The notes below the pieces were generated by a model, which saw nothing but the letters and a program-made list of their open reading frames with translations, was not told the origin of the DNA and did not search any database. Below, piece after piece: positions 1 to 64,000 of a stretch of DNA of 64,000 nucleotides (its first letter is position 1; the number at the start of each line of letters is the position of its first letter). The stretch lies in contig OU744731.1 in NCBI GenBank assembly GCA_916613615.1, positions 17,578,328 to 17,642,327 on the forward strand, in the 5' to 3' direction. The translations under genes were made by a program, and so were the position numbers. The DNA is from Steromphala cineraria (lineage: Eukaryota; Mollusca; Gastropoda; Trochida; Trochidae).

Positions 1-1135
1 ACACTTCAATTACGACTTTTGTTGGCAACCGGATTCCATGAAAAAGCCAAAAAGAAATTCAAAGACATCAAGGATGTAATCATAAAACTTAAAACAAATG
101 AAATCATTTTCATAGGCCAAGTCAATGTTGTGAACTCTTGTAAAATGGAAATGTATGTAGAAGTCAATACATTTTGTAGCAGAGATGTTGTGGAAATGTC
201 AAAATCAAGATTAAACTTTCTAGACCAGAAGGACGTCCGGGAATTCATTGTTAGCAAGATGAAGGCAAAGAACATCTATGGAGTATGGGAGAGTGAAGTG
301 GAAAAGTTGCTCATCCTAACCCCTACTGAAGAGAATGCAGAGGCAGTTATCGATCTCCTAAATGAGCATGTTCGTGAACACACAGAGCGTCTGAGTCCAG
401 AAAGCTTTTATTTGTTGGAATCTGAGAAATGGACACATCTTCTTCAAACTCTTACTTCTGATTATGGCAATCTTGCTTCGATCAGGTCAGATCGAAATCG
501 CAATATAATCATTGTTGCCACTGCGCCGATCATTGATAGCATAAAGGTCAAGATCCAGACGTTCATTTCCGAGAACTCTGTATACAATAGAATCATCACA
601 TTCCCGAAACCCGTTTACAGGTTTATGATGATGCATGTTGAAGTTGAGATTCAAAGAATATCAAGCGAGATCAGCAACCACAAAGGAAAGATAGAAATGA
701 AAAAAGACTCACCAGTGATCATTGTTTATGGTTGCAAGGAAGGTTTGGATGATGCTGTTCATAGACTGAAGATGCTTGGAGAGGGGATAACCCAAGAGAA
801 ACACACACTACAAAAAGACGGGATCGGGAAGTACATCCACAATCCTAGAATCAAAAACATCATCAGCGAGACTGAGAAGGCTGGGCGATGTGTGGTGGAG
901 CTCATGTATGACATGTCAGAGGAAATCAAGATAGAAGGGGGAGTACCTGAACAGTCCAAGAGTCAACCTACTCTTCAAGGAACAGTTCAGTATGCAAGGT
1001 GTGATATCGAATCATCCAGAAGAATTGAGGTACTGATGGCAGACATGACAACCATGAACGTAGATGTAATAGTAAATGCTGCCAACAACCGACTTGACCA
1101 TGTAGGGGGGTTGGCAAGAGCTATTTCAAAACAAG
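1..1135 (+). other. PARP14-like exon: N-terminal KH-like region plus start of macro domain 1
   Basis: One long open exon reading from base 1. About 335 residues of alternating beta/alpha segments precede the macro domain, with patches such as IIIVATAPIIDSIKVKI and VIIVYGCKEGLDDAV. This resembles the divergent KH-like repeats of PARP14/PARP10-type proteins. The last 40 residues begin macro domain 1, with the ADP-ribose-binding VDVIVNAANN motif and the glycine-rich turn HVGGLARAI. The donor is caag|gtcagt at 1136, phase 1. The KH assignment is by family analogy; I see no classical GXXG loop I would trust. Confidence 0.75.
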
Positions 1136-4100
1136 GTCAGTGACTCTTTGGTATTGTAATAAAACACTTTCTTATGGACAGCCATCTCAACATCTCTTAA
1201 TTCTTTCTTTCATGAAGTCAAATTTTTGTACCCAAGTTAGATTTTAAATGAAATGAGGTTGTTGATGCAGGTGGTCCGAGCATCCAAAAAGAGAGTGACG
1301 ATTACACAAAAAAACACAAGAACCTGCGAGCTGGGGACGCTGTCATGACGGGGGCTGGTCGATTGCCATGTAAAAAGGTTATACATGCGGTGGGTCCTTA
1401 TTGGACTGGAGGAAAACAGAAGGAGGAGAGGGATCTTAAGGAAGCCATAAGAGAAAGCCTGGAGAGGGCCGAGGAGGGAAAGTTCACATCCATTGTCTTT
1501 CCTGCTCTCAGCACTGGCATCTTCAGATACCCTGTTGACCTTGCTACAAGGTACAGATATTATCTTCCTCACTTCCATGTGTCCACTGTTATTTAATTTG
1601 TATTATGCAAAAATAATTTAGGACGAAGCTTGCAGTTTATCATTATAAAGCATTAACAATAACGGAACCATAGACAAAATGTTTATTTTTACTTTCGCGT
1701 AGATTCACACCAGTAAGGAAATGATGTAAAGACATCATGACACATTTTGAAACCTTCCGTTAGATGACATTGATACTATTTCAAAGTCACAGCAGAGCAT
1801 GGGTATTTTCGGGAATGTCAAGGTTACAAAAAAATTGGGGACCATTAACTTAATTTTCCGAAAAAATATCAGGAAATGTTCAGAGGATTTCTATTTAAAA
1901 AAAACTTATTTTGAAGGTCACAATATGTTTCAATGTTAAGCAAATCCACCTAATGTTATCAAAGAAAATGACTTGATTATGTTGCTAAACTTAAAAATTA
2001 GCTATGCCCTTTACTTCCATGTTTTTTTAAGTTTTAAGCGATATGCTTTTACAGGGAATTATAGCTCCTTTTGTATAATATAGATAAATACACAAATATT
2101 ATAGTTTCCCAATCTTTTAGGTTCTCTTTATCAGATAATTTAATAAGGCATTGCCATTTAATCTTTACTCATTTATTTCCAGACATATCGTTCAAGCAAT
2201 CAATTCGTACTTCCGCGATGTAAAAGGAAGCACACTGAGAGTTGTCTACCTTGTTGACGTAGGAGAAAGAGCTGTGGAGGAGTTTGTAACAGCACTGAAA
2301 GACGTGTACTACGACCAAACCGTCATCACCCCAAGCACTTCAGTTTCAACTACGAACACTTCAGTTTCAACTACGGGACGTGCTAATCGTAAGATCTTAA
2401 TACTTTGTTATGATCATTGTTATGTTGGTGTTGTTCCTCACTTATCAAGTGCATGCCGAGCACGCCGAGCACAGAAAATAACAAGAAAAGCCTTTTAAAA
2501 GGCGAGCTTTGGGGCACCCGGTTATGTATCACTAATTATCTTCAGTCCAATAGAACCAGGGGATTTAGGTTAGGGAGGACTGGGACGGGGACTTTTACTT
2601 GAATAAATTGTTCCAATCGGAGACGCATGTTCATTGCTCTTTGTTTTGATAGTTATCAGTACACTATGTACATATAGTAAAACATCTCGTTCGTTCCGCT
2701 TAAATTTCAACAATGATAGATAACGTCTCCCATCTCAATTATGATATAAGTTTTTAAACATTAATACGGTAATTCAAATTTATGTTGCTTTAAAAGATAG
2801 CTGATGGTGAGTTTGATACAAGAGCCTGTGATTACCTAGAAGATAAATAGTTGCGCTAGTAAACTTTTGGGGATCCATTGCTTTCCAATAGGCCTACCCG
2901 CAAATTAATTTTAAACCCGTCGAATTTCCCATGCATGTTTCAAGAATAATTTTACTTAATCGAGTGTTGATCAAATTACAGCCGAAAGTTGCTGATAAAT
3001 TTAGAAATGATCTCAGCAACAAGTTCATAATTTTAATTATGTTATAGGATGACATATAAAGAATATATTATCATACTTTAGGCTCTATGTCGATACTTTC
3101 TTTGAAAGACACCTTTAATCGTAAATAAATCATCTAAACCGTTATGTTTTGAAACATGAAATTTGAAAATGGCCTGTTTAGTACAATTTGTTCCGTGAAA
3201 CGATGAGATGCATTGAGTGAACAATCAGTCATTGACAAGGCGGGACAGCGCTCGCGTTATAGTGAAAAAAATTGAAGGAACCGAATTCCTAGTTGATACA
3301 AAAATGGAATGTCGTTTCCGAATGTGGAATGCAAAAAATACACCGAATAACTACAAAACAACTCACATGCATATGCAAAATTGATATTTATCAAGGGTGT
3401 AAACGCTCATCCATATATTTTTGAAAATTTACGATATATTTTACATCACAACATTATTATAATAATCAGTTTCCAAATTAAAGCTTGCCAATTATTTCGT
3501 ACCACCCACATGGTCACGTGGGTATAAATTTGCTAAAGCTCTGTCAATTGGTCGTCGAAATACCAGGATATGCTTAAAACAAATATCATTGGCTGACACT
3601 TCTCTTTGAAGTTTCCAAGAGTAATATAGAGAGAAACTTCTGCCATTAGTTTTCAATATCAAATGTTACATAACTTTGGGGTCTCTGGACCCCAAAGCAA
3701 TAAGTATGATTTGGTTATTTTACTGTTAACGATGTTGATTGATAGTTTAGCTCAATAAGGAAGGTCATTTTTATGGATTATCAACTTCTTTATTCTGTAA
3801 TTGACATCAACATTAGACTTTCAATAAGAAAGAAGTTGATTATCCATAATAATAATCTTCCTTATTGATCTTCATGCCAACTTCTAGAATGCCATTCAAG
3901 TTATTATAGCTCTTTAACAACGAATAAAAAAATCTTATATTTATCAGATCATTACAAGATAGATTATATCTTTTTTGAGTTTTGTTTATCTTTCATGAAA
4001 ATATCTTTTCGTTTTCAGTTGCATTAACATTTTTTTATTTATCTATGCAGGTCAATTTACTGAACCGACAAGAGGTGACACGAATGAAGGATCTATAGAA

Positions 4101-7100
4101 GTTGTGTTAGTCCAAGGACAAATTGCAAATCAATCTGTAAGTATCTAATTGTTGATCAAGTTAATAGATTTTCAAATTATTTATTAAGGTCGGAGCTGCT
4201 ATTATTTTTTGTGCAGCAGCCGCACATGTTCTATTGGCCAAAACCTCATATTTAAGTGTTCTTGTAACGTGCACAAATCAAGGCACTTAGCAAATTCTCT
4301 AGGCGCTACTAACGTTAACTGGGCACAACTGGGATGTACTTCATACTACTTTTTGTTCGAGGGAATTATTTTGAAATTAAAGATAAAGGACAAATGTAAC
4401 AAGTTACAATACCCTAAAAACTCCAAAAAATATAACTTGCAAAGCTCTCATGTGGTACATATGGCAAAGTTTATTAGCAGCCCCGTCTAAGGACGGGGCT
4501 GCTATCAGTTTTTGTGAAGTTTCCATCGCCGCCGCCGCACTCGTACTACTAGCTATAACTTTTTTTCACTAAGCTTTCCAGAACTCTAATTCATACCTTA
4601 CTACTCATACCTGGGGGGAACGATTTTGACACGTTCACTTTCAAGGTCAAAGGTCAAGGTCACGAGATACTTATTCACTCTAAGAATTCCTTGTAAACGC
4701 GATAACTTGAAAAGTTTTTGTGTTAGGAAGCTCTAACTTGGTATATATCATCCTTGGAAAAGTAAAAAATTTTGAAAAGGTTTTGGCTACAATCCGTCAA
4801 AGGTCAAGGTCACAGCAAGGTCATGACGTAAGCATGTTTTAGCGAAAATGCTTTATTTTAACTATGAACACTTTTAATCAATACATGATTGTTATACTCA
4901 ATAAAAAGTGTTCAATGATTGTGTGACCTTGAAGGTCAAAGGTCAAGGTCATGAGATATGAGTTATTACAAAATGCACTAAATTTGGGTATAACTTTATC
5001 CCATTTAGCTTTTCATAACTCATGAACATGTCTAAATGTTAATACTTCCAGGGAATCATTATGACATGTTCACTTTCAAGTTCAAAGGTCAAGGTCACGA
5101 GTTATAAAATCACCGCAAAATTCTTTGTAAACATGGTAACTTGAAAAGTTTTTGTGCTATGAAGCTCTAACTTGGTATATATCATCCTTGGAAAAGTAAA
5201 AAAATTTGAAAAGGTTTCGGCTACAATCCTTCAAAGGTCAAGATCACAGCAAGGTCATGACTTAAGCATGGTTTAGCGAAAATGCTTAATTTTAACTATG
5301 ATCACTTTTAATCAATACATGATTGTTATACTCAATAAAAAGTGTTCAATTATTGTGTGACCTTGAAGGTCAAAGGTCAAGGTCATGAGATATGAGTTAT
5401 TGCAATTCCTTGTAAACACAATAACTTTAAAAGTTTTTGTGCTATGAAGTTTAGATTTTGTATATATTATCTCTTGAGAAGTACAAAATTTTCAAAAAGT
5501 TTTGGGTACGAACTGTCGAAGGTCAAGGTCACAGCAAGGTCAACATATATGGAGAAAATGGATTAATTTAATTTTTAACACTTTATTTCATTGCAATAAT
5601 GTTATACTCAATGAAATGTGTTCATTGATTATGTGACCTTGAGTGTCAAAGGTCAAGGTCACGAGAAAATTCCCAATTTGGTGAGGCCTGTAAAAGGCGG
5701 AACAGGGTAAGGCGAAACCCCAAGTTCAGGGGCTGCTCTGCTTTTGCGGTATCCCGCAAACGCTAGTCTAGTTTAATTTGAATTTGTAAATTTAAAAAGG
5801 TTTGGCTACAAATTTATTATCCATGGTTGGCATTCCCCTTTCCTAAGAAACACTATCATTAATTGTTTGGCCTTGAAGGTCACTATATAAGTGGTTTTGA
5901 CATGTTCACATTGAAGGTCAAACAAGGTCACGACTTCTGAAATGTATGTTATGGTATATTTCTGACAATGTGATTTTATGTGACAATGGAGAATACAAAA
6001 CGGGATAAAGCGAAACATTTAATTTTGGGGTTGCTCTGATTTTGCATTGTGACCATGAAGAAGGCATTACAGGGGAATGCGAAACCCTCATGTTTTGGTG
6101 TTGCTCTGCTTTTGCGGTGTCCAACACATCCTAATCTTCTTCCTACATAACATGTTATGATTCCAATCAGGTGGTCGCATCGGTGTCCAACACATCCTAA
6201 TCTTCTTCCTACATAACATGTTATGATTCCAATCAGGTGGACGTCATCGGTGTCCAACACATCCTAATCTTCTTCCTACATAACATGTTATGATTCCAAT
6301 CAGGTGGACGTCATCGTCAACTCGACATCCAACAACTTGGACCTCACTCATGGAACTGTTTCTAAGACTATTTTAAAAGTTGGAGGGACAACACTACAAA
6401 AAGAACTGAGAAAGAATTACCCACGTGGCATAAAATCTGGAGACATTGCAATCACTTCAGGTGGAAACCTGAACTGTAAAGCTGTCTACCATACGTGTCT
6501 CAGCAACTGGGGCGATGGCCAGGAAGAGGTCTGTGTTTGTGTGTTCTGTGATAATATGTTTAGCTTTAATCGGTGTCAGAATACCGTGTATGATTTTATA
6601 TCTTTAAAATATCTCACAATGGTATCACAAATGCTAAATATTACCTTCTTGTCACGCAAATCGAACAAAACCCTAAGATGAACACAGGAACAGTATTTGT
6701 TACCAATAAATAAAAAAAATTGGATCGTAAAACTTATGATACTTTACGTCAACGTTCAGAAGTTTTCTGTTAAATTTCATATTTCCTGTGACCAGGTGTT
6801 GCATCATGTTATCCAATGATATCTCCTAAATAAAACAACGGCAACTTAGTGATTTTTCACAGTATATGGTTGGGGCTAAAAACATATTAATTCGCTGATA
6901 CCGGGGCAACATTCTCGAATTTTTTTAAAAATGTAAAAGGATTACCCCGACAACTCTTTTGAAATTTCTTGATTTTCCAAAGAAAACTAAAAAATCCCAT
7001 AGTTAGGCTACCTCTCTAGATGCTCCATTATATAATTTTTTGATGTATGTACACTGTCTTCAACCAAGTTTACTCAACTTGATTACGTTATGTTATTATA

Positions 7101-10100
7101 TGCAAAGCAGTGAGAGACTGAGATTTCTCAGTTATAGAAAAGTGTTCTCGCCACTGAGTGTGATATCACTTTTTCAGGTCAGTGAAAATATCACAGCGGG
7201 GATGACGTCATGTGTCAACGCGACGTCATCGCCATCGCTAAGTTACGATCAACAATGGTATGACGTCGCTATTAAACTTTTGAATCAAGACCTTTGGACA
7301 TAAATTACCACATTTTCGACCAGAGAGGCATGTAATAAACAGAATATCTTTTGTTTTGATTGTGATATCACTTATCTCTCATCTCGTGATTTGGTAAAGC
7401 CTATATTTGCACTCATGGCTGCGCAGCTCGTGAAAATACTGGCTCTACCCCGTCAGTCGATGAGAGATAAGTGATATCACACTCTAAACAAAAGATATCC
7501 TCTATGACATCAATGTCTAAATTTCTCTTCCTTCATGCAGGTGTTGCAGCAGCTGGTTTCAGACTGCCTCGAGACGGCCTCCAACTCTGGGTACTTATCG
7601 ATAGCGTTCCCAGCTCTTGGTACTGGAGTGTTAGGCTTCCCCCGGGACATCGTGGCCAGAACCTTGTATTCAATGGTAGACAAGTTTAACAGCAGGAACA
7701 TGTCACTCATTGAGGTCCGCTTTGTCGTATATCACGGTGATAAACCAACTGTTAAGGTAATTTTCCATTCCTTGTGTCATGACTTTATATCTCTAATTTA
7801 TAGTTTGTTTGTATTAAGATATTGTCCAAACGAAACGCTACATAACACATCACAAGTTAAATCAATTTACTGATGATTGGTACAACAGAAAAGGGTAACA
7901 TAATGTCTCCAGGAGCCAATTTACGTTGATGTTGAATTTTGAAACTTTAACCTTTAGTATTTGCGTAAAAAAGGTCTTTGAATCGCGTCTATTTGAAAAC
8001 TAAGCGAAATCAGGGATAGGTCGTATTGGAATAGGTGTTGGGTCAACATTTGTCACGTGATTTGCCTCTGTTGGGAGAGAATGATCGTCGCAAAAACGTT
8101 TTTTATGGATATTCTTGTTACAGAATCGGAAGTGTGCTTTATGATTTTCGATTCTTGGACAAATTTGTGTAAACCCCTCGGCTTCGCTGTGGTAATGCAA
8201 TAAACCAGTTGTTTCTTATTAGTCATATGACACAGTACCCCAAGGTCACAATGTAATAGGTCATATCATTCCAACTGCTTAAAGCTTTGGGGTTTATACA
8301 GGCTTTCCAGGAAGAAGATGACTTCATGAAGTCTGGAGGAAGTACAAGAGCAGTGACATACAAGCCTACAGTAGCTCCTAAACCTAAACGAAGATCAATA
8401 TTCCTTGAAGCATCTCGGGACGGTAAGGTGTTGCATGTTATTACAACGACCATAATAATCTTACTTTTCTGCAAAGTAAAGAATGGTATACATGTATTAC
8501 TTAGGGACAAGGGAAACAAGCGCCATTCTATAATCAAGCATGATACATATAACTATCCACTGGTGTTACACAAATGATCAAAGCTAAAATCAAAGATTCA
8601 AGCCTACAGGTTCAACATACTTTAAGAGCTGAGACAATTGTGAAGGTTATTTGGTCTATCAATAAAATAATTTTTATTAATCTGTAATTATTTACTCATT
8701 CTTATATACCGTTACGGGTTGATTAGGATGGATTCAATTTACATTAAAATGAAACAATAGTTCAAAATTAAGTATTTAGATACGTCTGAGGATAATATTA
8801 TTATTTTGATAAGATATGCTGTTAGCTATGTTCTTACAGTATTAATAAATGAGACTTTTTTATTTCCATACAAAAGGAGAACATGGGTATGATGGAAGGG
8901 GAAAATTGTTCACAGTTGACGTGAAAGAGGGCGAAATAAACAAGGAAAAGGTAAGGTCAAAGAAGTTGACGTCTCAATCTTTATCAATGGTAAGATTTTA
9001 GCGAGAACTATCGATTATTGCTGAAAGGTGTTTTTGTCCCAATACATTTTTTTGGGAATGATATGTTGTTACCAGTTGTCAATGACTAATTCATTAAGCT
9101 GTAAGTAGTTTCCTGCTTAGTCTATGACTATGATATTGCATATACACATTTGATATTCAAACCTATAATTTCTTTTTAAAACAAATCTTCATTAAAGAAG
9201 AACTCATGGCTGCAAGCTAGCTCCACTCACAGGAATGTGGAACAAAGGATTGGTTAAGTCAAAGTATGAAAAACGTCCCCTTGGAAACACCGGGCAGCCA
9301 GGCAATGGTTCTTCCTCTACCAGTCGCATAGCTTAGGCGTGATCATAACAAAATTTCAATCGAGAGTTGTATGGTACTGATAGGGATGATATCAATTAAA
9401 TGATCGCACGTGTAAGGATAGTCTAACCATTCGACTCTCGAAATTTGAAAGCAAATGATAAATACAATGAAAAGGAGACTGACATTTCTTCATTTTCATT
9501 TTCCTAAAATTCATCTCTCTAGTCGGATCATACATTTGCTAAGGTTTTTATTTTATTTAAGGGTCTTGTTGAGTCCATACAGATTAGTGAAAGGATATAA
9601 CCAACTTATAAAGGTTGGAACACATTGCGTTTAGAGATGGCATCAGAATCACGGATCCTTCTTCTGAACTTGAATTAGTGATCACTTAGGGGACTGTCGT
9701 ACTCATTGTGTGTTTTAAATGTGCCATATGTTTTTGTCGTCAGGATAGTGTACTGAACCTATTTAACAGGATTTCTTCTTAGTAATTATAATAAATACAT
9801 TTCAATCATAACATGAACGACATAAATACATAGCATGTAAGAGTTCTTGTGTGCACTGACGCACAACAGTCCAGAAAAAAACACTGATACCTTTTCTGTC
9901 TTCCTTACAGGCTGATGTGCTTGTCAACTCAACTTCTGCCCAACTCAACCTGTCCAACGGGGGCGTGTCCAAAGCCTTGCTTGCGACAGGCGGGACTGGC
10001 CTGCAGGATGAGCTCAACAAGAAATACCCTCATGGGATCAAGCCCTTTGAGTTGGCAGTCACTTCCGGTGGCAAATTGCTGTGCACAGAGGTCTACCACA

Positions 10101-13100
10101 CGTGTCTATCCAGCTATGCCGGGCCGGACAGCACAAGTGTATGTGTCGCTTTATCCTTATTTTGGTTTTCTTTTAATAAAATTAACATTAATAACTTATT
10201 ACACATACTTATACTTTATATTTGAGAGGTAGTGTCATTCCTTTGTTTCTATGATGAAATATATGATTTCATAATAACAAATATCGTTAAGACTAAAATA
10301 AATCTCCATTTAACTCACCTTCTCTGAAAATAAAACATTTCCTTGACTTCTTTCTACTTCAAAGAGATAGTAATGAGTAATAAGGCCAGACTTGACAAAT
10401 GACTTTCGGTGGTGAACGGTAGGTGTATGTTATACATGTAAGCATAGTTAAAATGAATAATTTGGCAGTACTTCAACCAGTATATGAGCAATATATGTGA
10501 ATACACTTAACGACTATCTATATATATCGTCGTAAGAACGAAGTGCTTTAATGTGCTATTCATCATTATGACATTTCAGGAACTGAAGTCCTTGGTGTTG
10601 AGGTGTCTGCAAAGAGCATCAGATGCCGGCCGCACATCCATATCTTTCCCAGCTCTGGGTACTGGCAACCTAGGCTATCCCACACCTGTTGTTGCAGAAA
10701 CCATGCTCAAGGCCATGGAGGAATTCCAGAATGTGAACAAGTCACTTCAGAAAGTTACAGTCGTTATATTTCACAGGGATACAGAGATCAGTGCTGTAAG
10801 TCTGTCTTCAGTTCATTTGAAACAAAAGAGAAAGTCCTTATGCAGCAATATATCGATCATTTACCATTTATCTTATATTTCAATCTAGATGTACTCAGTC
10901 CATAATATGTTTACAATGTACAAAATGTAAGTCATCATACACCCTGATGATGATACCAATCCATAACTGTATTGTGGAAAGATGAAGCAAATATATTCAA
11001 TTGACGACCAACCCAGTCTACAAAAGTAAAGAAATCACTCACATTTTAGAATTTAAAGCATCTTCTGGACTACATTGTATTACAATGTACATGAATTGTT
11101 CACAAGATGGTTTACTTCTGAGACTAAATGTTAGACAATTTTCTTTATGAGATACAATTAAGCTTTTTTCATATATGGAAATGGTTGTCATTTTCCCAAT
11201 GTTTCCCAAACATTTTTCCAATTCCCATTACAGTAAAAATGTTTGTTACTGGAAGCTATTTGCTCCAATCTGGAAGACAACATCTATTCATCTTAGTTGT
11301 GAAAAATATGTTTTTCTGTCCAAATCTTCATGGTTATGGCGTGGTCTTTCATTTTGACCAAGTTTTTATGTTGTTAAAGAAACATTCTGATTAAACCTCA
11401 TGTTTTGTTGACTTGTTCAAACATTTTCAGGCATTTAGAGAAGCAAAAGAGAAAGGAACAGTGTCAAGCATAACCTCCAGATATCCTCCTAGACGAATCC
11501 AAGATGATTGTATGTATCAGAAATTTGAATTATCACATGTTTTCCTTAAATGGCTGCTATTTAAACCATTATCCTAGAATAACAGTATATATAATGTGTC
11601 AGTTCTTACTGAATTGAAAAGAAGTCTTTTAATCAGCAGCTACCTATTTTCAATTAATGAAATATGAATGTTATTTTGCTGTTTATTGTAGTGTTTTGAC
11701 TAAGTGAAATAAAAATTTTTAGCTGATGTCATGAATACATAGCATGTATAAAGCATATAACTGGTCTGGGACAATTAGAGTGGGACTAATAGAGTGGATC
11801 AGTTAAGAATTGACTTTAAAATTTATTAAGTTCATGGAGGTATAAACTTAAAACCCGCTGTGCAAACTGTGTAAATCCGCGTAGCGTCTACCATATCCTT
11901 CAAAAACAGCATTGCAAGAAAAGTTTGTCCTTGAAAAACTGAAAATCAAAAGAAAAACCGGGGACGTAGCTCAGTGGTAGAGTGCCCGCTCGTCACCCGG
12001 AAGACCGGGGTTCGATTCCAGGTCGCCTCATACCAAAAGACGTTAAAAGGTGGAAGTTGTTGCTGTCTTGCTTGACACTCAGCATTATAAAGGCAGAACA
12101 ACGATTAATTGGCGCTGCACAGTGGCTGCCGGGTGCCATGGGCACAAAACAAATTTCCGATGTACTTGTACTTAAGACAATAAAGTGTTATTATTATTAT
12201 TATTAAAAAGCGGAACAGATGAATCCCCAAGGCAACTTGAACATAAAGTCAAAGAACTCTTTATTTCCGTTCTCAAAATGGATGAGACCATTGTGAAATG
12301 CATGCTTTTTGCCAACACTCACCGCCTCCCACGAAGGGAAACAGACGCCGGAAAACCCGACCCAATTATTGTAAAGTTTGTTAACATACCCGACAGAAAT
12401 TTAGTTTTCACAACGGCCAGAAAATCATTCAAAACTTTGTCAGAGAAAAAAGTAGCTATACACAGTGACCTACCACGTGTCCTGAAGCAGCTGAGAGCAA
12501 AACTGTCGCAGAGAGCCTGGTACCTACGTACTAACAACCAAGTCCAAACTCGGATTTTTGAGAGGGGTACGACAATATCGCTTCAATACAGAAGGAACTC
12601 CGACAACCCATGGAAAAGTATCGGAATTGAAGAGGAAATCTAAACTACATATGAACGTTAACGTGTACGTGACCGTGACTCTGCCTTGGATAATTAATAT
12701 TAAAGACACTAAGCTGTCTTTTAGGTTTTGATTCTCGTTTTAAAAAGGTGGGAAACTCTTTTTTTACAGCTTATAATTGTCTGTTATTTCCATTATAAAG
12801 ATTAGTCTATGTGTGTGAAGTTAAACAATCTTTGTGTTCTATAGATGTACTCTATCGCATTGCCGTAACTAGACGTCGCTAAGCGGAGCTATCGACGTCC
12901 TTGAATTTTAAAATTTACACTTTTTGGCAAGTTCTATTCAGCATTTAATTATTTCTGACTATAATGCTACCAGTATTGTGCGGATTCCGCCGATCTTTCA
13001 CTGAAGATGTGACAACAATTAATTGCGTGACAGACTGACAGTGAAAGCATTTTAGATGTTGACAATCTTTGTTTACTGTGAACTCCACTGCACTGCCACG

Positions 13101-16100
13101 TTGTGAAAGGAGCCTTCGGCGACCTTGAACTTGTGAACTTCCGGAAAAGCTCCGGCTTCTTGACAAAGAACGATGTCTTGAACTTTTATTTTAGTATTTC
13201 CCCCGAAACAAGATTTTGTTGTTGTTGTCAGTTTGGTATTATGTTAATTAATTGCGCCCACTTGCTACGTTCCAGGAACTTGGAAGGAAATATATGTATA
13301 ATATGTCTTTTAAGAATGTATGTTTTGAAGGTATCGATGTCAGATACTTTTACGTGTGTATGTTTATGTATGTGTTTAAATGCAATATAGAAGTGTTCAC
13401 CTTTTTCCATTTTTCACCTGTAGAAGCGTCTACCTATTCCCAATTTTCACCTGTTATTCTCCCATCAGTATTCCATATGTTTTTCACAACACCGCCTTGC
13501 CCAATTTTAGATAACAGTCGGTGCTTTGCAGTTATCCTCCACCTTATGGTAATTTATTAGCCATGGATGACAAATTTAGCTGTTGCTCCCAAAATTGCAG
13601 AGGCTTAGGAGATACCAAAAAAAGGAAGGATGTCTTCAATTTCTTAAGAGCTAAAAAAACATTCAATCTACATGCTCCAGGATACCCATTTTGATACCAA
13701 ATTAGAGTCGTATATTCAAGCGGAATGGGGTTTTGATAGTATCTTCAATTGTAACAACAGTCAATCTCGGGGTGTAGCTATCCTAATCAACAACAATTTC
13801 TCCTATAAAATTCACAAAATAATTAAGCATGAAAAGGGGAATGTTTTGATTTTAGATATCACAATATGTGATAAAAGATTAACATTGGTAAATCTTTATG
13901 GGCCTAATGTAGACTGCCCAAATTTTTATATTTCAATTCTTCAGCTAGCATTATCCTTTAATAATGAACACTTTATATTTGGTGGAGACTGGAATCTTGT
14001 TTTAAACCCAGACACTGATGTTTATAATTATATCAATGTTAATAATCCAAATGCTCGAGAGCAAGTGTTTAAGTTGATTGGTGAGCTTAACCTTATTGAT
14101 GTATGGAGGGATCACAATCCTGATTCTATGAAATTTACTTGGCGTAGAAAAAACCCTCTCAAACAAGCTCGTCTAGATTTCTTTCTGGTCTCTGAATCTT
14201 TGTTCCCTTATGTTCAGTCAACGGGTATCAGTGCAGGTTACAGGACAGACCATTCGCTTATAGATGTTCATTTTAGTCTTGGTGATAAGGGTAAAAAGTC
14301 ATCCTATTGGAAATTTAACTCTTCTCATCTGAAGGACATGGATTATGTTATGACTATTAAAGAAGTGATCTCAAACGTGAAGAAGCAGTATGCAGCCCTG
14401 GTTTACAATTTTGATAATATAAATACAATTCCTGACAGGGACCTCCAACTTAGAATTAGTGATCAACTCTTTTTTGAAACTCTGTTAATGGAAATAAGAG
14501 GAAAGTCTATCTCATATTCCTCATATATTAAAAAGAAAACCTCAAAAAAAGAACATGACTTGATAAAAGAAATTGATATTTTGGAAAAATCTATCTCCAA
14601 CCCTCATGATTTAGAACTTCTTGATGCCAAAAAAAGTGAATTGGAAAGTTTAAGAAAAAGGAAAATGGAAGGAATATTTGTAAGATCAAGGGCTAAATGG
14701 ATTGATGAGGGGGAGAAAGTCACAAATTACTTTTGTAATCTAGAAAATCGAAATTTTGTCAGCAAGACAATGAATGAAATTGAAAGGCCTGATGGATCTG
14801 TTATTCATGATTCTGATGATATTCTTGAGGAAGCAAGGTCCTTCTATAGAAATCTCTATTCATGTAACAAGGATCTTGAGTCAAATGTAGACATCTGTGA
14901 TGTTTTGTGTGAGGATTTACCTGTCTTGGATAAAGTTGATTCAGACTCTTTGGAAGGGTACATTACTCATGAGGAATTACTAAAAGCACTTAAAGGTATG
15001 AAAAACAACAAGAGTCCTGGAACAGATGGTTTTTCTGCAGAATTCTTTAAAAGGTTTTGGATTGACTTGGGCTATTTTGTTTTGAGATCTATCAATAGTT
15101 CTCTGGATGTTGGTGAATTATCTATTACACAAAAACTAGGGGTTATTACTTGTATTCCTAAAGGAGACAAACCAAAGCGTTTTCTCACCAATTGGAGGCC
15201 CATTTCCTTGCTTAATGTAGTCTATAAAATGGCTTCTTCCTGTATTGCTGAAAGGCTTAAAAAAGTCCTTCCCATTCTTATTAATAATGACCAAACTGGG
15301 TTTATGTCCAATAGATATATTGGTGATAATATAAGAATTGTATATGATACACTTGTGTTTACTGAATCTCAAAATATTCCAGGTATGCTGTTCAGAGTAG
15401 ATTTTGCTAAGGCTTTTGATTCTGTTTCTTGGACATTCATACAGAAAACATTATCTTTTTTTGGTTTTGGTCCTGTCATTAAAAGATGGATTGAAGTGTT
15501 TTACAAAGATATTAAGTCTTGTATTGTCATAAATGGCAAAATGTCCTCCCCTTTTGAAGTTCTTAAGGGATGTAGACAGGGTGATCCGTTGTCTCCTTAT
15601 ATTTTCTTGCTGTGTGTGGAGATACTGGCAGGCATGGTGCGTGAAAACAAGAATATCAAAGGCATTTGTGTTAATAATACAGAGTATTTAGTTTCACAAT
15701 ATGCAGATGATACTGATTTTCTTCTTGATGGGAGTAAGGAGTCTCTTGAAGCTGTTATTGAATCTCTGGATATCTTTGCTAGTATGTCTGGTTTAAAGAT
15801 TAATTATGATAAATCACAGGTGATATGGATTGGAAGTAAGAAAAACAGTACTATAAGATACCTATCTCAGTTAAGACTCCAATGGAACCCCTCAACATTC
15901 AAGGTGTTGGGTGTTACTTTTAGCACAAATATTTCAGATATTGTTCAGCTGAATTTTAGGTCTAAGCTTTTTGAACTTAAACAAATAATGAATAAATGGG
16001 TAAACAGAATTTTAACCCCAATTGGAAAGATTGCATTGATAAAATCGTTATTAATTTCTAAACTGAATTATCTCTTTTTAACTTTACCTAATCCTCCTGG

Positions 16101-19100
16101 AACTTTTCTCAAAGAACTTAACCAACTGTTGTTCAAGTTTGTTTGGAATAAAAAACCTGATAGAATAAAACGAGAAACGCTATGTAAACCAGTTAAAGAA
16201 GGTGGATTGGGTATGATCAATATATTTGAATATGTTAAAGCCTTGAAAGTGACATGGATCAGAAAGTTAGTAACTAAAGATCCCAAATGGAAATGTATTT
16301 TATGTGCCACTTATTCTAAATATATTGAATTTGACAAATATGGCAACGAGTTTTTGAAGATAATTGTTTGTAACCTTTTAAAACCATTTAAAACAACACA
16401 AGATACTAAATTAAGATGGTTTCAGTACAGGATACTCCATAGAATTTTAACTACAAATATATTTCTTACAAAAATTAGAATTAAAGACTCTGATCTATGT
16501 ACTTTCTGTAATGAAGAACAGGAATCCATTTGTCACTTGTTCTGGGATTGCGAATTCGTACAAGTATTTTGGTCAATATTTCTTTCTTGGTTAACTGAAA
16601 ACTGTGATCACATCCATAACCTTAAACTCTCTTTGGAATTGATAATCTTTGGCTGTAAAAAAAATGTTTTCACTGATGCTGTTTTTGATTTATTCATTTT
16701 ATTAGGTAAATACTACTTGTACAAATGCAAGCTGAACTCCTCACTACCAAGTTTTACTCATTTTAAAAATGAGTTGAGATTGAGATATTATATATAGAAA
16801 AATGCTGCAAAAAAGAATTTTATGCCAAGTGGGCTATGTACCATTGTTTATTCAAAGATGACTGAATCATTAATGTCTAACTTCTTGACATTGATCTAGT
16901 ATTGGTGTGAATGGTGTGTGAAAGTTTCTGTCTGTATTCTATTGTTTAAGAAAGGCTTCCTTGTAACCCAGACTGAATTTGATTTCATTTAAGTCGACTT
17001 GACAGTCCCCTGGCTGCTGAGTTTTTGATTGTTACAGGGTTTGAGGAATAAAAAAATAAAAAAAAAAAAAAAATAAATAAAAATTATTATTAGAAAGCGT
17101 ATATCCCGAACTTTCAATTGCTATGTATCGCCAATGTGTGATACCATGAATGAAATATGTTATATGGCAATATCATGTTTGTATAATATCCACGGCACAA
17201 TGTTTGTAACATCAATGTGATCCTAGCTTTGAGTTTAACTTAAGCATAACCTTGTGATGACATTGAAATATCATGCATATATAATCTATGTATTTGTATG
17301 TTTTACAGTTGAGAACACGGGGGACATGTCTATAGGACGTATAAGCGTGGTGGTAAAGTCAGGCAACCTGGTAAAGGAACCTGCAGATTGTATCATCAAC
17401 AGTACCAACATCAATCTGGACTTGAACAAGGGTATACACTCTGTCCTATGTGCTTCTTTGATAAGATGATGTCGTTCCATTGCATATTATTGATTGACAA
17501 GCTCACACGACATTGATTACCTTAATTACCTGTGTTAGGTATTCTATGTGTTCCTTTTATAAGATATTGTTCCTTAACTTATTAGTGATTGGCAACTCAC
17601 ACAACTGATTCAAATTATGTGTAAAACATTATATTTGATAACATGCTGTCGTTTTTCAGCTTATTAGTGATTGACAAGCTCACACAAGATTGATACAACT
17701 TACAAACGCCCGATATATGTGCTCTTTTGATACTTGATTAAAGTGCCTTAGCATATTTTGATTGACCTTGATTGATTCAACTAACAAAAGCCAGATTTGT
17801 TTGCTTCTTTGGAACATGATGTTGTTCCTTAGCATATTGATTGACCTTGCACAACATCTTTCAAATTACATACGCTAGATATTATTAGTGCTCCTTTTTA
17901 CTTGATAATAGCGTTCCTCAGCATATCATTGATTGACAACCTCATACAAAATTGTTCCAACTTAAATACAACAGATACATTGATGCAAATCTATGTCCAT
18001 ATGATGTTACAGATCTAAAATATGAATGACTTTAAGATTCAATATAATCTTTACAGGTGGAGTCTCAAGTGCCATAGCGAAGGAAGGTGGTAAATCTCTA
18101 ATGGATAAATGTGCACAAAAAGGTAATATCTTAATATAGGCTTAAATATTTTAATAGTATCTCAGACATATTGTATTCAATATTAATTGCTTTTGAAAAT
18201 TTAAGTAGAATATCTGATTTCAAAAATATTAAGTAATAGGATAATTATAACAAATAGAATTTACCATGAAACACAGATAGGACAGACATATTTCAAATCA
18301 GCTGAAAATTGCTTTAGGTGATAAATGAGGCGGTTAAAATAAAACTGATATTGTGGGACACTTTTACCTAAAGATAGGTTTCATACAAGACGAGTAATTC
18401 TTTTGCTTTACCCAAATAAAGAATTGGCAAGCTCTAATATTTCTTCTTTTCCAAAATGCTCAGTTTAAACTGTTGCATGCTTTTTTGCAACAGCCTCTTG
18501 CAACAGGTAAATCCTCAACAATTAAAGAAACTCCTCTTGACACAATCCTTCTTTTGCAAAAAAATTTGCATAAAGGAAAACTAATGTCCCTTCACATGTT
18601 TCACCGTTATTGGTATTGATACATTTTGCAGCTGATGAGATGAGACAGAAAGGGGTGATCAGTACAACAGCTATAGGTCTACAGTGCAAGTACGTCATCC
18701 ATGTAGCCTCTGAACACTTTGGAAACAACTGGAAGTCTGTAATCGCGGCCTGCTTGGATGAGGCAAGAGCTCTTGGAGACGTCAAGTCTGTAGCATTTCC
18801 TATCCTTGGGACAGGTGAGATTACACAGTTCATTGTATCAAAGCACGTTTCTTGGATGATTTATAAGACGAAATGCACATGTAATTTATTTAAAGGGGTC
18901 ATATCATTTCTTAACAAGAATCTCTGTTCTTGTTAAATTCAGTGTCCCTTAACTTATGATAATTGCATTGTGGCAATTTTTATGTTATTCTATGTTACAT
19001 TATTGTGCACTTTAATGACTTGATTTGTGTTGACCTACAAGATTTTATCCTTCTCTACTAATGATGCTATGCAAAGGGTTTGATGAGTAACCTGACAGTG

Positions 19101-22100
19101 TATAGCCATCAAGATTTTTCACAATGTTACATTCAACAAAGTATTGAACACATAACTCCACAGCGAATGGGCAACAATATTTTTTCCATAATGTTACAAA
19201 ATTATGCTGGTATACAAAGCATTGAAGACATGGATGACAAGATTTTTCACAATGTTACAATCATATGATAAGACATAACTCCACAGCTAAAAAATGACAC
19301 GATTTTTCACAATGTTACTACATAGTCCATCGAGTAGAATGTTAATTGCCACAACAGTACTCACACACTGGTAGTGTTATGTGTTAGTCTTCAAGAACTT
19401 CAGTCGCTAATGGCTGAAATATTGCCCAATCGGCGTTAAGCATTAACTCACTCTCTCACTCATTCAAGAATTTTTATTTGTACAGTTTAAGTAAGCCTAA
19501 CCTCAATAATACTCGCAATACTCTCATAATGAGTCTAACAAGATACAGTAAGAGGTCGCGCCAGCCGACCTTTCGGTGACCTATGACCCTCCAACGTTAT
19601 ATGTGCGAAAGCAGACTAATGCAGCATGGTAAGCCGAGCCCTAATTGGTCAATTTGATAGGTCGGCTAAGGCAAGCACTTACAACATGAAACAATCACAA
19701 TTATTGTTAGTAATTATAAGAAAACTTACCTCTAAACCAACATTGACTTATTTCTCTCTTTCAGAGAGATCGTACAGAGTGTGAGAATAAAAATTTTTTT
19801 AGTGGTATTCTTGTTGTTCTTCCCAATTATCTCCCCTTGAGTTACTTCCCTTGAAATTCAAACTCAGCTGTCATTCTTTTCGAAGACGGAAGCTGGATAA
19901 CGGGGAGGAGGGTGGGCGTAATTCGTTGGTTTAGAGGTAAGTTTTCTTATAATTACTAACAATAATTGTGATTGTTTCATAATTATTGCGAAAACGGTTA
20001 CCTCTAAACCAACATTGACAGAATACCACGTAAGGAGGAGGGTATCCAGTCCTTACAATTTAAAAACCCAGATAGAGAAATTCACTCTCTAGATAACGGA
20101 TTTTAATATTAAATTATGACCTCAGAGGAGATAATCGTAAGAATAACGTTAAAAATTTCGAAATTTTCGTCCCAATTTGATCCGAATAATGGTTAAACCG
20201 AACGAATTTTCTAGAGAGAACTTCATTATTTGGGAATCTTAACGAATTAATTACCCAAAAAGATCGTATTTTTGGCGGGAAAACACCAAAATATAAAGGA
20301 TGTACGTGAAAATCATGGAATTTTCCCGATATTTAGTGTATAATACGAATAAAACGTAATTCGAGATAAATTCGGGACGAAAATATAGAGACCGAGTTTG
20401 ATTCTAGAATGGTAATTTCTTCTCAAACAAACATTCTCTCCACTCCTTAATAATGTTAAGGTAGGGATGTGCTGGGGAGAATTAGTGCTGAACTCGAACT
20501 AGTAGTTAGAGAATCCCGTTGTGATTATACCACGTCACAATTCACCAACAACAAACGAAAGGTTAGGGATGAACATAATTTTACCCAGCCCTTAGTATTG
20601 TGCGGGAAGTACTATGGAAATATGCCCACCTAAACTTGTGGTTGTAGTCCACCATCTTGTTGATAGGTCGGGACTGGAATCCACTCACTCCCGGGACGTC
20701 CCCCCCCCCTTCTCCTGAAGGAGTGGGTCAGGCAGAGAGGTGCTGAGCCGCCACCAAAGGACCTAGTGACGACAGGCCCCCCAGCAGAGAGGCGATGTCT
20801 CGGAGATAGGCTCTGGTAAAGGCACTTGAAGATTTCCACTGACAGGAAGCTACTATCTGATCAATGGAAACTGACTTCCAGGCAGCTAAGGAAGTGGACA
20901 AGGCTCGAATTTCGTGAGGAGAGAACTTGGCATCTACCGTTTCTTGGTCAGCTGTGGAGTAGGCCAAAGTAATAGTCTTACGGAGCCACGAAGCAATGGT
21001 ATTCTTGGTGATTTCCGAGGATAAGGCGGGTATACATGGTAAGAAAAGTCGCCTTCTACCTTGTCTGATAGGGTGTGTTCTGACCAGATACCAACGAAGC
21101 GCTCTTACTGGGCACAGAGATCGAGATTTGTCCGTAGAATCCTTAGGCGCAGGTAGGGCCGGGAACGAATATACTCTAGCTCCCAGGGGACCAGAAGCCG
21201 TGGACTGATTTTTGGCCAAGAATTCAGGGAGGGCTCTGAACGAAACCGACGTATACTTGTGGGCAAAATCGATTGAGGAGACGTCAATGGCGTGTAGTTC
21301 CGAAACTCTGGCGGCAGAAGCAAAAGCTATCAGAAACGCTGTCTTCCAAGCAAGGAACTTTAGTGAAGTGGTGCTCAACGGTTCATAAGGTGGCCGTTGT
21401 AGGGATTGAAGTACCAGAAGCAGATCCCATTTGGGGAAAATATTTGGTGATCTAATGTCCTGCAGTTTGAAGGATTTAATGAGTCTAGTGAGGGTTACTT
21501 CCGAGCCAACATTTAACCCTTCCAATTCCGCAACTGAGGCTATCGCAGATCTGTAGCCTTCGATCGTTCCCGCCTTCAACTTGCGCTCTAGCTGAAGGTG
21601 GTTCAGAAAGTCTGCTATGATGGGCATAGACAAGGGGTCTTTGGCTAATCCTCTGTCTGCTCTCCACTGTTGGAATCTAATCCACTTACTATCGTAGAGT
21701 GCGGAAGTGCTAGGTCTAATGGATCTTGCAATAGCATCCGAAGTTTCTTGTGCATATCCTCTTCCTCGGAGTGTTCTCTGGATATTTTCCAGACGTGAAG
21801 GTTGAAGGTCTGGAGGTTCACAATGTCCGGCTGCCAGGTTGGCTGCTGCAGTAGGTTCCACCACTGGGGAAGCTTCAAGGGGGGTTCCATGAGAAGGTTC
21901 AATAACGATGGGAACCAAGCCCTCGTGGGCCACGCCGGAGCTAGTAGATAGACTACGCACTTGTGTTGTCTCACCTTGTTGAGAACATCCGGAATCAACT
22001 TGAAAGGAGGAAAGGCATAAGCTATAAGTTTCTCCCAGGATATTGAGAGAGCATCGACCGCTAGGGCTTGTGGATCCGGTACTGGGCTGACGTAACACGG

Positions 22101-25100
22101 AAGTCTGTGGTTTAATGCCGTTGCAAACAGATCCACTTGAGGTCTTTCCCATTTTTCGGCGATCAGCTTCATCACTTGTGGATGAATCGTCCATTCTGAT
22201 GAGACAATGAGCTTCTTTCTGGATAATGAGTCCGCTAGGAAGTTCAACTTTCCTGGGATGTGCCTGGCCTGTATGGATATCGTCCAAGCGTCTGCTAAGG
22301 TGTACAGGTCCCTTGTGAGCTGCATCAGCGGGGCTGATCTGGTGCCCCCTAGTTTGTTGATGTACGCTACAACAGTGGAATTGTCTGTCGCAATCATAAC
22401 GCTTGAAGCTTGTAGTAGGGTCTTCCAGTTGGCAATGGCTAGGAGTACCGCCTTCATTTCCAACGAGTTGATGTGAAAACTGGCTTCTGCATGACTCCAG
22501 GTCCCGCTCAACATGTGCTGATTCCAGTGTGCTCCCCAGCCCGCGTTCGAAGCGTCTGTGTAGATCGTATGTTGGGGCGGCGGTAGTGTAAATGGGCAGC
22601 CTGTCATGACATGCGAACGTAAAGTCCACCATCGGAGCTCTCGGCAAACTACGCTTGTAGGAGTGACCTTGGAATCTAGAGGTAGATGGCGGCAGGTGTT
22701 GACCCATGTCTGGACATGGCGCAGATTCAGACGGCCGCGTGTGGTAAAGGCCTGGATTGACGTAAGCGACCCAAGTAGGGACATCCACACCCTGAGTGAA
22801 TGGAGCTTGCTGTTGTCCGTAAGCAGATGGATGGAAGCTTGGATGGAAACCCAACGGCTCTCTGACGGGGCGATGGTGGAAGAGGTCGAGTCCAATATGG
22901 CTCCCAAGAATTTGATCCGTGGCGACGGGATAAACTCTGATTTGTCTGGATGAACTATCCAACCCAGATGGGTGAACACGTGATTGACAAGTTGTAGATG
23001 CTTGAGCAAGATGTTGTTGTCCTGATGACGAAGCAGAAAATCGTCCAGGTAACTGTGAATGTATACGTGATGGAGATGAAGGAAGTGAAGCATCGGAACG
23101 GTGATCTTTGTGAACAGCCAAGGGGCGATAGAGATGCCGAAGGGAAGGACCTTGAACTGAAATCGACGGCCGTTGATCGCAAAACGAAGGAATTTCCGGG
23201 ATTTGAAATGGATGGGTACATGTAGGTAAGCGTCCTTTAAGTCTAGACTGGCAAACAGAGATAGAGGAAGGATCAGCTTGCGGATGTTGTTTAGCGATTC
23301 CATTGTGAATTTGGGAGGCCTGCTCAGAAAGGACTTGTTGAGGATTTTCAGGTCTATTATCATCCTCATTTCTGGCGTATCCTTCTTGGGCACTAGGAAA
23401 ACGGGTGAATAAAACCCTGGAGAAGCATCGGCGGGATCTAACTCCGAGATGGCGTCTTTTTCTAACAGTTGCTCGACGGCTAAGAGCGCCGCTTGGAGCT
23501 TTGGGCCTTGGAGGAAGAATCTTCTTCCCTGAGGGTGGACGGTCAAAGGCGGAGATTGATCCCACTGGAGCATGTATCTTGAGGCTATGATAGATAGAAT
23601 CCAGGTGTCGGTGGTTACTATCTTCCAATTCTGAAGGTATCGCCCCAGGCGACCCCCCACGGGCGAGGGGGAAGTCGGCTGGGTGAAGGGAGTCATCAAA
23701 TCCAAGTCGGGGGACGGAAGCGGTCGACAGGTTTGAGGGGAAGGAGACGGACGAACGTGGCAGTCATCGTTTAAATCCACCTCTCGCTCCACGAAAAGAC
23801 TTGCCTTGGAATTTCCCTGAAACTCTAGATTGATCCCTGGATTGAGGGGGGTGGAAATCCCTGCGGCTGCGGGGACCACCTCGGAACTGTGATCGAGGCG
23901 GAGGCAACTGATTGGCTAGCTTGCTCTGGTTACTTGGCCTTGGATTCGAATTGCCACGGCGCTGGCCTTGGAAGGATCCCTTTGATAATAAGGCTTGCGT
24001 AAGCTTAAGATTGAGAGACTTGGTTGACATAGCATCTTGCGACTCGCTGGCTTGGGTGCAAGATCCATTAAATAGAGTTGGAGCCTGGACAGGTTGTGTA
24101 AGCAGGGAGTCCTTGACATCCAACGGAAGGTCTCTAACTCTAGACAAGTGATGTTGCCTTTCCGCTAGTAAAACTCGGGCCATCGAATTTGAAGAAGCTG
24201 CTGCTAATTCTTGGGAGGCCACGAAAACAGAGTTCAGAAAACCATGGGCCATAGCCACATCATCAGCTCTCATGGTTTGGAGTGCATCAGGAGCAATGTT
24301 GTCATAAGATGTAAACTTGACTGGGAGCATTTCTCTAACACCAGCGCAGAACCAGTTGATGTAAGAAAGAATGTCCTGTGAAAGCCGTGCATTGCGATCG
24401 ATCTCCATCAAGTCCGTTCTGGAAATGTTAACTTGATTGGCAGTCGTGGTACGAGGGTTGAGCCTAGAGAAGTCCTTGTCCAAGGAAGGCAACTCCTGAG
24501 AAATAAATCTGTTATGGATCAAATAGGCAGCTCCTGGCCTGAACTTGGGAACAAAAAGCTGCCCGGTCTGATTGGAGAGTTTCTCATTGATATCATTACA
24601 AGATGACTTGACAACTGAAGAATGAGGCAAAGACAATTTAGACGGACGGGAGGGGGGTAGGGACCCCAAATCCCCTAACTCCTGAGGCCTAGGAGAGGCC
24701 GTATCATCCGAGTGTAGAGGAACAGTGCAGGGCTTCAAACGATGAAGATACTCCAATTTGTCAGAATAATTCCACTCCGGATCAAGCGGAGATGAATAAG
24801 AGTCCGGTAGGATCACAACTTGTCCTTCATGCGAGGCTACAGTAAAGTCCAAAGAGTCCGTGTCTGTGGCTGAGTTACTCAAAGCTCCCAGTCCGCTTGG
24901 GTCATGAAGCACGGGAATCAACGGTGGATTGTCAATGCTAATAAATTCAGCTTGGGAGCCACCAGCCGCACGAGCCGGCACGCGGGAACCCGCCTCACTC
25001 CCAGCCGCAGCCGTAAGTCCCGGGCCGTCCGTGCTAACGGTAGGCTTAACGGGATCGGTCTGCTTGCCATGGACTCCCTGTGAAGCCCGTGCGCTGTGGC

Positions 25101-28100
25101 ATTCGACAGTGTGCCAGAGGCAGTAGAGCTGGTTTGCCCGTGCCCGCCGTGGAGAACACTGGGCCCGTGACCCGTGTTTCCTTGGCTAGGCAGAGGAGCA
25201 GAGCCGACCGCCTCCTCCCTTGATACGTGGATCAGGGAGGCCGACCGCATACGGCTTGTTGAGTCAGAGGACGGGTCGCCCGTGCAGCCTACCGCCGCGG
25301 GGTCTCCCTTAGGGGTCTCTAGCGCTGAGAAGCGCTTATTAGTGTCTTTCTTCAAGGACGCCATGTTTGAAGATAGGGACATGAGCATTTGTTTGATCTC
25401 TTCTAATTCCGAAGGCTTAGAAGGAGTAATCTCAGGGGGAGACTGTTTGATCTTCTTGGCAGGGGTAGATTTAGGAGCGGCCTTACGCTTGGGTGTCTTG
25501 GGTTTAGTGCGATTGTTATGCATCAATTGCCATTCATCAAGAGATAGGTGGTGACACATGAGACAACAATCTTCATAAGTGCATGGTAACTTGTCACTAC
25601 ATCCATAACAAAGAGAATGAGGATCTCCTTTGCTCAGAAAGCGTTGACACTCAAGACACTTCTTTTGCAAGGCGGCCATTACGGGAAGACAAAGGAAAAC
25701 ACAAGGAAAACTCACTCAAGACTGGAGACACTGATTAGCACAGATAATCCACAGGAATCACACAGTAATCCAGGTGAAACACAATAATCCGTAGGAATAA
25801 CACAGTGATAATCCAGAAGAGTGAAAAACGTATCCAAAGCTTGAGTAAACTCAAGAAGAATTTCTCTCACACAAGTACGACCTAACCCTAGGCGTACAGA
25901 GAAAAGAATGACAGCTGAGTTTGAATTTCAAGGGAAGTAACTCAAGGGGAGATAATCGGGAAGAACAACAAGAATACCACTAAAAAAAAATGTATTCTCA
26001 CACTCTGTACGATCTCTCTGAAAGAGAGAAATAAGTCAATGTTGGTTTAGAGGTAACCGTTTTCGCAATAATTACCTAGCTAGACTCAGTATGGGAGTAT
26101 AGCCAGTATTATTGAGGCTAGATTTACTTTGACTGTTATTTGAATTATGTCAAACAAGGTGTTGGACACACAACCCCACAACATATGGCCGACACGATGG
26201 CTACGACGATCAGTGAGTTCGAGGGCCAGGCCAGTAATGTAGTGGAGGTGAGGGTTGTGGTCTTCCAGCAGAAGATGATGGATCCCTTCGAGAGACAGAT
26301 GAGAGCATCAATAGATACCATCGGCAAACCCGGCACCAAAGCATTCCTCAAAACATACCGGGATACAGGTACTACTGCAAGTTCATATTTTGGATATATT
26401 GATGGTATAAGTGGATTTTGAGTAATGGTACTTTTGTCTGACTTTTGGGATATCACAAATATTGAATAAAAAGAATGAAGGTTTTATGTCAAGGATCATT
26501 AATGTCTTACTTTGAGAGCATAAACCGGGCCTCAAAACAAACACAAGTACTTTCTACAGGATTTATATTGTTTCATACAAGTACTTTGGATATAAGGATG
26601 GTTGGAATGAGCTGATATTAAACCGTCTTTCTATATTTCAAACATTCAAGAAAATAAATGTTTCTGTTTGAAACATTATGTTATTGAATTTTCACATGGA
26701 CTTTTTACACATGAGCACATATTTATTAGATTGAAATCACAATATGGTTTATTTAATGAGTGATTGGTTTTTATAATAAATTCTAATAAGGAAAGCTTAT
26801 TAAAGTGGTGTGAATGACAACCGAAAAATAGTGACTACTCATATGGAACTGTGTTTAGATTGTCTTTGATAACTGTTACAGACGTTAAAAACATACATAC
26901 ACATATTGAGTAGAAATAACACATTTTGCAGCTATTGTATCCTTTAATTTTGCTTGAATGTGAATTCGTTGAATTTATAATTTTAGTACTGCTGGTACAT
27001 GGGCGGTTAATAAACCTATAATTACAAAACCTTTTGGTAAGCGGTTATTGGAGCAGGGTGCTTATTAAGTCTAATACGGTATTTTTCACTTATAAGGGCA
27101 TTCACTGAAGATGACATTAAAAAGATAATAATATTTTCTGAAGGTACACTGTCCCAAGGGTCGGTTGATCTGTTTGTGTTCTCCGATGACAAGAGCCATA
27201 TCAAGGATGGAATCAAAACACTAAAGATGAAATTTGATAAAGAGCTTTCTACGAAAAATGTCAAAGACGAGATGATTTGTAAACTCACAGACAATCAGGT
27301 AATCTATCAAGAAGCAGGTAATCATTCTCTGTCAGATTTGTTTAGAATGTCGAAACCCATCTTCCTATGCATAGCATAAAACGCCTGTTTCCGAACTGTC
27401 ATTTTATGCCTTGCTGCAGACCCTTTATTTTTCTGTGCTGCTATAGTGTCCCTACAGGCTAGAGAGCAAGCACAGAAACCTCAAGGGTCAGTAGCAAGGC
27501 ATAAAACTGACAGTTTGGAAACTGGCATTTTAGGCTTTGCGTAGGACGAAGGTCGAAACCGAAAACTAATGATTTTGGATTCAAGTGATGGAAGGACAGA
27601 CTGTCGCCTGACAGTTAGTAATGGGCTAAAATTATTGTGCTTTCTCTTATCCGGCATCAATTCAGTGGGGGTAATGAACTTGTGAATAATATCAATTTAT
27701 TATATATAATATAATCATTCTAACATGACAGGTATAAATATTTCACTATGATTTTTTATACAGATAAAGCAGTTGAAGAAGCAGTTTGATGTGGACCTGG
27801 TTGTAGATAGGAAGCAAGGTCAGATGAAGATCACAGGCTTTTCAGATCAGAGCAATGAAGCAAACATTGAAGTGATCAACTACCTGCGAGAAATTGAGAA
27901 GCAAGAGAAGGATTCTGAAAAAGCAACCTTGCTGTCCCGATCCGTACAATGGTGCTACATTGAGAAAGATGCAAAAGGGCAGGACACCGTACATAAGTTT
28001 GATCACATGCAAAACTCTACTATTGAAAAAGCTTTTGAACAAAAGAATAAAACCATCAAGGTTGACATTCCCAGTGGAACTCTTGAGATTGATCTCTTGA

Positions 28101-29952
28101 CACTTCAAGGAACCTTAAAAAAGACTCAGACCACCATCAATATTCTTCGGAGAGATCTTTTCAAAGGTAATACAAAATTGTTCAGTTGTTCAATACCTTA
28201 TCCCAAATAGTTCAGTTATGTTTTTTCTTTTGTTTTATTTTCATAATATTAACTAGGAAATACCAAAACTTCACCTTTGTGACAATGTTTAGTTTATCTA
28301 AGTCACAATTGAATGATGATAGTAACCTTAGGCACTATCAAATTATTATCAAATTAATGGATTGGTAAATCTTTCCAACCACTTCAATCTTTAATCTATA
28401 CAAAATATAAAAAGTAATATTCTATTAGTTTTTCCTTTGGCCCTAGCTGTCACATACGTTATTCAAGTGTGACCAACCCCCCCCCCCCCCCCTAATTTCA
28501 TATTTTCACTCTTAAATAGGTGTCTCTTACATGAAAAAACGTTTGTGAAACAATGTGTCTATTCTTCTCTTACAGAAGCTGCTTTTGAACCTCCTGAGAC
28601 GTGGGCAGGTATGCCAGATAATCAGAATTTCATGTCACTTGATGTGCAGCTCAATGGTCCCGAATTCAACGAGGTGTCTCAACTTTTCCTAAAGACTGTT
28701 GCTGTGCACAACTCAAATATTAAAGTAAAAGTCGAAAAGGTAAGCTTGTTTTAATAATATTTCTGCCTTAATAATTACATTATGTAGCAAGAGTCATCAG
28801 AAGATGACATATCCCACTAGTCCTCAATAAAGTAATGTTTCTATGGAAACCACCAAAAATAAAAATCTGAAGAAGTGGAAAGTACCAAAAGGCACATCTA
28901 CATTTGCAAACAAATTCACATCCCAAGTTTCTTTGAGCTAGTTCTAACAGTTTTTGATTACTGCTTCAGAAACAAAATTATTACAGACGGATGGACAGAC
29001 TAAATCCTACAGTATTACATACCGGTTGGAACATAAATAATTAAGAGACCAATGAAAGAAGATTCTTTGCTAATTTACATAGAAAACATTTAAATGGTAT
29101 AATTTACATTATTTTCGCAAGATCCCTGTTTTTGCCTAAGAAAGTGCCACTGACCCTACGGTATATGTATTCCCAGGTGACGCGTATTCAGAACCGAGCG
29201 CTGTACCAGCAGTACACAGCCAAGAAGAAGCAGATAGAGAAACAGAATCCTGCTGGTCACCAGAATGAGCAACGCCTATGGCATGGAACCAGTGCAGACA
29301 CCATCGAGAGCATCAACCTGCATGGCTACAACCGCAGCTATTGTGGAAAAAATGGTATGTACTTCATTCAAGTTGTTCAGGTTAATGAGAGTAAATGTTT
29401 TTATTGTTAAAAAAGAAATATGAATAACACATCTTTCTTGAATATACTTACAATAATTTGATATTAAAGTATAATAATAATGTATTTTAAAAACATAAAT
29501 TTGAAACCAAAATTAGTAAGATATGTTCTACAGTCATTACAACTACGTATACCTATTATTAGTTCAAATGGAAAAATGATTATGAAAGGAAAATTCTGCA
29601 CATTGAAGGCTTAATCACTAAAAAGATGATAAAATTATTTCTTTTTGTTCCTTTTTCAGCCACTTATTACGGACAAGGTGTCTATTTCGCAGTCAACTCT
29701 GGCTATTCAGCACAAGGCCAATATGCCAGGCCTGATACTAACGGGTTACAGTACATGTATCTGGCCCGGGTACTGACAGGAGTCTATGTCAAGGGAAAGG
29801 AAAAAATGCGTACACCTCCACAAAAGCCCGGTGGCCACCCGACAGATCTCTGTGATTCTGTCACAAATGATGTGAACAGCCCTGTAATGTTTGTTGTCTT
29901 TAACGATACCATGGCCTATCCCGAGTACCTGGTAACATTTAAACTGGGATGA
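1..29952 (+). CDS. PARP14-like: PARP14-like macrodomain mono-ADP-ribosyltransferase (5' end outside window)
   Basis: Spliced gene, 20 exons visible: 1-1135, 1271-1550, 2183-2388, 4051-4136, 6304-6528, 7541-7756, 8302-8422, 8877-8950, 9911-10138, 10580-10795, 11431-11509, 17309-17431, 18057-18122, 18632-18814, 26159-26368, 27144-27298, 27764-28166, 28576-28739, 29177-29354, 29660-29952. All join in frame with GT-AG sites (4641 nt, 1546 residues plus TGA). Visible order: KH-like region (about residues 1-335), macro domains at about 342-535, 553-715, 757-930 and 965-1140, KH-like/WWE (about 1200-1330, motif VQWCYIEK), and ART domain (about 1350-1546, motifs LWHGTS, GVYFAVNSGYS, AYPEYLVTF). PARP14-family enzymes attach single ADP-ribose units to proteins and read ADP-ribose through macro domains. 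Vertebrate members act in innate immunity; that role here is inference. The start codon lies upstream of the window. Exon edges are read by eye; the weakest acceptors are 26158 and 27143. Confidence 0.9.
1024..2388 (+). other. Macro domain 1 (exons 1 end, 2, 3)
   Basis: Canonical macro domain split at SKQG|GPS (phase 1) and ATR|HIV (phase 2). It carries the NAAN motif, the HVGGLARAI loop, AGDAVMTGAG and VIHAVGPYW core strands, and the phosphate loop ALSTGIFRYP. Of the four macro domains it best resembles hydrolase-type domains (NAAN asparagine, GIF phosphate loop), so it is the best candidate for ADP-ribose binding or removal; this is inference. A low-complexity Ser/Thr linker follows, with a repeated TSVSTT at about 2336-2376. 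Confidence 0.85.
2389..4050 (+). other. Intron 3 with a fold-back element
   Basis: AT-rich intron without coding signal. At about 3752-3868 a fold-back sequence has arms starting caataaggaagg and ending ccttattga, with an inner stretch ttatggattatcaacttc mirrored by gaagttgattatccataa. This looks like a small MITE relic. Nothing else is recognisable. Confidence 0.55.
4476..4503. repeat. Perfect GC-rich hairpin
   Basis: Twelve-base perfect arms (agcagccccgtc and its complement) around a TAAG loop in otherwise AT-rich intron. It marks the left edge of the composite repeat block that runs to about 6115. Related aggggctgctctgc-type sequences recur near 5729 and 6035-6115. Confidence 0.8.
4590..5690 (+). 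repeat. Tandem repeat, ~435-bp unit, rich in AGGTCA half-sites
   Basis: Two nearly full units (for example the block near 4701-4965 recurs near 5141-5402) and a third shortened unit. Shared stretches include cttggtatatatcatcct and cacttttaatcaatacat. Each unit holds three clusters of aaggtcaaggtca-like sequence, at about 4641, 4796, 4922, 5074, 5232, 5360, 5517 and 5634. Further single motifs lie near 5875 and 5920. Confidence 0.85.
5690..6115 (+). repeat. Degenerate repeats with gcgaaac/tgctctgcttttgc motifs
   Basis: Three decayed copies of a short block occur, near 5698-5750, 5995-6050 and 6062-6115. Each carries gcgaaac and a tgctctg-ttttgc end. The block abuts the triplicated acceptor and looks like the continuation of the composite repeat beginning at the hairpin near 4476. 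Confidence 0.6.
6115..6314 (+). repeat. Three tandem copies of a 66-67-bp unit carrying the exon 5 splice acceptor
   Basis: Units start cggtgtccaacacatcc at 6115, 6181 and 6248. Each includes a branch/pyrimidine region, the acceptor ttccaatcag and the first four codons of exon 5 (gtggacgtcatc, altered to gtggtcgcatc in copy 1). Acceptors end at 6170, 6236 and 6303. Only the third leads into an open reading frame; use of copy 1 or 2 hits a stop within the next unit. Confidence 0.93.
7341..7501. repeat. Fold-back element (43-nt inverted arms)
   Basis: Arms 7341-7383 and 7459-7501 are inverted copies with about three mismatches, and the loop is 75 nt. The arm core is gtgatatcacttatctctca. The element ends only 39 nt before exon 6 of the PARP gene, between the likely branch region and the upstream intron. 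It is likely a MITE-type element. Confidence 0.85.
8877..11509 (+). other. Macro domain 3, four-exon cassette (8877-11509)
   Basis: Exons 8877-8950, 9911-10138, 10580-10795 and 11431-11509, with the same phases as the macro 2 cassette. Motifs: ADVLVNSTSAQLNL, NGGVSKALLATGG, ELAVTSGGKL, YHTCLSSYAG and FPALGTGNLGYP. The protein is clearly similar to macro 2 throughout (for example TSGG, YHTCLS and SFPALGTG are shared). The last exon again starts with a short linker (AFREAKEKG). Confidence 0.85.
8951..9910 (+). other. Intron 8, no recognisable feature
   Basis: AT-rich intron between exons of macro domain 3. I see no coding potential, hairpin or known repeat that I can support. Confidence 0.5.
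11960..12205 (+). repeat. tRNA-derived SINE
   Basis: The head resembles a tRNA, with an A box (tagctcagtggtagagtg near 11967) and a B box (ggttcgattcc, 12009-12019). It is followed by a non-tRNA body and an ATT-repeat tail ending near 12205. The acceptor stem does not pair cleanly (ggggacg versus gtcgcct) and a long unrelated body follows, so this is a Pol III-type SINE rather than a functional tRNA gene. The LINE at 12213-17082 is inserted in its tail. Confidence 0.8.
12213..12643 (+). pseudogene. LINE ORF1 fragment (C-terminal part)
   Basis: About 143 residues remain, without the original start. The fragment (PDPIIVKFVNIPDRNLVF, then VAIHSDLPRVLKQLRAKL) resembles the C-terminal RNA-binding region of L1-type ORF1 proteins. 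The open frame runs back into SINE-tail DNA, which is not part of the protein. A stop codon ends it at 12643. The family match is by motif resemblance only. Confidence 0.65.
13563..16797 (+). CDS. LINE ORF2: AP endonuclease and reverse transcriptase, one frameshift
   Basis: The reading frame starts ATGGATGACAAATTT and shows the endonuclease start (SQNCRGLGDTKKRKD). One frameshift near 13665-13675 switches it to the 1041-residue frame beginning LQDTHFD. Endonuclease motifs: LQDTHFD (Asp where LQETH is usual), FIFGGDWN, KQARLDFFLVS, YRTDHSLIDV. RT motifs: NNKSPGTDGFSAEFF, NWRPISLLNVVYKM, FRVDFAKAFDSV, GCRQGDPLSPY and catalytic YADDTDFLL (about residue 680 of the long frame). A zinc-knuckle CTFCNEEQESICHLFWDC lies near the C-terminus. 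Apart from the frameshift the frame is open, suggesting a fairly young copy, probably inactive. Confidence 0.88.
17440..17975 (+). repeat. Decayed tandem repeat in intron 12
   Basis: About six irregular copies of a roughly 90-110-bp unit, containing variants of gcatattgattgacaagctcacac and ctttgataagatgatgtcgttcc. Copies differ by many substitutions and small indels. The first begins right after the exon 12 donor. Confidence 0.6.
19080..19320 (+). repeat. Decayed repeats, including a copy resembling the start of exon 15
   Basis: The motif gatttttcacaatgttac occurs three times (near 19111, 19240 and 19301). At 19131-19172 a stretch resembles the exon 15 start across its acceptor (caacaaagtattgaacacat versus the exon's caaggtgttggacaca). 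A second shorter piece with cataactccacagc is near 19271. No usable splice sites or frame remain. Confidence 0.45.
19350..19468 (+). repeat. SINE-like 3' end with CTCACTCA tail
   Basis: The sequence ggctgaaatattgcccaat, a cggcgttaagc segment and a ctcactctctcactcatt tail resemble the 3' ends of repeats I recall from molluscan genomic sequence. The family name is not known to me. Boundaries are approximate. Confidence 0.45.
19731..19880. repeat. DIRS left inverted terminal repeat
   Basis: Nearly identical, in inverted orientation, to 25905-26056. Shared stretches include cagagagatcgtacagagtg and cttgagttacttcccttga. The outer edge of the left end continues to about 19686 with sequence repeated only in the internal complementary region. 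Confidence 0.88.
19929..20021. repeat. DIRS internal complementary region (ICR)
   Basis: Bases 19929-19980 are the reverse complement of the left outer end (19686-19741). The adjoining bases to 20021 are the reverse complement of the right outer end (26038-26074). The two meet at ...gattgtttcat|aattattgcg. This fused complement of both termini is the hallmark ICR used in circle formation by DIRS-type elements. It also sets the element ends. Confidence 0.9.
20728..21860 (-). CDS. DIRS tyrosine recombinase
   Basis: The 3' ORF of the element. Protein motifs include an N-terminal SAM-like region (LYDSKWIRFQQWRADRG), catalytic Arg in SAARVSELHAID, the HxxR pair in FSPHEIRALSTSLAAW, and the nucleophile Tyr in SSSAFTRAYLRDIASLLG. 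The frame is open for 966 codons (to 23628), but upstream it overlaps the RT frame and does not resemble a protein family. I therefore place the true product from about 21860; the start mode is unknown. Integrates the circular DNA intermediate. Confidence 0.85.
21645..23879 (-). CDS. DIRS reverse transcriptase / RNase H
   Basis: Open frame of 744 residues. RT motifs: FLVPKKDTPEMRMIIDLK, SLDLKDAYLHVPIH, VLPFGISIAPWLFTK, and catalytic YLDD in HSYLDDFLL (about residue 278). The RNase H domain begins near residue 435 (TIYTDASNAGWGAH), continues with INSLEMKAVLLAI and IATDNSTVVAYIN, and includes LNFLADSLSR. The order and the YLDD box match DIRS1-group polymerases. The first about 60 residues overlap the end of the gag ORF and may not be translated. 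No internal stop, so this copy may be recent. Confidence 0.9.
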   Translation of the reverse strand: MVPAAAGISTPLNPGINLEFQGNSKASLFVEREVDLNDDCHVRPSPSPQTCRPLPSPDLDLMTPFTQPTSPSPVGGRLGRYLQNWKIVTTDTWILSIIASRYMLQWDQSPPLTVHPQGRRFFLQGPKLQAALLAVEQLLEKDAISELDPADASPGFYSPVFLVPKKDTPEMRMIIDLKILNKSFLSRPPKFTMESLNNIRKLILPLSLFASLDLKDAYLHVPIHFKSRKFLRFAINGRRFQFKVLPFGISIAPWLFTKITVPMLHFLHLHHVYIHSYLDDFLLRHQDNNILLKHLQLVNHVFTHLGWIVHPDKSEFIPSPRIKFLGAILDSTSSTIAPSESRWVSIQASIHLLTDNSKLHSLRVWMSLLGSLTSIQAFTTRGRLNLRHVQTWVNTCRHLPLDSKVTPTSVVCRELRWWTLRSHVMTGCPFTLPPPQHTIYTDASNAGWGAHWNQHMLSGTWSHAEASFHINSLEMKAVLLAIANWKTLLQASSVMIATDNSTVVAYINKLGGTRSAPLMQLTRDLYTLADAWTISIQARHIPGKLNFLADSLSRKKLIVSSEWTIHPQVMKLIAEKWERPQVDLFATALNHRLPCYVSPVPDPQALAVDALSISWEKLIAYAFPPFKLIPDVLNKVRQHKCVVYLLAPAWPTRAWFPSLLNLLMEPPLKLPQWWNLLQQPTWQPDIVNLQTFNLHVWKISREHSEEEDMHKKLRMLLQDPLDLALPHSTIVSGLDSNSGEQTED
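23764..25679 (-). CDS. DIRS gag-like protein, split across two frames
   Basis: The likely start is ATG at 25677-25679 (MAALQKKCLECQRFLSKGD). The N-terminal part has a Cys/His cluster (CLECQ, CYGCSDKLPC, CCLMCHH) and a lysine-rich stretch (TPKRKAAPKSTPAKKIKQ). A second frame covers 23764 to at least 24981 and encodes a helical region (FVPKFRPGAAYLIHNRF, DILSYINWFCAGVREM) and an Arg/Gly-rich C-terminus (SFRGARGGFKR). The frames overlap between about 24918 and 25260, so either a frameshift mutation or programmed frameshifting joins them. Gag identity rests on position and composition. Confidence 0.7.
25905..26056. repeat. DIRS right inverted terminal repeat
   Basis: Inverted partner of 19731-19880; the outer tip runs to about 26074. 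It lies at the element's own 5' end. A poly-A/T stretch near 25980-25990 differs in length between the two repeats. Confidence 0.88.
27144..29952 (+). other. KH-like, WWE and ART catalytic exons
   Basis: Exons 27144-27298 and 27764-28166 encode a KH-like segment and a WWE domain (VQWCYIEKDAKGQDTV, then FEQKNKTIKVDIPSGTLEID). Exons 28576-28739, 29177-29354 and 29660-29952 encode the ART domain. The first triad residue is His in LWHGTS (about residue 1425) and the second is Tyr in GVYFAV (about 1458). The position equivalent to the catalytic Glu of poly-forming PARPs is Met in NSPVMFVVF (about 1526). This H-Y-M set fits a mono-ADP-ribosyltransferase rather than a polymerase. Stop TGA at 29950-29952. 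Confidence 0.88.
27345..27560. repeat. Fold-back (MITE-like) element in intron 16
   Basis: Long imperfect inverted repeat. Left-arm segments ctgtcattttatgccttgct and ctatgcatagcataaaa are mirrored on the right by agcaaggcataaaactgaca and ttttaggctttgcgtagg. The loop contains gtccctacaggctagag. The structure lies between exons 27144-27298 and 27764-28166 of the PARP gene. Confidence 0.75.
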
Positions 29953-31236
29953 ACTGATCATGAAAAGTTGGACAGTTGTCAGACTCTGTGCTAGTGACAG
30001 TGGCTTGTCCAGCAGTTATTAAAGGGATAGGGGTCCACTTTGTATCTCAACTTCTTTTTGGGTGATTTTTTAAACGTAATTCTGAGAGGGGTTTGAACCC
30101 TGTGAACTCAATCCTCATTGATCAACCACTGAGTGATATGTAAATAAGGTTGCAAAAATCTACGGTAACAGCATACTCTTGTGTTGTTTCAATCTTTGAT
30201 CAAAATGTGTCTAAGTATCAGTAATACAAAAGAATTTCAGTCATAACTGACATATTGTTTACCTGGCAGTAATTGTCACCTTCAACAGGAAGTAAATTGT
30301 AATCAGAATTTATCAATACTAATCGTTTTGGACTTTCTCTTAATAATCATTACATTGAATGTGTTCAGTCTCCTTAAAATTGTTTCAATGACATCTTTCA
30401 CTGAGACCGGTTTGCTGTAATTTTTCAACAGGTTAAAAACAATCTGAATTTTTTGGATCCACCCACATTATTATTATTTGACCTCAGTCTGATAAGGCAG
30501 AAGCAGAATATTGACATTTTTGTTCTTCAAATAATATGACCAACTCTATTTCATTGTGTTATATTAAGCCAAACTTGGATCAGTTCTACTTTTAGAGCTT
30601 ATATCACTGTATCAATCCTAAATTGGCTTCTATGGCAGAACTTAAGAAATATGCAGAGTTGGAATGTATAACAAGACCATATTTTGTAAAATATATTTAA
30701 GTATGTATTGATATGTATTTTAGAAAGAACATACTTTTTTATATTTATATATACTATCCTTGGAAACAAAAGATATCTTTAAAATCTTATAACTTTTGAA
30801 ACCTGTCACTTTATTCACCATATACTTGCATATAAACAATGAAAATTTGATTCCTACAGAGACTGTCTGATAGACCTTTCACCAAGTACCCTGCAGGGCA
30901 GATCTATAACTGTATTAAAAGATTGAAATCACAAGGGTTTGAGAGTTGTCTCCCTTTGCACAGTAGATTTCAATAGGGTGATAACAATGATTCAGTGATT
31001 TCTTGGAGGCACATGTGATAGATTGTAGCGGATACACATTTAATTAATTGTGAATACAGAAAATCCAGTTAACTTTGGAGCTAATTACATAGCCTTTGCG
31101 GAGGTAATTTTTTTTAATCATTTCGGAGATCATCATCAATCATGAAAAACTAGTGATGTGACGTTTAAAAAGATTACAAATGTTGTTGTTTTTGTGTTGC
31201 TTGTTTGGTAATAATATATATAATAAAAATAGTACA

Positions 31237-31411
31237 GAAGAACACGGATATAACGAACTTCAAGGGACCAAAGAATTTATTTCCCTAAATCCGATATTTG
31301 CTATACGCATATAATTTTAATGATATTATATAGGGACGGGACTTGAAAATTTGTTCACTATATCCGATTGTTCGCTATATCCGAGTTCGTTATATCGGTG
31401 TTCTACTGCAT
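31237..31411. repeat. Short palindromic MITE-like repeat, copy 1
   Basis: Ends gaacacggatataacgaact and ttcgttatatcggtgttc form inverted termini. The interior contains caagggaccaaagaa and gggacttgaaaatttgttca. A second copy lies at about 38775-38919 in a HELQ intron. Confidence 0.8.
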
Positions 31412-31635
31412 ATGAGTATTTTCATATCCCATCCTGTATCAGCCTAAGAGTGCCCGAGGTCCGATAGGACAATGGGAAGTGAAGTGCTATGAAAACATCC
31501 ATATACTATATACGGTATATGAAAAATAAAAAACTCCAGACGAAACTTGCTGTAGATATCATTGTTATGATAAATGGATGTGTCACATTTCAACTTGTTT
31601 ACAAGTCTTTCAACAGTTTGTAATACTATATATAT

Positions 31636-32252
31636 GTTAGCGGCAATAAGGGGAATCAGGCAGTAACGTTATTTCCTAGGCATTAAGCTACTGCCTAGGC
31701 AGTAACTTATTGCCTAAAATTTTCAGGGAATAAGCTTACTGTCTAGATATTTTTGGGTGAATTCTGCTTATTGCCTTAGGCAGTAGTGCTACTGCCTGAA
31801 GACATTTAATATATTATCAATGGTATTTATTATCATAAAATAATTTTTTTTGTAAAAAATCAATTTTAATAAATATATAAGCATTGTCAAAAGTTACATT
31901 GTTTGGTTTGGTTAAAAGCAGAAAATTGAAATTCACCTGATTGCTTGATTGATAGGGTGAGCGAACTCACCAATCAGGCCTGAATAGCTGATTGGGTGTC
32001 ATAAGTAATAGTTATATGACGAGTATTGGTCGTCTAGTCCACAACATGGTTGGTTATACGACGAGCCGCGGAACACTTGAAATGTACTTAGGCAGTAGCG
32101 TTACTACCTGGTCAAAGTTGCAGGCAGTAGTGTTATAGCCTAAGGCATTAACGTTACTGCCTGATTAAATGAGCCTTTCTCCTTATTGCCTAGGCAGTGT
32201 CTTATTACCTAGGAAGTAACGTTACTGCCTGATTCTCCTTATTGACGCTAAC
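31636..32252. mobile_element. Non-autonomous TIR DNA element, 617 bp
   Basis: Terminal inverted repeats of 36 bp (31636-31671 and 32217-32252) match at 34 positions. They begin gttagcggcaataagg and end in caggcagtaacgtta. It is flanked on both sides by an alternating TA run (target duplication cannot be separated from this). The interior repeats the motif aggcagtaa, or its complement, many times and has no ORF. Confidence 0.88.
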
Positions 32253-33765
32253 ATATATATATAGACTAATATACTCATGTGCAGAGCATGGTAGTAGGAA
32301 GTTATAATATATGCATTCTTCGTTAGAGTTAAACATTAGCCTACTATACATTGTCAGCTGATATAAGTGTTTCATTTATACAGTTCTGTTTCTATTGATT
32401 TTTTCATTCAAGTTACTAATTACATATTCTAACCTTAGCATTCTAGTTATTTCATACTATTTTGTTTTAGATATTCAGATTATTATTCCCACTTCTATTT
32501 GATAGTTGTTATTTGTAAACTTTCTTTTGACTTTGTTGGTTCCATCTTTGTATAGTTCAGTGGATAAATGTTTTGCTGTATCTACCATGCATGTACTAGA
32601 CAGTTAACACTTATAACTATTTTATTGATAATTTTATCCTTTGAATAAAATTTATATAGAATTTAGAAGCCTTTTGTATGTGTAACCATGCAATGAACAT
32701 AAATTTGCTTGAAATTTGTTTAAAGGACATACTTTTGTGTGACCGGGTAAGTGAGGTGTGGATGTTGCTAACGAAAGAGAGAAAATAATATTAGGAAACA
32801 GAAGGGAAGAAATCCCGAGTGACAGATAGACAGCAGAATCTTAAAGGGAAAGTCCTATCAGGGTATTTTTGTGTGGAAATTCAAGAGTTCTTCCCTGTTT
32901 ATACTTACATATAATTATTACTTGTTCTAGATTAAACAAATGACAAAGAATAGAATGCATCACTGCGTCCTCTTAAATTTTGTTTCCACAAAAAATACCC
33001 CGATAGAACTGTCTCTTTAAATGGATCATATCTTATTATCTCTCAAACTAAAATGTGTTTGCTTTTTGTATTCATGATATTATAGACAAAATCTCATAAA
33101 CAAGATCCCATAGGATATTTTATTACCTGACATTGTAAAAAAACTAGCAAGTAGAGTTCTTGAAATGTCAATAATTATTTATAAAAAGAATGTACATATA
33201 TCTACATTTGCAACTGTCATATAGAAATTAAAGTGATAGGGTTATAAAGAATAAATTAGACACACCATGAGACGTTTTTGATTTTGGCAGAGCTTTAAAG
33301 CAGAAAGTAAACATGTAAGTTCTAAAGTATTCCAACATGAAAAACACCAACGTTATATAAATTTTGGCATTGAACTTGGGTGTCACAACCACACGAGAGA
33401 CAAAGTGATAAAGTAGATCAGTTACATGTCCTGGAAGTATTAAAGTGATTGGTTCACCTAACAAAAGAAATTTAATTCCAGAATTTAATTCCAGAAGTTA
33501 TCCAATATCAATCTATGAATTGATTATTTAACAAATTTAGAAAGATCACTTTGCAACCATTGAACAAAAAAAATCGCATTGAACATCAGACAACTAGGAC
33601 TGCATCAATGCACTAGATTTATCATTATAGTACTGTATTTGTCATACACAGAAAGTTGAGTTCGTTATTGCAAGTGTTACTTTGTACAAACTATCTCACA
33701 TGAATATAAATATCTATGTATCACAATAATTTATGCATCACATATTTCTAAGTTTGAACCACTTG

Positions 33766-48782
<15,017 letters not shown>

Positions 48783-51319
48783 TTGGGATCAGCCCATAAC
48801 AGTTTGTTTTGATTCGTCAATAATGAAAACCGAAGATAAAGTTTCATTTAACAAAACAGCATAACTTTCAAACGAGAATCACAGTGGATTTAAATGAAGC
48901 GTACACTCACCCACGCTAGTGTACTCTGTACTGTAACTGTAAATACTAGCCGGTTCATATGATTATGTTGTTCAATGCTCACTTCTTTCGTTTTTGTTTG
49001 TTTTGAAAATAATAAATAGCTTATGCGGAAAAGAAAGTCTTGAGTCTACAGGATTGTTAGGTGTGAGGAAACCTAAAAACCAAAACCGTATGAATAACAT
49101 ACGCTAAAACATTATTTATCTTCTGAAATAATATTAATATCTTCAAATTTCCCTCTCCTGACAGAAAAGGGGAGATAACTTATCTAAGCCACATATGTCA
49201 ATAAAAAAACACACACAAGACAGCAAAATCGGAATGCTAAGGTCAAACATATATTTGGTTATTAAGTAAGATAATATGCAGGTAGCTTCTAAATTCATAG
49301 CACATAAATCCAAAAGAATATTTCATATAATCACGATTTCTTGTTTTCTTTTGATGTAGGGGATGCATTATAAGCAACTCCATACAGAGTTGTGATGTGA
49401 GGAGTTTGTAGGTCAAGGTAGCAGAAGCGCTTGTAAAATCTTCAGAAGTATTTTTTTGTACAAATCCTGTGGAAACTTTTGTCATTGGCTTTAATTTGAT
49501 CTCATCATGGTTATTATGGTGATATATTTAGGTCTAGGGTTTGGTCACCAAATCCAAAATCTAAAATCAATATCCCAATGTTGTGATGAAGTTGGTTCAC
49601 CTGGTTCAGCTTATTATTACTAATAATAGCATATTAATGATAACAAATGATTTGCTTATCATTAAGATTATTACATTGTGTATTTTAGTGCGGTTTCATA
49701 TTATTGTTTTTCTTTAATCTGTGCTATTTTTATCAGTAAATAGCAAACAATAACTCTTTCATAAGCTAGATATTTACAGCTACACTGTAAAATAAAGAGT
49801 TGGTTTTAAAGTGTGTATTGATAAATAAAGTGTTTAGGGTCAAGTTCCACAGCGTTTGCAGACTTTGCGAGTTTGTTCTTGTGATGTCATTGTGATCTCT
49901 TATCCAGCTTCAACTTCAAGAGCAGTAATAACATTTTGCTTTGCCGCAACACATTTATTTAACTCTGCTTTTAAAAATCAATTTCTTCATGTGAACTTTT
50001 CAAACCAACCTTTGCTACTAAGTTTTGACAGTGTGAGCATCAAGTAAATTATTATTTATTGAACTTTTGTATCCTGCTCAAGAACTTTTCAAAGCAACCT
50101 TTCGCTTCTAACTTTTGACAATGTGAGCATCCAGTAAATTAATATTTATTGAACTGTTGTATCCTGCTCCAGAAAAGATTAATAAATGTACACGGAAAGA
50201 CTTAATGAAACATTTAGAAAACCTTCTGATGTCTCATGTCCTTATTTGACCTGCCTTTTTAAGTATAGTGCGGTAAAACATTTTCCCTAAAATCTGTTGA
50301 TATCTTCTAAAAAAACAATAGGCAAAGGAAGACAATTAAATTCCATAATATCTTTGTAGTGTTGACGGATATGGAGGTTTGATAAGCTTGTCTTGACCCC
50401 CCTCTAGAAATCTGGACTGACTAGCCAACAAGGTTATTCTCTTATATATCCTACTACATCATCATAAATGAATCCTTGGATAGTCAAATGCACAAAATGG
50501 CTCTCTGATTACCAAGCAAATTGAAATAACTCTGATACAGCAATATTAACATGGGTAGAGAAATTTGGTTTCAGACTAACAAGCCAGATAAATCTTGAAT
50601 TACCATTTAACAGCATCATGAGGCAATGCTGCATTAGAGTATGGTAGGACTTGCCCAAATTACAAAAGATGGCATCCTATGCTGTCATAATTGATTCATG
50701 GGAGGAGGGTCCAAAAATTGAACCAATCTTGGAAATTAAACCAAAAGTCTGATCACCCTTTGAACAACACTTTGAATATGATATAGAGGATATCTGTCTT
50801 TTCTTGACTAATACAATGTTTATCCAAATGAGTGAGGTAGAAAGTTTATATTTTCACAAGGGACAGCCACAAATGAAACTTTTTAACTTTTCTACCTTAT
50901 GAGATGAGATAAACATTGTATTTGTAATGAGTTGACAGATATTCTATTTATTATATGATGAAACACTACACTATAAACGACCAATTTCACATTAAACGAC
51001 CAATTTCACATTAAACGACCGCTTGGACTAGCCTGTCGCCAAGGTAACAGTGTGACATCATATGAGAATGTCAGACCATTGTTTCATGACGCCAAACTTC
51101 TGAACGTCAAGCCTGGATACGTCACAACACTTTTCATAAGATGGATATCATGGTGTGTCACACCAGCTCAGCTCATGAGAACTTTGATTGAACTTCCATT
51201 GATAAAGCTTGAAAAAGTGATAACACATGCATAGTTTCCCTTTCTTTTTTTTTGATGGTTTTATTTACAAATCTATATAACACAAACACACAAACATCTT
51301 CACACTGGAAACCCTTGTG
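48783..51319. other. Intergenic region between HELQ 5' end and MRPS18C 3' end
   Basis: It should contain the HELQ promoter and 5' UTR close to 48783-48960, but no TATA box or other core element stands out. At 49996-50173 an about 89-bp unit is repeated twice (shared gtatcctgctc and gacagtgtgagcatc). Near 50969-51020 the short unit aacgaccaatttcacatta is repeated. No gene is supported. Confidence 0.55.
51260..51265 (-). promoter_or_regulatory. Candidate MRPS18C polyadenylation signal
   Basis: AATAAA on the minus strand, about 55 nt after the MRPS18C stop codon. This is a short but plausible 3' UTR for a small housekeeping gene. Confidence 0.55.
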
Positions 51320-54300
51320 TCACTTCTTCATTGGACCATATGGATCAAACAGCTTAGGATCCTGCATGTAATTGGGGTCCTTGTTCATATATGCCATGTA
51401 CCCTGAAAGAAAAATGAGCTTGTGATAAAACAGGGCTAGAGCAAATAATGATTTTGCTATTGGGTTTATACAATAAAATAACAATGATGTTTGAATCCTA
51501 GGATTTGTGAAGAGTACCCTCCAGACATTGAAAAGCTGAAGGAGTTTTGAACAGAGATCAGAAGAAATATGTAATATATATTGTCATTTATTACTTTTAA
51601 AGTGACCGGTCATTGTTGTTTTGCCAATAATGTCTGATGTAAATGTGAAACCATTATTTGCTTTTGTACATGCACCAATGACCTACAAAACTGATAAACT
51701 TTTTAATTTGATCAATGTCAATGAAAACGATTTTTAGCCCCTGCAATTCACTTTGAACAGATTGATTAGAGAATTGACTTGGATTTTAGTATATAATTGA
51801 ACAAATAACTTCAATGATCACCTAGTATTCTGCTTCTCTTGATCAGGTGAGCTATTCTCTTCTGCATAGGAATACAGAGTCCCGTAACACGTCGACCGTA
51901 GATACGCCCGGTATACGGGGAGACAAACTGACTTAGAAGCCGGATATTCTGGAAAAGAGAGCTTAAATGAATAAAAGAGGCAAAAGACATTAAACCCTCA
52001 AGTATGCACTTGCTTAGCTATAAGATCATTCACAGATTGCTTTTACTGTTTTCATTGTTTCATATCATCAATGGGTACCATTGACCTGAATTTTTGAAAC
52101 AGAAATAATACAACAAACCCAGAAACCAATCTGCAATAGTAAACAAATAAAAGTACCGAGGGTACAGAAGCTCACCTTAAAATGAATGATGTGGTAAAAT
52201 GGTTTAATTATACATGTAACCATCTTTTATATAATTGATTATGGCTGCCATCATGATTTTTTTATCTTTTAAAATACTAGTCTTCTTTTGGAAACCACTA
52301 GAGCTTGAACAAACATTAATACACGAATGATATAATCATGATAAGTTAACAAGCAGTAGGTTTTTGTATAACTTTTTTGTATATCTAATTATCTATGGCT
52401 GAAATGGTGACCATCTTGTCCTTTTTAATCTTCAAAATGCTACTTTTATGTGGGCATCCGTATTAATTTCATTATGATATCTTGATTGGTTTAGGTGTAT
52501 CCATTTAAATGTCATTCATTACTTACAGGATGGTGGGCACTTACATTTGTTTTGTAGTGAATCATTAATATGATTTCAAGATTATTTCACTGATGGTTAT
52601 GCTGCATGGGATATTGAGAATCCCAAAAGTACAGATTTTTCAAGGAAAATGAATGACTGATTGAGAGGAAAGTCATAAACACAGCAATGCATAAGACACG
52701 TTTATTTTGTTCACATAATATTTACATATCAAGTGACCATGAGATGTCTTTCATTAAAGTATCAATTTATTTAACACTCATACAGTACTATAATGGTAAA
52801 CATTTTTGCATTGTCAAATCAACAGAGAGATATGACAAATCAAATTTCCTTACTTTTCTTACTAAACCCTTTTCGATTTTCATCTGCATATTTATTCCAC
52901 ATCAACTTATCATGTAGATTGCTAAACACAAAGCTTATTGTAGACAAGTTTTGTGTAAGTTGTTATTCTTAGAAAGAACATATCACGTACTGTCATGAGA
53001 ATACAAGTCCATAACTTTTATTGCATACACATGGGCCATGGCCATATAGCATAACGCTCTACCATATCAATTGGGTCAGGTTGATTATGCAACAGACTAG
53101 CAGCTGCCACTGTGATGCTAGCAGCCTGCCTTGGGATGTGTATTAGACAGGATAGTGGAATATCTGAACTCTGGTTGACCCCTTATGTGTGGTATTTAAA
53201 GGAATATAAGGGAGATACCATTGTTTAAAATTTAACATGTTTAATGTGATTTGGTTTTTGCAGCTAGTTGCCATAAACATTTTAAACAAATTAATCAATT
53301 ATGTTTGTCTTTCATCTTAATTTTTTTTAGAATCACTTAAAAATGTAGAACAACTTGCACGACAATCTTAAATATTCCATATTAAAGATAATATTATGAT
53401 TAGTAAGTTCAAATTAGAAAATTTATATGGTGCCAGTGATCACTTGATGAAAGCTTAAAATTTAATAATAATGATGTGTCATCTGCAGCTGAAAAGTCAA
53501 TATGGCTGCTATTGCGGCCATCTTGGATTCTCAAAACTGAAACATCTACCTTTCTGTGCGGAATCACTAAAAGTATAACATACTACAATATAAAAATGAT
53601 ATCTAGATTGGTTTAGGAGAAATAGTCTTTGTCATGAAATCTAATTTAAAATTCAATATGGCTGCCATGGCGGCCATATTGGATTCTCAAAACTTTAACG
53701 TCTACCTTTCTGTGCGGAATCACCATAGGTATAACATACTACAATTTCAGAATGATATCTGTATTCGTTTAGAAGGAGTAGTCTTTTTCATGAAATCTAA
53801 TTGAAAATTCAATATGGCTGTCATGGCGGCCATCTTGGATTCTCAAAACTGAAACGTCTACCTTTCTGTGAGGAATCACCATGGGTAAAACATACTACAA
53901 TTTCAGAATGATATTTGTATTCATTTAGAAGGAGTAGTCTTTTTCATGAAATCTAATTGAAAATTCAATATGGCTGTCATGGCGGCCATCTTGGATTCTC
54001 AAAACTGAAACGTCTACCTTTCTGTGAGGAATCACAATGGGTATAACATACTACAATTTCAGAATGATATCTGAATTAGTTAAGGAGGAGTAGTTTTTTC
54101 CGTGAAAGTTTACGGACGGACGGACGGACGGACAGACGGACGAAGCGCCATGACATAAGCTCACATTTACTTTGTAAAGGTGAGCTAAAAACTAGGAGAT
54201 AAACAATTTGTCCAAATAATTTTCATGAATTATTTGTAGCAGATCAATGTTTGATCTATTTACTGTAACAGTGGTCTTCCAGTGGGGTGTTTTAACACCA

Positions 54301-56626
54301 TCCCAATTGAGGGCAGGATAGCACATGAAAGGTCATCAGGACGACCTCTCACACTATCAACAGTATGACCATATATAAAATCTGTTGACTGGCTGGCCTC
54401 TTTTCTGCACTACACAAGCAGTCATGATATCAGTCTTATTAAAATTAGCTTAATTCTTAATTCTTAGGAATAAAGTTTTAGAATATTAACTCTATTGAGA
54501 ATCGAACTTGTTATTTCGATAAGCCCTCTCCAAAGAGTTGACTGCAGCCCCATAGGTAGCATGTCCTTACGCTTACTCAGCTAACCAATCACAAGCCGCC
54601 GACAAAAACCTTCGGTATCAGCTAGGGGCAAGTAACTCCTGTTAACCAGGCTTTGAACATGATCAACGCTAGCAGTCTTATAAGCGAGACAATGTGATTG
54701 GCAAACAACATGCGAGGTACGGGAGTGAGGCCAGACCTAGTTTAGAGGATTTCATATCTCTGTACAGTTAATACTTTGAATATTTTGTTCCTCGCAACTA
54801 GGCTGAATTTAATCAGACTGCTGTGATATAAGTGAAAAACTCTTCAAAGCAGCTTTCTATTCAATAATTTTACTATTCAATTATTCAATGTTCATTTACT
54901 ATTCAATGATTCAATGTTCATTTACTATTCAATAATTCAATAATCATTTACTTTTAAATAATTAAAAAAACATTCACTATTCACTTATTCAATAATCATT
55001 TACTATCATCACTACTAATTATCCCTTTTTATTCATAAGCTTAAGTGTTATGCTAAGAAATTAAAGGAATTATTGAAATTGTTTATGTGTGTTCATTGTT
55101 TCCGCTACCTTCCAGTTGATATCCACATTCTTCTCACACAGGAGGCAGCGTTTGTACTTCTTCTTGAATGGGTCTACCATATCAGGGTGTGGCTGAAAGG
55201 TACAATCAGAAGATCAGGAAAATTATTATATAATGTAATAATTAAAACCACAATCATGTGAAAAATGGTTGTATATTAATGATCTGATCATTTCACTTTT
55301 TTAACAAAAGTGGCCGATTCATATAAATGATTATTTAATGAAAAAAATTTAAAAATTGAAATATATAAACATAGAACATAGACAGAATTTATAAATTCAG
55401 CTTCCTTATTCTGGTACACGTCACACAAGCCACTCCATTGTAGGAAAAAAAGCTGATGAATTTTCATGAATTTTTACATCACTTCTTTAATCAGTGACTA
55501 TTATTCATTATTCAATGTAAAATTTAGGAAATTTCATGTTATTTTAAAAAATGTATATGTGTTCTCATAAGTTATATCCCTAATGTTTCAAACCTGTGAA
55601 AATATGTGATATCATTAATTGCAAACAGTAAACAATGCTAAGGTGATGCAATCAAAATTTGTTTTACAACAATTTATTATTGAATTTTTAAGTTACTTTT
55701 GGGGTTATCATTGAATTTATAAATTCAAATTATTAAAAGTTTCTTACCATGTCCCCATCCATCTCTTCTATCATTTCTTTCACAAGATCTGGATTGAACT
55801 GTTGAGCATAAACAGATTTGACTGATTGTGACACTGCTTGTTGTTCACCTGCCACGCCCCCTTCTAAAGGCTCCCTTCCATCCTTATCAGATTGGCTTTG
55901 TGTACATAGCGTCTGGGATGGAACTATTCCTGGGAACAAAAGATAAACATCTAAAGATATCATTTATAACTGTATCTGACCTGTAACAATACACAACATA
56001 ATTCATGAAACCTTTCAATACTTTTCCATTAAAAGTTTAAAGTTCATTTACAAGTACACCAGCACCTTGTCAGTTAAGAAGGAGGAGACACGTCACACGG
56101 ACGCAATTTTTGAAGATTTGATTAATGCTTGTATTGTCCAGGTGGTATTTCTGTTGCAGGATATTTTTTTTAATTCTTGTATTCATGGTACAAAGGTGTA
56201 TAGTGGACACAGTAGCATATCAGGATTACAAATATGTCCTTAAAGGGATATTTTGGCAGGATTCTTGTCTGGTCGAGTTACATGTAACATAATAAATAAG
56301 CTTGATCTTTGCCTGATTGATATCAGGGTAATTGTAGGAGCTAAGCTGACAGTCAATACACTGGTTTAGCAGGATGCATACTGTGACATAAGTAATAATT
56401 GCTGCAACATGTGATGAACAACTTTTTAGGTAAAATGTCTTTCCAATGCACTTGTGCCTTGCAAATCTGCCTTATTGCAAAGTGCATACAGATATTAACA
56501 GCGTTTGATGAAAAGACGTATACCCTACCTACCCATTACTCCCTGTCTGATTGTCTTATTAAAAACATGACGAATGCTCCAACTAAGACGACCGACCGGC
56601 ACCTGCATGGTCAAGGGCGCAGCCAT
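51320..56626 (-). CDS. MRPS18C: Mitochondrial ribosomal protein S18C (bS18m), complete
   Basis: Five exons in transcript order: 56626-56533, 55929-55748, 55192-55109, 51948-51822, 51402-51320; 570 nt, 189 aa, all in frame. The N-terminus (MAAPLTMQVPVGRLSWSIRH) is rich in Arg and lacks acidic residues, as in a mitochondrial targeting peptide. A low-complexity Gln/Ser/Glu segment follows. The S18 core carries a CxxC pair (YKRCLLCEKNVD), then NIRLLSQFVSPYTGRIYGRR and VTGLCIPMQKRIAHLIKRSR. The GYMAYMNKDPNYMQDPKLF tail favours S18C over S18A and S18B. It is a component of the small mitoribosomal subunit. The first exon is short and its ATG choice rests on the targeting-peptide composition and phase fit. 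Confidence 0.92.
52150..54190. repeat. Composite repeat with 155-bp tandem units, MRPS18C intron 3
   Basis: Four tandem units of about 155-156 bp start at about 53498, 53653, 53809 and 53964 with tcaatatggctg variants. They share gcggccatcttggattctca and acgtctacctttctgtg. The array ends in a ggac repeat (about 54113-54146). The block is bracketed by agctcacctt near 52168 and aaaggtgagct near 54176, an inverted pair, suggesting one larger element. The layout is reminiscent of widespread bivalve/gastropod intron repeats. Confidence 0.8.
54855..55015 (+). repeat. Short tandem repeat (ttcaatgttcatttactatt)
   Basis: Irregular 20-30-bp units of attcaatgttcatttacta and attcaataatcatttact. Simple low-complexity expansion in the MRPS18C intron, no coding content. 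Confidence 0.7.
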
Positions 56627-58190
56627 GTTACATCTCTGCAGCAAATGATAACAAAACTCACAATATTTTGAAAAAATATAAACTACAAGTCAGATCAAAT
56701 GAATAGTTGCATAAGATACTCCGATATATTATTTATGGTTACCCCATTCCCTTTATTACGTATAAAATCAAATATTTACTGCGAGTCTGTGGTGTTTACA
56801 AAATGGCTGCCTGTCTACCAAAATAGTTGGAAAGAATGACTGGGAGCTTGTCATCCGAAAAGAATATGAAATTCCATAAGATCATCGTTTGTACTTGATT
56901 CCCAAAAGCTAAAATTGGGTAATTACAGTTTTATTGAAGCTGTATCAATTGACAATGTTGATTTTCAAGACAACTAATAAACTATAAAACCCAAAGGCAC
57001 CTTTTTTTTTATTGACACCAGTGGAACCAGTGTTTTCGTAGACAAAACGTGTTCGTAGATAAATAAAACGGTGGGTTCGTAGACAGTGAAAATATAATTT
57101 TTTTTTACACAATATATATGTTTTTTATAATTTAATTATGTTTTTTATGTTTATTAGTAAGTACAGTTAACTGGTGAGTATATGATTTTTTAAATCCAAA
57201 ACAGCCCACAATACTGGGGGAAAACGGCTTCCAATACAAGCAAAAGTTTGTAAAATAAACATTTTTAAACAAACAAATATTACATATAAGAATAAGATAC
57301 AAAGGTAAAGTACAAATATTTAACAAAATATGTTCTGCGATGAAGCAAGCATATCCTATGTTAGACGATGTATGCTCGCCATGACTATCTCTGGCAAAGG
57401 AGCGTAGGGGAGCTACCGAGGCGAGCATGATCGTCTAATCCTATGTTTACCTTGATGTCTGAATGTTTTATTAATATCATTAGTAGCATAGTTGATCGTT
57501 ACTCATATATAGTATTTGATTCAATTGTAACTTTGTTCTTTCCTTTACCATTCATTGTGAAACGAGTTGCTTTTCATGTGCAAACGTAATAGTTAATAAA
57601 CGTTTAAAAAACTCAATCGATCATTAAATAGTAAATATTCAAACTTTGATAGAATAAACATGATAAATATAAACATTACAATAAACAACAAGAAGTATTG
57701 TAACAAACCGATCATTCAAATCCATCACAATACACCAATACATGAGGGATCATTTCTTACCATAGCATATTAATAGATTATATGACATTTTATCATTAGT
57801 CTTGTTTAAAATTTGTAATTGCAATTAAGATTTAATTTATTGCCCATTTATCAAGTGTCTATGAACCTAACCGTCAAAATGTCTACGAACCCACCGATAT
57901 TTCTGTCTACGAACCCCCCGTGTCTATAATAAAACACCTACACCCGACACAACAATATTAGATTAACAATTAGAGATAATAGCCAATGTTCCCTTTTATT
58001 TGAATGTATGATTAACTTAGTTACAAATCAATGTTGTTGGTTTTTTTTTAGGAAATAGTTGTTTTAATTTTTATTAATCTCTGTTTGATCCACTGCTAAT
58101 AATGGTTGAAATATTGACCAAATCACTCCCTCATTCTCTGAGTGACTGTGAAAATGAAATTCAAGATGATTCCTTTCAATTGATTTCAGC
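56627..58190. other. Divergent intergenic region between MRPS18C and ELMOD3
   Basis: MRPS18C starts leftward at 56626 and ELMOD3 coding starts rightward at 58203, so promoters of both are expected here. A non-coding first exon of ELMOD3 must lie upstream of the acceptor at 58188-58189, but I cannot place it. More than half of the interval is a TIR-like element (57009-57930). Confidence 0.5.
57009..57930. mobile_element. Probable non-autonomous DNA element with repeated termini
   Basis: Each end has about three copies of a ttcgtagaca-type motif in inverted orientation. Left: ttttcgtagaca, gttcgtagata and ggtgggttcgtagaca (57032-57086). Right: tgtctatgaacc, tgtctacgaacccacc and tgtctacgaacccccc (57856-57921). 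The AT-rich interior has no ORF but holds a second inverted repeat at 57362-57438 (ttagacgatgtatgctcgcc and ggcgagcatgatcgtctaa). Confidence 0.75.
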
Positions 58191-58202
58191 TCCTACAAGA
58201 AC

Positions 58203-61200
58203 ATGTCAATGGATCTCATCGAAGGTGATCTGGAGACATCGGGCCCAGTTGAACTTGATCAGCTACAGTTTGACCTACAATGTGACACAGAGAATATTGA
58301 TGTAAACAGAGAAGATGAATCGGAACCGTCCGCCTTAAGTTCCCTGATTCCTCTCAGTGACAATAACACAGGACATGCACAGCATGAAGATGAAACACAG
58401 CCTTCAGAGAAACCATCAGAACTTAATGACATCTGTGATCAAAATCTGTTCTCACTTCCTGATGTTGTCCCTGAGCCCTTGAAGGATAATGCTGAAGGTG
58501 CTCCAATATCTTTGAGTGAACCAGATGTTTCGGATGCTCATGATCCAATATTTTTAGTCGAACCCAATGTGCTGGGCGCATTTAATGGTGTTGCTGAATC
58601 TGTGCCATTGTCATTAGGCGACCAAGATGGGGATACGTTAAAACTATCTGATGATTGTGAGAAACAGCTTGATGAAATCAAAACTGAAGACACCAAGTTT
58701 GAGTCGAAGGATTTTCAGGTAAGCTATCAATGTTGGAGATTAAGCAAAATGTTTTAAACAGTAACTTCTCTGAGCATGAATGATTTTTTTTAAATTACCG
58801 CACTACTTTTTTATGTGAGTTATTTCATACAATTTTGTACAGTGATCTATTTGTCAAACCTTATTCTCCAGTTAAAAATTATTCTATATATAAATTAATA
58901 AGATACATTTGTATGTTGAAAAATATTAATGTTAATCTCAATGAGTAAATCCATAGGTTGATGACATAAGATTTCATAATCTGTTCTACAGATTCCTTTC
59001 CAAGAAAGTGTCAAATCTTTGAAGGATGTATTAATTGAGACTAGTTCAGTGCCTGAAAATACTCGACAATTGGGTCCCCAAAATAAGGAAGAAGAAACAA
59101 AGGATGATTCTGAATCCGAATTTGAGGATGAATATGCCGAACAAGACATTGTTGAGAAAAGTGAATCAGATTCAGGCTCTGAATTTGAAGTTCCCGAAAG
59201 ACCAAATAAAAGCTCAGAACCAAAGCCGTCCATCACTAACGTGGAAAACAAGTTACAAGTTGAAAGAAAAGACGAAGCCTCTATCCCGTCCACTTGTTCA
59301 TCAGCCCCGTCCATTCAGTCAACAACTGATTCATCCTCACAAAATGCTACATCCCAAAATCTGCCTTTGACTATTTCTCAAAAGGACCCTGCCACAACAG
59401 AAGATGATTCGAAGATAAAGGTCAACAGCTTGATTCCGTCCCCAAAACCTTCTAGTGGTGAGCCAGTAGCAACAGTTGCTGGAGTTGTCTCCCCTTTTCC
59501 AAACACAAACCATCGAGGTCAGGTGAGAAATATTTATTGTTTAATTGTTTTCATTATAGTTTCCTATTCCAAGATACGTTTACTCTATCACTGAATGGTC
59601 AGATTTATTATGGTGTATTTAGAGAGGAATTTCAACAAGATTAGTGCATACCGTAAGTGTTACCTTTTAAGCCGAGTAGGTTTTCTTTTCAGACTTCCAT
59701 TGCAAAGCTTGAGTTAATTGTAATCACTATGGTAACCTTAATTCATTGGTAGAGAGTGGCAATTAAGTTGAGCTTTTTAAAGGTTGTTTTATAAAAGAAT
59801 GCCCTGGTCTCGATAGAATTATGGGCCTTCAATCAACATGTGTGAAAATGTCAACAGGGAATTCATAATCAAAACAATCCCTACAATTGATGTTATATCA
59901 GTTATTAATATACTGGTACTGTTTTCCAAAGTCTTAAAAAATTTTAGCAGTCTAAGTACCGGTAAGTGACAACGATGAGTCGATGACACAAGTCAATTTC
60001 TTTTTAATTGAAATTAAATATTTTCTCAGTGTTACTGTTACTAACTTGCTTCTATATGTTACTAACATTTGCCTTTCAAAATTGTACTTCCATCCACCAC
60101 TTTTAAAATCCATATAAAACATGTGAATATATATTGCACATAACTTGCATAAAGTATTGATGACAAGGGTACTTTTGTTTAGTTTTGTTTTTGTACTGAC
60201 CTTCATGTGTTTCAGTATTATCTGTTTTTGTTTGGTTTTAGGGAGTGTTTAAAACCTCTGAAGATTGGGAAAATGTAACAACTATTCAAGCAGGTAAATA
60301 AATTGGATACCTTTGATAATAATTTTCAAATTACCAGTACAACCTCTTTACAAATCTTCGTTCAACCATTCAAGTTCATAAATATGCTGACAGTTTCTGG
60401 ACTTTCAAACATTCAAAATCTTGTTGTATTTTAGCCAATTAAAATCTAAAAGATTACTTAAGGATTTTGATTTTGACCCATACACACTTTAAAAAATTTT
60501 GGTAAAAAAAAATCCTAATTTTGTTTTCAGAATTTGCTGACAAGGACAAAGGGGAAGGTAATGCTAAATATTTATGATTAACCAGGGTTTTGGTCAAGGG
60601 TCATGGTGGTGATAATATAATCAGTACACCATCTCATCTATATTTATTTGAGGTCTCCTCAAAACTAGAAAACTACTTTTGACAGTTCACGGTTTGACAA
60701 ATTTCATTCACTTGTATCTTGCTGCAATGTGTCCCTGTCTTGGACTTTTCATATGCAATAGATTCAAGCAATCTGTGCTCCCAAAAGCATAATCAGATTC
60801 CAATAGCTTTTTAGCCTAGTTGCTGATTTGCTGGAGTGCAAAGACCACCAGACTCAGTGCTAAAACACTAGAGACTCAAAGTTACGAGTGGAAAGTTCTA
60901 CTGGGCACTGGAACATCCGAGGTATTGCTACTCTTATGGTCTTGAAAATTTGGGAAGATTTCAGATGTTTCAGACATTATTCTTAGATATGAGTTATTAC
61001 CTTTTGTGTAAACATTGAATCGCTAAATCGCTGGGCTGGCAGATTCTCATTTGGCCTCTAGATTTTTTTATCTGAAACATAGACACAGGGTATATATAAG
61101 CTGATTCCCCTGTTTGACCCCTAATGTCTGGTTTCAAATTTCCTTCTTGTAAGAGTTTAATGTGAAGTTACTGTATATTCCTCGACAGGTGTGAGTGCTC

Positions 61201-64000
61201 CTCCAGCAGTGAGTATTCCTCTCCTGTCTGTATCAGAGGTTGTGCAACACTTCCGTCAGTCAGATCTCTCCGCTGTCAAGGTACCTACGCTAACTTTAAC
61301 TATTTTAATAGTTTGAGATTATGAGAACAATTTTGATATTTTTTATACTTTATTTTGAAGTGAAAGAATATATTAAATATCATTTGTATATGAAATTGTA
61401 TCTTAAAAATAATGGATGATTTTGCAGTGTATTATTTAATGCCTCTCCCCTAGCAATGTTTTTTTTATTTTTTTTCTTAAATTTTGCAATTCAAATGTAC
61501 AAAATATCACTTTTGGGGTGCCTACTTTTCAGATTTGTTTATGCACTGATACTGGTTACAAAGGGATAAATATATGGAAAAAGTCTGTATTTGTTAAGAC
61601 AAAAAAATGGGTCTTATTTTCTTCATAAGAGGGATGTCACCTCAGCATCAAATATTTAGATTAAGAAGTTGCAGTCAACATAAATGGTAATAAGAAATAA
61701 ATGCATCTAAAAGTGTGCCAACAGCTTTTACAAAACTTGTCCATAATTATGTATGGAACCTTAGTAACACACATTTCTTGAAATTTTTTATTTTGGTAAT
61801 AATTTATATACACATTGTAAAATGACATATATGAAATAATGCAAATAGTTTTCACAACTGATAGCGAACAAGTTGTGTTTATTTCCCCCGTTCAATTAAG
61901 TAAATATTTCCAGCCAAACGTTCGGACATCGATCAACCGCCATGGATTTTCTGCCCTTACCCACTTCCTGTTTGGCCCTCCCAAGATGCACCGGGATCTT
62001 CTTCCCGAGAGAGATTTAGTATTCTGTATAGCAGGATGTAAGTACATGTATAAATATGATTACTAGTTGCAATAAATCTGTCTAAAGAGTAATTGAAGGA
62101 GCTGGTGAATACATTCATATTGATAAGCAGGGTTTTCGTCATTTTTCTTGACAAAGGCTACTCAAGTCAAAGACTAACATTTAGTCTCAAAAGCATTTTT
62201 TTCAATATTGACAATATTTAAACAGTTCATGTATTATAAGAAAACGGAGCCCAGAAGATGCTTTAACTTCAGCTGAGTGATCTAGACTTGCTATATTTCT
62301 GTAGACTTGGTTGGTCGAAAATTGAATATTTTTGCTTTAGGCTCTGGATGACAGACTATTTAAGTCATTTCTATTCACGTAACCTCTCTTTCATGTGTGC
62401 CATATCTATTGGCTCTAATTACTACCCAACCACTATCCAACAAACTGACAATCTGCTTGAATTGAACAAAGTTTTTTTCAAAGAAATGGCTTGAGTAGGT
62501 GAAAGAATGAATTTTGAGATATTTATTGATAAATGATTTCATACCCAATTGATGATATTTGTGTTACTTTTATTTCAGCCCAGTTGAACAATGAGGAGAG
62601 AGTTCATATCCAGATGCTACAGTCTATTTATCGCATACTGACTGGATCCAGGTTTGAGTGTCAGCGATTTGGCAGTCATTGGGAAGAGATTGGCTTTCAA
62701 GGTGTGTTAATCATCTGTTGTTTCATCCCAAGCAGGTGAAAATTAAAATTTGTGATGAGAGGATAGTAAACATTACCCAATGATTTGATAAATCATAGGG
62801 ATATTGAATGTAGACAGTTTTAGATTAAATTTTAGTTTTCAGAAACTAATATCAGTCTTTTAGACTTTTTTAGCTTCTTATTTTGGTTAAAATTTGATAT
62901 TTGTATAAATGGAGTTAAAACTTAAAACCATTTTGAAAGAACGTTTATGCTTATAATAACTGCATATACAAATGCAATATCGAAAGGGCAATTGCGATCA
63001 AAACAATTGGATGGGCCCAAAAATATGAGAATCATTTAATGTAGACTTATCTTCTGATTACATTGTTCCAGGTCGTGACCCTGGTACAGATATCCGAGGA
63101 GTCGGGATGCTCGGTCTAGTACAACTTCTGTATTTCCTACGCAATCCAAAAAGTGCACAGTTGGCTCGTGATGTTTATAAGTTGTCTCTTCACCCTACTC
63201 AGGTAACATCTTCATCTAGTCAGCTATATAATTGATGTTTGTAATATAATTTCTCTGTTGAGTACCTTAGTATTTCTTAGTGATGCAACTTCTGATCTGA
63301 AATCCTCAATGTGTGAAGTTCCATTGCTTGGTGAGGGAGTTCACATATATTACAGGTGATTACAAGTTGTTTCTTTAAGGGGCATTTTAGAAGTTGGAAT
63401 GATGATAATGAGGAAACATATATGGGTGACAAAAATTGACAATGAATAAAGAAGTTGTCATCCATATATGTTTCCTGATTTCTTTGTTGTTTAAATGCAC
63501 AAAAGTGGTAGAGGTTAACACCTGGCTCTGGACATATATAGATTATTTCGACAACAAAGGGTATATCCTTTTCTCTTCATTGAGTTAGTCGCTCTTCTAT
63601 GAACATGTATATCCTTTTACTAGAATAATTCCTAAAATATATATCTCTATGGTAATCCCAAAAAAAAGGGATGCCTAACAACATAACAACATTTCATCTT
63701 CCAACCTATGTAAATATAAATATTTCTATAATAGCTAAAATATTGCTTTAGTTAAGCGGGGCTTAGAAAACAAGTCACTCAGCCACTGTTTCCCAATGTA
63801 ATCATTTTGTTGTTATAATGACAATTATTTCTTTACAATTTTAAATAATGATAACATTGTGTTCATTTCTCCCTCTGCCAGAACTTCCCATTCTGTGTGA
63901 TGGGTATGAATGTGTCCCGGATCTGTCTCCAGTCTCTAAGGGAGGATCTTATCAACAAGTGGGTACCTACAGATACCTCACCATCAAACTTGCCCCTTCC
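58203..64000 (+). CDS. ELMOD3: ELMOD3-like ELMO-domain protein (3' end outside window)
   Basis: Exons: 58203-58718, 58992-59522, 60242-60293, 60531-60557 (27 nt), 61189-61280, 61914-62037, 62579-62701, 63072-63202, and one starting at 63882. All join in frame. ATG at 58203 follows an acceptor at 58189 by 13 nt, so the 5' UTR is spliced. The first about 350 residues are acidic, Ser/Pro-rich and disordered. Conserved sequence begins at SVSEVVQHFRQSDLSAVK, then INRHGFSALTHFLFGPP, and the ELMO domain with HWEEIGFQGRDPGTDIRGVG and NFPFCVMGMNVSRICLQSL. The GF(Q)G-TD(I/L)RG signature is typical. ELMOD proteins act as GAPs for Arf/Arl GTPases. The N-terminal extension is longer than I recall for vertebrate ELMOD3. 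The last exon probably ends near 63955-63963, but its donor is ambiguous. Confidence 0.88.

What the first reader, a model, noticed from the sequence alone, without database searches (positions are those of the whole stretch)
6115..6314. Triplicated 3' splice site at a coding exon
A 66-67-bp unit spanning the branch region, acceptor AG and first four codons of exon 5 is repeated three times. All three acceptors look equally strong, yet only the most downstream gives an open frame. From copy 1 the frame meets TAA after about ten codons, and from copy 2 TGA after about nineteen. Mis-choice would create decay-prone mRNA, so the locus could tune PARP14 output or be slightly deleterious.
Basis: partly seen in the sequence, partly recalled or inferred. 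Interest (0 to 1): 0.75.

Follow-up and report, generated by a model that had tools for sequence, protein, structure and literature searches.

The report
Tripled splice acceptor in PARP14-like gene
In an animal genome, probably a mollusc's, a recent stutter in the DNA copied the junction between an intron and a coding exon of a PARP14-type gene three times, so the splicing machinery meets three equivalent landing sites of which only the last gives a working message; it looks like an ordinary young tandem repeat in an unusual place, and a neat natural test of splice-site choice.

Summary
Confirmed: window 6115-6314 holds three head-to-tail units (66, 67, 67 bp), each with a branch-site candidate, acceptor AG and the first codons of a macrodomain exon. 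The acceptors open at 6171, 6237 and 6304. Only 6304 keeps the frame; the others reach TAA at 6198 and TGA at 6291. A search of the 1.27-Gb assembly finds the array once. Sixty paralogous exons have AG at the same codon; 0 of 60 show a duplicated acceptor. The sites are equally weak rather than strong: 50 of 56 unique paralogous acceptors score higher. New here: the first 23 bases of each unit are the decayed 3' end of a dispersed Helitron-like repeat, only 77-87% like its relatives, whereas the units' intronic parts are identical, so the triplication is young. Tandem arrays are common in the DNA held (15 in 278 kb, this one included), and one paralog carries one at its donor side. Most likely a young tandem duplication happened to span a splice site and is tolerated because the native, last acceptor still works; leakage into decay-prone mRNA is unmeasured. 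Closest precedent: the potato RdRp duplication. Regulation, intron birth and assembly error are less likely, not excluded. No RNA or reads were available.

The parts
4051..4136 (+). Upstream coding exon ('exon 4'), ends TCT|GTAAGT in phase 0
   Evidence: reads ...SIEVVLVQGQIANQS, which joined to VDVIVNST and the next exon scores as a Pfam Macro domain
5685..5771 (+). First Helitron-like 3' end in the intron, better preserved, terminus CTAG followed by T (left limit is that of the stretch aligned)
   Evidence: alignment; terminus shown
6056..6137 (+). Second, decayed Helitron-like 3' end; hairpin and terminal CTAG lost; runs 23 bases into copy 1
   Evidence: 77-87% identity to 38 listed dispersed places; alignment with 19 of them
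6115..6180 (+). Unit 1, 66 bp; acceptor AG 6169-6170; exonic tail GTGGTCGCAT
6181..6247 (+). Unit 2, 67 bp; acceptor AG 6235-6236; exonic tail GTGGACGTCAT
6248..6314 (+). Unit 3, 67 bp; acceptor AG 6302-6303; tail continues into the open exon
6131..6135 (+). CTAAT branch-site candidate, A at 6134; copies with A at 6200 and 6267 (each -37)
   Evidence: only CTRAY match in the unit, but just 5 of 56 paralogs have one in the region, and looser TNAY matches lie at -21, -14 and -11; branch use not tested
6198..6200 (+). TAA reached after 9 codons if acceptor 1 is used; lies in the copy-2 branch motif
6291..6293 (+). TGA reached after 18 codons if acceptor 2 is used
6304..6528 (+). Macrodomain exon ('exon 5'), 75 codons, open; donor GAG|GTCTGT
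   Evidence: 67 further genomic matches
7541..7768 (+). Second half of the same macrodomain (next exon; 3' limit approximate)

Best explanation
A young minisatellite-type tandem triplication (duplication, then one more copy by slippage or unequal exchange) whose breakpoints happen to lie in a decayed Helitron-like 3' end on the left and 11 bases into the exon on the right. The native acceptor (copy 3) kept its full exon and supplies the functional mRNA; copies 1 and 2 are extra acceptors made of the same sequence. Shown: the three units, their identity, the frames, the Helitron-like part, and that 0 of 60 paralogous exons have it. Inferred: that copy 3 is used enough for the gene to work, since it alone is followed by the whole exon and is nearest the exon's own donor; that some transcripts go to 6171 or 6237 and, carrying early stops with many introns downstream, are mostly degraded; and that the array is neutral to mildly harmful and may vary in copy number between individuals.
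For: Units identical over 56-67 bp while the Helitron-like portion is only 77-87% like its relatives: two clocks, the triplication the younger unless copies were homogenised. Absent from 60 of 60 paralogous exons with an AG at that codon (46-base self-match within 400 nt upstream: 18-27 mismatches, 0 for the window). Similar arrays are frequent: 15 TRF arrays of period 30-150, at least 90% match and 1.9 copies in 278,005 bases held, 8 of them at 95% or more, this array counted in both (a biased, partly overlapping sample). One paralog has a 2 x 50 bp array at its donor side. Junctions share 2 bp (CG) with the parental flank. The gene keeps open macro, WWE and PARP pieces. With long flanking introns (2167 and 1012 nt), the upstream preference between competing 3' splice sites is reported as significantly reduced in human data (PMC9225289, passages).
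Against: No RNA evidence for any of the three junctions. The same paper reports an overall upstream preference for competing 3' splice sites, so copy 1 could be used heavily. Copy 1's two changes both fall in its 10-base exonic tail, which plain neutrality would rarely produce as independent events; one complex mutation would explain it but is not shown. No read data to exclude assembly error.
Confidence: 0.68

Rival explanations
1. Regulated unproductive splicing: the two upstream acceptors are a tuned poison switch that sets how much PARP14-like protein is made.
For: Both upstream acceptors lead to early stops; the intronic signals of the three sites are identical, so small shifts could move the ratio.
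Against: Not seen in 60 of 60 paralogous exons with an acceptor there; copies too alike to show long retention by selection; arrays of this sort are common in the DNA held.
Confidence: 0.08
2. Nascent intron or ratchet: each unit carries AG|GT, so the stretch from one GT to the next AG (66 or 67 nt) can itself be removed, giving back the native junction; the array is intron birth in progress or self-correcting splicing.
For: AG|GT at every acceptor; any GT-to-later-AG removal restores CAG|GTGGAC; by a plain count of consensus positions CAG|GTGGTC and CAG|GTGGAC match 6 of 9, no fewer than the gene's own donors of exon 4 (6 of 9) and exon 5 (6 of 9); tandem duplication across an intron-exon boundary made a new intron in potato (PMC4974935, section 5 read).
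Against: The array's donors match only at the exon side and GTG, none of the positions +4 to +6; once joined to exon 4's TCT they match 3 of 9; the potato case used a GTAAG donor instead.
Confidence: 0.1
3. Assembly or sequencing artefact; the animal has one or two units.
For: Copies 2 and 3 are identical and no reads can be seen here.
Against: A 200-bp array is short for any long read (sequencing method unknown here); copy 1 differs from the others at two places; the locus lies inside a 65-Mb contig and one match is found.
Confidence: 0.07
4. The gene is decaying and the array is one of its lesions.
For: Two retroelements and Helitron-like repeats lie among the exons, and the acceptor is weak.
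Against: Macro, WWE and PARP pieces are open and score above or near Pfam cut-offs.
Confidence: 0.05

Closest known systems
Potato RdRp gene (PGSC0003DMG402000361), intron gain by tandem duplication across an intron-exon boundary (PMC4974935; section 5 read)
   Different: There two copies, a GTAAG donor recruited from the upstream exon, and 106 RNA reads proving a new intron. Here three copies, no GTAAG-type donor, no RNA data.
Rogers model / ATP2A1-type intron gain by duplication of AGGT segments (as described in PMC4974935, passages; the ATP2A1 paper itself is not held)
   Same: The duplicated unit contains AG|GT and a branch-site candidate.
   Different: The parent AG|GT is an intron-exon junction, not exonic sequence.
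Human IFI6 (6-16) minisatellite giving multiple splice donors (Turri 1995, seen only as cited in PMC4526556)
   Same: Tandem repeat units each supply a copy of one splice site in an immune-type gene.
   Different: Donors rather than acceptors; repeats used to make several mRNA species.
Drosophila recursive-splicing ratchet points (PMC8605326, passages)
   Same: Acceptor and donor dinucleotides juxtaposed as AG|GT.
   Different: The donor regenerated on exon 4 here is poor (3 of 9).
Competing 3' splice sites and proximity rules (PMC9225289, passages)
   Same: Competing acceptors more than 20 nt apart with matching strength.
   Different: Those are human events in pairs; here three copies of one sequence occur in nature.

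Membership tests
Tandem duplication across an intron-exon boundary | Head-to-tail copies containing intron end, AG and exon start | tested here: met
Tandem duplication across an intron-exon boundary | Absent from relatives, so derived | tested here: met
   0 of 60 paralogous exons with AG at that codon have it; seven further matches could not be tested; other species not available
Intron gain by tandem duplication | Usable 5' splice site inside the duplicate | tested here: inconclusive
   CAG|GTGGTC and CAG|GTGGAC, 6 of 9 consensus positions, equal in count to the donors of exons 4 and 5, but no match at +4 to +6
Intron gain by tandem duplication | RNA reads across the new intron | not testable with these tools
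   no RNA data
Recursive splicing ratchet point | AG|GT juxtaposition | tested here: met
Recursive splicing ratchet point | Good donor regenerated after the first step | tested here: not met
   TCT|GTGGTC or TCT|GTGGAC, 3 of 9
Unproductive (poison) splicing switch | Alternative choice brings an early stop | tested here: met
   TAA 6198, TGA 6291
Unproductive (poison) splicing switch | Conservation of the alternative site | tested here: not met
   0 of 60 paralogous exons in the genome; orthologs in other species not available
Minisatellite | Tandem units of tens of bp, three or more copies | tested here: met
Minisatellite | Copy number varies between individuals | not testable with these tools
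   one assembly only
Helitron-like 3' end (repeat at 6056-6137) | Family ends with hairpin, then CTAG, then host T | tested here: met
   of 19 copies aligned, 17 end CTAG and 17 go on with T; the consensus folds with a 7-bp hairpin; the CTRR rule is recalled
Helitron-like 3' end (repeat at 6056-6137) | Window copy itself keeps hairpin and CTAG | tested here: not met
   AACACATCCTAATCTTC instead; decayed copy
PARP14-like ADP-ribosyltransferase | Several macrodomains, WWE, PARP catalytic domain | tested here: met
   PF01661 in the three macro pieces given, PF02825 and PF00644 in the fourth piece; PF22005 (Parp14 WWE) below its cut-off

The most novel reading that the evidence does not exclude
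The array is a self-correcting acceptor: because every copy ends in AG|GT, any use of an upstream copy can be followed, or preceded, by removal of the 66-67-nt stretch to a later AG, always giving back the native junction; a first stage of intron birth caught at three copies. A 14-nt palindrome in each unit lets any two copies pair and leaves one free (folding predicts 1-2 pairing before copy 3 is made and 2-3 after), which could bias the choice by order of transcription.
Probability: 0.06. Interest if true: 0.7.

Novelty: new member of a known kind. Interest (0 to 1): 0.35.

Why it matters
It is a natural experiment with three acceptors of one sequence in competition, differing in position and in what follows. 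Junction counts would show directly whether closeness to the upstream donor, closeness to the exon's own donor, or exon content decides, in an animal outside the usual models. It would also show how far a gene tolerates a fresh splice-site duplication, the step that intron-gain models by tandem duplication require.

Tried and rejected
Annotated protein that would show which acceptor an annotator used: not found. Searching residues 400-800 of the joined pieces gave 291 hits (7989 candidates scored, best 120 listed); the best is 38% identical (Saccostrea) and none of the 120 exceeds 42%. The first search with the exon alone returned nothing, probably because of the tool's length limits.

RNA folding as an explanation of site choice: the 14-nt palindrome CATAACATGTTATG pairs between copies, but the array folds only mildly better than shuffles (6 of 200 as good; 5 of 200 for copies 1-2), and the acceptor regions stay about equally open, 0.38-0.56. 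No direction follows, so it is kept only in the novel case.

Ratchet rescue: not taken as the main reading because the donor regenerated on exon 4 matches 3 of 9 positions.

Branch motif: only 5 of 56 paralogs have a CTRAY in -50..-12, so the motif is a weak guide to the real branch site.

Random genomic sample for the array background: not obtained; the figure comes from loci fetched for other reasons, some overlapping, so it is a rough rate.

Paper searches for a natural duplicated acceptor (listings) gave the potato case as the closest; the terms are narrow and most subscription papers are not held, so this is not proof of absence.

Full report
What is there. Window 6115-6314 contains three head-to-tail units of 66, 67 and 67 bp. 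Each runs from CGGTGTCC through a branch-site candidate CTAAT, a short pyrimidine stretch and CAATCAG to the first 10-11 bases of a coding exon. The 56 bases up to and including the AG are identical in all three. Copies 2 and 3 are identical over 67 bp. Copy 1 differs only in its exonic tail (GTGGTCGCAT for GTGGACGTCAT), probably the derived state, since nearly all paralogous exons have D as second codon. First exon bases are 6171, 6237 and 6304. The upstream exon, 4051-4136, ends TCT|GTAAGT in phase 0. From copy 1 the frame reads 9 codons to TAA at 6198-6200; from copy 2, 18 codons to TGA at 6291-6293; from copy 3 it is open for the 75 codons of the exon. The extra 133 and 67 nt both shift the frame by one.

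Which gene. The joined pieces are a PARP14-like ADP-ribosyltransferase: Pfam Macro in the three macro pieces given, WWE (PF02825 above its cut-off, the PARP14-specific PF22005 just below) and the PARP catalytic domain in the fourth. The ten best protein hits for residues 400-800 are molluscan, at 32-42% identity. The genome is held as G000, 1.27 Gb in 281 contigs, unnamed; the window lies in C38. The species was not identified; 'mollusc' is inferred from those hits.

How unusual within the family. The exon has 68 matches in the genome including itself (94 candidates scored). I looked at all 68 (30, 38). In 61, the window included, AG stands directly before the homologous first codon. The other seven are partial or degenerate matches (L053, L060, L084, L088, L089) or have no intron at this place (L086, L087), so the acceptor test means nothing for them. 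A 46-base self-comparison over 400 nt upstream finds the duplicate at 0 mismatches in the window and 18-27 of 46 in the 60 others. One match of the 200-bp array was found in the genome. So the conserved junction is single elsewhere and only this gene has it tripled, as far as these matches go.

How strong the sites are. A weight matrix from 56 unique paralogous acceptors places the window's acceptor below 50 of them (score 5.36, paralog median 9.20), and 5 of 101 AGs inside intron 4 score as high. Pyrimidine content, 0.59 against a median of 0.65, is not extreme: 20 of 56 are as low or lower.

Where the unit comes from. A 501-base search shows that window 6056-6137 belongs to a dispersed repeat, with 38 other places listed at 77-87% identity (40 of 69 candidates scored, so a lower bound). 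Aligning 19 of them with the window gives a common end, TTTTGCGGTGTCC(C)GCAAACGCTAATCTAG, after which the flanks diverge; 17 of 19 end CTAG and 17 of 19 continue with T. The consensus folds into a hairpin just before the end. Hairpin plus terminal CTAG before a T is the 3' signature of Helitrons (recalled); 150 Helitron-like replication domains were scored in the genome, many in long open frames. A better-preserved 3' end of the same kind ends at 5771. The second one, at 6056-6137, has lost hairpin and CTAG and runs into copy 1. So the first 23 bases of each unit, with the only CTRAY branch motif (A at -37), derive from the old transposon end. The stop met from acceptor 1 lies in copy 2's branch motif. 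Whether that motif is the branch site in use is not tested; only 5 of 56 paralogs have a CTRAY in the region, and the unit has looser candidates at -21, -14 and -11.

Age and origin. The same bases give two clocks: 77-87% against other members of the repeat family, 100% between units. No change in 56 bases on each of three branches puts the divergence below about 1.8% per site (95%), and 0 in 67 for copies 2 and 3 below about 4.4%, assuming no homogenisation. The junctions share CG with the parental flank, as in slippage or end-joining with little homology. In 278,005 bases held from this genome, TRF finds 15 arrays of period 30-150 with at least 90% match, 8 with at least 95%, this array included in both counts (88 sources, biased and partly overlapping). 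One of them, in paralog L024, lies at the donor side of the homologous exon in two 50-bp copies. Against that background an array over an acceptor is not surprising as a mutation.

How it probably works. The spliceosome meets three equivalent intronic signals. Copy 3 alone is followed by the full exon and is nearest the exon's donor at 6528; copy 1 is nearest the upstream donor. Published human data (PMC9225289, passages read) report an upstream preference between competing acceptors, strong with short flanking introns and significantly reduced with long ones. Here the introns are 2167 and 1012 nt. I infer that copy 3 supplies the working mRNA, with unknown leakage to copies 1 and 2 and decay of those products. 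Because all copies carry AG|GT, a splice from an upstream GT to a later AG could restore the junction. By a plain count the array's donors match 6 of 9 consensus positions, the same as the gene's own donors of exons 4 and 5, but with none of +4 to +6; once joined to exon 4 they match 3 of 9. That path is therefore open before exon 4 is joined and poor afterwards.

Place among known things. The closest precedent found is the potato RdRp gene, where a tandem duplication over an intron-exon boundary made a new intron (PMC4974935, section 5 read). A minisatellite giving multiple donors is known in human IFI6 (seen only as cited in PMC4526556). This is a further member of that kind, with acceptors, three copies and a transposon-derived branch motif. 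It is testable but most likely without an evolved function.

Noticed in passing
L024 (G000:C39:39661309-39661527, minus strand), array 1404-1504 of the locus: A paralogous macrodomain exon has a 2 x 50 bp tandem array (96% match) at its 3' edge; both copies hold a possible donor, AAG|GTGAAA and AAG|GTGAAG (true donor not tested). A donor-side counterpart of the finding.
   Followed up: partly
window 6146-6159, 6212-6225, 6279-6292: A 14-nt perfect palindrome CATAACATGTTATG sits between branch motif and AG in every unit; folding predicts that copies pair with each other. The window has 11 palindromes of that length, these three included.
   Followed up: partly
window 4554-6137: Much of intron 4 is repeat: 434- and 285-bp tandem blocks followed by two Helitron-like 3' ends.
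   Followed up: partly
window 13648-16797, + strand: LINE-type open frame of 1049 aa with endonuclease and reverse transcriptase domains, within the span of the PARP14-like exons.
   Followed up: partly
window 20728-25715, - strand: Overlapping frames, two of them scanned: reverse transcriptase, RNase H and a tyrosine-recombinase match below its cut-off. DIRS-like retroelement by its domain set (name recalled).
   Followed up: partly
G000 contig C38: 53 of the 68 matches of the macrodomain exon lie on this one contig, several close together: a large local PARP14-like expansion.
   Followed up: no
window 37296-37677: 177-bp tandem repeat, about 2.2 copies at 81% match; first copy has TTTTTCAG, second TTTTTTAG; no gene checked.
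   Followed up: no
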